Below are positions 1 through 64,000 of a DNA stretch of 64,000 nucleotides, one piece after another. The notes beneath the pieces were generated by a model that worked only from the letters and a program-made list of their open reading frames with translations, was not told the DNA's origin and did not search any database. How positions within the stretch are numbered: position 1 is the stretch's first letter; the number at the start of each line of letters is the position of its first letter. This DNA is from Shewanella dokdonensis (GTDB lineage Bacteria > Pseudomonadota > Gammaproteobacteria > Enterobacterales > Shewanellaceae), in the NCBI RefSeq assembly GCF_018394335.1, contig NZ_CP074572.1:1178001-1242000 (forward strand). The letters are read 5' to 3'. The translations under genes and the position numbers were made by a program.

Positions 1-187
1 GGTGGCAGCTGGAAATGCTGTCAAAAAACCCTCATTAACGATAAGCAAAGCCGCACTCACCCCGCCACCATGCCATTAAAGTACAGATGCCAGCATAAAA
101 ATTTTTGACTGACTATCTAAAAAAACATCGCACAGTTACAATCCCAAGCTCGCTCATTTTATTAACATTTCAGGTTTAACAACACAG

Positions 188-1459
188 GTGTACAGCGATA
201 TTACCTTTGCCCGCTTTCGGCAATTTCCCCCATTAATGTGGGTACTGCTGTTAGGGTCATTCTTTACCCGTGGCAGCTATTTCATGGTATGGCCTTTTTT
301 GGCGGTGATCTTATATGAAAAATTCGCGCTAACCGCGACACAGGTGGGCCTAGTGCTGTCAAATGCTGCGATAATTGCGGTATTTACCAGCTTTATTGGC
401 AGTTCGCTCTCTGACCACTTTGGCCGCCGCAGGCTGATGTATTTCACCGGGGTGCTGTATGTCATCTCTTTTTCACTATTGGCGCAGGTAAATTCGGTCA
501 GTGGTTATGTGGTAGTGATGACGCTTTGTGCCATAGCCACCTCGCTATGGCGCCCACTAACGGCGGCGACTATCGGCGATATCATCGCCGAACCGCAGAC
601 CCGAGAACTGGCAATGCAGTCTTTGTATTTCATGGTCAACGCGGGTTGTGCTGTCGGCCCTATGGCCGGGGTCTGGATGGGTTTGACCGGAAAACAATCC
701 AGCTTTTATATTACGGCGGTCGCCTTTGCCTTACTGATATTGATGCTGCATTGGGGCTTCAAACGGCAGCAACAAAGACCCATTGTTCAGCTTGATAATG
801 CTCAGCCAACGGCCAAATACGGCATGGGAATGACGCTGAAAGTGCTGCTAGCCGACAGACTGCTGCAGTGCCTGATCCTAGCAAATATTCTTTGCATGTT
901 TATTTATGCCCAAACCGATAGCTCGTTGGTCCAGTATCTGACACGTGCAGAGGCTCCGGGACTGTTGTCGTTAATCTCAAGCATTATCTTTACCAATGCC
1001 TGTGTCATTATTTCATCGCAGTTTCTGCTACTGAAATTGTTAGCGAGTTATCCACTGACACGGCGCATTCAGATTGGCTTACTATTGCTGTTGGTGTCGC
1101 AGCTGTGGCTGGCACTAAATCCTATAGAGCTGTTCTGGGGCTGGATTGGTGCCATTGTGGTACTCAGCCTAGGGGAAACTATTCTGTTTCCTACCATGAA
1201 CGTACACATCGACAGACTGGCACCTGATCATCTGCGTGGGGCCTATTTTGGCGCGGCCTCAGCCTATGATTTCGGCTTTGCACTGGCTCCTCTGGGCGGT
1301 GGGATCATTCTTGATCACTGGGGTGGCCCGGCGCTATTTGTCACTGCAGCCTCGCTAACGGTACTGGTTATCTATTTGTACCGCATATTAGATCGTCTGC
1401 CGCGCCCGGACTTCACCAGTCTGAGTAAACCCCAATCCGATAGCCCTCGCGTGGACTGA
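188..1459 (+). CDS. MFS transporter (12-TM exporter family)
   Basis: A 423-residue hydrophobic protein with about 12 predicted membrane segments. It shows the major-facilitator loop 2-3 signature around residues 74-85 (a DHFGRRRLM-type run) and is probably a proton-driven inner-membrane exporter. Overall it resembles the YdeE/multidrug branch, but the substrate cannot be read from sequence. The reading starts at a GTG with little Shine-Dalgarno. The ATG 16 codons downstream (position 236) would still leave the first membrane helix nearly intact, so the start is uncertain. It stands alone: the next gene on the same strand is a peptidase 130 bp away, beyond a 22-bp palindrome. Family confident, role not. 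Confidence 0.85.
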   Translation: MYSDITFARFRQFPPLMWVLLLGSFFTRGSYFMVWPFLAVILYEKFALTATQVGLVLSNAAIIAVFTSFIGSSLSDHFGRRRLMYFTGVLYVISFSLLAQVNSVSGYVVVMTLCAIATSLWRPLTAATIGDIIAEPQTRELAMQSLYFMVNAGCAVGPMAGVWMGLTGKQSSFYITAVAFALLILMLHWGFKRQQQRPIVQLDNAQPTAKYGMGMTLKVLLADRLLQCLILANILCMFIYAQTDSSLVQYLTRAEAPGLLSLISSIIFTNACVIISSQFLLLKLLASYPLTRRIQIGLLLLLVSQLWLALNPIELFWGWIGAIVVLSLGETILFPTMNVHIDRLAPDHLRGAYFGAASAYDFGFALAPLGGGIILDHWGGPALFVTAASLTVLVIYLYRILDRLPRPDFTSLSKPQSDSPRVD

Positions 1460-1460
1460 T

Positions 1461-1482
1461 TGGTATCAGCATGCTGATACCA
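1461..1482. terminator. 22-bp perfect palindrome after MFS gene
   Basis: A perfect inverted repeat of 22 bases (arms TGGTATCAGCA / TGCTGATACCA with no spacer) begins one base after the TGA stop of the MFS gene. As RNA it would form a stem, but no T-run follows, so it is either an unusual terminator or a protein-binding palindrome. Confidence 0.4.
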
Positions 1483-1588
1483 GGCCTCTCGCCTGACCAC
1501 TCAGTTTATTTTCAACATTCGCGACTATAGTTAACGCTGGAAATCACTGGCAGTTAAGCTGCCATTCACTATTCCAAGGAGCCTGCGA

Positions 1589-3618
1589 GTGAGAAAAACC
1601 ATGTTAGTTCTGCTCAGCCTACTGCTGCCGATGGGGTCAGCACTGGCTGAAGCCAATAAACCGTTATCGGCGGAAGTTCTGTGGCAGCTTAAACGTATTG
1701 GGACACCCGTGGTCGCCCCTTCTGGCAATCACATCGTTGCCCCGGTCACGGAGTACGATGTTAAAACCGATAAAAGTTCGACCCAGCTATGGTGGTTTAC
1801 CGCGAATAAGCAACAGCAACGACCATTAACTATTGCCGGGATAAAAGTCAGTGAACCTGTATTTTCCCCGATGGCAACACGTTGGCATTTATCAGCAAAC
1901 GCAATGATGACGAAGCGGGTCAAATATACCTGTTGCCGTTGGACCGTCCTGGTGAAGCGCAACGACTGAGTGAAGTCCCCAGTGGTGTTTCTGCTCTCAA
2001 GTGGGTCGGCAAGCATCTATATTTCATCAGCAGTATTTTTCCAGGCAAAAACTGGGAACAGATGAAAGAGCAGTTGAAAGCCGATAAAGATAATAGAGTC
2101 AGCGCCCATCAATGGAATGCCTTGCCCTATGCATCTTTTGACCACTGGCTGGATGAGCGCCGTGAAGCGCATGTATTTCGTATCCCGGCTGCCGGTGGCG
2201 AGGTTGAGGCAATTACTCAGCCATTAAACCATGAGCTGTTCCGCTCCAATCAAGGACGCAGCAGTTACGATGTTTCAGCCGATGAAAAATGGATAGCATT
2301 TTCCAGTTATGGCTCAGCCAACCGTGTCGATCCCAAGCTGGATCTGTTCCTAGCAGCTATTGGTAGCAACAACACCGAGAATATTACCCCGGACAATCCA
2401 GCTGCTGACGATGCCCCACAGTTCAGCCCTGATGGAAAAACGCTGGCCTTTAGCCAACAACATATTCCTGGGTTTTACGCTGACACCGCGCGGCTGGTAT
2501 TACTGGATATGCGCAGCCGTAAACTGCGCAGTCTGACTGACAACTGGGATCGCTCCATCAATCAATTCCGCTGGGCCCCTGATAGCAAAGGCTTTTACGC
2601 CAGCATAGATGATGCCGCGACCAATCGTATCTACTACATTGATGCCCAAAGCGGTAAGCATCGTGCCATTACACATAACACTAATTTCAGCCTACCGTCA
2701 GTGAGTCATACTGGGTTGTTGGTTGCCACCAATGAAAGCTTTCTGCAACCGCCACAGTTAGTTAGCATTAATCCCAAAAATGGCAAAATGTCACGTTTGG
2801 ACACCTTTAATGATGATGTATTAAAAGATGTGCAGCTTGGTAGTTATGAATCTGTCACTTATAAAGGCTACAACGGTGACGATATTCAGATGTGGGTACA
2901 TTATCCACCCGGTTTTGATCGCAGTAAGAAGTATCCATTGTTTCTGCTGATCCATGGTGGGCCACACAATGCCATCGGCGACGGTTTCCACTTTCGCTGG
3001 AACGCCCAGACCTTTGCTTCCTGGGGCTATGTTACCGCCTGGCCTAATTTCCATGGTTCCAGTGGTTTTGGTCAAGCCTATGCCGATGCCATCAACCCAG
3101 ACTGGAAAAGCAAATCATTGGAAGATGTGCTGAAAGCCGCCGATTGGTTTAAAAATCAACCATGGATAGACAGTGAACGTATGGTCGCTGGAGGTGGCAG
3201 TTACGGGGGATACCTGAGTTCTATTATTCTTGGCACGCCGCAACAGCCATTCAAGGCGTTGCTGATCCATGCTGCGGTTTACGATATGTATTCACAGATG
3301 GCATCAGACTTTGCGGTACACAGTACTCGCTTCGGTCAATATTGGGAAAATCCCGCGTTATATCAGAGTATCTCGCCACATTACTTTGCCGCAAATTTCA
3401 ATACGCCAACGTTAGTCAGCCACGGACAACTAGATCTTCGCGTGCCTGTTGGGCAGGGATTTGAGCTGTTCCGCACCTTACAAAGTCGTGGTGTGGAATC
3501 ACGCATGCTGTATTTTCCAGATGAAAACCACTGGATCCTAAAACCCAATAATTCCCTCTATTGGTACCACCAAGTGCAGGAGTGGATGGCAAAATTTGCT
3601 CCACCAGGAGCCCAATAA
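1589..3618 (+). CDS. S9 family prolyl oligopeptidase, secreted (one frameshift)
   Basis: A serine peptidase of the dipeptidyl/acylaminoacyl-peptidase group, about 676 residues once the break is repaired. The GTG start has AAGGA 8 bases upstream and gives a Sec signal peptide (MRKTMLVLLSLLL..., cleavage after ALA). An N-terminal WD/beta-propeller region follows (repeated FSPDGKTLAF-type motifs), then the alpha/beta-hydrolase domain. The catalytic triad is visible: Ser538 in GGSYGGY, Asp616 in HGQLDLR and His648 in DENHW. The frame changes near 1866-1871, where FSP-DGNTLAF needs one extra base in the CCCCG run. Likely a periplasmic peptide-degrading enzyme. The active site is intact, so I read the break as a sequence error. 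Confidence 0.88.
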
Positions 3619-3638
3619 TAAGTATTCAACCTAACAAA

Positions 3639-3654
3639 GGCGGCTGTAGCCGCC
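3639..3654. terminator. Hairpin between convergent genes
   Basis: GGCGGC-TGTA-GCCGCC forms a compact GC stem between the S9 peptidase (plus) and the TetR gene (minus). The flanks are moderately T-rich on one side (TCGTTT) and A-rich on the other (ACAAA), so it could stop transcription from both directions. Confidence 0.55.
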
Positions 3655-3668
3655 TCGTTTGCAAGCAT

Positions 3669-4244
3669 TTAACTGCGTAATATCTGTAACAGACTATCCA
3701 CGGCACTGCTGATGTCTTGATAACGCTGGGCTTTGCTCAGCACCCGCATGCCCTGCATCTGCACTAGAATCAACGATGCTAAAGCATCTGCCGTCATCTG
3801 CTGATTTATTTCTCCTCGCCGCTGACCATTTGTCAGCGCCGCCTGCAACGCGGCTTTGACCTGGCTAAATAACTGCTCACCTTGAGCCACTACCCTAGCA
3901 TCGGTTCCGGCGTGTTCAACCACGGCATTTTGAATAAAACAGCCAAAAGGGTTGTCTTGCTGCCGCTGTTCAAACTGCCGCAAGAACAACTCAATCTGTG
4001 GTAATCCAGCATCATCCTGCTGTAACGGTTGCAAATGCACGTGAGTCACTTTGGCAAAATAGCGCTGCAACGCCGCCGCATATAACGCCTGTTTATCGCC
4101 AAAACTGTTGTACAGGCTGAAACGGTTAATGCCCAGTCGCTGCACCAAATCCGCTACTGAGGTGTTGGCAAAACCTTTCTCCCAGAACAACTGCATCGCT
4201 TGCTCCAGTTTTTGTTCGCGGTCAAAACAGCAACTGCGTGCCAT
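3669..4244 (-). CDS. TetR/AcrR-family regulator of the adjacent GST operon
   Basis: A 191-residue repressor with an N-terminal TetR helix-turn-helix (residues about 12-55: QAMQLFWEKGF..TSVADLV..LGI.RFSLYNSFGDK) and a C-terminal ligand domain of the TetR_C_16/YcdC-like type. It is transcribed away from two glutathione-transferase-like genes. The 88-bp shared promoter contains two copies of an 11-bp element (GATCGTTCCGA), and one copy is extended into a perfect palindrome. The arrangement points to autoregulation plus control of the GST pair by an electrophilic inducer. Inducer unknown. Confidence 0.85.
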   Translation of the reverse strand: MARSCCFDREQKLEQAMQLFWEKGFANTSVADLVQRLGINRFSLYNSFGDKQALYAAALQRYFAKVTHVHLQPLQQDDAGLPQIELFLRQFEQRQQDNPFGCFIQNAVVEHAGTDARVVAQGEQLFSQVKAALQAALTNGQRRGEINQQMTADALASLILVQMQGMRVLSKAQRYQDISSAVDSLLQILRS

Positions 4245-4270
4245 AACATTTCCTCAAGTTATTCTTGACT

Positions 4271-4316
4271 GATCGTTCCGATATTATCTAGAGTGTAATC
4301 TAAACGATCGTTCCGA
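4271..4316. promoter_or_regulatory. TetR operator pair (GATCGTTCCGA direct repeats)
   Basis: GATCGTTCCGA occurs at 4271-4281 and again at 4306-4316. Bases 4303-4312 form the perfect palindrome AACGATCGTT. The sites lie between the divergent TetR gene and the GST operon, so TetR is the natural binder. Confidence 0.6.
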
Positions 4317-4332
4317 AAAAGGATCACGCTTA

Positions 4333-4943
4333 ATGAAGCTGTATGAAGTTGCTGCCAGCCCCAGTTGTCGCCGGGTGAATATTTTTCTCAAAGCACTTGG
4401 TGTTGAAGTGGAACGCGTCACGGTGAACATTCGCGGCGGGGAAAACTTGTCAGAAGCCTATCGGCAAATGAGTGTCAATTTGAAAGTGCCATTGCTGGAG
4501 ATTGATGCGGAAACGCACCTGTGCGAAAGCCTGGCAATTTGCCGCTACTTTGATGAAATCACCACGAACCATCAATATCTGTTTGGGCAAACCGCGTTAG
4601 AAAAAGCCCAAGTAGAGATGTGGAACCGCATTGTGGAATGGCAAGGACTCATTCCAGCATTTCAGGCATTTCGCAATCTTTCCGGTGTTTACCGTGATCG
4701 GGAAACCTGCATCAACAGTTGGGGGAAGAAAGTAAAAAGCGTGTCAGCGAATTTTTGCCATTGCTAGAGCAACAACTGCAACAGCAGCGCTACATCGCTG
4801 GCAAGAAACTGACCGTTGCCGATATCAGTGCCTATGTGTTGATCACCTTCTGCGAAGCCCAATTACAGTTAGTCATTATTGGCAGCTACCCGCACATCAG
4901 CGACTGGTATCAGGCGTTACAGCAGCATGATGCGTTCTTATAA
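4333..4943 (+). CDS. Glutathione S-transferase family protein (one frameshift)
   Basis: About 203 residues after repair. The N-terminal thioredoxin fold has SPSCRR near residues 9-14, the conserved cis-proline in KVPLLEI and the E-S pair of the glutathione-binding site in [10 protein letters not shown]. The all-alpha C-terminal domain carries the [14 protein letters not shown]-capping/hydrophobic-staple motif. The frame breaks at about 4711-4718, where one missing base in ATCAACAG (probably a C) explains the shift. It begins 89 bp from the divergent TetR gene and its stop lies 16 bp before the next GST gene, so the two form one operon. Probably conjugates or reduces an electrophile. Specific substrate unknown. 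Confidence 0.8.
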
Positions 4944-4959
4944 CCGTAAAGGAGTTCCC

Positions 4960-5628
4960 ATGATTGAGTTGTATACCGCCGCCACACCTAACGGTCACAA
5001 GGTTTCGATTGCGTTAGAAGAGTTAGGGCTGGATTATCAGGTTCACGCGCTGGATTTGGCGGCCAAAGATCAAAAACAGCCGGCATTTTTAAAGATCAAT
5101 CCCAATGGCCGTATTCCTGCCATTGTCGATCGCGACAATGATGATTTTGCCGTGTTTGAATCGGGCGCAATTTTGCTATATCTGGCAGAAAAAACCGGCA
5201 AGTTATTACCAACAGAGACAAAAGCACGCTCACAAGTGATCCAGTGGCTGATGTTTCAAATGGGCGGTGTTGGCCCCATGATGGGTCAGGCAAACGTATT
5301 TTACCGCTACTTCCCGAAAAAGATCCCCGAAGCCATTGAGCGTTATCAAAATGAAGGGCGTCGCCTATTTGAAGTAATGGACAGCCAATTGGCCACTCAT
5401 CAATACCTTGCGGGTGATGTTTATAGTATTGCCGACATTGCCACTTGGCCGTGGGTTAATATCCATGAATGGAGTGGTATCAGTCTTACCGACTTACCCC
5501 ATCTGCAACGCTGGTTAGCCGCCATTGCCGCCCGCCCGGCAGTGCAAAGAGGCATGCAGGTGCCGGCCCCAACCACGGAATCCTCAGAAGAAAAAGCCGA
5601 ACGGATACGTAACATGGTCACCCGTTAA
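4960..5628 (+). CDS. yfcG: Nu-class GST / disulfide-bond oxidoreductase (YfcG-like)
   Basis: A 222-residue protein closely resembling E. coli YfcG, a glutathione-dependent disulfide-bond reductase. The TPNGHK active-site loop (Thr and Asn that hold GSH/GSSG) is at residues 9-14, the SNAIL/ES-type [13 protein letters not shown] at about 68-80, and the ADIATWPW helix is in the C-terminal domain. I chose ATG 4960, which has AAAGGAG upstream, over an in-frame start 27 codons earlier that lies inside the preceding gene. It is second in the TetR-controlled operon and followed by a good terminator. Confidence 0.88.
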
Positions 5629-5634
5629 TCCCAC

Positions 5635-5677
5635 CCGGAGGCAATCGATCATCTCCGCGGTTGTCTCCGGCTTTTTT
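5635..5677 (+). terminator. Rho-independent terminator after GST operon
   Basis: CCGGAGGCAA (5635-5644) pairs with TTGTCTCCGG (5661-5670) with a single G-U, followed by CTTTTTT. This is the expected stem plus T-run just after the yfcG-like gene. Confidence 0.8.
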
Positions 5678-5956
5678 ACACAAACTTGATAAAGCCGTCA
5701 TCTCATAAAAATACAGCAATAATTATCCAGTGCTAATTATTCCACTTTAATAATTAATATTATTTTCACATTCTCATTAAATAAGTATTAAATATCTATG
5801 TTATAGATTATATGCCGATACATATTAATCCAGTTAAATAACCAGTAATTATGTGATCAACGAATAATATTCAACATATTTAAATATGCACGAAATGACT
5901 AATTAGCGATCATCAATAAATATCTCTCATTTATTGTAATATTTCTAATTAAGGCA
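5678..5956. other. AT-rich intergenic region upstream of chemoreceptor
   Basis: Roughly 280 bp, strongly AT-rich, with no coding potential on either strand that I can support. It presumably holds the promoter of the chemoreceptor gene. I could not pick a convincing -35/-10 pair or regulator site. Confidence 0.5.
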
Positions 5957-7854
5957 ATGGTTATGTATTTTACATTAAAGTCTAGACTGCTTGTTTTTTG
6001 TGTATTGTCAATAATGCTTATCTTAACTTTAATGGTAGCACTATCCTCTTATGTCATTCGTGATACCTCATTATCAAATACCAGAAGAGAAGTAAAAGAA
6101 CTCTCCAATACTTTTGCGGCAGATAAAGGACAATGGATACTTGACCGAAAAAATGCCGTGCAAAGCTTGGCCAAAACACTTGAGCAACATTTGGATGAAT
6201 CGCCGGTGCCTTACTTGGTGCTAATCCACCAAGCCATGCAGTTTGGGTTAACATCTATGGGGGATGAACAGGGCAATATGATCCGTCAGGATCCTTCTAT
6301 CGTCACCCCCGGCTTCGATCCTCGGGTTCGGCCTTGGTACAAGGGTGTGAAAAACGCAGACGCAATGTTTGTGACCAAACCCTATGTCAGTGCCGCCATG
6401 AAAAAAATGGTGGTGACGATTGCCGCCCCCGTCAAGAAAAACGGCGAATTCTACGGAGTAGCTACAGTCAATGTTGCCATTGATGAGCTGACCGAAGCCG
6501 TGCGCAAACTACATCTGCCCGGTAATGGTTATGGCATTTTATTTGATCATGATGGAACCATTATCAGCCATCCAGATGCGTCACTCAACGGCAAACAGAT
6601 GCGTGAAATTAATGACAGCTTTAGCCCATCTGAAATGAAATCAATGGCAAATTCCGATGCTTTATATGAGAAAAAATTAATAGTTCAGCGCAGCTAATAT
6701 ATGTCGTCAACGTGCCAAATACCGAATGGGCATTGGCATTCGTCATGAATAAAAGCGATATCATGAATGAAGCCGCAAGTCTGGCGTGGAAGATGATTAT
6801 TACTGGCGTTATTTTTTTGGTTATTTTCACCTTAGCAACCTATATGGTATTTAAGCTGCAATTTAAAGAATTAGAAGATGTCGCTACCGCCCTGCAAAAT
6901 ATTTCTGAAGGTGAAGGGGATTTAACGGTAAGTATCAAAGTAAAAAATGAACGTGATGAAATAGGCCAGCTAGCCGTTGGGTTCAACCGCTTTGTGGCCC
7001 GACTCCACGGCATGATTTCTAGAACCCGAGATATTGCCGAACGCCTCCAAGAACAAGCGAAAATGACCACCAACTCTGCAGAAAATAACAGTCAGAATAT
7101 CTCTGTGCAGCAGAACGAAGTCACCATGGTAGCCACCGCAGTAACGGAAATGGCAAGTGCCACCGAAGAAATCGCCAGCAATGCTGAACAGACGGCCAAT
7201 ACCGCCAAAGAAGCCGTATTACTAACCGATGAAGGTAAGGGACAGGTGTTAAAAAGTCACTCGTCTATCAATGGACTGGCAACCGAAGTCGAAAACGCAG
7301 GTGTCATCATCAAAGAGCTGAACAACCAATCCCAGACCATCAACAGTATCTTGCTGACTATCAGCAATATTGCTGAGCAGACCAATCTGCTGGCACTCAA
7401 TGCCGCCATTGAAGCTGCCAGAGCCGGAGAACAAGGGCGCGGATTTGCCGTGGTTGCAGATGAAGTGCGGGTGTTATCGCAAAAAACGCATGCCTCAACC
7501 CAAGAAATTCAGGACATGATAGAAACCTTACAGCAAACCGCATCGAAGGCGGTGGCGTCGATGAATTCTAGTTACGCTTTAGCAGAAACCAGCGTGTCAG
7601 ATGTCACTGTTGCCAGTGCCAGTTTGGCACATATCTCCGATGCGATAACCCGCATCTCGGACATGGCAAGCCAGATAGCCACCGCGGCCGAAGAACAAAC
7701 ATCGGTTACCGGTGAGATAAACCGCAATACAGAATCCATCAGGGAAGTGTCTGAAAATCTATCCAATGAAGCAGTGGATGCGACCGAGCAAGCGCAACAG
7801 CTTGCGGCGCTGGCACAATCGTTACATCAGGAAGTGTCGCGTTTTAGACTGTAA
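5957..7854 (+). CDS. Methyl-accepting chemotaxis protein, dCache type (one frameshift)
   Basis: About 632 residues after repair. TM1 (residues about 9-32) is followed by a periplasmic dCache sensor ([11 protein letters not shown] and [19 protein letters not shown] are typical). TM2 is around 282-300, then a HAMP domain and the signalling domain with the conserved hairpin tip ([21 protein letters not shown]) near 475-495. There is no C-terminal CheR-docking pentapeptide. The frame breaks in the A6 run at 6671-6676, where a seventh A gives a continuous YEKKINSSAQ reading. The AAGG at 5951 is better spaced for the second ATG at 5963. Ligand probably a small organic acid or amino acid, as for many dCache receptors; this is inference. 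Confidence 0.88.
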
Positions 7855-7870
7855 TTCCAACCCTTATCAT

Positions 7871-7902
7871 CTAGCGGATTTACGCAGAGGCGGATCCGCT
7901 AG
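7871..7902. terminator. Hairpin between convergent chemoreceptor and mtgA
   Basis: CTAGCGGAT (7871-7879) and ATCCGCTAG (7894-7902) are perfect inverted arms in the 54-bp gap between two convergent genes. Likely a shared terminator, although a long T-run is absent. Confidence 0.5.
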
Positions 7903-7908
7903 GTGAAT

Positions 7909-8616
7909 TCAATCCAGCTTTTGCAAGGTTATCTGCCCCAACTGCCGCATTTGGGTGCTGATCCAGTCGGCACGTTCCGCCATATAAGCCGAAGGTGGTG
8001 CAATACGGTAATGCCAAGGATTCGGCAATATTGCGGCCAGTAGCGCCGCCTCATAACGACTCAACCTAGATGCGGGTTTGTGAAAATAATGGTGAGCGGC
8101 GGCATCGGCACCATAGATACCGGGGCCAAATTCCACCACGTTAAGATAGACTTCCAAAATCCGCTGTTTGTCCCAGCACAGTTCGATTAACAGGGTAAAC
8201 CAGGCTTCCAGCCCTTTACGCACAAAACTGCGTGAAGGCCACATAAACAGATTTTTCGCCGTTTGCTGGCTGATAGTACTAGCACCGCGTAAACCATCGC
8301 CTTTGCGAGCATCGGCAATGGCATCGCCAATCTGTTTAAAATCAAAGCCAAAGTGTTCAGGAAAACGCTGGTCTTCGCTGGCAATCACCGCCAGTTGCAA
8401 ATGACGGGAGATAGCAGAAAGCGGTTGCCATTGCTGTTGCACCTGCGTGATTTTACCCGGTGGCTCAATAGCACGAGCTAAACGCCAACTCCAGTATGGC
8501 GGGTTCACAAATCGCAACAGCAGGACAGAGAACAACGAAACCAGCAACCACAGGCATAACAAACGCCATAACCAACGTTGTAAGCCACGCCACCATCCGC
8601 TTCTGGCAGTCGCCAT
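7909..8616 (-). CDS. mtgA: Monofunctional biosynthetic peptidoglycan transglycosylase
   Basis: A 235-residue GT51 enzyme. A single N-terminal membrane anchor (residues about 15-38) is followed by the glycosyltransferase motifs: motif 1 with the catalytic Glu in [14 protein letters not shown], motif 2 [14 protein letters not shown], motif 3 [13 protein letters not shown] and motif 4 [16 protein letters not shown]. It polymerises lipid II into glycan strands at the periplasmic face. Start ATG 8616 follows AGAGG at good spacing. Length is normal for MtgA. No operon partner: the next gene on the strand is separated and unrelated. Confidence 0.95.
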
Positions 8617-8712
8617 CAAAAACCTCTGTGTTCACCGCTAAGAGTGAAAAAGCTTATGCCGTTCAGCGCTGGCTGGCAACACTCAGCACTTGAGCATTCG
8701 CCAGATACCGAA

Positions 8713-9371
8713 CTACCCGGCATTAGCATATTCGATGGCAAACTTGACCATCTGCGATGCACTCTGGAATCCCAATTTGTTTTTGATATTCTGCCGCACG
8801 GCATCAACGGTTTTGACGCTTAAGCCTAAATTGACCGCAATCTCTTTACTGGGACTGCCCTTACCGACCATGGTAAAAATTTCCAGTTCTCTGTCTGTCA
8901 GCGACTGTATCCCAAATGAGGTGACTCTGTGGTTTCGTCCCTGATGAATCGCTTCGCCTAATAAAGATTTGGTCATGCGATCGCTCAGAAAAATGCCCCT
9001 TGTTGCAGTTTACGGATGGCAACAATTAGGGTGTCGGGTGACTCACTTTTCATCAGATAACCCTTGGCACCAGCACGCAACGCCCGTTCGGCATAGATAT
9101 CTTCTTGATGCATGGAGAACACCAGCACTGTGATGCCATTATCGTGCTGCAATATGGCTTTAACCAACTCCAAACCATTTTGTTGATCCAGTGACAGATC
9201 AACAATCACTAGATCGACATGCTGCAACTGCAATTGCTGCATGGCGGTTTCGGCATTTTCGGCCTGAGCACACACCCGTAGATCTGGACTCTGTTCGATT
9301 AAGCGGGAGATGCCCTCACGCACAATAGCATGATCATCCACCAGCATGATGTTCAGTGTATCAACGTTCAT
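8713..9371 (-). CDS. NarL/LuxR-family response regulator (one frameshift)
   Basis: About 219 residues. The receiver domain has acidic pocket DD (residues 12-13), phospho-acceptor Asp58 in VIVDLSLD and the conserved Lys in YLMKS. The C-terminal LuxR-type HTH is LTDRELEIFTMVGKGSPSKEIA. The frame breaks in the C4 run at 8996-8999 (G4 on the coding strand), where one more G gives QGGIFLSDRM across the linker. Start ATG 9371 has GGAG upstream and overlaps the end of the histidine kinase by 11 bases, so they are translationally coupled. It probably binds the two palindromes in the intergenic region and drives the cytochrome/flavoprotein operon across from the kinase gene. Confidence 0.85.
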
Positions 9372-10792
9372 GATTTGCTCCATTATGGGAGGCAGTTAAT
9401 GCCACGTCACAACTAATGCAAGTCCCTTGTGCGCCAGTCTCGACCTTTAATTCACCGCCTATCATGGTGGCGCGATACTGCATGATCTTTAGTCCCATCG
9501 CCCCACGACGTTGCCCCGCATCGGCAATACCACAGCCGTTATCCTGCACCTTGAGCAATAGCCTATGCCCTTGTTGCTCTAGCGCGATCAACAGCTGCGA
9601 ACACTGGCTGTACTTCATGGCATTGCTGACCGCCTCACTGGCAATATTGAATAAGTGAGCGCTGATCACATCATCATCAAGCAATATGGCGCGGCTGCTG
9701 AAAGTAGCAGTCAATGTCATAGAGATCCTGTACCGATTGCTGCAATGATGATAGCGCTTTCGTCAGGCCATCTGGCCCTTCAGGGACATGGCTGAGGCCT
9801 TGCAGCACGTTATACATTCGCTGCCGCGCCCGGCCAACGGTCTCGACAATCTTGTCGGCCAGTTCGCTCAATGGATCGCCACGACCTTGTAGCTGATTCG
9901 CCATGGCACTGGCCAGAAATGACAAGCCAGTCAGCTCCTGTCCAACGCCATCGTGCAAATCGCCACCAATGCGCCGCCGCTCATTGGTGCTGAGGCGTAA
10001 TAACTCAATTTCCAGATTACGCTGCTCAGTAATGTCACGGGCAACCTGCACCACCCCACTGAGTTCACCATTGTCTTCAACAACAGGATAGGCCGAGACC
10101 TGCAACAGCCGCCCTTGAACCTGTACTTCGCCAAAGGCCGCCTTACTGTCTTTAAATACGCGATTTACCGGGCATTTATCGCAGGAATCCTGCTCATTTA
10201 CACAAGATTGCTGGGTTGGAATGCCCGCATTAGTGGCGTTACTGCGGGCATTTTTGTTCGCCCATAAAATATGGTGGGCGCGATCATGAAATGTCACGCG
10301 CTCGGAGATAACATCAAGAATTAACTGCGCTTTAGACTCGGCACGCTGGCATTCTTCACGGGCTAAGCGCTGTTCCGTAACATCGACTATCAGACAATGT
10401 GTCTGAATAAAATGCCCGTCGTTATCGTAGCGAACATTCCCGTGAACAATGACATATATTTCACGCCCAGATTTGTGTTTTAATTTCCACGGCTGATTAC
10501 GAGACAAGCCCTTGCGTTTAAATCGAGGGAAAGTCACATTGATATGGTATTCCACATCCTTTTTATCATATAAAAAGAAAGCAAATGGTTTACGATATAC
10601 CTCTTCGTATGAATATCCAGTCAACTCTGAAAATGCATTATTAAAATCAATAATAGCGGCATTCTCATCCATAGACATATATGCCAACGGGATATTATCA
10701 AACATCGCACGGTAACGCTCATGCGATATCAATAAATTATTATATCGGTCCTGTAATAGCCCTTCGTGAGAAAAACCTGCAAGAATGTTCAT
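9361..10792 (-). CDS. PAS-PAS-HisKA_3 sensor histidine kinase (one frameshift)
   Basis: About 476 residues, with no membrane segment, so cytoplasmic. PAS1 spans about 25-145 and PAS2 about 150-255, with a small cysteine cluster (CVNEQDSCDKCP, C-x6-C-x2-C). The HisKA_3 phosphorylation helix ERRRIGGDLHDGVGQ follows, then a HATPase_c domain with NAMKYS (N box) and DNGCGI / GAMGLKIM (G boxes). The frame break lies at about 9679-9690 and, unlike most here, looks like one surplus base (RHI-LLDDDVIS). It forms a two-component system with the overlapping response regulator and is divergent from a periplasmic respiratory module. The cysteine cluster may bind metal or sense redox; that is inference. 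Confidence 0.82.
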
Positions 10793-10947
10793 ACGCCCCC
10801 AATCTCAGCGTTGTCCATGTTGTCATTCTAGCTTGTGATTAAAACCCTGTCTGGCCTGATGTCACTGACATTTGGGAGTCTAGTCACATATCTAAAATCT
10901 ACCGCAGACATTTCACTTTCAAGCTCAGTGACAATGCCCATATTTGA

Positions 10948-10965
10948 ATAGGTAATATTACCTAT
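10948..10965. promoter_or_regulatory. Perfect 18-bp palindrome, candidate response-regulator operator
   Basis: ATAGGTAATATTACCTAT reads the same on both strands. The outer halves ATAGGTA and TACCTAT match the AKRRGTA / TACYYMT heptamers known for NarL-family regulators, here diverging with a 4-bp spacer. The adjacent response regulator belongs to that family. Confidence 0.55.
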
Positions 10966-11040
10966 ATTTCAGAATTTATTAAAAAATTAAACAATATAAA
11001 TAACTGTTATTTTTAAAAATAAAAAACACTAAAAATAGCT

Positions 11041-11056
11041 TAGGTAATTTTACTTA
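11041..11056. promoter_or_regulatory. Second copy of the operator-like palindrome
   Basis: TAGGTAATTTTACTTA differs from the core of the upstream palindrome (TAGGTAATATTACCTA) at two positions. It lies 92 bp closer to the cytochrome gene, and a further half-site TAGGTATT follows at 11065. Two related copies in one promoter support a regulator-binding role. Confidence 0.5.
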
Positions 11057-11169
11057 GCACACCCTAGGTATTAAGCATCTGGTTACTGAAATAAAACAAA
11101 ATAAAATAATCATTGCAAAATAACTATTATTTCAAATCATTTTGCATCACCTAAAGAGGGTAAACCAAG

Positions 11170-11529
11170 ATGAAATTAATCACTATCGCATTTTCCATGT
11201 CGCTGTTGATATTAAGTGGCAGCAATATTGCGCAGGCACAAGAGTTCCAGTGGCAAGCCTACCATTTAAAAAATGGGGTCAAATGTCAGGATTGCCACGG
11301 GGCAGATACACAAGCTGCGGTAAAAAACAGCAGTTGTCTGACCTGCCATGGCTCCTATGCTGAGCTGGCAAATAAAACCAAAGATATGCAGCAAAATCCC
11401 CACATGAGTCCGCACTTTGAAAATCTGGAATGCAGCAGTTGCCACGCCAGCCATACCCAACTAACCAACTTCTGCCAGGACTGCCACGGTCCTATCGTCA
11501 GGGACGCTAAGTTCAGCAAAATCAAATAA
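11170..11529 (+). CDS. Periplasmic tetraheme cytochrome c (flavocytochrome c3-type heme domain)
   Basis: A 119-residue protein with a Sec signal peptide (cleavage after AQA, about residue 23) and four CXXCH motifs (CQDCH, CLTCH, CSSCH, CQDCH). Spacing and size match the tetraheme domain of Shewanella fumarate reductase FccA and the stand-alone cytochromes that pair with FAD reductases. It would pass electrons from the quinol pool (via CymA, not in window) to the flavoprotein encoded 24 bp downstream. ATG 11170 follows AGAGGG. The heme and flavin parts, fused in FccA, are encoded here as separate genes. Confidence 0.92.
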   Translation: MKLITIAFSMSLLILSGSNIAQAQEFQWQAYHLKNGVKCQDCHGADTQAAVKNSSCLTCHGSYAELANKTKDMQQNPHMSPHFENLECSSCHASHTQLTNFCQDCHGPIVRDAKFSKIK

Positions 11530-11553
11530 TCCGGGCTATTGAGGGTGACATAT

Positions 11554-13073
11554 ATGAAAGCAACATTGAATAACGTATTTGCCCTGGGCATTCTGGCGCT
11601 TGCCAGACTGCTTACGGGAAAACTATTGAATATACAACCGATATCGCAGTAGTCGGCGGTGGTGCAGTGGGCTTATCGGCTGCCGTCACTGGGGCAGAAG
11701 CGGGTGCCAAAGTGATAGTCGTGGAAAAAATCCTTACCTGGGGGAAGCTCTAATTTTGCCGAAGGGCTGTTTGCCGTTGAAAGTGACTATCAGCGTGCTA
11801 AATCCTACGCGCTCACCAAAGACCAAGCTTATGAACACATCATGGAGTATTCCCACTTCAAGAATGATGGTGCTATCGAACGGGAGTTTGTCGATGAGTC
11901 TGCCGACAATCTGCGTTGGTTAAACAAGCACGGGGTGGATTTTGAAGTGGTGCAGATTTCCCCGAAAGAACCGGAAACCTGGCATCTGATCAAAAACCGC
12001 GAGCAGTTTGTACATGGCGCGGCACTAGTCACCGCCCTGCAAGAACATGCCCAAAAAGACGGAGTACAGTTCTTGATGCGTACGCCTGCCAACACCTTGC
12101 TCTATGAAAATGGCAAAGTCACTGGCGTAAAAGCAAAAGATCACAAAGGCAATGACATTGTCATTCACGCCAAGGCGGTCATTATCGGTACTGGCGGTTT
12201 TGGTAACAGCCCGAAAAAATCGACCAGTGGACCCATTTTGATGGAAAAGATTTCAAACCGACTCTGCCGCTAAATAAAACCGGTGACGGCATCGAAATGG
12301 GGCGTGAGATTGGCGCTGCCCATGAAGGCGAAACCTTAATGCTGCATCCCGGTACCGAAGGGAAAGGCATTATTCCGCTGGGTAACATCTATACCATGAC
12401 TTGGCAGCCAGCCAACATGTGGGTCAATGCTCATGGTAACCGCTTTGTCGATGAAACCGTGGCCTTCAGTTTTGCCCATGCCGGTAACACCATTGGCCGG
12501 CAAAAGGGCCATTACGCTTGGGCCATTTTTGATGATGCCGAGTTGCAACACGCCAAGAATGATGGTGTTGATAACGGCGTCGGCGTGTTGGTTCCGGTGA
12601 TGACCAAGTTGAAAAACATCGATAGCGAAATCAAAAATGCGCTGGCAGCCAAGAGTGAGAGCTTTAAATCTGCCACCAGTATTGAACAGTTAGCCAAAGC
12701 GATTGATGTGCCAGTTGCCAATCTAAAACACGCTTACGATAGCTACAATCTGGCCGCGACAACCCATTACGATGAAGCCTTCAATAAAGATCGCATGTGG
12801 ACACGCCCATTGAATCACGGACGTTTGTATGCCGTGAAACTGATGCCTTACCACTTCACGTCTGTTGGCGGGCTGCGCATCAATACCCAGATGTCCGTAG
12901 TCAATACCGATGACAACCCTATTAAGGGGCTGTATGCCGGTGGTAATGATGTGGGAGGCATCTACTCAGATACCTACACCTTATGGGCCTCTGGACACGC
13001 TTTTGGCTTTGCGACCTACTCTGGTCGAAAGGCCGCCCAAAATGCACTCGACTATATCAAAATCGGTAAATGA
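11554..13073 (+). CDS. FAD-dependent periplasmic reductase, FccA/UrdA-like (four frameshifts)
   Basis: About 507 residues after repair; flavoprotein subunit of the fumarate reductase/urocanate reductase superfamily. Visible are the FAD dinucleotide motif VVGGGAVGLSAA, GSSNFAEGLFAVES, IIGTGGFG, a mobile clamp region, and the C-terminal YHFTSVGGLRINTQ and GLYAGGNDVGGIYSDTY FAD/substrate loops. The C-terminal substrate loop differs from FccA (HHTMGG is replaced by HFTSVGG), so fumarate is not assured. Single-base losses fall in A4 11619-11622, A6 11725-11730, G5 11740-11744 and A6 12214-12219; adding one base at each restores one frame. The signal peptide reads MKATLNNVFALGILALA and its cleavage site is unclear. 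Partner of the upstream tetraheme cytochrome. Confidence 0.85.
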
Positions 13074-13084
13074 GCGGAGACACT

Positions 13085-13981
13085 ATGACTAAGTTAACAA
13101 CGTTAGCCGGTGCCCTGCTTACGGCCGGCCTGTTCAGCACTAGCGTGCTGGCCACAGAAGGTGGCGGTGGCGTTTACCCTAACGGTGCCGAAGGCTATAT
13201 GGCGGGAGCATTACCGCCAGCGGGACTGTACTATCAGAATTTTCTCAACCACTATACGGTTGACCGTTTGAACGATGCCGATGGTCACAACAGTGGTGCC
13301 AACGTTAATTTGCAGGCGAGCGCCGATGTGTCACGTTTCATCTACATGACACACTATCAGCTGTTAGGTGCCGACTACGGCATGTACACCACTATCCCAC
13401 TGGTACACATCAGTGGCGAGCTGCAAGCTGGCCCTGCCGATATCCACTCCAGTGTTAGCGGCCTCGGCGATATTTCCATCGCGCCTATCATGTTAGGCTG
13501 GCATTTTACCCACTGGCATTTTGCCGCAGCGCTGGAATTTACGGCCCCCACTGGCGAATATAACCAGTATCGTTTTGCCAATCCCGGCCGTAACTATTGG
13601 GTAACAACGCCAGTATTTGTGACGACTTACCTGAATAATGGCTTCGAGGCTTCTGCCAAGTTTATGTACGATATCAACGCCAAAAACGATGATACCGACT
13701 ATAAATCTGGTCAAGAATTTCACTTCGATTACGCCCTAGGTTACCACGTAGCGAACTACACGTTAGGCTTAGCTGGATATTATTATCAGCAGACAACCGA
13801 TGATAAAGTGGGCGGCGAAATTTACCAGGATGGCTACAAAGGCAAAGTATTTGCTATTGGCCCGGCGGTAAAAATCGATGGGCAAATGGGGTCTTTGGAG
13901 CTGAGATACCAAAAAGAAGTGAATGCGGAGAACCGCCCCGAGGGTGACAAGTTCTGGGTCAAAGTCACCTTAGCACTCTAA
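13085..13981 (+). CDS. MetA/SphA-type outer-membrane channel
   Basis: A 298-residue protein with a signal peptide (cleavage after VLA) and a beta-barrel pattern ending in an aromatic/hydrophobic strand. The N-terminal EGGGGVYPNGAEGYMAGALPP run is the hallmark of the Phenol_MetA_deg family (PF13557), found beside aromatic and hydrocarbon degradation genes and thought to import hydrophobic substrates. ATG 13085 with GGAG upstream is preferred over an in-frame ATG at 13070 that overlaps the previous stop. Third gene of the cytochrome-flavoprotein operon, so it may bring the electron acceptor across the outer membrane; that link is inference. Confidence 0.8.
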   Translation: MTKLTTLAGALLTAGLFSTSVLATEGGGGVYPNGAEGYMAGALPPAGLYYQNFLNHYTVDRLNDADGHNSGANVNLQASADVSRFIYMTHYQLLGADYGMYTTIPLVHISGELQAGPADIHSSVSGLGDISIAPIMLGWHFTHWHFAAALEFTAPTGEYNQYRFANPGRNYWVTTPVFVTTYLNNGFEASAKFMYDINAKNDDTDYKSGQEFHFDYALGYHVANYTLGLAGYYYQQTTDDKVGGEIYQDGYKGKVFAIGPAVKIDGQMGSLELRYQKEVNAENRPEGDKFWVKVTLAL

Positions 13982-14017
13982 GCCTTCTTGCTGTTCAAAA
14001 TATGTGTGGTTATATGC

Positions 14018-14045
14018 AATCCGCTGTGGTCGGCCACAGCGGATT
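14018..14045. terminator. Hairpin terminator between convergent genes
   Basis: AATCCGCTGTGG (14018-14029) and CCACAGCGGATT (14034-14045) are perfect 12-bp arms around a 4-base loop, 37 bp after the barrel gene. The AT ends of the stem and the following TATCT make a moderate intrinsic terminator. Confidence 0.65.
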
Positions 14046-14103
14046 TATCTATCGGCAAAGGATACCCATCCGCCGCATCAGTAATTCATGACGACAGCAG
14101 CTA

Positions 14104-16650
14104 TCAGTCGGAATGGGGAAAGAAAGTTGCCATCAATTCCTCTATCGGTAACGGTTTACTGAAGAAAAATCCCTGAAAATTGCCGCAGCCATGCTGTAAC
14201 AGAAAATCTCGCTGAGTGGCGGTTTCTACCCCTTCGGCAATCGCTTCCAGCGCCAATGAGTCGCAAATGCCAAGAATGGCCTCCACAATAGCCGCATCCC
14301 CACTGTTATCCGTTACATCCTTTACAAATGATCGGTCAATCTTCACCTGATCTACCGGCAGTTGTTTCAAGTAGGCCAGAGAGGAATACCCGGTTCCAAA
14401 ATCATCCAGGGAAAACTGCACCCCAACGGCTTTTAGTTGCAGAATTTTTTGCTTGGCAGCATCCACATCTTGCAATACCGCGCTTTCTGTCAGCTCCAGC
14501 TTTAACCGTTCCCCGCGCGCCCCAGACTGCGTCAGTTCATACAACACTTCGGCAGCATAATTGCTGCGTAAAAACTGCCGGGCACTCACATTGATAGCAA
14601 TGCTCAACGCCTGAGTCTGAGATGACTGCTGCCAACTCACGAGTTGCCGACAAGCTTGCTGTAACACCCACAAGCCTATTTCGTTGATGAGTCCAGACTC
14701 TTCCGCCACCGGAATAAACTGCTCTGGAGACACCAGTTCCCCATTGGCTTTTTGCCAGCGCAGTAGCGCTTCCACCCCAAACATAGTGCCGTTGCTATCC
14801 ACCTGCGGCTGATAATACAGGCGTAATTCATGCCGTGAAATGGCCTGTTTCAGCCCATGCTCAATATGACTGCGCCGCGATATGGCCTGCTGAATGGTCG
14901 CATCAAAAAACTGAATATTATTGCGACCTCCGGCCTTAGCCTTGTTGAGCGCCATATCCACCTGCGTCAACATTTCATCGATGGAGAGGCCGTCACCACA
15001 AAAAACCGTCACCCCGATGCTGACGGTTGCCATGTAGCCGTTAAGCAACAGATCGATATCAAATGGCTTTAATAATTGCTCACGGACATTATTTGCAATG
15101 GTGGTCGCCTCAGTAACCGCGTCACACATTGCCGGCGCTAGACCTTCCAACAGAATGACAAATTCATCGCCGCCGATGCGCGCCATCGTGTCCTGTTTAG
15201 GCAATATCTGTTGAATACGCTTAGCGACTTCAACCAATAGCCGGTCGCCTACACTGTGCCCATGTGTGTCATTGAGCATTTTGAAATTGTCGAGATCCAG
15301 CAGCAGAATCGCATCATAGCGGCCATTGCGAGCACTGTTAGTCCGGGCGATTTTCAGCCGTTCCAGCAATAATCGGCGATTGGGCAATGCGGTCAAAGGA
15401 TCGTAAAATGCCAGAGTGCGGATCTGTTCCTCCGCTTGTTTGCGTTCAGTAATATCGCGCATTACCGCCACAAAATAGGTTTCGCCTCCTTGCTGCCAGC
15501 TACTTAGCGACATCTCGATTTGCAGTGGTTGGCCATTGCGATGCATCCCGACCACTTCGCTGATGCGCCCCACATCTGCCGTTGAGCGGCCAAGGGTTAA
15601 GCCACCATTGGCGAATCGCTGTGGCAGATAACGGCTGGGGATCAAATTGGCTAAAGGTTTGCCAACCATCTCATCTTCACGATAACCGAACAGCAATTCG
15701 GCCGCGCGGTTGCAGAAGATCACCTCACCGCGCTGATTAGCTTGCAGCACACCGTCCTGCGCCACTTCAACCAAGGTGCGAAACTTAGATTCACTTTCCT
15801 TCAACGCGGCTTCTTTCATTTTGATACGAGCCACCATCTGGTTGAAAGCATGACCAATACGGCTAAATTCACCGGGTAATGCTTCCAACTGCTCAACCTG
15901 GGCTTGGTCGCCCATGCTTTCAATGCCCTGGTTTAATTTAGCAATTGGCCAGATGACGTTGCGTTTGATCAACAGGAAAATCACCAGGAGCAGTAACACG
16001 CTAGAGCAAAAAATCCACCAAAACTGCATGGAGAAAATGTGCTGCACTCTTTGCATCACAATCGCACCGGGAATTTTGATGCTGACAATGCCGCGCAAAT
16101 CGCCCACCTGGTAGTTGTAGGCCGCATCATAATGCGCCCGAATGGTTGCTGGCGCAGACGCCTTGCTACCGTGGCAGGTCAAGCAATAGGGTTCCACCCA
16201 AATTGGCCGGGCATAATGATAAAACTGTCGCCCCTGTTTATCGGTGAAGGGCACAAACAGACGTTGCGCTTGCGGGTGTTGCTTAAAATAACTAAGCGCG
16301 GCCTGTTCAATGGCATCCGCTTGGTGATCAGCATTACGGGGAATATTGGAGACATTGTCGAATGAAAAACCGGAATCTTCCCAATTGGGGATATCTTTGG
16401 AGATTAATCCCAGCGCATGCGCAGGCAGAAATCCTAAGGTTTTATCCGTTAACGGCAGACCGCTTTCGAGAAACTGATGGTGATAAACCCGCCGAGTCGC
16501 CATCAGCAAGGCGCGGATCCGTTCAGCTGATTGCAACAGCTCTTCTTCGGATTCTCGCTGGATAAAAATATAAGTGGCGTACTGCAGCGTAAAAAAGCCT
16601 GCGACAAACACCGCCAGCACAGCAAATAACATCTTGCGGCTGAGTGACAT
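14104..16650 (-). CDS. Heme-motif sensor, PAS-GGDEF-EAL cyclic-di-GMP enzyme
   Basis: 848 residues. TM1 at about 5-30 and TM2 at about 205-230 flank a periplasmic Tll0287-like (DUF3365) domain carrying a c-type heme motif CLTCH at residues 156-160. HAMP is at about 232-285, PAS at about 290-400, GGDEF with intact IGGDEF (493-497), and EAL with intact EALLRW (627-632), plus DDFGTGYSSL and IAEGVET. Both catalytic signatures look complete, so it could make or break c-di-GMP. ATG 16650 is preferred over an upstream in-frame ATG because it directly precedes the basic-hydrophobic anchor. It lies convergent with the respiratory module. A periplasmic covalent heme suggests sensing of redox state or a small ligand. 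Confidence 0.9.
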   Translation of the reverse strand: MSLSRKMLFAVLAVFVAGFFTLQYATYIFIQRESEEELLQSAERIRALLMATRRVYHHQFLESGLPLTDKTLGFLPAHALGLISKDIPNWEDSGFSFDNVSNIPRNADHQADAIEQAALSYFKQHPQAQRLFVPFTDKQGRQFYHYARPIWVEPYCLTCHGSKASAPATIRAHYDAAYNYQVGDLRGIVSIKIPGAIVMQRVQHIFSMQFWWIFCSSVLLLLVIFLLIKRNVIWPIAKLNQGIESMGDQAQVEQLEALPGEFSRIGHAFNQMVARIKMKEAALKESESKFRTLVEVAQDGVLQANQRGEVIFCNRAAELLFGYREDEMVGKPLANLIPSRYLPQRFANGGLTLGRSTADVGRISEVVGMHRNGQPLQIEMSLSSWQQGGETYFVAVMRDITERKQAEEQIRTLAFYDPLTALPNRRLLLERLKIARTNSARNGRYDAILLLDLDNFKMLNDTHGHSVGDRLLVEVAKRIQQILPKQDTMARIGGDEFVILLEGLAPAMCDAVTEATTIANNVREQLLKPFDIDLLLNGYMATVSIGVTVFCGDGLSIDEMLTQVDMALNKAKAGGRNNIQFFDATIQQAISRRSHIEHGLKQAISRHELRLYYQPQVDSNGTMFGVEALLRWQKANGELVSPEQFIPVAEESGLINEIGLWVLQQACRQLVSWQQSSQTQALSIAINVSARQFLRSNYAAEVLYELTQSGARGERLKLELTESAVLQDVDAAKQKILQLKAVGVQFSLDDFGTGYSSLAYLKQLPVDQVKIDRSFVKDVTDNSGDAAIVEAILGICDSLALEAIAEGVETATQRDFLLQHGCGNFQGFFFSKPLPIEELMATFFPHSD

Positions 16651-16852
16651 TGACCCTGTCCTTGTCAATCTAGGGCTGAAACACACCGATACCGATATAG
16701 TTATTTTGTGGTTAAAAAGCTCAAAAATTCAACAAGCAAGCCATCTCTTTTAACATAATGAGAAACGGGTCATGCTGCCACCGCGAGCAAGGTCATTTTT
16801 TCCATGACAGACAGTAACTTCTTGGTCACTTTTAGCGTCATCACTCAGCAGT

Positions 16853-17275
16853 TTACTCGACTGAATTCAGGTTATCGCGCATTTGTTGTAACGCCGCATC
16901 CAGCAACGACTGCTGAGTTGCAGAAATACCCGAGGTCATTTTTTCGGCCACTTGCCGTTGCAGTTCTTCGGCCTGCGCCAGACAGGTGCCGCCTTGAGCG
17001 GTCAATTGCAGCAATATACTGCGGCGATCCTGCGGGTGTGGCAATTTCTGTAGTAACCCCTGTTGTTCCATATCCATGACCAAACGAGTCACCTGCGCTT
17101 TATCACGGTGCAGTTTCTGCGCCACCAATTGTGGCGTAATGCCATAACCCGCGCCCACTTGTCTCAACACCCAGAAATACAGCAATGACATGCCGGGCAG
17201 CTCGCGGTTAAACAACTTTTGCAGCGCCGCCTTGTGCGATTCAAGTACGGCAAACAGGGATTGATCAATATTCAT
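16853..17275 (-). CDS. MarR-family transcriptional regulator
   Basis: A 140-residue winged-helix protein of MarR type. The DNA-binding core has ITPQLVAQKLHRDKAQVTRLVMDMEQQGLLQKLPHPQDRRS (recognition helix and wing with the conserved D-x-R-R), flanked by dimerisation helices. It is divergent from a DUF3861 gene. The 98-bp gap contains two TTGA-N5-TCAA inverted repeats that fit a MarR dimer. No cysteine is positioned for OhrR-like redox sensing (none seen). Effector unknown. Confidence 0.88.
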   Translation of the reverse strand: MNIDQSLFAVLESHKAALQKLFNRELPGMSLLYFWVLRQVGAGYGITPQLVAQKLHRDKAQVTRLVMDMEQQGLLQKLPHPQDRRSILLQLTAQGGTCLAQAEELQRQVAEKMTSGISATQQSLLDAALQQMRDNLNSVE

Positions 17276-17277
17276 TG

Positions 17278-17320
17278 GTTGACTTTATCAACTATTTTGG
17301 ATTTAATTGATTTTATCAAC
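17278..17320. promoter_or_regulatory. Twin MarR operator repeats (GTTGA-N5-TCAAC)
   Basis: GTTGA-CTTTA-TCAAC at 17278-17292 and ATTGA-TTTTA-TCAAC at 17306-17320 are inverted repeats spaced 28 bp apart, between the divergent MarR and DUF3861 genes. The first begins 3 bp before the MarR start codon, fitting autorepression. Confidence 0.65.
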
Positions 17321-17373
17321 TAAACCGGTAAAACAAAACTATCACAGTGCCAAATCGCAACAGGAGTCGACTT

Positions 17374-17646
17374 ATGCCACATCAATACCGTATCACCGTT
17401 GAAAAAATGGATGGTGACACCCCAGTACAAGCGCTGCGCTTTGACGCCACCAATCACGATGACTTTTTCGCGATTCTCGAACGGGCTAATGGCCGCCTAG
17501 GTTTCAGCGATGAACAAACTAAAAATTTTATCATCGGTCTGAAACTGTTCGGTGAAGTGATCACGGCCGAACGCAAACATCCACTGTTCAGCGAAATCGG
17601 CCCACAACTCAAGCTGTTTATGAAAAAGCTTAAATCCGCGAACTGA
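17374..17646 (+). CDS. DUF3861 small protein
   Basis: 90 residues; matches the small DUF3861 family (MPHQYRITVEKMDGD..., conserved FDATNHDD and GLKLFGEV). No signal peptide or membrane segment, so cytoplasmic. Biochemical role unknown. ATG 17374 has AGGAG 9 bases upstream, better than an in-frame codon at 17347. Divergent MarR regulator with twin operators suggests it is the regulated target. The stop lies one base from the convergent nifF stop. Confidence 0.8.
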   Translation: MPHQYRITVEKMDGDTPVQALRFDATNHDDFFAILERANGRLGFSDEQTKNFIIGLKLFGEVITAERKHPLFSEIGPQLKLFMKKLKSAN

Positions 17647-17647
17647 G

Positions 17648-18183
17648 TTACAACGCTAATTCGGCTTGCAGCTGGGCGACCCAAGTGGCCACGCGATCAT
17701 CACTGAGACTCGCCTGATTATCTTTGTCGATTACCAGACCGACAAAACGGTCGTCCAGCACTGCCGCTGACTGATTAAATTGGTATCCATCAACCGGCCA
17801 ACTCCCCACAACCTCGGCACCACAAGCGATGACACAGTCATAAAGCTCACCGAGCGCATCTACAAATTCATCGGGGTAGTTCACCTGATCGCCGAGCCCA
17901 AACAAGGCAACTTTCTTACCGGACAAATCAAGCTCATCAAAGTTAGGCATGAACTCTTCCCAACTGGCTTCCTGGCACTCAGCCGATAGCCCTGGCAATT
18001 GCCCGTCGCCCAGCGTTGGGGTGCCAAAAATCAACACATCATATTCATCAAAAACCGCGGTATCTTCTACCCGGTTAATGTTCAGTGGTTTGGCAGCCAC
18101 GTCGCCCAGTTGTGTTGCAATCTGCTTGGCGATCTTGCGGGTACTGCCGGTATCTGTTCCAAAAAAATTGCGACTTTTGCCAT
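17648..18183 (-). CDS. nifF: Flavodoxin NifF, electron donor to nitrogenase (one frameshift)
   Basis: About 178 residues after repair; long-chain flavodoxin. The FMN phosphate loop is FFGTDTGSTRKIA, followed by LIFGTPTLGDGQLPG and LFGLGDQVNYPDEF; similarity to Azotobacter/Klebsiella NifF is clear (SWEEFMP, DALGELYD, VGSWPVDGY). It carries single electrons to the nitrogenase Fe protein. The true start is ATG 18183 (MAKVAIF) with AGGGG upstream; the A7 run at 18161-18167 lacks one base, which otherwise forces a wrong N-terminus. It has its own sigma-54 promoter and NifA site and follows the rnf operon on the same strand. Confidence 0.9.
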
Positions 18184-18221
18184 GATTAGCCCCTTGCAAA
18201 AAATGGATTCAGCACTAACAG

Positions 18222-18237
18222 TGCAATTCGCGTTCCC
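18222..18237 (-). promoter_or_regulatory. Sigma-54 promoter of nifF
   Basis: On the minus strand GGGAAC-GCGAA-TTGCA keeps the invariant GG-N10-GC of -24/-12 promoters and 9 of the 11 consensus positions of TGGCAC-N5-TTGCA. It lies about 40 bp before the nifF start and about 60 bp from a NifA-type site. Confidence 0.75.
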
Positions 18238-18298
18238 GCTATAACATATTGAATTTCATTTAGTTAGATAATTATCTGTAGCACAGCCACTAACAATT

Positions 18299-18314
18299 TG
18301 TCACAAAGCTGACA
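18299..18314. promoter_or_regulatory. NifA upstream activator site for nifF
   Basis: TGTCACAAAGCTGACA fits TGT-N10-ACA exactly and lies 62 bp upstream of the nifF -24 element, in the gap between rnfH and nifF. Confidence 0.8.
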
Positions 18315-18315
18315 A

Positions 18316-18585
18316 TTACGCGTCGTCATCATCATCGTCGGCATCTTGCGGCGGTTGCCAGGTAATTGCCCGATAGATCTCAACCCGATCGCCATCTTTC
18401 AGTGGCGCATCCAGCGCGGTGATTTTGCCAAATATGCCAACTTTCTGCCGATCCAATTTAATCGCCGGAAACATCGCCAAAATGCCTGAAGCCTCGATAG
18501 CTGACATTAAGGTGGCCTCGTCGCTTAACTGCACGGGCAACCATACTTGCTCCTGTGGCAAGGCATATACCACACTGACTTTCAT
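18316..18585 (-). CDS. rnfH: RnfH family protein
   Basis: 89 residues, ubiquitin-like fold of the RnfH/UPF0125 family (MKVSVVYALPQEQ..., IGIFGK.-type KVGIFGKITALDAPLKDGDRVEIYRAI). An acidic tail (seven consecutive Asp near the end, DADDDDDDA) is unusual. It is the last gene of the rnf operon and overlaps the rnfE stop by four bases (ATGA). In Rhodobacter, RnfH accompanies Rnf in nitrogen fixation; its exact role is not settled. ATG 18585 is chosen because it starts the conserved domain. Confidence 0.85.
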   Translation of the reverse strand: MKVSVVYALPQEQVWLPVQLSDEATLMSAIEASGILAMFPAIKLDRQKVGIFGKITALDAPLKDGDRVEIYRAITWQPPQDADDDDDDA

Positions 18586-19265
18586 GATGCACCGCCTGAG
18601 ACCGCGGCCGCTACCGCCTTGCGTTGTTGCAACCACAGTGACGTTTTCTGTTTCAGCGCCAGTACCGCACCTAACACCAAAAAGCCGCCTGGCGGCAGGA
18701 TCACCAGCAGCAAGCCGCGGTAATCATGGATAACCGTGGTTTCCAGAAAAGCAAAATGTTGGCCGAGCAACAGGCTAGCATTGGCAAACAAAGTGCCACT
18801 GCCAATGATCTCGCGAATGCCACCAAGGACAGTCAACACCCAGGTGAACCCCAAGCCCATCGCCAGCCCATCCACCATGGCCGGCAGTACCGATGCTTTG
18901 CTGGCAAAAGATTCCACCCGCCCCAAGATGGCGCAGTTGGTTACGATGAGCGGAATGAACAGTCCCAGCACTTTATGCAGCGGGTGTAACCAAGCGTTGA
19001 GCATGACGTCAATCAGGGTCACCAAGGAGGCGATGATGATGATGTTAGCGGGGATCCGCACCGCTTTACTGATAATGCCTTTAGCCATGGATGTCAGCAT
19101 GTTGGAAGCCACCATCACCACTGTAGTCGCCAGCCCAAGTCCCAGACCATTAGTGGCACTGCCAGTGACCGCCAGCAAGGGGCACAAGGCCAAACTCTGT
19201 TTCAGAATGATATTGTTGTGCCACAGCCCATCTGCCGTGATGTGTGAGTAATCATTGTTTGCCAT
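18582..19265 (-). CDS. rnfE: RnfE, membrane subunit of Rnf complex
   Basis: 227 residues with six membrane helices; RnfE/NqrD family. Conserved LCPLLAVTGSATNGLGLG and IPLIVTNCAILGR, whose cysteines line the membrane 2Fe-2S site shared with RnfA. Rnf couples ferredoxin/NADH electron transfer to ion movement; in diazotrophs it runs toward reducing low-potential ferredoxin or flavodoxin for nitrogenase. Start overlaps the rnfG end by 14 bases. No frame problem in this gene. Confidence 0.93.
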   Translation of the reverse strand: MANNDYSHITADGLWHNNIILKQSLALCPLLAVTGSATNGLGLGLATTVVMVASNMLTSMAKGIISKAVRIPANIIIIASLVTLIDVMLNAWLHPLHKVLGLFIPLIVTNCAILGRVESFASKASVLPAMVDGLAMGLGFTWVLTVLGGIREIIGSGTLFANASLLLGQHFAFLETTVIHDYRGLLLVILPPGGFLVLGAVLALKQKTSLWLQQRKAVAAAVSGGAS

Positions 19266-19887
19266 GCGTTGCCTCCTCGACTGGATGCGCCTGCGGTAAC
19301 TGTTGCATCAACGCCTGCATGGCGTGATGGACGCCATTGACCACGGCCCGCGGCGTGATAGTCGCCCCGGCAAATTGATCAAAACTGCCGCCGTCCTTTT
19401 TCACTGCCCACAGCGCGGTATTTTGCAGAGAATGCTGATTAAAACTGAGGATCCACTGGCTTTTTGCCAGCTCAATCTTGTCGCCAAGTCCTGGGGTCTC
19501 GCTATGGCTGAGGATACGCACACCGCTGATAACGCCATTGCTATCAACCCCCAACAGAAAACTGATGCTGCCGCCGTAACCTTCGGTAGTACCGCGCACC
19601 ACGTAATGTGTCACAGTGCCAGCGGCGTTTTTCACCGGAAACATCTCATAGTGGCTGCCTGCAAACTGGAGCTGTTGCGCATTGCTGAACACCTTATTGG
19701 CATAAGGCGCCCCGTTGAGTACTTCCGTCAGCAAGGCGTTCTGATCTTCCTCTAAGCGCTGTGCGATCAGCGGTTTAGTAAGGCTATCTGTCAGCAATAA
19801 TAGTGCTGCGGCAACACCACAAATACTCGCCAGCAATAGGCTCTGGTAGGGGATCCCCGCTTTCCATTTTTCAATGACCGCCAGCAT
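19252..19887 (-). CDS. rnfG: RnfG, FMN-bearing subunit
   Basis: 211 residues: one N-terminal membrane anchor (residues about 12-32) and a periplasmic FMN_bind domain. The covalent FMN site is seen as FAGATITPRAV (the Thr of the S/A-GAT-x-T motif carries FMN). YGGSISFLLGVDSNGVISGV and SETPGLGDKIE are typical. ATG 19887 is the first codon of the conserved anchor and lies 2 bp after the rnfD stop. Operon position between rnfD and rnfE is canonical. Confidence 0.93.
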   Translation of the reverse strand: MLAVIEKWKAGIPYQSLLLASICGVAAALLLLTDSLTKPLIAQRLEEDQNALLTEVLNGAPYANKVFSNAQQLQFAGSHYEMFPVKNAAGTVTHYVVRGTTEGYGGSISFLLGVDSNGVISGVRILSHSETPGLGDKIELAKSQWILSFNQHSLQNTALWAVKKDGGSFDQFAGATITPRAVVNGVHHAMQALMQQLPQAHPVEEATHGKQ

Positions 19888-19889
19888 GG

Positions 19890-20884
19890 CTATTTCTCCG
19901 CCAATGAACGGCTGCCGAAAATGGCTGGCCGTAAGTAATGGTCGATAAGTGGGCTGGCCGCATTCATGATCAATACGGCAAAGGCCACGCCTTCTGGATA
20001 ATTGCCAAAACTGCGGATCAACCAAATCAACAACCCGCACCCCAAGCCATATAACAGTTGACCGCGAACGCTGGTGGGCGATGTCACGAGATCGGTAGCA
20101 ATATAAAAAGCGCCCAGCATGGCGCCGCCACTAAACAACTGGGTGGGCATAGATAAAAAAGTGGCAGGAGCTAACCAATGCCCTATCAGCGCCGGTAATC
20201 CCAGCCCGACGAGAAATGACACAGGGATCGCCCAGTGGATAATGCGCCGTTGTAATAGCAGTAAGCCCCCGCGAGGATTAATAGACTGCTGGTTTCTCCA
20301 AGACTGCCGGCTTGGCTCCCCAGAAACATCGATGACAAGCTATCGGGCGTCTTGGCAAGGCCAGAAAGCGTGGTAGCGGCCGTGACCCCATCAAACTGCT
20401 GCCAACCATCGGGAACCGTTATCAGGTTGTGGCTGAAATCCAGCGGCGTTGGCAACGCCCAACTGGTCATTTCCACCGGAAAACAGATCAGCAACATCAC
20501 CCGCGCCAGCATTGCCGGATTGAACAGGTTTTGCCCTAGGCCACCGTAAATCTGTTTGCCCACCACAATAGCAAAAGCGCTGCCCATGGCTGCCAACCAC
20601 ATGGGGACGGTGGATGGCAGACTCATGGCCAGCAGTAAACCGGTTAATAGCGCAGAACCATCGATACAGGCACGAGTGCGGCGTTGCAGCAGTTTCAGAC
20701 AAACATATTCCGTTACCACAGCGACCACACAACACACCAGCACGGTGCGCAAACTGCCAACACCGAATTGATAGACCGCAAACAGCAGCGCTGGCACCAA
20801 GCTGAGCAGCACCGTATACATAATACGCACACTACTGTTGCGCGTATGGGCAAACGGGCCTGACGAGGGTTCGTAATCAATCAT
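19890..20884 (-). CDS. rnfD: RnfD, FMN-bearing membrane subunit (one frameshift)
   Basis: About 331 residues after repair, multi-helix RnfD/NqrB family. Motifs: NPAMLARVMLL, the covalent-flavin loop DGVTAATTLSGL, and SPLIDHYLRP near the end. The C5 run at 20266-20270 lacks one base; adding it gives AGGLLLLQRRIIHW and a full-length protein. Start overlaps the rnfC stop by eight bases. Functions with RnfG as the flavin electron path in the membrane arm. Confidence 0.9.
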
Positions 20885-22356
20885 GTTCCAGCTCCTGCAA
20901 CGGTTGGCTTGCCCTGGTGGGACGTTCTCGGCGTTTGGCGGCTTTCGCTGCCTGTTTAGCCGCCGCTTCTTCGGCGAGTCGCTGTAAGCGGATTTGATTC
21001 AGCTCTTTCGCTTTGGCGGCCCGTTGTGCTTTCAAGCGGTTAGCATTGAGAGACCCTTTGGCATGGAGAAAGTACTGCACCAGAGGGATTGCGGAAGGAC
21101 ACACGTAACTGCAAGCACCACAGCCAAGACAATGCTGAATGCCAATCGTTTCAGCCGCGGTAAAATCGGAAATCCGGCTAAACGCCGCCATCTGAAACGG
21201 CATCAACCCCATAGGACAGGCGCGCACACATTGACCACAACGAATGCAATCTGAAGGGGTTCGCTGCCGCACCTCAGCGGCTGTCAGCGCCAAAATCCCC
21301 CAACCGTTTTATCAATTGGGATATAGGGCGAGGAAATCACCTGCCCCATCATCGGGCCGCCAAATAACAAGCGTTCGGTACTGTCACTTATACCACCACA
21401 CCAAGCCAGCAATTCATGCACCGGGGTGCCCATTGGCACTTCCACATTGCGCGGGCTGCCAATACCGCGGCCAGAAACCGTGATCACCCGACTCACCAGT
21501 GGTCGGTGGAAACGTACCGCCTGATAGACTGCCCGGGTAGTGGCGATATTGTGGGTGAGAATACCGACCGAGTTAGAGAGTTTGCCAACGGGAACCGTTT
21601 TGCCCGTGACGCACTTAATCAGGTGCCGTTCCGAGCCCATAGGGTAAATGCTGGGAACACTGCGAACCTGGATCTGCTCATCCTCAGAAGCGGCCAAGCG
21701 CAACTGTGCAATCGCATTAGGCTTGTTGTCTTCAATGCCGATAATCGCCTGCTGGGCGCCACAAGCCGTCAACATCAGCCTTACCCCGGCAACGATCTCC
21801 GCCGCATAATGCTGCATCGCCACATCATCACAGGTAAGGTAAGGTTCACACTCACCGCCGTTGATCACTAAGGTGTGCACCGCCGCGTTGCGGGCAAACT
21901 GCAACTTGGCCGCCGTGGGAAACCCAGCGCCACCTAAACCGACAATGCCCGCTTCACGCACCCGGCTGATAATTTCTGCGGCAGACAGTTGATAGAAACT
22001 GCCCTGTGGCGCACGCTCCCCCAACGCCTGTCACTGTTGGCGCGGATAATGATGGTGTCACATTTGGCTTTCGATGGATGGGAATTAAAATGCTGGGCAA
22101 TGCCGGTCACCACGCCATTCACTGGCGCGTGGATCGGTGCCACCATCTCCGAATGGCTGTCGGCGATTTTCTGGCCGCGAAACACCTTATCCCCCGGCTG
22201 CACCAGCGCATTGAGTTTGGCGCCATTGCGCAACTGTAATGACAGCATGACATTACGTGGCCAGAATTCCCGGTCAATGCCGTTATTACAGGTCAGCAAT
22301 TTATTGCTGTCGGGATGGATCCCTCCGCGAAATGGCCGCTGCAAAAACTTCAACAT
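20877..22356 (-). CDS. rnfC: RnfC, NADH/ferredoxin-side Fe-S flavoprotein (two frameshifts)
   Basis: About 493 residues. An N-terminal barrel-sandwich domain (GGIHPDSNK..) is followed by the NuoF-like Rossmann/FMN part (GLGGAGFPTAAKL, INGGECEPYL) and two 4Fe-4S clusters (CIRCGQCVRACP and CLGCGACSYVCP), then an Ala/Lys-rich tail shorter than in E. coli RsxC. Breaks fall in C5 runs at 22018-22022 and 21297-21301; one extra G on the coding strand at each restores the frame. It exchanges electrons with soluble carriers at the cytoplasmic face. Confidence 0.9.
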
Positions 22357-22366
22357 AATGCCTCCT

Positions 22367-22891
22367 TCAAGCCGCAGCCGTTTGAGGTTTAGGCCAAAAC
22401 CAGCTGCGGCTGTCTGGCGGCAATGCCACAGTTGTCAGGCACTGTTGTGGACACACCTGAGTACAAAGTTTGCAGCCGGTACACACATCTCGAATAACGG
22501 TGTGCATCTGTTTGGTCGCGCCCACAATGGCATCAAAAGGACAGGCTTTATAACAGCGACCACAGCCAGAGCACAGTGACTCGTCAATTGTCGCCACCCA
22601 CTGTATGTCAGCGTCGGCAATAGTGACCGAGACGCCAAGCAGTTCGGCGACCTGCTGTGTCAGGTTAGCGCCACCAAGCGGGCAGCCCGCCGGACTAAGC
22701 GCGCCCCGCACCATAGCTTCCGCCGCCTGACGACAACCGGCTTCACCGCATTGGCCGCACTGACCGCCGGGCATCAATGCTTCTATCTGCTCCACCAGCG
22801 GATTACTCTCCACTTTGAACACCTGCGAGGCATATCCCAAGGCCGCCCCTAACATCGCCCCCAATAACACAAAAAACAGTACGCTTATCAT
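22367..22891 (-). CDS. rnfB: RnfB, ferredoxin-like subunit
   Basis: 174 residues: N-terminal membrane anchor, then a four-Cys cluster motif (GGQCGQCGEAGC...C) and two classic 4Fe-4S binding motifs (CSGCGRCYKACP, CTGCKLCTQVCP). Entry point of ferredoxin/flavodoxin electrons. Intact reading frame, 10 bp upstream of rnfC and 12 bp downstream of rnfA. Confidence 0.94.
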   Translation of the reverse strand: MISVLFFVLLGAMLGAALGYASQVFKVESNPLVEQIEALMPGGQCGQCGEAGCRQAAEAMVRGALSPAGCPLGGANLTQQVAELLGVSVTIADADIQWVATIDESLCSGCGRCYKACPFDAIVGATKQMHTVIRDVCTGCKLCTQVCPQQCLTTVALPPDSRSWFWPKPQTAAA

Positions 22892-22903
22892 CTGCTGGCC
22901 TCC

Positions 22904-23478
22904 TCAGACAATTCCGGCAAAGCCCATAAAGGCCATCGACAATAGTCCCGCGGTAATAAACGCAATGGGATTTCCCTTGAATGCTGCGGGGATGCGATTC
23001 AGGCTGAGCTGCGCCCGTAAACCGGCAAACAGCACCAGCACCACCATGAAACCAATGGAAGAACCGAAACTGAACATAAAGGTCTGTAGCAGTGATAACT
23101 GTTGCTGAATGCTTAACAGTGCCACCCCCAGCACCGCACAGTTGGTGGTGATCAATGGCAGAAAGACCCCCAGCGACTGATATAGCGCCGGGAAGCTTTT
23201 TTAACGTAGAGTTCGGTCAGTTGCACCACCGCGGCAATCACCAGAATGAAGGCGATGATGCGCATAAATTCCAGATGTAACGGTCTGAGTACCGCAAATT
23301 CAAGTAGCCAGCTCACCACTGCCGCTAACGTCAGCACAAAGGTAGTTGCCAGCCCCATACCTACAGCGCTGTCGATTTTGTTCGAGACGCCCATGAAAGG
23401 ACACAGGCCAAGAAATTTAGCCAACACCACGTTATTCACAAAGGCGGCGCCGAGAAAAATCAGTAAACCATCGGTCAT
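22904..23478 (-). CDS. rnfA: RnfA, membrane subunit (one frameshift)
   Basis: About 191 residues, six helices, RnfA/NqrE family ([20 protein letters not shown] and [11 protein letters not shown] hold the cluster cysteines). The T6 run at 23197-23202 lacks one base; adding it gives [23 protein letters not shown] 23478 starts the conserved [10 protein letters not shown] with GGGGAA upstream. First gene of the rnfABCDGEH operon, which is preceded by a near-consensus sigma-54 promoter and a NifA site, so this copy is a nif-type Rnf. Confidence 0.92.
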
Positions 23479-23515
23479 GGTTGGGTTCCCCGTTGGCAAT
23501 CAATGCGGGGAATTT

Positions 23516-23531
23516 TGCAACGCTTATGCCA
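23516..23531 (-). promoter_or_regulatory. Sigma-54 promoter of rnf operon
   Basis: Minus strand TGGCAT-AAGCG-TTGCA differs from TGGCAC-N5-TTGCA at one position. It lies about 38 bp before the rnfA start. Confidence 0.85.
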
Positions 23532-23620
23532 CTGTCTTTGAACCCTAATGGCATTAGTCAACAAAATGTTTTTATTAAGTTTTCTGTAAAAATCGAGCAA
23601 TGCTAATGCGTTGCTGTGTT

Positions 23621-23636
23621 TGTCGCAAAGCCGACA
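23621..23636. promoter_or_regulatory. NifA upstream activator site for rnf operon
   Basis: TGTCGCAAAGCCGACA, an exact TGT-N10-ACA with a largely palindromic interior, 90 bp upstream of the rnf -24 element. Confidence 0.82.
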
Positions 23637-23729
23637 AAACAGCGCTAAAACGAACAGCTTGCGAGTACGTTATGTGGTTTAAAGACGGCGAGGAAAACGC
23701 CCGCACTGACACGGGCGCTAGTGGATTTT

Positions 23730-24749
23730 TTATTGGTGGGGTAATAGATGCGCCAGTAACGCTTGATGGAACTCTGCGGGAGCTTGCATCTGTGGCGCAT
23801 GTCCATAATCGGGGAACAACACTAAGGCAGCACCGGGAATACGTGCGGCGGCTTCCCGTGCCAGTACCGGGTAATTGCCGAGCTTGGCTCTATCGGCCGC
23901 AGAAGCCAGATCTTTTCCGGGTGCGGTGGTGTCTTTCTCGCCTATCAGCAACAAGGTTGGCACCTGGATCTGTGCCAACTCATAATAGACGGGCTGGCTA
24001 TAAATCATGTCGTACAGCAGCGCCGAGTTCCAGGCAACAATCTCCTTACCCGGGCCGCGATACATGCCCGCCAGCATCTGTACCCATTTTTCATAGGCGG
24101 GTCGCCATTCGCCAGCATAATAAGTGTTACGTTCGTAATTACGGATACGTTCGTCGGTCACTTTGAGCTCGCGTTGATACCAGCCATCAACCCCGATATA
24201 AGGAACGCCCTTGGCTTTCCAATCTTCCAGCCCGATAGGATTAACCAGCACCAGTTGTTCAGTCTGCTTGGGATACATCAAGCTATAACGGGTGGCGAGC
24301 ATGCCGCCGGTGGAATGCCCCATGATAATGGCCTTATCAATCGACAAGGAGGCCAGCAAAGCCTGAGTATTTTGTGCCAGTTGCTGAAAACTGTATTGGT
24401 AGGCCCGTGGTTTGCTGGATTTACAGAAACCAATCTGATCCGGCATCACCACCCGATAGCCCGCCTCGCTGAGACTGCGCGCTGTGGCTTCCCAGGTTGC
24501 GCCACAAAAATTCTTACCATGTAGCAACACCACTGTATGACCATTGGCTTTTGCTGGTTGCAGATCCATGTAGGCCATATGCAGCGACTGTTGCTGCGAT
24601 TGAAACGCATATTGCGCCACGGGCCATGGATAATTGAACCCTTCTAACTCTGCGCCATAAGCGGGTTTGTCTGCCGCCTGAGCTACATTCCCGAAACAGC
24701 TGCAAAGCAGCATGCTGCCCCATAACCAATGCCGTCCACTGCGATACAT
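23730..24749 (-). CDS. Secreted alpha/beta hydrolase inside the nif cluster
   Basis: 339 residues with a Sec signal peptide (cleavage after AQA, about residue 26) and an alpha/beta-hydrolase fold. The oxyanion region is LLHGKNFCGATWE, the nucleophile elbow GHSTGG, a catalytic Asp candidate is in LIGEKDTTAPG and the His in DYGHAPQ. Closest in style to haloalkane/epoxide-hydrolase-like esterases; substrate unknown. ATG 24749 has GGAGG upstream. It sits between the rnf operon and nifLA, with a TGGCAC -24 element and a NifA-type site upstream, which suggests co-regulation with nitrogen fixation. It has no known place in the nif pathway. Confidence 0.85.
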   Translation of the reverse strand: MYRSGRHWLWGSMLLCSCFGNVAQAADKPAYGAELEGFNYPWPVAQYAFQSQQQSLHMAYMDLQPAKANGHTVVLLHGKNFCGATWEATARSLSEAGYRVVMPDQIGFCKSSKPRAYQYSFQQLAQNTQALLASLSIDKAIIMGHSTGGMLATRYSLMYPKQTEQLVLVNPIGLEDWKAKGVPYIGVDGWYQRELKVTDERIRNYERNTYYAGEWRPAYEKWVQMLAGMYRGPGKEIVAWNSALLYDMIYSQPVYYELAQIQVPTLLLIGEKDTTAPGKDLASAADRAKLGNYPVLAREAAARIPGAALVLFPDYGHAPQMQAPAEFHQALLAHLLPHQ

Positions 24750-24825
24750 CGCCACCTCCTGTTATTCAGCTTTCGATGAAATACCAACTGCGGCCAAGTC
24801 TAGGGCAAAGCGCGCCAAGGGTCAA

Positions 24826-24841
24826 AGCCGTCAAGGTGCCA
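24826..24841 (-). promoter_or_regulatory. Candidate sigma-54 promoter of the hydrolase gene
   Basis: Minus strand TGGCAC-CTTGA-CGGCT has a perfect -24 half and keeps GC at -12 with GG-N10-GC spacing. The TT of the -12 box is replaced by CG, so it is weaker than the rnf promoter. It lies 77 bp before the hydrolase ATG. Confidence 0.45.
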
Positions 24842-24923
24842 CCACAGAGAGCAAGGCTGCACCTATTTGGTGAAATTATCAGCAATAACCCGTGCCAGCT
24901 ATTGTCAGCAACGTCTGGGGTTT

Positions 24924-24939
24924 TGTCGTAAAGCTAACA
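24924..24939. promoter_or_regulatory. NifA-type site 1 between hydrolase and nifL
   Basis: TGTCGTAAAGCTAACA, exact TGT-N10-ACA, sharing the AAAGC centre with the rnf and nifF sites. It is 83 bp upstream of the hydrolase -24 candidate and about 115 bp upstream of the nifL candidate promoter. Confidence 0.7.
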
Positions 24940-24962
24940 ATTTTATTGTGGCAAAAATGGAT

Positions 24963-24978
24963 TGTTGTAAAACAAACA
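24963..24978. promoter_or_regulatory. NifA-type site 2 upstream of nifL
   Basis: TGTTGTAAAACAAACA, exact TGT-N10-ACA, centred 70 bp before the candidate nifL -24 element, the same spacing as at nifB. Confidence 0.6.
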
Positions 24979-25038
24979 ATCACATACAAAACAAATAGAT
25001 ATCAATAGCGTTTTGTAGAAGTTAGCAAAATGTTGCAA

Positions 25039-25054
25039 TGGTCTGATTTATGCA
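25039..25054 (+). promoter_or_regulatory. Candidate sigma-54 promoter of nifLA
   Basis: TGGTCTGATTTATGCA keeps TGG and TGCA with GG-N10-GC spacing, but the rest of the -24 box (CAC) is not matched. It lies 69 bp upstream of the nifL ATG. Weak on its own; supported mainly by the upstream NifA-type site. Confidence 0.4.
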
Positions 25055-25122
25055 GAAACCATTATCTGATTGCTCGCAAATGTACGACACAAGCAGCCAC
25101 GGCAAAGCTCGGGAAGGTGGAT

Positions 25123-26652
25123 ATGGAACAGAGAGACAATGTTGTCCCCCAGATTGACACTCCGGCATTCGGTCTAGATGCCTATGCGCAGATCCTGCAA
25201 AATGCCCCTGTCGCTATCAGCATCACTGATAATCGCGGCAATCTGCTGTTGGTGAATGATACGTTTCTGGAAGTCACTGGCTACAGTCGCGAGGAGTTGC
25301 TGGGAAATAACTGCTCTATGCTGTCTTACAAGGCCACACCGCGCAGTGTTTACGAAAGTCTCTGGGGAGCCATCACCCGCGGTGATCATTGGCAAGGACA
25401 GCTGATTAACAAACGCAAAAACGGCCAACCCTATATTGCCGAAATCTCCATTTCGGCCTTTAAAGATAACAGCGGCAAACACTGTTACTACTCCATCCAC
25501 AAAGATATTACCGACAGCCACAAGCTACAAACACACCAGAAAAACCAGTACACCATGTTCCAGGCCGTGCTGAACTCTGCCCCTATCGCTATTGCGCTTA
25601 TCGACAATAACCACAATGTACTGTTCAGTAACCGGCGTTTTGAACACCTGAGTGACAGCATCCAGATGTCACCCATTGAACTGCTGGCGCAAGGACTGCG
25701 GCAGGAGTATGGCCACGAAGCCATTGAGCATTTTGTTGGCAATCGCCAGAACCGTTACAAAGGCGTGCATATGGAAGAACGTGGCCCGCTAGGGGAGCGC
25801 TGGTTCGATTATGCCTTGGCCAAAATTCCGGTTACCGACACTACCGCAGAAGCTTATTTTCACCCCGCCGATGAGTTTTATACCGTGGTGGCGATTGCCG
25901 ATCGCACCAAGGAAAAACTGCTGGTGGAGGAGCGCCGCATCAACGCCGTGAAACTGATGGCAAGCGACAACAAATATGTGCATGCCATGCAGGAAGCGCT
26001 GATGGCAACCCTGCATCAACTGCAAGGGCCATTCAACATGCTGGAGTCGGCAGTCAAGATCCTCAAAAAGACCAACCATGCCTGCCCGGGGCTCAACGCC
26101 ATGGATGAAGCGATGATCAACGCTGTCAGTGCCATGAATGAAATTAAACAGGCGATCCCAGAGCGGGCCAATGAAGCCTTCCAGCCGGTCAATCTGAACC
26201 AGGTGATCCGTGATGTTACCGCTATCAGTACCGATGAGATGCTGCTTAGCTGTACCCATCTGGAATTACAGTTGCAGGCGGTGTTGCCGTCAATTTCTGG
26301 AATGCCCCATAGGTTGGTGTTGGCGCTGAAACAGCTTATTGATAATGCCATTGACGCTATCCAGTCATCCAAAGCCGCGGAGCGCACCCTGCTGATTACC
26401 ACCAGCGAAGATGACAGCGATATCTGCATCGTCGTTGAAGACAGTGGCTGTGGCGTGCCAGAAAACGATCGTCTGAAGATCTTTCAGCCATTTTACAGTA
26501 CCAAGCCACGCCATATTTCCGGTTGTCGTGGTATCGGGTTATCGATAGTACAACAGGTGCTCAACGAGCACTCAGCCACCATCAGTATTGGCGACAGCGC
26601 CCGCCTTGGCGGTGCCAGTATTCGCCTGACATTCCCCAAACACACATGGTGA
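25123..26652 (+). CDS. nifL: NifL, redox/nitrogen-sensing anti-activator of NifA
   Basis: 509 residues: PAS1 (residues about 20-140, FAD-binding type: SITDNRGNLLLVNDTFLEVTGYSREELLG, NKRKNGQPYIAEISISAF), PAS2 (about 150-265), a central helical region and a C-terminal HATPase-like domain (NAIDAIQSS, EDSGCGVP, GCRGIGLSIV). NifL binds NifA and blocks it under oxygen or fixed nitrogen. ATG 25123 with GGAAGGTGG upstream fits; an in-frame ATG at 25030 would add 31 residues not seen in the family. The ORF is intact, ending 6 bp before nifA. nifL-nifA order is the Klebsiella/Azotobacter/Vibrio type. Confidence 0.92.
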   Translation: MEQRDNVVPQIDTPAFGLDAYAQILQNAPVAISITDNRGNLLLVNDTFLEVTGYSREELLGNNCSMLSYKATPRSVYESLWGAITRGDHWQGQLINKRKNGQPYIAEISISAFKDNSGKHCYYSIHKDITDSHKLQTHQKNQYTMFQAVLNSAPIAIALIDNNHNVLFSNRRFEHLSDSIQMSPIELLAQGLRQEYGHEAIEHFVGNRQNRYKGVHMEERGPLGERWFDYALAKIPVTDTTAEAYFHPADEFYTVVAIADRTKEKLLVEERRINAVKLMASDNKYVHAMQEALMATLHQLQGPFNMLESAVKILKKTNHACPGLNAMDEAMINAVSAMNEIKQAIPERANEAFQPVNLNQVIRDVTAISTDEMLLSCTHLELQLQAVLPSISGMPHRLVLALKQLIDNAIDAIQSSKAAERTLLITTSEDDSDICIVVEDSGCGVPENDRLKIFQPFYSTKPRHISGCRGIGLSIVQQVLNEHSATISIGDSARLGGASIRLTFPKHTW

Positions 26653-26658
26653 TTGCAT

Positions 26659-28218
26659 ATGGCTGTTGAATTGAATCTGTTTGATCTCGAGCGGCAACTG
26701 CTGGCCGCCATGTACAAGATCAGTAGTGAACTGAATACCAGCCTCAACTACCCGGAATCGGCCAACAATGTGCTGAAAATCCTGCACAATGAATGTCGGC
26801 TGATGTGTGGCATGCTGACCATTCTGGACGAAGAACGCGATATTTTACTGATCAAGTCAATTCACAATCCGCTACCCCGGCCGCTCACCGATGAAAAACA
26901 GGTGTACTACAAAGTGGGTGAAGGCATTGTTGGTGATGTGCTGCAACACGGCAGTTCCATCGTTATCCGCCAGTTGGGCAATGACCAGCGTTTTGCTGAC
27001 AAACTGGCACTGTACGACTATGAAAAGCCCTATATTTGTGTGCCGTTAAAAGATGGCAGCAATAAAGTTATCGGCGCGCTCTCAGCCCAGCCGCCCCAAT
27101 GCCGCGATGATTCACTGACGGCTCTCGCCAAGTTTTTAGAGATGATTGCTAACCTGATCGCTAAAAATGTGCAATTAGCCTACAAGGTTGAAACCAAAGA
27201 AAAACAGCTGGTGGATGAGCGGGACGGCCTGCGCCGAAAAGTACGCAACAATTACAGTTTCAAAAACTTGGTGGGCCACACCAAAACCATGCGGCAGATC
27301 TTTGAGCAGATCCGGCTAGTGTCCCGCTGGGATTCAACCGTGTTGCTCCGTGGTGAGTCCGGCACGGGTAAAGAACTGGTGGCCAATGCCATTCACTACA
27401 ACTCGCCCCGCGCCAACAACCCATTTATCAAACTCAACTGCGCGGCACTGCCAGACAACCTGCTGGAATCGGAACTGTTTGGTCATGAAAAAGGCGCATT
27501 TACCGGGGCGGTAAAGCAGCGCAAAGGCCGCTTTGAGATGGCGCATAACGGCACGATTTTTCTCGACGAAATTGGTGAAACCAGTGCGGCATTTCAGGCC
27601 AAGCTACTGCGGGTATTGCAGGAAAAGGAGTTTGAACGAATTGGTGGCACCTCCACTATTGCGGTCAATGTGCGCATTATTGCCGCCACCAACCGCAATC
27701 TGGAAGAGGAAGTCAGCCAGGGCAATTTCCGTGAAGATCTGTACTATCGGCTGAACGTCATGCCCATGTATTTACCACCACTCAGAGAGCGTATCGAAGA
27801 TCTGCCGGAACTGGCAGAACACATCACCAAAAAACTTAGCATGGCGCAGCAGCGCCAGGTGTCACTCAGCGACAGCACGCTGCGGATGATGATGGGCTAC
27901 AGCTGGCCCGGCAACGTGCGTGAGCTAGAAAACACGCTAGAGCGTGCATCGGTGCTGAGCGAATCTGGCGTTATTGTTCCGGAACTGATTAGTTTCAGTC
28001 AGTTGGATAGTCAACTGCTGCAACCAGCCAAAACCCATGCCGCCAATCACCATCAATACAACACTGCGGAGCCGAGCCTGGATGAGCGCGAGCAGGTGAT
28101 TGACGCACTGGAACGTTCCGGTTGGGTAAAAGCCAAGGCGGCGCGGTTGCTGAACATGACACCACGGCAAATCGCTTATCGCATTCAAATCATGAATATC
28201 GAGATGAAACAGCTGTAA
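26659..28218 (+). CDS. nifA: NifA, sigma-54 activator of nif genes
   Basis: 519 residues: N-terminal GAF domain (about 20-175), AAA+ domain with Walker A GESGTGKE, the sigma-54 contact loop GAFTGA, Walker B FLDEIGE and the R-finger region, and a C-terminal Fis-type HTH ([20 protein letters not shown]). No Cys-rich interdomain linker is seen, so oxygen control should come through NifL, as in Klebsiella and Azotobacter. Start ATG 26659 lies 6 bp after the nifL stop. Its binding sites TGT-N10-ACA occur upstream of rnfA, nifF, nifL/hydrolase and nifB in this window. Confidence 0.95.
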
Positions 28219-28237
28219 AAGCGGTTGTCGGTGCAGT

Positions 28238-28253
28238 TGTCACTTTTGTGACA
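28238..28253. promoter_or_regulatory. NifA upstream activator site for nifB
   Basis: TGTCACTTTTGTGACA is a nearly perfect palindrome and an exact TGT-N10-ACA. Centre lies about 70 bp before the nifB -24 element. Confidence 0.85.
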
Positions 28254-28315
28254 ATTGTCCGGCAAGCCACAGTCTCAATATAATTTAATATATTGATAAA
28301 TAATGAATAAATAGC

Positions 28316-28331
28316 AGGAACAGTGTTTGCA
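28316..28331 (+). promoter_or_regulatory. Sigma-54 promoter of nifB operon
   Basis: AGGAAC-AGTGT-TTGCA keeps GG-N10-GC and a full TTGCA -12 box; 39 bp before the nifB ATG. Confidence 0.78.
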
Positions 28332-28369
28332 ACAGTGCTTGCAGTGTTTACCTTATTGCTGAGGAAGTC

Positions 28370-29676
28370 ATGGAGCACCAGTCAAATTTAACCCATCCAG
28401 CATCAGCGCAAGTACGCCACCTGTTGCCCAAAGAGATCCAACAGCAGATCGCCACCCACCCTTGTTATTCTAAACAGGCGCATCAATACGCCCGTATGCA
28501 CCTGCCGGTGGCCCCCGCCTGCAACATCCAATGTCATTACTGCAACCGCAAGTATGACTGTAGCAACGAGTCGCGCCCAGGTGTGGTATCGCGGTTGCTG
28601 GACAGTGAGGCCGCACTGCGACAGTTCCGCAGTATCAAGAAACGCGCGCCGAATCTGACAGTGGTCGGTATCGCCGGCCCCGGTGATGCGTTGGCCAATC
28701 CACAGGCGACCTTTGCCACCTTGAAAAAATTCGTGCCGAAGATCCACAGGCACAGTTGTGTATCTCCACCAACGGTTTGATGCTGGCCGATTATGCGGCC
28801 GAACTGGCGGCAGTTGGTGTGCATCACTTGACCATCACCATCAACTGTATTGATCCCGCGATTGGGGCGCAGATCTACCCGTGGGTGTATTACCAACATC
28901 AACGCCTACGTGGCCGAGAGGCCGCCGCACGCCTGATCCACAATCAACTGCTCGGGCTTGAAGCGGCAGTTACCGTTGGTATGTTGGTTAAAGTAAATAC
29001 GGTCTTAATTCCCGGAGTGAACGAGCAGCATATCGAGCAGGTTGCCCAAGCCGTACGCCAACGCGGGGCACTGATGCACAATATCATGCCGCTGATCTCT
29101 GCCGCCGAACACGGCACCTTTTTTGGTTTGAACGGGCAACGCGGCCCAACCGCGGAGGAATTGGCAGCAGCTCGCGCCATATCATCGCAGTACCTACCGC
29201 AGATGACCCATTGCCAACAGTGCCGCGCCGATGCGGTTGGCACCTTGGCAGGTTGTGGGCAAGACGAAGCAACACCACCGCCTAGCGGCTATAAACTGGC
29301 GGTTGCGAGCAATGGAGAAACCTTGATCCAAACCCACTTCGGTCATGCCAAACGCTTTGAAATCTATCGCTTTGATCCACAGCAGCGGCAGTTCATTTTT
29401 CTGGAAACCCGTCAGGTTGCCCAATACTGCGCGGGACAACAGTCATGCCCCGATGATGAAAGTGATAAACAGCTGATTATTGAGGCAGTAGCAGATTGCC
29501 AGACAGTGTTGTGCGCCAGAATGGGCATCACCCCATGGCGGGCACTGGAACAGCTTGGCGTTACCCCCAATGTCGATTTTGCCTTCCAACCGATTGTTGC
29601 AGCACTCCACAGTATTGCCGCCAAACTCGCTAGCCAGACCAGCACGGAGAACGCCGATGAAGTATGCCATTACTGA
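28370..29676 (+). CDS. nifB: NifB, radical-SAM FeMo-cofactor precursor synthase (one frameshift)
   Basis: About 435 residues after repair. The radical-SAM Cx3Cx2C motif is in [16 protein letters not shown], with additional conserved Cys ([10 protein letters not shown]) that hold the K clusters. A C-terminal NifX/NafY-like domain ([21 protein letters not shown]) makes it the fused form found in proteobacteria. It builds the NifB-co 8Fe-9S-C core. The A6 run at 28724-28729 lacks one base; adding it gives [20 protein letters not shown]. First gene of nifB-ferredoxin-nifQ. Confidence 0.93.
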
Positions 29677-29911
29677 TAAGTGCGTTGGTTGCCACGCCTG
29701 CCAGCTCGTTTGTCCCAATCAGGCGGTATATGCCGATCCAGATAGCAGCGGGCGCTTTCATATTCATCGTCGTCGTTGCAGCGGCTGTGAAGGGCAATAT
29801 GCTGCCCCGCAGTGCGCCAGCATCTGCCCCATTGAAGAAGCCATTGTCAATGAATTGAACATAGCGGTTAACCCACGAGGTAGTCTCACCGGGATTGGAG
29901 CATCATTATGA
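29657..29911 (+). CDS. FdxN-type 2[4Fe-4S] ferredoxin
   Basis: 84 residues with CVGCHACQLVCP and a second, insertion-bearing motif CSGCEGQ...CASICP, as in the ferredoxins that follow nifB (FdxN). ATG 29657 overlaps nifB by 20 bases. Probably donates electrons for NifB chemistry or cofactor assembly. Stop overlaps the nifQ start by four bases. Confidence 0.88.
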   Translation: MKYAITDKCVGCHACQLVCPNQAVYADPDSSGRFHIHRRRCSGCEGQYAAPQCASICPIEEAIVNELNIAVNPRGSLTGIGASL

Positions 29912-30444
29912 CTAAAGAAGATGAAATCGAGCTGTTCTGGCTCCCCATCATGTTGTCATACATTGCGGGGGACACCGTATTACCGCCAATGCTGGGGCTG
30001 GAACACGCTCCTTATGAGGCACTAACAGCCAAGACCCGCGTGCTGCGTCAAACCCTGAACAAACAGCATCAGCACGCGTTACGACAACTGCGCCAACAAT
30101 TGCGCAATATGCGACACAAGGAATATCAGGAGCTGATGGCGCTGTTACTGGAACATGCCAACCCTGATGCCAATTTGGTAGAACCTGCCGCGGCAGTTAT
30201 TGCCTGTGGTTGTTTAGGAAATCGCCATCTGTGGAAAGATCTGGGATTGCCAGAGCGCCCCAGGCTGAGCCGCATGTTTGCTTGGTATTTTCCGCAACTG
30301 TTCCGCGCCAATGATCGCAATATGCGCTGGAAACGTTTTCTATACAAACAGTTATGTGAACAGGGTGGCGACTATATCTGTCGTGCGCCCAGCTGTGATG
30401 AATGTTCGACATACAGTGAATGTTTTGGTGCGGAAGAACACTAA
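29908..30444 (+). CDS. nifQ: NifQ, molybdenum donor for FeMo-cofactor
   Basis: 178 residues; the family-defining C-terminal C-x4-C-x2-C-x5-C motif is present (CRAPSCDECSTYSEC) together with MRWKRFLYKQLCE. NifQ carries a Mo-Fe-S cluster that supplies molybdenum to NifEN/NifH. Its presence implies a Mo-nitrogenase elsewhere in the genome. Last gene of the nifB operon, ATG overlapping the ferredoxin stop (ATGA). Confidence 0.92.
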   Translation: MTKEDEIELFWLPIMLSYIAGDTVLPPMLGLEHAPYEALTAKTRVLRQTLNKQHQHALRQLRQQLRNMRHKEYQELMALLLEHANPDANLVEPAAAVIACGCLGNRHLWKDLGLPERPRLSRMFAWYFPQLFRANDRNMRWKRFLYKQLCEQGGDYICRAPSCDECSTYSECFGAEEH

Positions 30445-30450
30445 CTGACG

Positions 30451-30750
30451 TTATTCAAGCCCAGCCCTACGCACCTTGTCGTTAGCGTCAAACTCAATCA
30501 CGCAGCGATAATGTCCTAACGTATAAGGGCTGTCGGCCACAATACGGCTGCCATTGGTCATATGCTGGGCTGACAGCCGTAAAAACTCGCCGGTTGCCAG
30601 TTGCTTGAGCACCGAGGTTTTACTGACGCCTGGGGTAAAATTACCACAGAGAAAAACCACTTCATTCCGCGCTTCTCGCCAGACAAACAGCCCAGTGAGT
30701 AACCAGGCAATCGCCAGTAATGCGGCCACGATCAAAACAGCCTTTTTCAT
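30451..30750 (-). CDS. Hypothetical single-anchor small protein
   Basis: 99 residues from ATG 30750. An N-terminal hydrophobic segment (KKAVLIVAALLAIAWLLTGLFVW) is followed by about 70 exported residues with two Cys (FLCGNF, HYRCVIEF). Not recognised. Convergent with nifQ (6 bp between stops), so unlikely to be part of nif. Confidence 0.6.
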   Translation of the reverse strand: MKKAVLIVAALLAIAWLLTGLFVWREARNEVVFLCGNFTPGVSKTSVLKQLATGEFLRLSAQHMTNGSRIVADSPYTLGHYRCVIEFDANDKVRRAGLE

Positions 30751-30813
30751 AGCGCGCCTCACAAGGCTTATCTCTTTGATATTATTATGGCTTAATTTAG
30801 AAAACTTGCCTGA

Positions 30814-31329
30814 TTACACCGCCCGTTCAACGCTTGCGGGCAAGCCCACAAGCTGACTGCGACGTTCCATAAAGGCAACGTCACGCCAGACACTATGCAG
30901 CTGCCCGAGTTTTTCGCGGATCCCCAGCAGTTTAAAGCCATACTTTTGGTGCAGCGCAATGCTGGCAAGGTTTTCACTGAAAATCCCGGCTTGCAAGGTC
31001 CAGAAACCAGCAGCCTCTGAGTCATGGATAAGACGACTCATCAGTGCTGAACCCACGCCACGCTGTTTGGCTTCATTAGCCACATAGATGCTGACTTCGG
31101 CAACTCCCGCATATACCGGTCGCTTGGATACGGCCGACAGCGCCGCCCACCCCAGCACCTTGTCGCCAGATACGGCCACCAGCCGACACTGCGGCAGCAT
31201 GGAACTGTCCCATTCTTGCCAGCTTTTGTTGGCGACCTGAAATGTCGCCTTACCACTTGCAATACCCTGCTGATAAATGGCGCTGACAGATGGGAAATCT
31301 GCCTCCGTAAACGCCCTGATATCTAACAT
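30814..31329 (-). CDS. GNAT acetyltransferase (phosphinothricin/amino-acid N-acetyltransferase type)
   Basis: 171 residues with a GNAT fold. Motif A (VYVANEAKQRGVGSALM-type, Q/R-x-x-G-x-G/A acetyl-CoA loop), ALHQKYGFKLLG and VWRDVAFMERR are characteristic of the bar/pat-like group, whose housekeeping members acetylate methionine sulfoximine/sulfone or similar amino acids. ATG 31329 overlaps the stop of a short upstream reading frame (TAATG). Confidence 0.87.
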   Translation of the reverse strand: MLDIRAFTEADFPSVSAIYQQGIASGKATFQVANKSWQEWDSSMLPQCRLVAVSGDKVLGWAALSAVSKRPVYAGVAEVSIYVANEAKQRGVGSALMSRLIHDSEAAGFWTLQAGIFSENLASIALHQKYGFKLLGIREKLGQLHSVWRDVAFMERRSQLVGLPASVERAV

Positions 31330-31451
31330 TACAGCTCCTTGCTACAACTAAATACTGGTGATTCAGACGGTTTCTGCTGCCATGGTTCAATCACCTCTTT
31401 GGCGACCCGCAACGCGTCAATCCCGGCTGGCACCCGCAATGGTTCGCGCGC
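31329..31451 (-). other. Unassigned 40-codon open frame, possible gene remnant
   Basis: An open frame with coding-like composition (readable as REPLRVPAGIDALRVAKEV..) runs from just after a TAG to a TAA that overlaps the GNAT start codon. It has no ATG; a GTG could begin a 34-residue peptide. Either the C-terminal scrap of a lost gene or a leader coupled to the acetyltransferase. Not recognised. Confidence 0.3.
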
Positions 31452-31459
31452 CTAACCGG

Positions 31460-31772
31460 TTATTTCAGATAGGAACAGCAATAATCGGTCACACTGTGCA
31501 CCTTTAGCGAGAAACGGCTGTTACCCGGCACCGCAAACTGTTCACCAGCGCTCACGCTTAACCACTGTTCGCTACCCGGTAGCAGCACTTCCAGCGTTCC
31601 GGCCTGGATCTGCATCAGCTCTGGCGCATCAGTGCCAAACTGATATTCCCCGGTAACATGATGCCCAGGGTTTTGACTGAACCATCGGCAAATGTCAGCT
31701 GGCGGCTGGTCACTTTGCCATCAAAATAGATATTGGCTTTTTCGCCACGGTAACTTGCTGAAATGCTGACAT
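31460..31772 (-). CDS. ppnP: PpnP, pyrimidine/purine nucleoside phosphorylase (two frameshifts)
   Basis: About 104 residues after repair, RmlC-like cupin of the former DUF1255/YaiE family: [50 protein letters not shown]. It phosphorolyses several nucleosides in salvage. Start ATG 31772 has GAGAGG upstream. Breaks fall in the T5 run 31738-31742 and the C4 run 31648-31651, each needing one more base. Confidence 0.82.
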
Positions 31773-31859
31773 AAGAACCTCTCAAGCTGTGGGAGTAAAC
31801 GGCATTTATCGGTGAAAAATCCGATTCTGCGCTAAGATTTTCACCGTGCAAAGTGCTTT

Positions 31860-32376
31860 TGTTACATTCGCGTTAAAAAACTGAATGACCCTTATGGTGC
31901 TATTGCGCTGGTGTTATACAGCTGACGCACTTTTCCCATCAACTAGGGCTCATGATCATGACCTTAGCGCCTTACCATTAGCGGTCAGCTACAAACTGCC
32001 GTTAGTCCCAAGTTTCAACGCAATCCCGGCAGTGTCCTCTGCCAACGACTAACAATCCCTATTGCGCTTTAACCAAGCACTGCTGCCGAATTGCGGCTAA
32101 GACCGTTTGTACTGACACCTAATGGCTAACTGAGGCCTCCTTGACTGGCGCATTCAAGCTATTGAGTGCTCAACGCAGAGAGCATCACTGTTAAGGACGC
32201 TGCTGAACAGTTGATGACATAGGCAGTTACTCGGCTACGATCGCAGTGAGTCGCTCGGCAATTGCAGATTACCCTGACAGTCAAAACTGAGCTTTACTGA
32301 CAGAAATTCATTTGATGCTAATATGAGGGGTACTCAGGCACCCGCCGACACTGATCCAACCGACAGGGAGTGTAAA
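31860..32376. other. 517-bp stretch without a supportable gene
   Basis: Between ppnP and the pirin gene all six frames are broken by frequent stops, and the base composition stays near that of the neighbours. It may be a decayed gene. No terminator, promoter or repeat stood out, apart from the AGGGAG ribosome site of the pirin gene at 32367-32372. Confidence 0.5.
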
Positions 32377-33300
32377 ATGAGCAATCTGCAGCAAACCACC
32401 GCCAGCCAATGTGACATCCATAAGGGATGTGGCGCTGTGCAGCAAATTATCCATCCGAAAGACAAAGATCTCGGCGGTTTCAGTGTCCGCCGGGCACTGC
32501 CTAATCAGCAGGTACGTCAGGTTGGCCCTTGGATATTTTTCGATCATATGGGGCCAGCAACCTTTGCTGCGGGAACAGGCATAAATGTCAGACCTCATCC
32601 TCATATCAATATCGCGACCGTCACTTACCTGTTTCATGGCGAGATCCTGCACCGGGATTCCATTGGTAGTGTGCAAGCAATACGCCCAGGAGATATCAAT
32701 TTGATGGTGACAGGCAGTGGCATGGTACATTCCGAGCGGGAAAGGGCTGAGGTTCACAATAGCGCCCATCAATTGAATGGCTTACAACTGTGGCTGGCAT
32801 TGCCTGAGCAGGATGAAGAAACCGCCCCAGCCTTCTATCACTATCCTGCGGCCACCTTACCACAACGGGTACTGGATGGCGTGCCGCTACGGGTGATGAT
32901 TGGCAGCGCTTATGGGGTTACCTCGCCCGTCAAAACCTTCAGCAGCACTTTGTATGTAGAAGCCCAACTACAACAGGGGCAATCGCTGCCACTGCCAGAA
33001 GCCAGCGAGCGGGGTTTATATGTGGTCAATGGTGAAGTGTCGCTCAAAGACACTGTGATTGCCGAACACGATATGGCCGTCCTTGATGCCACCCCCAATC
33101 TGCGGCTAACCGCCACTCGAGATAGCCAAATTGCCATTATTGGTGGTGACCCGCTCGGCCATCGCTATATCGATTGGAATTTTGTATCTAGTCGTCAAGA
33201 ACGAATCGAACAAGCCAAACAGCAATGGCGGGAGATGACATTGCCGTTGATCCCTGGTGATGACAAGGAGTTCATTCCCTACCCAACGCTAACAAAGTAG
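32377..33300 (+). CDS. Pirin family protein
   Basis: 307 residues, bicupin pirin (YhhW/YhaK-like). The metal site appears as RPHPHINIATVTYLF (His pair) and FHGEILHRDS, with VTGSGMVHSER completing the typical pirin core, then a second cupin half (LYVVNGEVSL). Family members act as quercetinases or Fe-dependent redox regulators; the role here is unknown. ATG 32377 with AGGGAG upstream is preferred over an in-frame ATG at 32323. Confidence 0.88.
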   Translation: MSNLQQTTASQCDIHKGCGAVQQIIHPKDKDLGGFSVRRALPNQQVRQVGPWIFFDHMGPATFAAGTGINVRPHPHINIATVTYLFHGEILHRDSIGSVQAIRPGDINLMVTGSGMVHSERERAEVHNSAHQLNGLQLWLALPEQDEETAPAFYHYPAATLPQRVLDGVPLRVMIGSAYGVTSPVKTFSSTLYVEAQLQQGQSLPLPEASERGLYVVNGEVSLKDTVIAEHDMAVLDATPNLRLTATRDSQIAIIGGDPLGHRYIDWNFVSSRQERIEQAKQQWREMTLPLIPGDDKEFIPYPTLTK

Positions 33301-33548
33301 TCATCAGCATATGTGAATGAGGGTACCTCCTATGTACGGGGTAGAAAAGGCCGTTATACCAGAGATTCCCTCGTTTTGTGCTCCCGCTTGATATCCCCAA
33401 CAGTGTCCAAAATATAAGCGTGCCGCAATTCGCCCAAAAACCCCGCAGTAGTGCTTATTGGGTCATGGTTTCGGTCGCAAACTGCCGTGATTTGTGACCT
33501 TGCCCGCCAACCTCAATAAAAACCATACTGCTGCTCAATTACAATATT

Positions 33549-33567
33549 GATAATGATTCTCAATATC
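33549..33567. promoter_or_regulatory. Fur box
   Basis: GATAATGATTCTCAATATC matches the 19-bp Fur consensus GATAATGATAATCATTATC at 14 positions. It sits about 30 bp upstream of the PepSY gene start, where Fur would block the promoter when iron is plentiful. Confidence 0.75.
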
Positions 33568-33595
33568 TATAATATTCGCAAATCTGCTTATGTAA

Positions 33596-34756
33596 ATGGG
33601 TTATGGCATGTACAAGCTTTCAAACAGATTCTGGTTCTCTTTCCACGGTTGGTGTGCACTCCCCATCTGGGTACTGTTCTGTTTTATCTGCCTCACTGGC
33701 ACGATTGCGGTTGTCAGCCATGAAATCACTTGGCTAGTTAACCCGAATGCCAGAGCGAGTAATCCTGATAATTTACCGGCTAAAACCCCGGCAGAACTTA
33801 TCGCCGTGGTAGAAAAGGCTTATCCCGGCGCCGAGGTAGCGCAAGTCATGGTGATGGACGCTTATCTGATCAATGCTGTGATATTCAGCGACCATGATAA
33901 ACCGATGGCAATCGCTTATGTGAATCAATACAGCGGTAAGATCCAAGAGGTCAACGCCGGTCTGACCTTTGTCGGTTTCATGCGCACGCTACATGGCTGG
34001 CTGCTATTTCCTTGGCAACATGGTTATAGCATAGGTTACTACCTGGTCAGTGCCATGAGTCTGGTGCTGTTGGGCTCGCTGATCAGTGGATTGATGATTT
34101 ACAAGCAGTTCTGGAAAGCCTTCTCTGCGCCGAGAATTCGGACCAAACAGGGCAAGAAAACCCTGTTGGCTGACCTGCACCGTTTGGCTGGCGTCTGGTC
34201 AATCTGGTTTATATTGATCATCAGCTTAACCGGCTTTTGGTATCTGATTCAGGGCATTACTTACCACATGGGGATTGAAATGGAGCCGCACGCGCCCACA
34301 ATTTCAGGACAGTTGCTGCCGACCACAGAGCCATCAGCGTTTCCGGTATCGCTGCAACAGGCGCTGCACTTAGCCAAGCAGCGCTACCCTAATTTCAACC
34401 CCAGCTACATTGGACTTCCGGAACACAACCGCGATAACTATCACCTGTATGGCAGTGGTGGCGAAATCTTTTTCGATGATTATTCCTATCAAGTTGCGGT
34501 CAATCCTTGGCAGGGGCAGATTATGCAGGCTTCCTCTCCGACCGATATGAATACGCTACAAACCATCACGCATATTGTCGATCCCCTGCACTACGGCACT
34601 TTTGGTGGACTTTGGAGCAAACTCGTCTGGTTTGTGTTTGGCAGTTTGCTGACTGGGATGTCCATCACTGGTTTTATCATCTGGAGCCAACGTCTGGTGA
34701 GGGCTAAGGCGACCACAGCAGAAACGTCCTGGAAGAAAGTCGAGGAGCATTGCTAA
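33596..34756 (+). CDS. PepSY-associated membrane protein (PiuB-like, iron-linked)
   Basis: 386 residues from ATG 33596 (an ATG at 33608 is equally possible). Four to five membrane helices and two extracytoplasmic PepSY regions; FMRTLHGWLLFPW and LHRLAGVWSIWFILIISLTGFW are the typical repeated HxW segments with conserved His, possibly heme-binding. Such proteins accompany TonB receptors and are implicated in ferric-siderophore reduction. A Fur box lies immediately upstream; a TonB receptor follows one gene downstream. Confidence 0.87.
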   Translation: MGYGMYKLSNRFWFSFHGWCALPIWVLFCFICLTGTIAVVSHEITWLVNPNARASNPDNLPAKTPAELIAVVEKAYPGAEVAQVMVMDAYLINAVIFSDHDKPMAIAYVNQYSGKIQEVNAGLTFVGFMRTLHGWLLFPWQHGYSIGYYLVSAMSLVLLGSLISGLMIYKQFWKAFSAPRIRTKQGKKTLLADLHRLAGVWSIWFILIISLTGFWYLIQGITYHMGIEMEPHAPTISGQLLPTTEPSAFPVSLQQALHLAKQRYPNFNPSYIGLPEHNRDNYHLYGSGGEIFFDDYSYQVAVNPWQGQIMQASSPTDMNTLQTITHIVDPLHYGTFGGLWSKLVWFVFGSLLTGMSITGFIIWSQRLVRAKATTAETSWKKVEEHC

Positions 34757-35226
34757 TGGCTAGACTCAACGCTAATTTCTGGAACCGCAACAAATTCAAG
34801 CTAAGCGGCCTTGTATTATTACTGCCAGTCTACTTCCTTTACCGCTCCCTGCATCCCAGTTTCCCCGCGGCGATGGCAGCAGCAACTGTCGGGGAGTTCA
34901 GCGTTATCCCCACGCCACTGGATGATGCTCAGCCCTATCAACACGATGGTGAGTACATCAAAGATTTTATGGTGACCTTTAAACAAGGCGATCTTGCCCA
35001 CATTCGCCAAGGCTACATGAACATAGGCACCACCGCGTTGCCCTTGTCTCAAATGCAGCAGGGCGAACTGGGGATCCTGCATGGCTCGCGCTACGGCCAG
35101 CATGTGCATGCACTTGCTAGCGACCACATCGATGATGGTGCACGTTTGTGGCTAACGCTGGAAACCTGGCAAGGCAAGATCTTAGTGACATCCTGGCCAC
35201 TCCCCACTGAGTGGCTCGCGCACTAG
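34756..35226 (+). CDS. Hypothetical protein in the Fur-regulated iron operon
   Basis: 156 residues; ATG overlaps the stop of the PepSY gene (TAATG). One N-terminal membrane segment (LSGLVLLLPVYFLYRSL), the rest predicted periplasmic. Not recognised, but the overlap with a PepSY gene and the TonB receptor downstream suggest an accessory factor in siderophore or heme reduction/uptake. Confidence 0.7.
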   Translation: MARLNANFWNRNKFKLSGLVLLLPVYFLYRSLHPSFPAAMAAATVGEFSVIPTPLDDAQPYQHDGEYIKDFMVTFKQGDLAHIRQGYMNIGTTALPLSQMQQGELGILHGSRYGQHVHALASDHIDDGARLWLTLETWQGKILVTSWPLPTEWLAH

Positions 35227-35356
35227 CGACGCTAATTTCCAACCACACCAAACGCGATGACATTTGTCATCGCGGCGGCCAGTTTTTGTCTACTGAATAC
35301 AAAAAATATTTCCAACACTTTGTTTTTTAACGATAGAAATTAATTTAGGGGGAACG

Positions 35357-37609
35357 ATGGGATATCTGTCTGGCACTAAAACCATGCTGTCACTCGCCAT
35401 ATTAAGCGCCTTGGTCACGAGCCAAGCGGCATTGGCCGATGAGAGTGGCAATATCGAAAAAATTACTGTCATGGGGGAGAAAAACCGCCGTTCCATGCAA
35501 GATACCGCAGCCAGCGTGGATGTCACTACCGCGCTGAAACTGGAGCAGGAGAATATCCAGTCGCTATACGACATTCTCAATAAAACCCCTAATATTTCCC
35601 AGATGTACGGCAACCGCGGTTTTACCATCCGCGGCATCAGCAGCGAATCGGGTGCCGATAACCCGTTGGCCTCCATTTACATGGATGATGTGCCACTGCC
35701 CAGTCAGATCAGTGATACCGGCCCCAGCGACCTCTGGGACGTAGCCCAGGTAGAAGTGCTACGAGGGCCGCAATCCACCATTCAGGGAGAAAATGCCCTA
35801 GCGGGCGCGGTAGTGATCAAAACCGAAGATCCAACTATGGACTGGAGCGGTCGAGCGCGGCTGCAATGGTCCAATCCCGATGATAAACGCATGTCCATTG
35901 CCGTTGGCGGGCCACTGATTGACGATGAACTGGCATTCCGTTTTGCCGCAGACAAGCGCCTGTTTGAAGGGTTCACCGACAACATCACCCGAGGCGGCAC
36001 CGAAGATGAACTCAATTCGCTGATGCTAAGAGGTAAACTGCTGTGGACACCCAAAGCGGTTGATGGCTTGAAGGTACTGCTCAGTTATACCCGGGATAAT
36101 CGCGATGGCCCGTATATGTTTACCTATAATCAACTGGATCTTCCCGGCAGAGTGAATACCTCAAACCGCGAAAATCGCTCCGATGCCGTGACAGATCTGG
36201 CCTCGTTAAATGTGAATTATCAGTTAAACGACTACTGGCAGTTCTCTTCTGTCACCTCCTACAGCAAATCTGATGTGGATCGTGTCTATGACGTCGACTT
36301 ACGTGCAGCAGACAGTAACTATGGGACACAGACGAACAACTACAAAGTCTTCACCCAAGAACTACGGGCCAATTATCAAGGCGAAGCCCTGAGTGGTCTG
36401 CTGGGGCTCTATGCCGCGAAACATGATAACCATAGCCTGCTCAGCACACTGAGTAATCTGGATACCCCGGTAACCACTATCGCCACATTGTTACAGGGAT
36501 ACGGTCTCGATAGCGGTTCAGCCAGCACAGTCGCCACACTTTATGGTGCCGCCTTGCCACAAATTCCGGTCGACTATCTGTCGCTTAATGACAGCACGTC
36601 AGAAAACCAAGCGTTGTTCGCTGATATGGAGTATCGCTTGAATAGTCGCTGGAGTCTGCAAGCGGGCTTTCGTTATGATCACCAACAATACCGTTTCAGT
36701 TCGGATACAGATTCCCGCTTTGCCGGGGTTTTGCCCGACCCGACCCTATTTGGTGCAGATGGCAGCCTGTTGTATCAATTAGTAGGTGGCATCAACAGCG
36801 CCGTATTGGGCTTAGTAGCACAAGCCAGTGGCAGCAGTCCGGAAACAACAACGACCACAGATACCTTCTTGCCCAAGATTGGTGCCCGCTTCAATATTGA
36901 CGATGATACGTCCATTACCGCCACTTACCAGCGGGCCTACCGCTCAGGCGGTAGCAGTCTCAATATCGCCCGCAGTAGCGTCGTCGCCTATGATCCTGAA
37001 TATACAGATAACTATGAGCTGGCTTGGCGCCAATCTCTGCCGTCTATTGATGGAGTGTTTAACGCTAACCTGTATTACGTCAACTGGAAGGACAAACAGG
37101 TCACGGCTAATTTTGGTCTTAACAGTTACGATTACAACACGGTCAATGCCGGAAAGGCGCACCTGTATGGGATAGAAATGTCCTTCAAACAACAGCTAAC
37201 AGCAGATATCGACGGGTACTTGTCATACAGTTATTCGAGAACCAAATTCGACCAATTTGACTCTGTGATGAATGGTACAACAACCAGTTATGCCGGTGAG
37301 GAGTTTAGTTACGCCCCCAACCATACTGTCGCGGCCGGGGTAAATGTGTATTTCACCGACCATCTCAGTTGGAACCTCAATGCCAACTACCGCAGCAAGG
37401 TGTATACCGATATGGCACTCGATCGCACTCGGGTGTCATCACGCACGCTGGTGAATACACGCCTCGCTTATGATAATGGCGACTGGAGCACCTACCTGTT
37501 TGCCAACAACTTGTTCGATCAGGATTATGTGCAATATCTGCGTGATGATGTCGATGCCATATCCGGCGCACCACGAGTGATTGGTATCGGGGCAGAGCTC
37601 CGCTGGTAA
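35357..37609 (+). CDS. TonB-dependent outer-membrane receptor
   Basis: 750 residues: signal peptide (cleavage after ALA near residue 27), TonB-box-like EKITVMGEK, plug domain (NISQMYGNRGFTIRGISSESG, VEVLRGPQSTIQGENALAGAVVI) and a 22-strand barrel ending in IGAELRW with the C-terminal aromatic required for BAM insertion. The context (Fur box, PepSY partner) favours a ferric siderophore; ligand unknown. Start ATG 35357 has AGGGGGAA upstream. Intact frame. Confidence 0.9.
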   Translation: MGYLSGTKTMLSLAILSALVTSQAALADESGNIEKITVMGEKNRRSMQDTAASVDVTTALKLEQENIQSLYDILNKTPNISQMYGNRGFTIRGISSESGADNPLASIYMDDVPLPSQISDTGPSDLWDVAQVEVLRGPQSTIQGENALAGAVVIKTEDPTMDWSGRARLQWSNPDDKRMSIAVGGPLIDDELAFRFAADKRLFEGFTDNITRGGTEDELNSLMLRGKLLWTPKAVDGLKVLLSYTRDNRDGPYMFTYNQLDLPGRVNTSNRENRSDAVTDLASLNVNYQLNDYWQFSSVTSYSKSDVDRVYDVDLRAADSNYGTQTNNYKVFTQELRANYQGEALSGLLGLYAAKHDNHSLLSTLSNLDTPVTTIATLLQGYGLDSGSASTVATLYGAALPQIPVDYLSLNDSTSENQALFADMEYRLNSRWSLQAGFRYDHQQYRFSSDTDSRFAGVLPDPTLFGADGSLLYQLVGGINSAVLGLVAQASGSSPETTTTTDTFLPKIGARFNIDDDTSITATYQRAYRSGGSSLNIARSSVVAYDPEYTDNYELAWRQSLPSIDGVFNANLYYVNWKDKQVTANFGLNSYDYNTVNAGKAHLYGIEMSFKQQLTADIDGYLSYSYSRTKFDQFDSVMNGTTTSYAGEEFSYAPNHTVAAGVNVYFTDHLSWNLNANYRSKVYTDMALDRTRVSSRTLVNTRLAYDNGDWSTYLFANNLFDQDYVQYLRDDVDAISGAPRVIGIGAELRW

Positions 37610-37628
37610 GCGGTATCCCAATAGTGAA

Positions 37629-37657
37629 GCATCTGAGTCAAGCATTGGCTCAGATGC
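37629..37657 (+). terminator. Stem-loop after TonB receptor
   Basis: GCATCTGAG (37629-37637) and CTCAGATGC (37649-37657) form a 9-bp stem with an 11-base loop, 19 bp after the receptor stop; followed by a loosely T-rich stretch. Confidence 0.5.
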
Positions 37658-37826
37658 CAACAGTTTCACTTTCCCCTGCACTTGAGCGCTCGCTGAGTGA
37701 TGTCACACAATCCATGTAACAATGCCCCACCATTCAAGACGACTTCGGTGAAAACCATGCGCCATTTTTTGGCAACAACCTTAGTGCCGGTTAGTCCTGC
37801 CCAACAGGCGTATCTCGAAGTTGAGA

Positions 37827-37888
37827 CAGACATGATGCGCCATCACATCATGTCTGCTGTTCAAGCACTGACATAGGGTTGTCAGTGC
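37827..37888. promoter_or_regulatory. Two inverted repeats before the SnoaL-SDR-WYL operon
   Basis: CAGACATGATG/CATCATGTCTG (37827-37837, 37846-37856) and GCACTGACA/TGTCAGTGC (37865-37873, 37880-37888) stand side by side in the 5' region of the operon. They may be operators for the WYL regulator encoded third in the operon, or RNA hairpins in its leader. Confidence 0.4.
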
Positions 37889-37931
37889 CGCCCCGTAAAC
37901 TGCTGCCATCAACGCTATAGGAGGACTCAGT

Positions 37932-38255
37932 ATGGTCGCACTACCGAGGGTGATTCAGCAGTATTTTAAGGCGGTAAATCAGCGGGATATGTCGTTATTC
38001 AACACATGTATGGCCGCCGATATTCAAGTACAAGATGAAGGCGAAACCCACCAGGGCATAGCTAACGTCCAAGCCTGGCAACAGGCAAGCATCGCACGCT
38101 ATCAGCACCGCTGCCACGGCATATCTTGGCGGCAACAGCAAACTCTGTGGTATGTGGATACCGTCGTGACTGGTGAGTTCAGTGCTAGTCCACTCACGCT
38201 AACCATAGTATTTACGCTAGCGCAGCAGTTAATCACTCAAATGGAGTTCCGCTAA
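37932..38255 (+). CDS. SnoaL-like / NTF2-fold protein
   Basis: 107 residues; NTF2-like pattern (IQQYFKAVNQRDMSLFNTCMAADIQVQDEGETHQGIANVQAW) as in polyketide-cyclase-like SnoaL domains. Often an enzyme or ligand-binding partner of SDRs. AGGAGGACTCAGT gives a strong ribosome site. Stop overlaps the SDR start (ATG at 38255). Confidence 0.78.
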   Translation: MVALPRVIQQYFKAVNQRDMSLFNTCMAADIQVQDEGETHQGIANVQAWQQASIARYQHRCHGISWRQQQTLWYVDTVVTGEFSASPLTLTIVFTLAQQLITQMEFR

Positions 38256-39022
38256 TGACTCACACACAGACGCGGGTATTAGTAACAGGTGCCGGACAAG
38301 GGATTGGCCAAGCAATCGCGGACTATTTTGCGCAGCGTAATGCCGCGGTCATTGGCGTTGCCCGCCATATTCCTGCGCAACATAATTGCCAGCACTTTAT
38401 TGCAGCAGATTTGGCAACAACTGAAGGATGTCAGCAAGTCGCTGATTCGCTGATGGCACATTGGGACTCACTGGAGGTGATAGTGCATGTTGTGGGTGGT
38501 TCTACCTCACCCGGCGGCGGAGTGTTAGCCCTAACCGATGCACTCTGGCAACAGGAGCTTAATTTGAACCTGCTCAGTGCGGTACGTCTTGATCGGCTAT
38601 TACTGCCGTTGTTGTTGCCAAGACAACAGGGAGCCATTATTCATGTATCTTCGATTCAGAGCAAAATGCCATTACATGAATCCACCTTGGCTTATGCCGC
38701 CGCCAAAGCGGCACTGACCAATTACAGCAAAGGACTGTCGCGACAACTGGGGCCGTTGGGCATCCGGGTTAACGCCGTCAGCCCTGGTTATACGGCCACC
38801 CAGGCCGCAGAGGCGCTGGTCGCACGCTTAGCTGCCCACGCCGGGAATACTCTCGAACAAACTCGGCAACAGTTGATGGACAGCCTTGGTGGCATTGACC
38901 TAGGCCGTCCCAATCGCCCAGAAGAGGTTGCCGCATTGGTGGGCTTTTTAGCCTCGCCAGAAGCCGCCGCCATTCACGGCGTCGATTATGTAATTGACGG
39001 TGGTACACTGCCTACAGTGTGA
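38255..39022 (+). CDS. SDR family oxidoreductase
   Basis: 255 residues, classical short-chain dehydrogenase: cofactor loop TGAGQGIG (residues 11-18), VVGG in place of NNAG, catalytic Ser in HVSSIQSK, YAAAK (Tyr, Lys), and SPGYTAT. Probably NADPH-dependent. Operon partner of the SnoaL protein (overlap) and the WYL regulator 25 bp downstream. Substrate unknown. Confidence 0.88.
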   Translation: MTHTQTRVLVTGAGQGIGQAIADYFAQRNAAVIGVARHIPAQHNCQHFIAADLATTEGCQQVADSLMAHWDSLEVIVHVVGGSTSPGGGVLALTDALWQQELNLNLLSAVRLDRLLLPLLLPRQQGAIIHVSSIQSKMPLHESTLAYAAAKAALTNYSKGLSRQLGPLGIRVNAVSPGYTATQAAEALVARLAAHAGNTLEQTRQQLMDSLGGIDLGRPNRPEEVAALVGFLASPEAAAIHGVDYVIDGGTLPTV

Positions 39023-39046
39023 GACAACGAACTTGGAGGTAACAGG

Positions 39047-39982
39047 GTGAACCGCGTTGATCGTTTGCTGGCCATGATCCTCTATCTTCAAGGGCGGCGT
39101 TACAGCAGTGCTCGCCAGTTGGCTGAGCACTTTAGTCTCAGTGAGCGTACCGTATATCGCGATCTAGCGGCCTTGGGCGATGCGGGGGTACCCGTCAGTA
39201 TGAGTGCCGGGCGAGGCTATCGCTTGCTGGCAGATTACCATCTACCGCCAGTGAATTTCAGTCCAGAAGAAGCTGGCGCGCTGCTAACCGGTGGTTTGTT
39301 ATTGACCCATCACAGCGGCAAAACGACCCAACGCCATCTGCAATCAGCGCTGGCCAAAATTCGCGCGGTCAGTTCTGGGGTTAATCAACCTTATTTGGAT
39401 ATGCTGCCCCAAACCATGGTAGTTACGGCCACAAACAGTGGTGAAGAGGAGCTATCGCTACTGCAACAAGCCATTGTGCAGCAACAGGTCCTGACCTTTG
39501 ACTATTGCCGCTATCTGGATACAGCTTACCAGCACCGCGAAGTGGAAGCTCACGGATTGGTGTTTTATCTGCAACGCTGGCACCTCATCGCTTGGTGTCG
39601 CACGCGCCAAGCATTCCGCGATTTTCGCGTCGACCGGATGAAAGCACTGGAACTGACCACCACCACGTTTATAGCGCGGCCCAGTTTTTCGCTGGAACGC
39701 TATATTGCCAAACAGATGCCGTCACCTACATTGCAGGGAGAAATTCTGCTGGATAATACCTTGCTTGATAAGGCTAAACGCGAGTGGTGGCTCGGTTTGA
39801 GGGTTATCACTTCTAGCGAGCAACACAGCCATCTTGAGCTGCATTGTCATGATTGGCATTCACTCGCGGCATGGCTCTTGTCGTTAGGTACTAAGGTGCA
39901 AATACTTGGCCCAGTGGCACTGCAACAAGCTTTACTGGCGCAGGCGGCACAAGCGCTGCGTCATCATCAACCGTCGGAATAA
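39047..39982 (+). CDS. YafY-type HTH-WYL transcriptional regulator
   Basis: 311 residues: N-terminal HTH_11 (SSARQLAEHFSLSERTVYRDLAALGDAGVPV), WYL ligand-binding domain (LTFDYCRYLD.., RWHLIAWCRTRQAFRDFRVDRM) and C-terminal WCX extension. GTG start with AGGTAACAGG upstream. Likely controls its own SnoaL-SDR operon. Confidence 0.88.
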   Translation: MNRVDRLLAMILYLQGRRYSSARQLAEHFSLSERTVYRDLAALGDAGVPVSMSAGRGYRLLADYHLPPVNFSPEEAGALLTGGLLLTHHSGKTTQRHLQSALAKIRAVSSGVNQPYLDMLPQTMVVTATNSGEEELSLLQQAIVQQQVLTFDYCRYLDTAYQHREVEAHGLVFYLQRWHLIAWCRTRQAFRDFRVDRMKALELTTTTFIARPSFSLERYIAKQMPSPTLQGEILLDNTLLDKAKREWWLGLRVITSSEQHSHLELHCHDWHSLAAWLLSLGTKVQILGPVALQQALLAQAAQALRHHQPSE

Positions 39983-40111
39983 AGTTCCGTAAGACCGACT
40001 GATCATTGATCTTGATCATAAACAAAAATATTTAAAGATTTATCGCTTGCACCTTATATAACATTGCGCCATCATCACGTTGTAATTTAACTACAGGACG
40101 AAATTTCTGTG

Positions 40112-40474
40112 ATGCGAAATTTGCTGTTAATAACAACATTGGCAATGATGCTAATCAGTCAGGCGCTAGCGCCAAGACTGGTTTCTGCTATGCCAATGTC
40201 ACAGCAAATGTTTGCCAACAGCCAAACCACAGAATCGCATGCCACCATGACTTGTTGTCAGGGTAAGATGGATTGTAAATATTGCAATTCTGCCGCTGAT
40301 AACTGTGGTCAGATGGGTAATTGTGCCAATCACTGCACCAATTTGGCATCGGCCATCGTTCCCCTCACCTTTTCACAACCACAACCCATGCTGACACAAG
40401 AAATTTCTTGTCCTAGCTGGAGTGTGCAAACCGCTGTTATTGGCGTCCAGACTCCACCGCCTAATTTCCTATAA
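40112..40474 (+). CDS. Small exported cysteine/methionine-rich protein, probably copper-linked
   Basis: 120 residues from ATG 40112, with a signal peptide (cleavage after VSA) and a mature part rich in metal ligands: TMTCCQGKMDCKYCNSAADNCGQMGNCANHC holds eight Cys within about 30 residues along with Met and His. Not a named family I recognise. It lies upstream of HMBD and CusAB genes, so periplasmic copper/silver binding or sensing is the reasonable inference. Confidence 0.65.
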   Translation: MRNLLLITTLAMMLISQALAPRLVSAMPMSQQMFANSQTTESHATMTCCQGKMDCKYCNSAADNCGQMGNCANHCTNLASAIVPLTFSQPQPMLTQEISCPSWSVQTAVIGVQTPPPNFL

Positions 40475-40547
40475 TTCTTTTTAACATCTTGTTTTAAAAG
40501 GCTTAAGCCTAACTAACTATTGTTTATAGAATTCTAGGAGTACGGTT

Positions 40548-41001
40548 ATGTTCTCAAAAACTACTTTAGCAACTATTGCTGCATCTGCCTTATCTTTGTC
40601 TACTCTGTTTGTGGCACCACTCACTCAAGCAGCACAAGTCTTTGTACCTGATGACCTGCAAATACTGAGTGTGGATGGCCATTCTGGCGACCAGAGCAAT
40701 AACACACTGCAACTGAACCAAGGCTCACATGTCCTGGTGGTACAGTACCGTGACCTGTTTTCAGGTGTCACCGCCGAAGACTCTGCCACTTGGGTTAAGT
40801 CTCAGCCGCTTTATTTGCAGTTCTCTGTAGACACTAAGGACGTTGCCTTGACTACCCCAACACTGGATGATGTCGCGGATGCACAAACCTACCTGAAACA
40901 TCCTTACTTGGATATCTACACCAATAAAGACAACAGTCGCCGACTTGCTTTACAGCCTGGCGGCAGATGTCATTGCGGATCTGTTATCAGCGAAACGCTA
41001 A
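40548..41001 (+). CDS. DUF2057 (YccT-like) exported protein, 3' part disturbed
   Basis: Signal peptide (cleavage after TQA, about residue 28), then a DUF2057-type N-terminal half (DLQILSVDGHSGD..NTLQLNQGSHVLVVQYRDL). Around 40938-40960 the frame appears to change: the original frame runs on to 41063 with unlikely residues, while another frame gives a plausible C-terminus (LLYSLAADVIADLLSAKR) ending at 41001. At about 151 residues it is shorter than usual DUF2057 proteins (about 200), so a deletion may also be present. Function unknown. Confidence 0.6.
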
Positions 41002-41063
41002 TGGAGTTATTGAGGCTCGGTGTTGTGTTGATATCACCACTTGCCACGCTTAACAGCCAATAG

Positions 41064-41401
41064 TCTCCTGATGCGAAGATGGGCAACATGTTGCAAACGT
41101 GCTTCCCGACACGACCCACCATCATCGCGCTGACTGCAAGGGATTCTGCAATAGGGACTATTGACTGGTGACATTTGTGACAGACATAAAACTAGCTGTC
41201 GGTTTCCTGGCCGACAGTTAGGTGTCTGAGACTGCCGTCACTACGCCGCTGCCTCACTTTCAATGAAGACGCGACTGAATTTATCACCGACTAAATAGCT
41301 CGGAGTATCAAATTCATTCTCGGAACTTAACTAAACGGTTTTTTAATTATTTTTAGGTGATCTCTCAATCATTGAAAGCTCACCTGTAATTGGAGTCAGA
41401 T
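41064..41401. other. 338-bp intergenic region before the HMBD gene
   Basis: No supportable gene. It contains a stem CTGTCGG/CCGACAG (41196-41202, 41211-41217) that could terminate the DUF2057 transcript, and an AGGTGA...TCACCT inverted pair around 41355-41385 upstream of the HMBD gene that might be regulatory. Confidence 0.45.
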
Positions 41402-41716
41402 ATGAAATCATTAACAACATTGCTTTTTATTGCTTTCCTTGGTTTAGGCTTAACAGGTTATAGCTATGCCGCCGAACCCGCCACCCAGCAACATAAGCAG
41501 GCGGCAACCGAGGTTTATCACTGCCCGATGCACCCAGAAGAAACTGGCCATAAAGGCGATAGCTGCCCTATATGTGGCATGAAAATGGTGCCTGCCGATA
41601 ATCAAGGGAAAAACACCATGAAAAACATGCCAATGCAAGGTAAGCCAGCAACAAACACCAATAAAACTCAACATGACATGCACGACATGTCAAATATGAA
41701 CATGCACCAGCACTAA
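41402..41716 (+). CDS. Secreted heavy-metal-binding-domain (HMBD) peptide
   Basis: 104 residues from ATG 41402. Signal peptide (cleavage after YAA), one HMBD (YHCPMHPEETGHKGDSCPICGMKM, YHS-like) and a Met/His-rich tail (MHDMSNMNMHQH). Such proteins bind Cu+ or Ag+ in the periplasm and hand it to CusB-type adaptors. It lies 26 bp before the cusB-like gene on the same strand, in the same transcript. Confidence 0.82.
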   Translation: MKSLTTLLFIAFLGLGLTGYSYAAEPATQQHKQAATEVYHCPMHPEETGHKGDSCPICGMKMVPADNQGKNTMKNMPMQGKPATNTNKTQHDMHDMSNMNMHQH

Positions 41717-41742
41717 TCGGCCAGCGGGTGGAGATGAGGCAT

Positions 41743-43284
41743 ATGAGCAATAACCACAAACGTCGTCAGTTGGCCTGTGTCCTGAGTCTGGTATTGGCAA
41801 CCGGCTCGCAATGGAGCTTACAGGCGCAGGCGCTGACCAATGAACATCCACAATCGGCGCAGCAAACCAGTGCTGCCGCTCAGGGCGCATATTATTGCCC
41901 GATGCATCCGCAAGAGCGCAGCGACAAACCGGGTCGCTGCCCTATCTGCGGCATGTTTCTGGTCAAGGATGACGCCACTGAGCCTAAGCAGTCACCCGCT
42001 GAGCCTAAGATAACCGCGCCTACGGGCGCGGCCTCTCAACCTGCCATGGTCATGCCTGGGGATAAGCCGATGACGGCTCAGCAGGCAAGTAATACCCAAA
42101 AAGTCTTCAGTCAGGTCGACACGGCCCAAGGCTCACATGGCGGCACTATCAAATATGTTTGCCCGATGCACCCACAGATTGTGATGGATGCGCCCGGCAC
42201 TTGCCCTATCTGTGGTATGACCCTGCAAAAGGTGGAGATGGGCGGTCAGCAAGATACCGTCAAGGTCGAGGTCTCAGGGCAGATACAGCAAGCGTTGGCG
42301 CTCAAGGTCGCCAAGGCGTCACGGCAAACCATGTGGCGCTCGGTCAATACCGTGGGTGAAGTCGGCTATGACGAGAGTCAAATCACCCATATTCACTCGC
42401 GGGTGAGCGGCTGGATAGAGAAGCTCACGGTGCAGTCGTCTGGGGATGAAATCAAGAAAGGGCAGCTGTTATATGAAATCTATTCGCCTGAGTTGGTGAA
42501 TGCCCAGGATGACTATCTGCTGGCCCAAGACACCCTCAAACGCTCGGGCAACAGTGAACGTTATCAGGAGTTGCTGCGCAAAGCGGGCTTACGTCTGGAA
42601 CTGCTGGGGTTAACCCAAGGGCAAATCCAACAGTTGGCGAAATCCGGCAAGACCCAGTATCGGGTGCCTTTTTATGCTGAAAGCAGCGGCTTTGTGAAAA
42701 ACCTGGATATCCGGGATGGTATGTACCTGCAACCCGCTACCGAAATCTTGTCCATGGTCGATTTGGATAAGGTATGGGTCATCGCCGATGTCTTTGAAAA
42801 TGAACAAAGCTGGCTGGCGGTAGGACAACCGGCGGATGTCAGTATTCCTGCTATGGGCATCAAGGCCTTGCAGGGCAAAATCGATTATATCTATCCGGAA
42901 CTAGACCCGGTCACTCGCAGCTTGCGCGTGCGGGTGGTGTTACCCAATAACGGGGAACATCTGCGGCCTAACACGCTCGCCAAAGTCTCCTTGTTTGGCG
43001 GTGCCAATGAAAATGCCTTGGTTATCCCACAAGAAGCGTTGATCCAAACCGGCAAAGAAAACCGGGTCATCGTGCAAGCCCCCGACCACAGCTTTACCGC
43101 TCGGCGGGTGGATGTGGGCATGATGAGCCGCGGCATGGTGCAAATCTTAAGTGGCCTCAATGACGGCGAGAGCGTGGTGCTTTCCGGCCAATTCCTGCTG
43201 GATTCCGAAGCCAGTCTCAAGGGCAGCTTAATGCGTCTTAGCAATCAGCATCAGGAGGCACACAATGCTGAAGACCATCATTGA
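41743..43284 (+). CDS. cusB: CusB-like RND periplasmic adaptor with two HMBDs
   Basis: 513 residues from ATG 41743 (alternatives: ATG 41734, GTG 41728). A signal peptide is followed by two HMBD modules ([22 protein letters not shown] and [22 protein letters not shown]), then the membrane-fusion core: barrel-sandwich/lipoyl ([25 protein letters not shown]), alpha-hairpin and beta-barrel ([22 protein letters not shown]). Picks up copper/silver and opens the CusA pump. Overlaps cusA by 20 bases. The doubled HMBD plus the separate HMBD peptide give high metal-binding capacity. Confidence 0.88.
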
Positions 43285-46200
43285 TGCCTCCATTCGCCAA
43301 CGCGTGATGGTGCTGGTGCTGGCCGTGATAGTGATGGCGGTGGGCATTCATGCCATGAAACAAACCCCGCTGGATGCCCTGCCAGATCTGTCCGATGTGC
43401 AGGTGATTATTAAAACCGCATATCCCGGCCAAGCCCCTAAATTGGTGGAAGATCAAATCACCTATCCGCTCTCCACCGCCATGCTCGCCGTACCGGGAGC
43501 CAAAACCGTCCGCGGTTTCTCGATGTTCGGTGACTCTTACGTGTATGTGATTTTCGAAGATGGCACCGATATCTACTGGGCCCGGTCTCGGGTACTGGAA
43601 TACCTGAGCCAGCTTGGCAGCCGCCGCCAGAGGGCGTACAGCCATCATTAGGGCCTGACGCGTCCGGTGTGGGTTGGGTATTTGAATACGCCTTGGTGGA
43701 CAAAAGCGGCAACCTCGATTTGTCACAATTGAAGAGTCTGCAAGACTGGTACTTAAAACTGGAATTGCAGAGTGTGCCGGGGGTGTCTGAAGTCGCCACC
43801 GTGGGCGGCATGGAGCAAACTTACCAAATCGTGCTCGACCCGGATAAACTGGCCATCTACAAACTGGACATTGCCAGCGTGAAAGCCGCGATTACCAAGG
43901 CCAACAGCGAAGTGGGCGGCTCGGTTGTGGAAATGGCCGAAGCCGAATACATGGTGCGCGCCAAAGGCTATCGGCAAACCCTGAAAGACTTTGGTGAAAT
44001 TCCATTAGGCATCGCCAGCCCCTCCGGCACCCCGCTGCTGTTGCGCGATGTGGCCACCATCCGCAAAGGCCCGGCGGCCCGGCGCGGCATTGTGGAGCTT
44101 AATGGCGAAGGCGAAACCGTGGGCGGCATTATCGTCATGCGTTATGGCGAAAACGCCCTCTCCACCATCAAAGCCGTGAAAGCCAAACTAGAGCAGTTAA
44201 AAGCCGGTCTGCCAAAGGGCGTAGAAATCGTCCCCACCTATGACCGTTCGACCCTGATTGAGAACTCTGTCGAAAACCTGGTGCATAAGGTGCTTGAAGA
44301 GATGGTGGTAGTCAGCATTGTCTGCCTCCTGTTTTTGATGCACGCCCGCTCCACCTTGGTGGCGGTGATCACCTTGCCGATGTCAATTCTGATGGCGTTT
44401 ATCGTCATGAATCACATGGGTGTCAATGCCAACATCATGAGTCTGGGGGCATTGCCATCGCCATCGGTGCGGTGGTGGACGGCGCGATTGTGATGATTGA
44501 AAACATGCACAAGCATCTGGAGCATTTTCAACATGAGCATGACCGACGCCCCAATATCACCGAGCACTGGCACATTGTGGCCGAATCCTCCAAAGAGGTG
44601 GGCCCGGCGCTGTTCTTCTCGCTGCTGATCATCACCCTCAGCTTTGTACCGGTGTTTGCGTTGGAAGACCAAGAAGGCCGCTTGTTTACCCCGTTGGCCT
44701 ACACCAAAACCTTTGCCATGGGCGCGGCGGCGATTTTGTCAGTCACTTTAGTGCCTATTCTGATGGGGCTGTTTATTCGGGGCAAAATCCCCTCTGAGAC
44801 CAGTAACCCCATCAGTCGCGTGCTGATCGCCGGCTACAAACCGCTCCTGTCGTTAGTGCTGCGGTTTCCCAAACTGACCTTAGTGTTAGCCATTGTGACC
44901 CTCATCAGCGCTTGGTATCCGGCGACCCGCATGGGGAGCGAGTTTATGCCCGATCTGGAAGAAGGCGATCTGCTGTACATGCCCACCACCTTACCGGGGA
45001 TCAGTGCCGGCAAGGCCTCAGAGCTGTTGCAGCAAACCGACCGGTTGATCAAAACCGTTCCCGAAGTCAAACGGGTCTTTGGTAAAGTCGGCCGCGCCGA
45101 AACCGCCACCGACCCGGCACCGCTGACCATGTTGGAAACCACCATCATGCTCAAACCGAAGGACGAATGGCGGCCGGGGATAAAACTGGAAGATGTGATT
45201 GACCAGCTGCAAAAGACAGTGAAAATCCCGGGGCTCACCAACGCTTGGGTGCAACCGATCAAGACCCGTATCGACATGCTGTCAACCGGGATCAAGACCC
45301 CAGTGGGGATTAAGATCACCGGTTCAGACATTAACGAGCTGCAAAGTATTGGGGCGCAGATTGAAGCGATTTTGATGCAACAACCCCATACCCGCTCCGC
45401 CTATGCCGAACGTGTGGGGGCGGCCGTTACATCGATATCACGCCGAACCTGGAAGTGGCTTCCCGCTACGGCATGACCCTCAGCGACATCCAGGATGTGG
45501 TGCGTTACGCCATTGGTGGGGCCGATGTGGGTGAATCCGTGCAAGGGGCAGAGCGTTACCCCATCAACCTGCGTTATCCCCGCGATATCCGTGACAACAT
45601 TGAAAAGCTACGGAATTTACCGGTCGTCACCAAATCGGGTCACTATCTGCCGCTGCGCAATCTGGCGGATATTGAGATCACCGATGGTGCGCCCTCACTG
45701 AAAAGCGAGAATGGCCGCTTGATCTCGTGGGTGTTTGTCGATATCAAAGGCACCTCCATTGGTGAGTATATTGATACCGTCAAACCCATCCTCGCCGCCA
45801 ATGTCAAACTGCCACCGCGCTATAGCTATAGCTTTGCGGGCCAATATGAATATATGCAGCGCGTCACCGCCAAACTGGAACAAGTGGTGCCCATGGCGTT
45901 AGCCGTGATCTTCATTCTGTTGATGATGACCTTTGGGTCGGCGCAACAGGCGGCCATTATCATGTTGTCACTGCCCTTTGCGCTGGTGGGCAGTACCTGG
46001 GTGCTGTATGGCTTGGGATACAACTTCTCCGCCGCGGTCGCGGTGGGGATGATTGCACTAGCAGGGGTGGCCGCAGAGTTTGGGGTGGTGATGTTGGTCT
46101 ATCTCAACAACGCCATCAAACATCGGCAAGAGCACAATATGTACCACAGCGTTAGCGACCTGAAAGCCGCCCTGATGGAAGGAGCAGTCATGCGTATTCG

Positions 46201-46396
46201 TCCCAAAGCGATGACAGTTGCCACCATCTTCTTTGGGTTACTGCCCATCATGTGGGGTGCCGGCTCAGGTAACGAAGTGATGCAAAAGATTGCTGCACCT
46301 ATGGTGGGCGGCATGATCACCGCCCCCATCCTGTCACTGTTTGTGCTGCCTGCGATTTACTTGCTGCTGTATCGCAGTAAATTGCAACGGGATTAA
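43265..46396 (+). CDS. cusA: CusA-like heavy-metal RND efflux pump (three frameshifts)
   Basis: About 1044 residues after repair, 12 membrane helices; HME-RND family. Seen are [57 protein letters not shown] (TM4 acidic proton relay with DGAIVM), [12 protein letters not shown] and [14 protein letters not shown]. Three Met typical of the metal relay are plausible but not proven. Breaks fall at about 43631-43640 (CCGCCG run) and in G5 runs at 44445-44449 and 45416-45420; each needs one extra base. No cusC/TolC-type outer-membrane gene is adjacent. Followed by a strong terminator. Confidence 0.9.
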
Positions 46397-46415
46397 GATG
46401 TAGCGGCTTAACAAC

Positions 46416-46446
46416 AAGGCCAGTCAGCAACTCACTGACTGGCCTT
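46416..46446 (+). terminator. Rho-independent terminator after cusA
   Basis: AAGGCCAGTCAG (46416-46427) and CTGACTGGCCTT (46435-46446) make a perfect 12-bp stem with a 7-base loop, followed by TATTTT. Confidence 0.85.
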
Positions 46447-46723
46447 TATTTTGGCTCACTGATAATGTTTGGCTGGCACGCTATTACCGCTAGCCAACGC
46501 GCCCCATGTTCTGATACATCATCAACACCTGAGGATCATTATCCTCCATTCGCCATCGAAAATTGTATCGCGGCACAGACAACGCAAGGCTCATAGTGAT
46601 GAACGAACACGCACCATGGAAACATTCTCTGTCGCCATCTTGGTGCCGAGCAAGTTCCGTAGCAGCTAATAGAGTCAGTTTTCGCCATCATCAGAGAACT
46701 CAGCAGTCGCGCCCGTCATATTG
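46447..46723. other. Gap with an unassigned 66-codon open frame on the minus strand
   Basis: The minus strand is open from 46687 to a TAG at 46490-46492 (contains ARHQDGDRECFHGA and PRYNFRWRMEDNDPQ) but has no start near its upstream end. Could be the C-terminal scrap of a lost gene or chance; I did not recognise the product. Confidence 0.3.
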
Positions 46724-47463
46724 TTAGGCGTTGGCACCACCATCGACCACAATTCCGGTTCCAGTGATCTGCCCAGCTTCAGGGCTGGCGAGGAAGGCCA
46801 CTGCGGCAGCAACATCTTCAGGTTTACCAAAACGCCCGAGGGCAGTCAGTGCACGTTGCACATCAGCAAAATCCCCTCAGCAGGGTTCAGATCAGTATCG
46901 GTAGAGCCAGGATGTACAATATTTACGGTAATGCCACGCGGCCCTAGTTCGCGAGCCAAGCCACGAGTCAGTGCTAACAACGCAGATTTGGTGGCCGCAT
47001 AAACCGACATGCCAGGAACAGAAACACGCTCAGCGGCACTAGAACCGATGGAGATGATGCGACCACCGTTAGTCAAATGTGGAATAGCGGCTTTAGATGC
47101 AACAATCACCCCACGGATATTCACATCCAGCAGCGCATTAATCTGCTCAAGAGGCATATCGACCAGCATTCCTGATGGACCGATACCCGCATTGTTCACC
47201 AGAATATCCAGCCCGCCCAGCAAAGTTGCCGCCTTATCAACCGATGCAGCCACTGCAATAGCATCGCCACTGTCAGCTTGGATCGCAAAGGCACGCCGCC
47301 CCAGCGCTTCGATGGTACCAACAACGGTTTTCGCTGCCGCTGCCGAGTGCTGATAAGTGATCACCACGTCTGCGCCACGTTCCGCCAGTGTAATGGCAAT
47401 TGCCGCACCAATCCCACGAGATGCTCCGGTAACCAGCGCACATTTTCCAGCAAGTTCACTCAT
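46724..47463 (-). CDS. SDR family oxidoreductase, FabG-like (one frameshift)
   Basis: About 246 residues after repair: [12 protein letters not shown] cofactor loop, NNAG (ILVNNAGIG), catalytic Ser (SIGSSAAER), YAATKSAL, and after the break the typical C-terminal [29 protein letters not shown]. The C4 run at 46873-46876 lacks one base. Start ATG 47463 begins the conserved domain. NADPH-dependent 3-oxoacyl-reductase-like; substrate unknown. Stands alone. Confidence 0.85.
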
Positions 47464-47810
47464 ATTCACTCCATATTGTATTGATCACTACATAAACTGC
47501 ATAATAACTGGAGATGCACACTCAATCAATTGCCGTACCTCAAAGTGGCATAAGCGGAAACACATCTTTGGCTCAGCCAATAAACGGCTGATAAGGCAAG
47601 ATAGCGCCTAGAACATGAGTGTTTGAGCGACGAGTATCATTGATAAATTTTCTCGGTTTTGCTCTGACACTAAATCGGCGTTATTTCATACGGTTTTTAT
47701 GAGTAGCAATTGCAGTCAATGTTGCGCTATAAAACATTATCGCGGTATTTGCTATGCGATGAATTTCAAGCGCTCGCGCTAAAGCGGATAAACAGAAGGT
47801 AGTAAGACGC
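47464..47810. other. Divergent promoter region of SDR and PaiB genes
   Basis: About 347 bp with no coding sequence I can support; must contain the promoters of the SDR (minus) and PaiB (plus). No clear operator. Confidence 0.5.
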
Positions 47811-48422
47811 ATGTATGTACCTCAAACGATGGCATTAACCGATCCACAAGCTATCGCGTCACTCATTGATGCCTACGGTTTTGGCATGTTAATTTCGCCC
47901 GACTTAGAAGTCACCCATCTACCCTTACTGTATGAATCTAAAGGTGAAAATACTAAAATTTTCGGGCATATGTCGCGGGCAAATCCACAATGGCAGGCAT
48001 TAAGTGGAAAACGGGTTTCGGTGGTGTTCAACGGACCGCATTCATACATCTCGCCTAAATGGTATGTTTCCAACCCGGCGGTTCCAACGTGGAACTATGC
48101 TGCCGTTCAATGTTATGGCGTATTCCAGACGCTGGGAGACAAGGAGACTTTGGAAGTCATTCATCAACTAATCCATAAATATGAAGCTGAAATTCTCAAT
48201 GATACGCAGCTGCTGCCTGCTGTTTATGTGGATAAATTATTAAAGGCGGTGGTGGGCTTTCAGGTCGTCGTTGATAACATTCACGCCAAAGAGAAGCTTG
48301 GTCAGCATAAAATGCCCGCGGATCAACGCAGTGTTTTTAATGCCTTGAAAAACAGCCCATCCACTGATGCAAATCAACTTTACGAATACATGCAACAACG
48401 TCACCAAGGAACCGGCGGTTAA
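47811..48422 (+). CDS. PaiB-family FMN-binding regulator/enzyme
   Basis: 203 residues of the PaiB (FMN_bind_2) family: MYVPQTMALTDP, LPLLYE, FGHMSRANPQWQ, VVFNGPHSYISPKWY, VPTWNYAAVQCYG are family hallmarks. Split-barrel flavin fold; B. subtilis PaiB is a negative regulator of sporulation and degradative enzymes, but in Gram-negatives the role is unclear. Intact. Confidence 0.87.
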   Translation: MYVPQTMALTDPQAIASLIDAYGFGMLISPDLEVTHLPLLYESKGENTKIFGHMSRANPQWQALSGKRVSVVFNGPHSYISPKWYVSNPAVPTWNYAAVQCYGVFQTLGDKETLEVIHQLIHKYEAEILNDTQLLPAVYVDKLLKAVVGFQVVVDNIHAKEKLGQHKMPADQRSVFNALKNSPSTDANQLYEYMQQRHQGTGG

Positions 48423-48719
48423 CCATGATAAGGGGAGATTCATCGCAATTTATCCGCGGTAGGCAAGATTTCTATCATGGCTCGCCTCGCTATAACAAAC
48501 GGTACAGATTGCTCATCTCAAGGCAGCCGCGCATCAGCCAAATGGCGGTTAACTTATCAGATAAACGCCGGGTAATGCTTTCCATTAGTCGTGATATGCG
48601 CATCATTTAAGGAACGATGATTCCTTGATAGAAATGATTAGCCTCATATGCTGATAAATGGCAACATCTGCACTAAATGCAGCCATTTAATACATGATCA
48701 ACAGAATAAAATCATTTGC
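48423..48719. other. Intergenic stretch after paiB
   Basis: A 61-codon reading frame at 48425-48610 (very basic, unrecognised) is the only open stretch; it lacks a clear ribosome site. I do not call it a gene. The remainder is AT-rich. Confidence 0.4.
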
Positions 48720-49349
48720 TTAGGCGACTGCTAAAAAAGAGTTAAGCGTTTCGATATAAGATTTTGAAATATAAGCAAAGCCTTTGTATAAATCGGTATT
48801 TGAGTGCTCAATAACCGAATCTAAAAATAAAGATACCCAAGGTTGCAGATGCACCTCTAGCAGTTCGATCAACTGATGTTTCACTAGGGTATTTGTCTCA
48901 TCTTGTTCCATTCTTTCCAGCAAAACATCTAATGCCGCAAAAATTAATCCGACATGATCCAATGGTTGATTGCTGTCTAGCTGAAAACTGATCCCTGTGG
49001 CTGTAAAAAAGCGCATTAATGCCTGGGTTGTTACGCCATTAAGCAGATGCTGCTCATCGGTATAAACAGATCCCCATGGTGCGGATGTAGGGGCGTGTGG
49101 CCCGTAAAAAAGTCGGCCAAATTCCAGCTTTAATGCCTTTTGAGACTCTGGAGAAGTAGCCCAGGCTCGCAGCAATGTCAGCCCTTGCTGTGCCTCTTCG
49201 CTGTTTGCTAATTGAGGCCATTCATCGGTAATAATGATCTGTTCTAGCAGATGTAAATTTTCAGTCGTTGGCTCATAAAAAAAAACGTTATGTAATATTC
49301 TCGCTATGGCGCGGAGTTCGCTGATACGCGCTAATTTTGAGTTTGTCAT
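48720..49349 (-). CDS. dmsG: DmsG/TorD-family molybdoenzyme chaperone
   Basis: 209 residues from ATG 49349; TorD/DmsD-like all-helical chaperone (FGRLFYGPHAPTSAPWGSVYTDEQHLL contains the conserved Y-x-P-W-E/G-S region; DHVGLIFAALDVLLE matches the D-H-[IV] helix). Binds the Tat signal of DmsA and guards cofactor loading. Last gene of dmsEFABG on the minus strand, 65 bp after dmsB. Confidence 0.87.
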   Translation of the reverse strand: MTNSKLARISELRAIARILHNVFFYEPTTENLHLLEQIIITDEWPQLANSEEAQQGLTLLRAWATSPESQKALKLEFGRLFYGPHAPTSAPWGSVYTDEQHLLNGVTTQALMRFFTATGISFQLDSNQPLDHVGLIFAALDVLLERMEQDETNTLVKHQLIELLEVHLQPWVSLFLDSVIEHSNTDLYKGFAYISKSYIETLNSFLAVA

Positions 49350-49414
49350 AAGCTTCTCAAACAATAGTAAATATGGCCGACACAACTTTTACCTTGTGTC
49401 GGCCATAGCAGGGA

Positions 49415-50050
49415 CTACACTTCCGCCCAGTTCAGGATCTGACCACTCTTATCGCCAGTGGGTTTCGCATTGCGATTAGGCTTGATAATCAGATTCGGAT
49501 GGGTGATTTCTGTTGATGGTAACGGCGCGATGTTCGGCTCAATAGCGTCTGGATATTTGGCTCGCAGTTCATCGATAACGCCAAAGTCCAACGCACGCTG
49601 TGGACAGGACTCTACGCAAGTAGGCAATAACCCTTCGGCTAAGCGTTCATAGCATCCATCACACTTGGTCATGATGCCTTTATCGTTATCGATTTGTGGT
49701 GCGTCATAAGGACATGCTCTAGCACAGCTACCACAACCAATACAGATTTCGGCATCGATAAGCACCAAGCCATCTTCGCGTCGCTTATGCATGGCCCCGG
49801 TGGGGCAAGCTTTAGTACACGCGGGTTCAGAACAATGGTTACATCCGATCGATGTGTAATAGGCGAATACATCTTGGCTTACAGTGCCATCGCCATTTTG
49901 GTTCCATTGTCCACCCGCATACTCATACACTCGACGCCAGTTGATGCCCACAGGCAGATCTTTGCGATCTTTACAAGAAACCTGGCAGGTTTTACAGCCG
50001 GTACAACGGGTTGCATCAAAATAGAACCCATACTGAATTTTATTTGTCAT
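49415..50050 (-). CDS. dmsB: DmsB, four-cluster 4Fe-4S subunit of DMSO reductase
   Basis: 211 residues with 16 Cys in the four-motif pattern of DmsB/NrfC-type proteins (CTGCKTCQVSC, CNHCSEPACTKACP, CIGCGSCARACP, CDGCYERLAEGLLPTCVESCP). Transfers electrons between the decaheme cytochrome and the molybdenum site of DmsA. Lacks its own signal, so is exported together with DmsA. 13 bp downstream of dmsA. Confidence 0.93.
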   Translation of the reverse strand: MTNKIQYGFYFDATRCTGCKTCQVSCKDRKDLPVGINWRRVYEYAGGQWNQNGDGTVSQDVFAYYTSIGCNHCSEPACTKACPTGAMHKRREDGLVLIDAEICIGCGSCARACPYDAPQIDNDKGIMTKCDGCYERLAEGLLPTCVESCPQRALDFGVIDELRAKYPDAIEPNIAPLPSTEITHPNLIIKPNRNAKPTGDKSGQILNWAEV

Positions 50051-50063
50051 TATCTATACTCCG

Positions 50064-52516
50064 TTAGGCTCTTTGAATTTCGACACGAATGCTATGCTGA
50101 CCATTGCCCTTTGATAGAGGGGTTGGACGGTGCGAAGTCAACACATTGATATTGCCGCCTTTATCGATGCCATTTTCCATTTTGAGCCATGCACCTTCGC
50201 CCAGAGCTGCCACACCTGGCATGACCCGTGGTGTCACCTTGACCGGGATTTCAATGGTGCCGCGACTGTTGAACACTTTCACTTGATCACCCGTTTTCAA
50301 GCCTCGCTGATCCGCATCAATCGGGTTCATCCATACCGCATCTTGCACTGCTTCTCTTAGCCAAGGCACATTGTGATAGCTTGAGTGCACACGGCCTTTG
50401 GTGTGGTAGCCACCGAGTTGCAGTGGGTAGTCATGACGGGTTGCTTCATCTTCAAAGCCATCCCAGGCAGCAACATATTTTGGCAAAGCCGAAATAACAT
50501 CACCTTCGGGTAATTCCCAGTGTTTAGCCAGATAAGCAAGACGCTCAGAGTAGATTTCGATCTTGCCTGACGGTGTTGGCAATGGGTTGGCTACGGGATC
50601 TGCACGGAACGCTTTGTTGGACAGATATGCGCCATTAGGCAGGTACTTACGGTAGATACCTTGCTTTAACATCACGTCTTTATCGGGTAGTCCTGGATTC
50701 ATCGCCTGTGTGGCGGCATAAGCTTCATCTAACCACTGCTTATGAGATTTACCTTTAGTAAATTCCGCTTCAATACCAAGACGTTTTGCTATGCCTACGC
50801 ACATTTCGTACAGAGGTTTGCTCTCAAACATCGGCCCAACCGAGGTGCTCATCTGTACCAGTGTTGCGGTATCACCCGCCACGGCACCTTGGTTAACGAG
50901 ATCTTCGGTTTCAACGTAGGTCACATCGGGCAGGATGATGTCAGCAAATTCGGCGCTGGCATTCATCACGTTATCAATCACTACAATGAACTCGCATTTA
51001 CTGTCGTCGGCCAACACTTGTCTTGAGTAGTTAACGTCTGCATTTTGGTTAATCAGGCGGTTAGTGGCATAGGCAATAATGGCTTTAATGTCGGTGCCGA
51101 GTTTGCCATCGCCATTTTCGTCTAGCTCTTCGTCAGGCAGAATCACCCCATCTTTCAACACTGTGAGATCTTTGCCGTTTTCTACCGCTTCGATGAACTT
51201 GAAGAATGAGATGCGTTTCTTCACTGCGTTGGCGTCATCACCCGCTTCGGCATGGTTTTCCATGCTGAAGACATTCATTGATGCTGACATCGGAATACCG
51301 CCATGGTTAGTGCCGGGCAGTCCGAGTTGTCCCAGTAGAATTGGCAGCATGAACGCGGTACGCACGTTGTTTTCGCCAGCGGAGTGACGGCCAATAGACA
51401 TAGCCACCTGTACAAAGGGCGCTTGAGCATTTGCCAGATCGTGTGCCAGATCCCAGATAGTGCTTTCTGGAATACCGGTAATTGGCGCCGCCCAAGCGGG
51501 CGTTTTCGCGTTGGCGCCGGGGGTAAGATCGCCAGCGACTGGATTGTCGAGAATGTACGCCTTGTAGCTTTCGCTATATGGCACGCCATCGGGCATGGTG
51601 TTTTCGTCGTAGCCAACGCAATATTCATTGAGGAAGGCTTGGTTAACGCGATTTTCGGTGATCAACACATAGGCAATGGCTTCCACTAAGGCGGCATCTG
51701 TCCCTGGGTGAATAGGGATCCATTGATCTTCTTTGCCTAGGCTAGATTCGGTATAACGTGGGTCGATGATAATGGTTTTGAAGTTATTTTTTTGTTTCTG
51801 TCTGACAAAGTCATAGCCTTGACCAGAGCCACTCATACCCAATTCTGACGGGTTGTGCCCAATCATTAACACCAGGTCTGAATTAGCCATTTCAGCCACA
51901 GATGAGCCAAAGAGATAGTCTATCTCTGCGCCATAAGTATATTTACAGGCTTTGATATATTGGGCAAAACTGAAGTTGCCATAGTCGCCGAGATAACCAC
52001 CGGATAGATTCAGTAACCGGTTCAAGCAGCCGCGGTTGGAGAAGCTGTACATGGCCCCTGGACCACCTAAGGCATAAATAGCTTCATTACCATATTGGCT
52101 GGTGATACGTTTTAACTGCTCGGCCACTGTGTCTAAGGCTTCATCCCAGCTAATACGCTCGAATTGACCGCTGCCACGAGGCCCCACGCGTTTCATTGGA
52201 TATTTAAGCCGTTCTGGGGCATACACTCTTTTACGTAATGAACGACCGCGCAAGCGGTGCGTACGTTATGGTTACCATAAACATCGTCGGTGGTGAAATT
52301 GGACTCAATTCGGGTGATCACGCCATCTCTGGAAAACACCCGCACCGGACAGTGTGAACCGCAGTCCACACAACATGCTGACCAGTTCAGTTTTTCTTCA
52401 GTGAGTTCTTTGACTGGAGGTGTTGGTGTGGCATCACTTGAGCTTGAATCACAAGCGGATAATGTTGCCGCACAGCCGAGCGCTGCGCTGGCTTTCAAAA
52501 ATTCACGTCTTTCCAT
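50064..52516 (-). CDS. dmsA: DmsA, molybdopterin DMSO reductase catalytic subunit (one break)
   Basis: About 818 residues. N-terminal twin-arginine motif RREFLK and an immediately following lipobox LSAC (Cys near residue 22) suggest a Tat-exported lipoprotein, as known for extracellular Shewanella DmsA. A 4Fe-4S site (CCVDCGSHCPVRVF) is followed by bis-MGD domains (DEALDTVAEQL, GHNPSELGMSG, GGYHTKGRVHSSYHN). The break at about 52253-52262 is best explained by collapse of a CTTGCTTG tandem (4 bases): restoring it gives ACLRGRS, the family consensus. The molybdenum ligand region looks otherwise intact. Confidence 0.92.
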
Positions 52517-52568
52517 AAGTTACCTCTTTTATTTTTCGGGAAGGAGTTCATCCCTTCCACTAGTCTGT

Positions 52569-54538
52569 TCATAAGGAGATGGAATAGCTCAGCATTAGCT
52601 GATGGGCGTTGTAGTTATGGTCTAGTTCACCTAAGGTGATTAGGCCATTTACAGCATCCACTGCGACATTGGCGTAGTCAGTGTCGTAATAACGCTCATA
52701 GCGGTAGTCCACACGCAGTTGGCTGGCATCGCTCAACCGATACTTCGCGTATACCCCTACGGAGTGGTTATATTGGTAGTCGTCGCCCTGTTGGTCGGTT
52801 ATGGCTGCGTTATCTGAGTCGCTATTACTGTTGGCAAACAGATAATCGCCCCCAAGATAAGCTTGTTCTGTAGCAGCCCCTGGTACTCAAAGCCACCACC
52901 TAAAGAGACAAAGCGGTCGTTGATTTCAGCTTTCCATTGGGCACCGGACTGATTGGCATCAATCCATTCTTGACTTACAAAGCTATAGAGAGAGAGTTGC
53001 TTGTTAACTAAATAGTTAACGCTGAGCTGATAGCTATAGTTACGGTCATCCGTCAGACCAATCTTGGTATTGGTGTAATCGTCATTGGCGAACCTTAAGT
53101 TCATGACCACAGAAAGCGAAGGTAACGGCTGATGGAATAACCGCATCTCAGCTTCAACACGATCCCGGTCGGCCAAGTAGTATTTACGCAGTAACGGATT
53201 TTCTTCTACGTTGGTGAATTCGTTAGCCAGATAGCGGCTACCATCACGACGACTCACGCCGCCCTTGAGCTCTATCTTCCAAAGCTCCAGCCCCGTCATT
53301 TTTACTTTGGCCCACAGTTGGTGCTCATCCGTGGTTTCGCGATCGCTATAATTACGTTCTTTGCGGTCAAATTGGTAACCCGCATCGATGCGATAATCTT
53401 TAGCAAGGCGATATTGGAATTTTGCACTACCGCGAGTGGATTTAGTGTCTAATGCCAAATTGTTGAACAGAATACCGGTCTTTGCATTGAAGTCGTACTG
53501 AGGGAATTCAAAACTTGAACTCTTGTTATCCCGATCGCTGTAACGACCCGCTAACTGAATGCGCAGGCGATCGCTCGCCATTAGCATATAGTTGGCGTCG
53601 ACATCTAAGGTGTTGATCTGCCCATCCCAACTCTGGATAGGACTTATCTGAGCATTAACGAGAGAACTGTCCTGGATCATACGGCCGGCAGAGACTCTCG
53701 CGTCAAACACACTCTGTTGCCCACGAATATTCCCTGACAGAGTGAGTTGATGCGCTTCATTATCTGGATCTGGAGCCAACAAACTGCCGTATGTCTCGTG
53801 GTAAATTTCCTGGGCATGATTGTTATAAACACTGCCGAGGTAAGAGATAGCGGCTAACCAGTTATCCCCACTCAAGCTTGATGATGCCAGTAACTCATTG
53901 GTACGGCTGTCGATTGGTTGGGCAAGATTAATCGGGCTAGGTGTGGCGACAGACACACGTTTGTGCCCCAATTTCTCTTCACTGCGAAATGACAGATCGC
54001 CATTTAACGCCAAACCCAACATATCCGTTTGGGCATCGGCACCCAAGGTGAAGCGGTTGCGTTCCACACCGAGAACCGGTGAATAAGGCGTAGCAGAGAT
54101 AAGTTGATCTTGGCTGAAATAATACGGAGTTAACGTCTTATCACTTTTGAGATAATTTAACTGATCGTAGTTGGCATACAGTTTAAGGTCGTCTTTGGTA
54201 ACCTTAATGCCTGCATCTCCATTTTTCATTCCAAGGTTATTAGCGTTAGTTTCAACTCGCCAGCCACTGTTGCTATTAACGGAAAGCCGCCCATTAACCG
54301 CCGCAAAAGTCCCGGTATCTTCCTGTCCTAATACGTTTGCCGCATGAACGTCATCAATATTGCTGTAACCTATGCCAACCGCAACATCGCCGCTTAGCAT
54401 TGACGGATCTGTACACCCCTTACATTTCCAGGTATTAACGTTAACCTTGCTGGTATTGGCTTTAGTTAAACTAAAATCTGCCGCCATTACTGGGGTTGTG
54501 GCGAACACAATAGCCAAAGTGATGAGATTGAGTTTCAT
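52569..54538 (-). CDS. dmsF: DmsF, MtrB-like outer-membrane barrel (one frameshift)
   Basis: About 656 residues after repair. Signal peptide (cleavage after VMA), CXXC near the mature N-terminus (WKCKGC), then 26-28 beta-strands in the MtrB/PioB pattern. It sheaths the decaheme cytochrome DmsE and forms the electron conduit across the outer membrane. The C5 run at 52849-52853 lacks one base; repair gives LGGDYLFANSNSDSD and a C-terminus ending in LMLSYSISL. Sits 11 bp after dmsE. Confidence 0.9.
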
Positions 54539-54549
54539 GAGTCTCTCCC

Positions 54550-55497
54550 CTAGCGCTGTAGCGCTTTCCCTTGTGGATGATTAGACCCGTGCACTTGAGT
54601 GTGGCAATTCAAGCAACTTGCGCCGGCAGTAAAAGCCGAGTTGCCCTCAGCGCCATAAGGACGGGAGGCATGAACATTGCCGCTATGGCATTGCTGACAA
54701 AGCAGTGGTGCACGAACTTTGAGCAAGTTATCGTTCATACTGCCGTGAGGAGAGTGGCAGTTGTCGCAGTTGTCGGTCACAGGTGCGTGTTCCCACAGTT
54801 TGGGCCCGCGCTTTTCGGCATGGCAGCTGTAACAAGTCTCGTTTAGATTGTTTCGGTTTAAATCTGCATCGGTTTGAGAGCCGTGAGGATTATGACAATC
54901 ACTGCACTTCATCTCATTTGACTTCAGCGGATGGCTGGAACGTTGGTTGATTTCCATCTTTTGTTGCGTATGACACTTAGTACAAACAGCATTTTCTCCT
55001 TGTGGTTCCAAGATAGGATCTTTGGCTACGTGTATCTGATGGCAGCTGGTACAGCTCATATTTTCAAGATTATGTGCTGAAGAGTGCCAACTCTTACGCT
55101 TGGCATCCTGATGACAACTGAGACAAACACTGTTCTGTGCCTCTGCGGTTGTCGATGCCTCGGGGCCAAAGTCGATCATTGGCTCCTTACCACCTAGGTT
55201 GTGCTTGCCCATTGGACCATGACAGGCCTCACACTGCAGTCCAGCCATTGGGCTTTTGCCAGAAGTTGCACCATGGACCCCCTTAAATATCTCCATGACC
55301 TTGGCATTTTTTCTGTGGCACATAAGACACGTGTCTGCGCCTTTAGTGGAGTAATTACCCTGATTAAATTTATCAGTCAGCGTTTTCATAACGGCATCTT
55401 GCCCAAGACCACTCCAAGGAGTGGCTTGTCCCGATAAAGGGATACAGCAAAACGTCATCAGTGCTGCTATTAACAATCGTGCATTGAAGGTAAGCAT
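54550..55497 (-). CDS. dmsE: DmsE, periplasmic decaheme cytochrome c (MtrA-like)
   Basis: 315 residues with signal peptide and exactly ten CXXCH motifs (CLMCH, CEACH, CLSCH, CTSCH, CTKCH, CSDCH, CYSCH, CDNCH, CQQCH, CLNCH). Length and arrangement match MtrA/DmsE. Takes electrons from CymA-type quinol oxidases and passes them through DmsF to DmsAB at the cell surface. First gene of the operon; intact frame. Confidence 0.95.
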
Positions 55498-55809
55498 TTT
55501 TTTGCCTTTTATTGTTGATTACCACTCTTACGAGTGCTTTCGCATTACTGATGGTAATTTGATCTTTATATACCTACCATTAGGTATGTAAGTGAATGTG
55601 AGGAAGTGCAAAATATATAGTTAACATGAGATTAATATCGGCTAATTTTTAAAAATTAGTAATTTTAACTTTAGCCATTTTAATTTTAGTGACTTTAATT
55701 TTAGCTTTAGCTGTTTAATGTGATTACAAAAGCACATAAAGCAATTTGAGGACATAATCAATATCTGTTATCATTCGCATTCTGTGATTTACTAATATTA
55801 GGATGCGAG
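55498..55809. promoter_or_regulatory. Divergent promoter of dms operon and TetR gene
   Basis: A 312-bp, very AT-rich region. It contains the palindrome at 55570-55587 (separate entry) and a repetitive TTTTAGTTTTAATTTTAGC-like stretch around 55650-55710. CRP/FNR-type sites expected for dms were not identified with confidence. Confidence 0.55.
55570..55587. promoter_or_regulatory. Inverted repeat ATACCTA-N4-TAGGTAT, candidate TetR operator
   Basis: Perfect 7-bp arms around CCAT, 73 bp upstream of the dmsE start and 223 bp from the divergent TetR/AcrR-type gene. The composition resembles AcrR-class operators. Confidence 0.5.
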
Positions 55810-56425
55810 ATGGTACGGCGTACCAAAGCTGAAGCTGAAAAAACTAAAAATGCCTTGCTAACCTCAGCAGTAGTATTATTTAGTGAACGAGGCGTCTCTA
55901 AGGCGACGTTAGAAGACATTGCCACCGCAGCAGGCGTGACTAAAGGCGCATTCTATTGGCATTTTAAAAACAAAACTGAGGTTTTGTTTGCCATCCGGGA
56001 TAGATATCTTACTCTACTTGAAAGAGAGTTATTTATTCAAAACTTGAAAAAAACTAACAATATTAGTTCTATTCTAAGTGTATGGTCTGACTTTTTAAAA
56101 TATTCGAACATTCAGACGATATACTTAGATTTAAAAAATCATTGTTAAGTGCGATGACGTTAAATTATTAAGCAAGCTACTTCTTGATGAATATAAACAA
56201 TTAGAAATAATAAGAAGAGTCGTGGCCGATTCCATTGCCTCTATCCCAGAATCTGAGTGGCAAGAAGCAAAGATCGGAGATTGTAAATTCATTGCAAAGA
56301 TGGCAGTTAACTATGTAGACGGTTATATTTACCGTCAAGTAATTACTAACCACAAGGTGTCATCTCAAGAGATCATTGATTCTATCAAGGTAATTTTTAG
56401 AGGTGGCGGTATTATTTTGCCATAA
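55810..56425 (+). CDS. TetR/AcrR-family regulator (two frameshifts)
   Basis: About 205 residues after repair. The N-terminus is very close to AcrR-type repressors (RRTKAEAEKTKNALLTSAVVLFSERGVSKATLEDIATAAGVTKGAFYWHFKNK). Frame changes near 56103-56104 (giving FLKYFEHSDDILRFKKSLLSA) and near 56158-56162 (giving DVKLLSKLLLDEYKQLEIIRRVV) are both single-base losses outside long homopolymers, so genuine decay cannot be excluded here. No efflux pump genes follow, although AcrR-type regulators normally control one. Divergent from dmsE. Confidence 0.75.
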
Positions 56426-56547
56426 TCGGAATATTAGTAATTAGCTAATTGATTATTAATCTAAAATATTAGGCTTAAAATCATATTAGGTAACTATAGC
56501 GTCAAAATCTTATATTCTCCCTTTATGGGAACGTCGATATCACATGC

Positions 56548-56979
56548 TCAACGCATATTACGATTTGCATGCCGTTGTTGACGACGCGATTCATTCAATT
56601 GCGCAGCTGAGTGCTGCATAAGCGTTACTTGCTTGTAGGCTAACGCATCAAGACTATCACCCGCTAGCCAAGTCGCCAGCCGACGACTAAAACTGATAAT
56701 CAGATCTTCTGCTTGCGTTAACTGTTGTTGTGTTGCCTTTACAAATAGCAATCGGAACGCACAGAAAAACACCCCGACCAGCTGGTTGTCATCCCAATCG
56801 TCCTTTGTCCATAGCTGCTCAGTAAAAGCCAAGGTCACCGCGAGATTACACACGGTTTGTAACGACGTAGCGCCCACTAACAATTGTTGTACCTCAGGTA
56901 CTGAGCATAAACGTTTCTGAATTAATTCCGCTAACTCAGCTTTTTGCCACTGTTGAGAAACTGCTTCTGAAATACTCAT
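56548..56979 (-). CDS. Hypothetical protein
   Basis: 143 residues, mostly helical by composition, no signal peptide or membrane segment. Not recognised. An Arg/Gln/Asn-rich C-terminal tail (SRRQQRHANRNMR). Stands alone between the TetR gene and an unannotated gap. Confidence 0.55.
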   Translation of the reverse strand: MSISEAVSQQWQKAELAELIQKRLCSVPEVQQLLVGATSLQTVCNLAVTLAFTEQLWTKDDWDDNQLVGVFFCAFRLLFVKATQQQLTQAEDLIISFSRRLATWLAGDSLDALAYKQVTLMQHSAAQLNESRRQQRHANRNMR

Positions 56980-57237
56980 TTACGTCCAATTTACCCATAT
57001 GTATTAGTTGCTGGTCGTCATCCTACTAAAAATATCGCTTGGTAACATTCCCCTTATGGGGAAATTGCGAGCAACACGACAGGAACGCCGGCGAGTTATC
57101 TCAGACGGGGGCGACTGCGATCCAGAGATATGAATGTGGTGTGGTCATACACGCAATAGCGCGGAAGTCCATTCACGCCAATAAGGATAGACGTGAAAAC
57201 GGCTCCTGTAATTCTGGTTTTTTTACCACTATGTAGG

Positions 57238-57287
57238 GTATGGTGTATCCGCCACAAATTGACATTACCGCAGCGGATACACCATAC
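57238..57287. repeat. 15-bp inverted repeat with 20-base loop
   Basis: GTATGGTGTATCCGC (57238-57252) and GCGGATACACCATAC (57273-57287) are perfect inverted arms immediately downstream of the DUF6265 gene. Could be its terminator, although no T-run follows the second arm directly, or a repeat/mobile-element end. The preceding 57000-57237 holds no gene I can support. Confidence 0.5.
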
Positions 57288-57288
57288 A

Positions 57289-57822
57289 TTAGCGGGTGAA
57301 TTCACTAGACTTGGTGAAATCAAATACAAGCTTTTCTACCTTACCATCATCACCACGGACATTGACCGATATCCGTAGTCCATCTGCACCAATCTTTTCA
57401 AACACAAGCCCATCAAAGCGCGCGGTATTTTCATCTAACGTGACCAGCGAGAACACTACGGATTTATCCTTTTCCTCCCAACCTGTAAGATCTGGATTAA
57501 AGTGTTTAATCTTTAATGACAGACTATCGCCCTGCTCTGAAATAGTCATAAACTCATAAAATTCAACTTCCCCGTTTTTCACTTCTCGAAAGGTGCCGGT
57601 CATCGAGCCACCTAACGGTGGTAGCCAAGTTTCCTCTGCAACAACCCCCTCGCCTGCACTCTTCCAGTGTCCGGCGATCCATGCCACATCCTCAATACTC
57701 ACTTTTGCTGACATGGTTGTTTTTTCTTCGGCTTGCACTGGGGTGATTAACAAGAAGAGAGCTAATAGGAGCGATGAAGAGAGTGGTTTCGCATACTTAT
57801 GTAGGTACGCTAACTTATCCAT
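57289..57822 (-). CDS. DUF6265 exported protein
   Basis: 177 residues from ATG 57822 (GGAGG upstream). Signal peptide (LLLALFLLITPVQA), mature lipocalin-like domain (VAWIAGHWKSAGEGVVAEETWLPPLGGSMTGTFR, FYEFMTI) characteristic of DUF6265/heme-like beta-barrel proteins. Function unknown. Stop abuts the 15-bp inverted repeat. Confidence 0.75.
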   Translation of the reverse strand: MDKLAYLHKYAKPLSSSLLLALFLLITPVQAEEKTTMSAKVSIEDVAWIAGHWKSAGEGVVAEETWLPPLGGSMTGTFREVKNGEVEFYEFMTISEQGDSLSLKIKHFNPDLTGWEEKDKSVVFSLVTLDENTARFDGLVFEKIGADGLRISVNVRGDDGKVEKLVFDFTKSSEFTR

Positions 57823-57867
57823 ATAACCTCCAATGTCGTGTAGACCTTTGGTATTGTGCGGGTGCAC

Positions 57868-58266
57868 ATTGATCTGTTAGTGCCATAAAACGGCTAACCA
57901 GTACCAATGTAATTTAATTGTTAACTTAAATACATTTTTATTTACCTTATAAAAGGTATTTTCCCCACGGATTTAACTCCGCAGTTTCTGACATCTCTGC
58001 CTTTGCACAACAGCTTAGTAATACGTGATTAATTTTTATGGCTATATTATTTATGCGCAGTTGCTCTTCTGCCAATGTTTAACCATGAATGGCGTACTTA
58101 TTATCTAATGCCAGTACTGGAGAGTTACTAAAAATAGCGATGTGTTAACTCTGTGGCTGTAACACACTTTATTCAGATGAAATGCAGCGATTTACTGCCT
58201 TAATTAAGAGAACAACCCCGAGGGGGTACACGGTAAGAATTGGAAAAACGCTTAGGAACAGGCACA
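57868..58266. other. Intergenic stretch left of the tRNA fragment
   Basis: Roughly 400 bp upstream of the DUF6265 gene with no coding sequence or further tRNA that I could find. Confidence 0.5.
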
Positions 58267-58289
58267 AAAAAACCGACTTATCGTCGGCC
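58267..58289 (-). terminator. tRNA-Leu terminator
   Basis: On the minus strand GCCGAC-GATA-AGTCGG followed by seven T: a standard intrinsic terminator about 20 bp past the CCA end of the tRNA-Leu fragment. It shows that the original tRNA gene ended here. Confidence 0.75.
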
Positions 58290-58307
58290 TGTTATCTCGC
58301 TAGGAGA

Positions 58308-58361
58308 TGGTACCAGAGGACGGACTCGAACCGTCACGCTTTTAAGGGCGGGGGATTTTGA
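58308..58361 (-). other. Displaced 3' fragment of tRNA-Leu(CAA): island attachment site
   Basis: Read on the minus strand it gives, in order, the anticodon loop TTCAAAA, anticodon stem 3' arm TCCCC, a variable arm, the T-arm GACGGTTCGAGTCCGTC, acceptor 3' strand and CCA. The D-arm and 5' acceptor strand are absent on the upstream side, so it is only the 3' part (about 54 bp from the anticodon loop). An integrase gene starts about 100 bp away, as expected for an att duplication; the intact tRNA should flank the other end of the island beyond the window. Confidence 0.82.
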
Positions 58362-58458
58362 ATAAGTAGCGTCTAAAACCACTATTATTTTTCAGCTAGT
58401 TACATCATCATATAAACACTTTGCAAATTCTTTGCATGACTCACATCAGACGCAGACC

Positions 58459-59730
58459 ATGAGTAAACAGCTCGAAAGACATGATATCACTGACGAATTG
58501 TATGTCTACAAACAGGACAATAGTGAACGTTGGTATGCCCGGATTAAGGTCGCAGGCAAATGGGTTGCCAAAGCCACCAAACAAAAGGAAAAAGAAGGCT
58601 ATTGCCATGGCTTATCGACTCCAGATGGAATTCGAGTTCATGGCCGACCGTAACCTACTGGTGGGCTCCAAGCGTTTCCGGGATGTGGCAGAGAAGGCTA
58701 TCAGTACCATGCAAGCGGCAATCGACAATGGTAAGGATGTCGAAAAGTACACGACCTACATTCAGGTGTTACGTAAGTACCATATTCCCTTTTTTGACCG
58801 GACTTACATCACCTCGATTGATGTTGAGAAACTGCGAGCATTCGACATATGGCGAACAGAGCAACTCGGTCGTAACCCTGCCAAGTCGACACTACTGAAC
58901 CATAACGCTGCCATGCAGTTAGTGTTCAAGGAAGCCGTGGAACGTAAGTGGATGCTGGCTGCCCAAGTCCCTTCCCTATCAACCAAAGGTGTTGAGTCAC
59001 AACGACGAGCGCATTTCTCACCAGAAGAATACGACAAAGCCTTTGATATGGTGTGGAAGTTGGAACAAAACAGCCGTAAAGAAAAACCCGACAAATCCGT
59101 GAACTGTTAATGGATTATATGGAATTCGCGGTCAATACCGGTATTCGTCCCGGCACCGAGATGGAAAGCTTAACGTGGGGTGATATCCAAATCGACACTA
59201 ATGAGCACAATATCATTTTCTATATCACCGTCAGGAAAGGGAAAACCGTTAAACACACGGGTACTCGGGAAGTGGTTTGTCGTGATGAAATCTTTTCCAG
59301 TATTCAGACGCTGAGAGAACGGTTCCCCAATCGCAAACGAAATGACAAACTGTTTCGGTTGGCCGATGGCAGTGATACCAAGGAACTCAGCAAAGCGTTT
59401 GATAAGGCGCTGACCGAAGCAGGTTTAAAAGAGTCTCCACATGGAGTGAGAACGCTCTACTCATTGCGCCATACCTACATCACATGGCAGTTACTGGCGG
59501 GCGTGAACATGGAAGTGTTGGCAAAGCAATGTGGCACCAGTATCGCCATGATTGAGCAGCACTACAGCCATGTTATTCCGAAGATGTTCAGTAAAGAACT
59601 CTCTGGCGTTGACCTTGGAAAAGCCACTATAAAACGGGCCAAAGCCAAGGTGAGTGATAAACACAAACAGCATCTCGCTGACACGCTTAAAGAGTGGCAG
59701 GTACGCTATCGGCAATTAGGGTGTATCTAG
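58459..59730 (+). CDS. int: Tyrosine recombinase/integrase of the island (two frameshifts)
   Basis: About 424 residues after repair. N-terminal DUF3596-like/SAM-like core-binding part (TYIQVLRKYHIPFFDRTYITSID), then the catalytic domain: Arg in NTGIRPGTE, His-x-x-Arg region as YSLRHTYITWQL, and the nucleophilic Tyr in EQHYSHV. Breaks near 58590-58600 (two A lost: KEKEKAIAMAYRL) and in the A5 run 59082-59086 (gives KTRQIRELLMDYMEF). Start ATG 58459. Directly adjacent to the tRNA-Leu fragment, so this is the enzyme that inserted the island. Confidence 0.87.
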
Positions 59731-59954
59731 TTGTCCAACTCTTCTCGGGTAGGCAATAACTCAATCGCTTCACAGCCGAGTACCTCGGCAATTTTGTACA
59801 GCATATCCAGAGTGATATTCGCCTCTGCACGTTCAATACGACCGACATAGCTTCGGTCAATCTCTGCTCTGAGGGCTAGTTCGTCCTGAGAGAGTTCTTT
59901 CTGCTTGCGCATCTGCCGCACAGACAGACCCACTTTCACGGCCAAGTTGTTCAT
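59727..59954 (-). CDS. XRE-family regulator, controller-protein-like
   Basis: 75 residues from ATG 59954 (AGGAG upstream), a single Cro/C1-type HTH (LRKQKELSQDELALRAEIDRSYVGRIERAEANITLDMLYKIAEVLG, broadly as in restriction-modification controller proteins of about 80 residues). Upstream of it lie two 12-bp palindromes resembling C-boxes. Its end overlaps the end of the integrase by four bases. May control the island methyltransferases or the integrase; not proven. Confidence 0.8.
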   Translation of the reverse strand: MNNLAVKVGLSVRQMRKQKELSQDELALRAEIDRSYVGRIERAEANITLDMLYKIAEVLGCEAIELLPTREELDN

Positions 59955-60008
59955 AGGACTCCTGCTATTCAAGGGGTCACTATGAGAATTTGCCTGTGAA
60001 CTATCCAC

Positions 60009-60041
60009 GGATTATAATCCGCATTTTGTGGAGTATAGTCC
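60009..60041. promoter_or_regulatory. Two 12-bp palindromes upstream of XRE gene (C-box-like)
   Basis: GGATTATAATCC (60009-60020) and GGAGTATAGTCC (60030-60041) share GGA-N-TATA-N-TCC, 21 bp centre to centre. The form is close to the GACT-N3-AGTC boxes of R-M controller proteins. They sit 55-87 bp before the XRE start, in the divergent promoter with the DUF2628 gene. Confidence 0.6.
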
Positions 60042-60119
60042 TCATTTAATCGACGAGTTCAAGGGTATCCCAATAGATGCCCTCACTGCGCTCGTCCTGA
60101 AACTCTAGGAAGGAAGTTA

Positions 60120-61456
60120 ATGGGTACGTTTAACATCATCTTTAAAGGTGAAGTCATTGAAGGCAAGGAACCACAAAAGCTTGCGATTGCCTTAGCGCGA
60201 TATCTCAAGCTCCCCGAGGACAAAGCTTACTTGCTGCTCTCAGGCAAAGAGCTGTGCATTAAAAAGCACCTGAATGCCAGTGAAGCCTCTGCTATTCATG
60301 CCAAGCTGTTGTCTGTGGGGATAATCACCTATCTAAAAGAAGCCGCACTGCCTGAAACAAAGCCAGCAGCAAAACCGTCAGCGCCAGAGCGTGTTCAACA
60401 GGCCAAGCCCGCAACGGGAACGCGAAACCAGTCATTGAAAACGCCACACATCCTCCCTTCCGATAATGCAAAACCCCGTACTGCCCACCAGGACTACTCT
60501 TCACTAAGTAAAGGGTGGCAGATGATATTCAACAGCTTTGATGAGCTTGGTGTGGATAAAGTCGGGTATCGGCAAGCTATACGCTCTGACGCATTACGAC
60601 AGAGGTCGCTGATGGAACGAAGAAAACTACGGTTTAATTTCTTGGGAGCACTCTTTGGTCCGTTGTATTACTTCGCTAAGGGCATGTTCAAAAAGGGACT
60701 GTATCTGACCTTAGCATTAGCCATTGTCAACATTGCGATTGGCATGATTTGGGCGTTGTTTTCTGACTCTGCATTCATCGATAGATTGATAGTTGCTATC
60801 AACACCGTAACATTCGCCATGCAGGTCAACTACGACTATTACCGCTACTACCGCTTCAAAGAAACGCTGTGGCCTTGGCTGCCCAAGTGGATGGATAAAT
60901 GGTGGGGCGTTTTGTCGGTGTATATACTTGCGTTAGTCGCTTTTTTGGGCTTGCCTTCCTCATCAACTTATCTGATGAGTCTGATACCGCCAGTACCATC
61001 AAGGACAGTTACTTGGAAGGGTATGAACAAACCTCTATCGGTCAAGCCTTTGATAATTGGTCACCTTGCGCCACAATCAAATGGGAATCGCACGAAGCTA
61101 AGAATGGCACTCGGACAGTCACCTATCACTGCCAAATGAAACTGAACACCTTCAAGCAACAGGAAGGTAAGGTATATAGGTTAGTTACACACAATGACGA
61201 CACTAAAATGGTTGACCTCACCAAGCAAGCCATCTTACAAATGAGTTTTACCGTCAACTATGACGATAGTTTCATCATCAATGATGCACAGTGGGACATT
61301 GACTTAGGTGACCACCATTATCAACCCTACGTACCCCATGACAGCGTGTTGTACGACATATACAAAGATGAACTCTATTTGTCTATCGCGGAAATCTTCA
61401 GCCCGAAAAACATTCTTTCAAATGAGTTTATTAGAGACATAGAGCAAGCCAAGTAA
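60120..61456 (+). CDS. DUF2628-type membrane protein of unknown role (one frameshift)
   Basis: About 445 residues after repair. A small N-terminal domain (FNIIFKGEVIEGKEPQKLAIALARYLKLPEDKAYLLL), a Pro/Ala/Lys linker, a membrane block with a DUF2628-like motif (RRKLRFNFLGALFGPLYYFAKGMFKKGL) and more helices, then a C-terminal soluble domain (GQAFDNWSPCATIKWE..). The T6 run 60941-60946 lacks one base. AGGAAGG upstream of ATG 60120. Island gene; may be cargo or a defence accessory, with no evidence for either. Confidence 0.65.
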
Positions 61457-61528
61457 GCATCATATGGCACTTTACCAACAAGAATTTTGAAAACACTTTA
61501 ACTTGGGCTTGACCTAAGCCAGTTCCCG

Positions 61529-61904
61529 ATGCTCAATGATAGGAGCTGGCATAATGACGTTTGTCCCAGCTTTTGGTTCAAGGATGGTGACCAATACTTG
61601 ATACTGTGGGTGGACTACAAATCACCAGCGGACAGAGAATACGAACAAGAGCGGTACGTCATTATGACTGCTGAAAATGAAGGAACCGAAGCTGACCCCG
61701 AGGTTTTCACCCACCAAGATAGCAATATTGTCTTCTCCGCTGAAAAAGAATCAAAAATTTTTAGATTCCTATCAAGTAGATAAATTGTTCAATCAATACT
61801 TATCTTCACTAAAAAATCAAAATTTTACATTGACATATTTCCCCCGATACAGCCCAAAAGACAACGATGTAAGAATAAAGCTATCACAATATGGTGAAAT
61901 TTGA
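61529..61904 (+). CDS. Small hypothetical island protein (one frameshift)
   Basis: About 124 residues if the two parts are joined: an N-terminal half MLNDRSWHNDVCPSFWFKDGD..YLILWVDYKS and a C-terminal half SYQVDKLFNQYLSSLKNQNFTLTYFPRYSPKDNDVRIKLSQYGEI. The frame changes near 61725-61750 in an A/T-rich run; the exact lesion is unclear. Not recognised. No signal peptide. Confidence 0.45.
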
Positions 61905-62049
61905 CTCATCTCGACGAGTTCTGGTGATAAGTGGTGAAAAATGGTGATGAAAATCTATAAAAAAAGTGTACGTTACTGGAGCGTAATGGAGCTCAGTGAG
62001 TAGCTGAAATGTGCAGCTCGAAAGTATAATTTCAAATATGGAATAACGC

Positions 62050-62214
62050 ATGAAAAGAAAGTGTGACTCAAGAATATCTATATCCTTATCCCTAGAGCAA
62101 CATAAGGAATTAGTACAACTTTCTGAAAAGAATGATGTGTCGATTGCTTGGTTAGTAAGACAAGCAATCACGTTTTATTTATTTAAGAATAGTAATAAGC
62201 AAGATGAAAATTAA
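62050..62214 (+). CDS. Ribbon-helix-helix (CopG/Arc-like) small DNA-binding protein
   Basis: 54 residues (MKRKCDSRISISLSLEQ...). The pattern is a beta-strand RISISLS, then helix EQHKELVQLSEKND, then helix VSIAWLVRQAITFYLF, typical of RHH/CopG proteins. The stop lies inside the next gene (11-bp overlap), so it is co-translated with the first methyltransferase, a usual arrangement for autoregulated R-M or defence operons. Strongly AT-rich. Confidence 0.75.
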   Translation: MKRKCDSRISISLSLEQHKELVQLSEKNDVSIAWLVRQAITFYLFKNSNKQDEN

Positions 62215-63157
62215 AAAACCTAAAGTAATATCACTATTTTCAGGCGCTGGAGGACTAGACCTCGGATTTAAAAATGCGGGGTTTGATATTGTCTGGGCAA
62301 ATGACTTTGATAAAGATGCTTGCAATACGTATACACACAATATCGGTTCACATATTGTTTGTGGTTCTATTGAGGATATAGATTCAAATGAAATCCCTGA
62401 AGCCGATATAATTATTGGTGGTTTTCCTTGCCAAGGATTTTCTCAGGCAAATCTTCTTCGATTTGCTGACGACGAAAGGAATAAACTGTACCTTGAATTT
62501 CTTCGTGTTGTAAAAGATAAAAAGCCAAAATTATTTTTCGCTGAAAATGTCAGTGGAATATTGAGTTTAGCAAAAGGAGAAGCAATTAAAAAAATAGAAA
62601 ATGATTTTTCACTAGCAGGATACTCGGTCAAGAAAAAACTGTTTAATGTAGCAGATTATGGGGTCCCACAGTCAAGAAAAAGGGTAATTATTGTAGGTGT
62701 AAGAAAAGATCTAAATATAGATTATGACTTTCCTATAGCGACTCACACATCCCCAAGTAAAGCAAAAAAAGAACAGTTGCTTCCTTGGGTATCAATAAGT
62801 AAAGCCTTAGAAGACATACCAGATGCTGACGATGCCGATCATGGGTTACTAAATCATGATTACTCGAAGTATAAAATTACAAACAGAAACTTCACAGGCC
62901 ACAGAAAAACAGATCCAGAAAAGCCTTCACCGACAATACTAGCTAGAGGTAACGGAAAAGGAGGAGTATGCGCCATTCAACATCCCAAAAATCATCGAAG
63001 AATGTCAGTGAGAGAATCAGCTACAATTCAGACATTTCCAAAGAGTTTCGAATTTTTTGGAAGCCTAACATCATGTTATCGTCAAGTTGGAAATGCTGTA
63101 CCCGTGAAATTTGCTGAACAACTGGCCTTAGCTTTAAAAAATAAAATTGGTGAATAA
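62204..63157 (+). CDS. DNA (cytosine-5)-methyltransferase 1
   Basis: 317 residues, complete m5C methyltransferase: motif I LFSGAGGLDLGF, motif IV with catalytic Cys IGGFPCQGFS, motif VI AENVSG, motif VIII PQSRKRVIIVGV, variable/target recognition region around residues 170-260, motif IX RESATIQTFP and motif X QVGNAVP. Methylates C5 of a cytosine in a specific site, likely as protection in a restriction-modification system. ATG 62204 overlaps the RHH gene; the stop overlaps the second methyltransferase. Confidence 0.93.
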   Translation: MKIKKPKVISLFSGAGGLDLGFKNAGFDIVWANDFDKDACNTYTHNIGSHIVCGSIEDIDSNEIPEADIIIGGFPCQGFSQANLLRFADDERNKLYLEFLRVVKDKKPKLFFAENVSGILSLAKGEAIKKIENDFSLAGYSVKKKLFNVADYGVPQSRKRVIIVGVRKDLNIDYDFPIATHTSPSKAKKEQLLPWVSISKALEDIPDADDADHGLLNHDYSKYKITNRNFTGHRKTDPEKPSPTILARGNGKGGVCAIQHPKNHRRMSVRESATIQTFPKSFEFFGSLTSCYRQVGNAVPVKFAEQLALALKNKIGE

Positions 63158-64000
63158 ATTGAATATTGTATCATTATTTTCTGGAGCTGGTGGATTAGAT
63201 TTGGGACTAAAATTAGCTGGACACAATATAATTTGGGCAAATGATTTGTATGAAGATGCAGTTAAAACATACAAATTTAACATTGGAGAACATGTAGTTT
63301 TACGTGATATTTCTCTTATTCCATCTAATGAAATACCTAATTGCGATGTAGTTGTTGGAGGCTTCCCATGCCAAGGATTTTCTGTTGCAAATATGACGAG
63401 AAAAACAAATGATCCTAGAAATAAACTATATTTAGAAATGGTTAGAGTTATAAGAGATAAAAAACCAAAATATTTTATTGCAGAAAATGTAAAAGGAATA
63501 CTTTCTCTAGATAAAGGAGGAGTAATAAGAAAAGTTGTATCTGATTTTGAGGAACTAGGATACACAGTAGATTATAAGTTAGTAAATTGTGCAGATTACG
63601 GTGTACCACAAACCCGCATGAGGGTAATAATTTTTGGAGTCCGTAAAGATATTACAACTAACGTGATCTTTCCACCTCCTACAACTCACAGTAAAGATGG
63701 TGATAAACTTCCTCATTGGATAACTGTTGGACAAGCACTAGCACATTACCCAGAACCTAGTGAAGAACTTAATGTGATGAATCATGTCTGTTCAAGTTAC
63801 AAGCTGAGATTTAACGGTCATTTAGGACATAGAGTAATTGACCCTAATAAACCAGCTCCCACCGTAACAGGTAGAGGAGATGAAAAAGGAGGTGTTGTCG
63901 TCTTACATCACCCAAATAACACTAGAAGAATGACTGTAAGAGAAACAGCTGCAGTACAATCCTTTCCCGATGATTTTTTCTTTGTAGGTTCGAAAACCTC
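63150..64000 (+). CDS. DNA (cytosine-5)-methyltransferase 2, 3' end outside window
   Basis: At least 283 residues, reading open to the window edge. Begins GTG 63150 (MNKLNIVSLFSGAGG) overlapping methyltransferase 1 by 8 bases. Motif I LFSGAGGLDLGL, motif IV VGGFPCQGFS, motif VI AENVKGILS, motif VIII PQTRMRVIIFGV, motif IX RETAAVQSFP; only motif X is cut off. Similar to the first enzyme but clearly diverged. Tandem paired m5C methyltransferases are typical of systems with an asymmetric recognition site, where each treats one strand; a restriction enzyme would be expected further right. Confidence 0.9.
   Translation, partial: MNKLNIVSLFSGAGGLDLGLKLAGHNIIWANDLYEDAVKTYKFNIGEHVVLRDISLIPSNEIPNCDVVVGGFPCQGFSVANMTRKTNDPRNKLYLEMVRVIRDKKPKYFIAENVKGILSLDKGGVIRKVVSDFEELGYTVDYKLVNCADYGVPQTRMRVIIFGVRKDITTNVIFPPPTTHSKDGDKLPHWITVGQALAHYPEPSEELNVMNHVCSSYKLRFNGHLGHRVIDPNKPAPTVTGRGDEKGGVVVLHHPNNTRRMTVRETAAVQSFPDDFFFVGSKT

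Follow-up and report, generated by a model that had tools for sequence, protein, structure and literature searches.

Split heme and flavin subunits, whose combination in the locus described here the original prediction regarded as unusual, are already known from Mrd/Mcc of Geobacter and from the separate Fcc subunits of Wolinella (PMC4427408). In Geobacter sulfurreducens AM-1, Mrd and Mcc are a periplasmic flavin reductase and a multiheme cytochrome encoded by separate genes of one operon; Mrd is Tat-exported and reduces a small enoate (PMC4427408). The Shewanella flavocytochrome FccA, on the other hand, carries heme and flavin in one chain. UrdA binds the carboxylate of its substrate through R560, R411 and H520, which are stated to be conserved across the fumarate reductase family, and the R411A and R560A variants are inactive (PMC7921117). 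Two further flavin reductases are relevant here. VprA of Lactobacillus plantarum (EC 1.3.1.74) acts on decarboxylated vinyl derivatives and is under LysR-type control (PMC10295242), while the two-gene Cgr1/Cgr2 operon of Eggerthella lenta encodes a secreted FAD reductase, Cgr2, which lacks the fumarate-reductase active-site residues, reduces a neutral unsaturated lactone and requires Fe-S clusters (PMC5953540).

The locus analysed here lies within a 64,000-nucleotide stretch of the Shewanella dokdonensis chromosome (the window), in which open reading frames and Pfam matches place all five genes of region 8713-13981 at the positions given by the original prediction. The features are as follows.

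8713..9383, minus strand: LuxR/NarL-type response regulator (Response_reg 8985-9383, 1.9e-27; GerE 8713-8976, 3.7e-15), frame-split
9361..10792, minus strand: PAS-PAS-HisKA_3-HATPase sensor kinase (Pfam HATPase_c 9361-9720, PAS and HisKA_3 9677-10792), frame-split
10949..10964, no strand: palindrome TAGGTA-N4-TACCTA, a probable operator site for the regulator; the only exact site in G000
11041..11056, no strand: second, imperfect palindrome copy with 1 mismatch, from a search allowing mismatches
11170..11529, plus strand: tetraheme cytochrome c3, 119 aa (Cytochrom_c3_2, 2.1e-18; four CXXCH motifs; signal peptide by eye)
11545..13073, plus strand: VprA-like FAD reductase, 'GDTY' type (FAD_binding_2 in pieces; range from the match to relatives' ORFs)
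13070..13981, plus strand: outer-membrane barrel PF13557 (Phenol_MetA_deg; 9.6e-70, 235.8 bits against a cut-off of 22)

The kinase (HisKA_3 and HATPase) and the regulator (receiver and GerE) have the domain make-up of a NarL/LuxR-type two-component pair, which is divergent from the cytochrome, reductase and barrel genes; the respiratory set, previously read as four-gene-like, has three structural genes. The layout resembles Mrd/Mcc, compared by description, although neither a barrel nor a kinase pair figures in the account of that system seen in PMC4427408. The likeness to Cgr1/Cgr2, likewise by description, extends to a secreted FAD reductase without the classical active-site residues but not to the Fe-S clusters.

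The regulator, kinase and flavoprotein are each broken across frames in the window, whereas the regulator is intact in Shewanella mangrovi (L013) and in the sister genome (L136), the kinase in these two and in L108, and the flavoprotein in L136, L013 and others. Alignment with the sister genome (83.3% nucleotide identity) revealed five frame-breaking coding gaps, two in the regulator/kinase region, three in the flavoprotein and none in the cytochrome or barrel. All five are bases absent from the window, as would be expected if the strain's copy were a decaying pseudogene. That reading is nevertheless very improbable, as the cytochrome and barrel are both intact, the two flavoprotein pieces retain dN/dS values of 0.011 and 0.013 at a dS of 0.8-1.05, and the splitting also affects other genes of the window. 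Among the 25 window genes matched by Shewanella ORFs (at least 120 aa, from seven Shewanella loci), 17 were matched in one frame and eight in several, the latter including Rnf-like genes (named by eye). The cytochrome has a dN/dS of 0.039 against the sister genome. The intact copies in relatives and the flavoprotein dN/dS of about 0.01 therefore make assembly error the likelier source of the split frames. The homopolymer argument for sequencing error is weak: the longest runs near the five gaps are 2, 3, 3, 7 and 6, and a run of at least 4 lies near only two of them, against a background of 18% of columns.

The flavoprotein was found in eight of 129 Shewanella genomes, that of S. dokdonensis included, and variants of the cassette occur in Ferrimonas, Geobacteraceae, Seleniivibrio and Brenneria. 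A multiheme cytochrome gene adjoins the flavin reductase gene in all nine clade A loci and in the window, and the heme and flavin parts are encoded separately in the window and in relatives alike. The barrel adjoins in 12/12 clade A and B loci and is thus a constant part, in line with its place in the original prediction. This conservation bears out the idea of a dedicated module, and the cassette is best read as a self-contained, patchily distributed unit of anaerobic respiration. Gene kinds used in ring reduction (HGD-D and BcrAD) occur near some relatives. Several sources label these proteins fumarate reductase subunits. Searches of open-licence papers yielded none on this cassette, nor any linking Shewanella with cinnamate and a flavocytochrome or with vinylphenol and ethylphenol. 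Reports on, for example, Vibrio cinnamate or acrylate reductases may exist outside that literature.

The best NCBIfam match of the flavoprotein is VprA (NF053717), by far the highest-scoring family for its members, at scores far below the cut-off of 600 bits (325-363 bits for six full-length members; 80.9 and 175.6 for the window pieces). In a quick LG+G4 tree without bootstrap, the flavoprotein and lactobacillar VprA fall into one 73-row clade (SH-aLRT 98) apart from the NRxGG (fumarate) types, and within it VprA is not sister to the window's flavoprotein clade. The tetraheme FccA type that the genome itself encodes falls outside this clade, as do the NRxGG rows. L105 and L106, labelled as NR type, group beside L054, off the main NR group. 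The phylogeny proposed with the original prediction is realized in part: the flavoprotein is placed relative to FccA and VprA, in a tree that does not include characterized UrdA, IfcA, acrylate, methacrylate or cinnamate reductases. The outcome that would have spoken against a distinct acceptor, a position within the fumarate or urocanate reductases together with retained substrate residues, was not found.

The loop HFTSVGG is present in the flavoprotein as originally read. The side chains that hold the carboxylate in FccA (R402, H504 and R544), and that are kept in Shewanella FccA and UrdA, are lost in all 120 listed homologs. The R402 column (UrdA R411) holds R in none of them and F in the window, and R544 (UrdA R560) is replaced by Y in every listed homolog and in the window. 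At H504 (UrdA H520) the 120 listed homologs have F, Y, L or I, never H, and the window has F. In the NRxGG-type rows, R occupies the R402 column in 37/37; as these rows were picked by their NR motif, the independent evidence from them comprises R402 and H504 (36/37, one gap). The carboxylate-binding and proton-donor positions are mostly aromatic here, partly as in vinylphenol reductase. With VprA the flavoprotein shares GDTY in place of the NRxGG loop and the lack of R402 and R544, together with H154 (11/11 VprA rows) and W153 (9/11; both in P0031 numbering). However, W294 is present in 114/120 homologs but in 0/11 VprA rows, and further pocket positions also differ. The lactobacillar VprA, moreover, has neither a signal peptide nor a neighbouring cytochrome gene (by eye, two loci), whereas a signal peptide is visible by eye in intact relatives of the flavoprotein, whose cytochrome coupling is predicted.

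The palindrome TAGGTA-N4-TACCTA precedes the flavoprotein cassette in 6/6 genomes (six of the seven sites), and it is probably the operator of the cassette's response regulator. With up to two mismatches, three sites occur in the window against 1.01 expected, a number reached in 6/100 shuffles. The sensor of the window cassette is a PAS kinase, with no DmpR-type regulator beside it; the phenol-type sensors lie in sister lineages. There, six regulators next to the reductase cassettes have the XylR_N, V4R and sigma-54 domain make-up of the phenol sensors DmpR, CapR, PoxR and MopR and also their His/Trp/Zn residues, including the phenol-anchoring His and Trp; V4R falls below its gathering score (31) in two of the six (L027, 30.7; L030, 27.2). 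Since the six form two clades, they represent at least two pairings rather than six. In the second cassette of the genome, the XylR_N regulator, judged by eye, retains the His and lacks the Trp. Regulators at L025, L031 and L043, which match sigma-54 activators without XylR_N, and L016, which contains no more than the end of one, were not counted. A sigma-54-like site lies on the operon strand at all six XylR_N loci (0.83-0.96, by in-house scoring without shuffle control); the partly coding stretches of the kinase group reach 0.81 (L014) and 0.83 (L136), so that the S. sediminis and G271 sites, at 0.83, equal the best match in one of them. The same scan found no site with a GG/GC core in the window, L013 or L108 stretches.

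The original prediction envisaged an unsaturated aromatic or enoate acceptor, for instance a cinnamate-like acid. Its aromatic part agrees with the VprA-like profile and clade and with the DmpR-type regulators of sister cassettes, but the enoate part is weakened by the loss of the carboxylate-holding side chains. A split flavocytochrome respiring a cinnamate-like enoate, its carboxylate held by non-classical residues, would fit the UrdA/FccA fold, the layout shared with the methacrylate reducer Mrd/Mcc and the aromatic context of the cassettes. It is unlikely, however, given that all three carboxylate-contacting side chains are gone in the 120 listed homologs, that R and K are both absent from the columns of R402 and R544 in this set, and that VprA, the best named profile, acts on substrates already decarboxylated (PMC10295242). 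An aromatic acceptor other than an alkene (quinone-like, nitro, azo or a ring to be reduced) is rather unlikely too: the top-scoring family is a vinyl (C=C) reductase, even though the same fold serves 3-ketosteroid and cyclohexanone dehydrogenases, the regulators inform on phenol-like ligands only, and HGD-D and BcrAD kinds stand near some relatives. PMC13416013 deals with an unrelated flavoprotein.

A neutral phenolic alkene is the likely acceptor because the carboxylate and proton-donor positions are mostly aromatic and partly match vinylphenol reductase. The reading of the whole locus as a cassette, regulated through its own palindrome, whose periplasmic reductase takes electrons from a cytochrome and passes them to the C=C bond of a neutral phenolic compound (perhaps a vinylphenol) has about an even chance of being correct. 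Electrons would pass from quinol through a NapC/NirT-family membrane cytochrome to the periplasmic tetraheme c3 cytochrome, and from there to the separate FAD reductase, which has a fumarate-reductase fold with a predicted aromatic pocket. The acceptor, most likely a neutral hydroxyaryl alkene such as a 4-vinylphenol, would enter through the barrel as a putative channel and be reduced at its C=C bond. The kinase-regulator pair may turn on the operon via the nearly unique palindrome, and in sister cassettes a DmpR-type phenol sensor with sigma-54 would take its place. No phenolic acid decarboxylase is encoded in the genome, and vinylphenols would therefore need to be supplied from outside. A regulator, moreover, may answer to phenols other than the substrate of the enzyme, which also counts against this reading.

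The GDxY clade as a class may, tentatively, comprise reductases of neutral phenolic alkenes, with respiratory cassettes in Shewanella, Ferrimonas, Geobacteraceae and Deferribacterota that possess their own cytochrome, channel and private or phenol-type regulation and breathe lignin-derived vinylphenols or similar monomers; this is a possibility rather than an expectation. With so small a cassette and a single clear target for its regulator, the claim lends itself to a direct test. If it holds, the GDTY/WH signature together with the palindrome would provide a handle for genome searches for respiration of neutral phenolic alkenes, and lignin-rich sediments would supply an electron acceptor so far uncounted.

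The two-component pair divergent from cytochrome, flavoprotein and barrel genes, as put forward in the original prediction, is real, and its gene content was confirmed in the window of the 4.13 Mb, single-contig genome of S. dokdonensis:

8713–10792, minus strand: response regulator (receiver and GerE domains), then PAS/HisKA_3/HATPase kinase
11170–13981, plus strand, divergent from the former: four-heme cytochrome c3, FAD_binding_2 protein (the flavoprotein) and PF13557 barrel

The regulator, kinase and flavoprotein genes are frame-split. Among 25 window genes matched to ORFs of seven Shewanella loci, 17 occupy a single frame and eight more than one, the latter including genes that, judged by eye, encode Rnf-like proteins and a chemotaxis receptor. 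Alignment with the sister genome's copy (83.3 % identity across 5289 aligned bases) reveals five frame-breaking gaps in coding sequence, each consisting of bases absent from the window. The low dN relative to dS of the flavoprotein pieces (0.011–0.012 and 0.82–1.05, respectively), together with the low dN/dS of the cytochrome (0.039) and barrel (0.049), indicates strong purifying selection on the cassette proteins. The breaks are either assembly errors or very young, and their homopolymer context does not discriminate between the two. Numerous genes throughout the genome appear frame-split, judging from fragmented FAD_binding_2 matches and the eight window genes; thus, gene calls of this assembly need care. 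Near the cassette lies a frame-split gene for a methyl-accepting chemotaxis protein (5957–7854; by eye), which is a single open frame in the sister genome. By eye, positions 49415–55497 encode a decaheme cytochrome and a large barrel within a DMSO-reductase-like operon of the extracellular respiration type.

The cassette is conserved, and its proteins are often misnamed. Intact cytochrome–flavoprotein–barrel sets are carried by S. yunxiaonensis, S. abyssi, S. sediminis, S. mangrovi and Ferrimonas futtsuensis. Within the genus, 8 of 129 genomes encode the flavoprotein, and a search with its C-terminal piece at 1e-40 detected it in 4 of 60 relatives (S. dokdonensis included in both counts). When the neighbourhoods of 32 loci were tabulated by BLAST against reference neighbours, a four-heme cytochrome and a barrel adjoined the flavoprotein in all nine clade A loci (Shewanella, Ferrimonas, UBA2219); all three clade B loci (Geobacteraceae, Brenneria, Seleniivibrio) had an adjacent barrel and two a nearby seven-heme cytochrome. 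With four reference barrels, which distant barrels could escape, none was detected beside the seven Sutterellaceae-branch or 13 other loci. Kinase/regulator pairs accompany 7/32 loci. Near flavoproteins with the GDTY motif, S. yunxiaonensis, UBA2219 and relatives in the Sutterellaceae carry a gene block for two HGD-D proteins, a BcrAD-type activator, a CdhC-like protein and a MinD/CooC-like ATPase (L108 11093–15922, by Pfam; L016, L017, L019, L022 and L024, by BLAST). In Serratia (L028 6245–11452) and Dickeya (L033 6373–11437), a GDTY flavoprotein follows iron–sulfur, NrfD-like membrane and small secreted proteins (by eye), a gene order perhaps reflecting another route of electron feeding.

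The exact palindrome TAGGTA-N4-TACCTA, a candidate operator, was searched for in six kinase/regulator-group genomes of ~4 Mb each, representing about four lineages (G000 with G210, G194 with G226, G005 and Ferrimonas G064). It occurs once in five genomes and twice in G194, and six of the seven sites lie directly upstream of the cassette. As a control, the reversed pattern was counted in these genomes and gave 1, 1, 0, 1, 0 and 0 sites. The second G194 copy (L145 1501–1516) precedes a methyl-accepting chemotaxis protein gene (by eye), perhaps reflecting chemotaxis to the cassette's compound. Ahead of the flavoprotein, a site differing at one position is present in Seleniivibrio (at 6552; a match within 2 mismatches is reached in 51 of 200 shuffles). 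The Geobacteraceae locus, for which 0.09 matches are expected, likewise has a two-mismatch site ahead of the flavoprotein (at 2673), besides an unrelated match at 314.

S. abyssi, S. sediminis and G271 instead have a divergent regulator composed of XylR_N, V4R and sigma-54 activator domains. This architecture also adjoins three flavoproteins from a different GDxY branch, each linked to a cytochrome, in Geomonas, Nitrospiraceae and Trichlorobacter (V4R scores below the gathering threshold in Geomonas and Nitrospiraceae). Since each trio forms one clade in the flavoprotein tree, these represent at least two pairings rather than six. Among sequences with solved structures, the phenol regulator CapR/DmpR is the nearest (1.5e-98; 3.7e-97), and the positions of the phenol-anchoring His/Trp and Zn-site Cys/Glu/Cys/Cys are invariant in all six regulators (L107 numbering):

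H89, W114: phenol anchoring
C135, E158, C161, C169: Zn site

Phenol sensors share His100 of DmpR, and XylR has a Tyr in its place (PMC7264223; also PMC10715001). On the operon strand, each of the six loci carries a sigma-54-like site, scoring 0.83–0.96 by our own scheme with no shuffle control; as certain kinase-group stretches score 0.81–0.83, only four sites (0.86–0.96) stand out.

S. dokdonensis itself has a second cassette (L149 4253–8916; G000:C1:1363252–1367915), in which a frame-split, Tat-like flavoprotein (by eye) adjoins the genome's only other PF13557 barrel, with a divergent XylR_N/V4R/sigma-54 regulator. This supports the overall theme. The anchoring Trp is not conserved in its regulator (by eye), an argument against a simple phenol as ligand in this case. 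A third, frame-split FAD_binding_2 flavoprotein adjoins a tetraheme c3 cytochrome gene (L150 1133–3238; G000:C1:197632–199737), and the pair is another split flavocytochrome.

Quinol electrons would probably reach the periplasm via the genome's sole NapC/NirT-family protein, pass to the tetraheme cytochrome and then to the FAD protein, which would close over the acceptor; a poorly soluble compound would enter through the barrel. The gene inventory, homologies, residues and palindrome are directly demonstrated, and the electron path, the substrate and the role of the channel are inferences from them. Compared with known split flavin/cytochrome reductases, the cassette adds a different substrate pocket, a putative channel and a private regulator, and its most likely function is the respiratory reduction of an acceptor that is phenolic and neutral.
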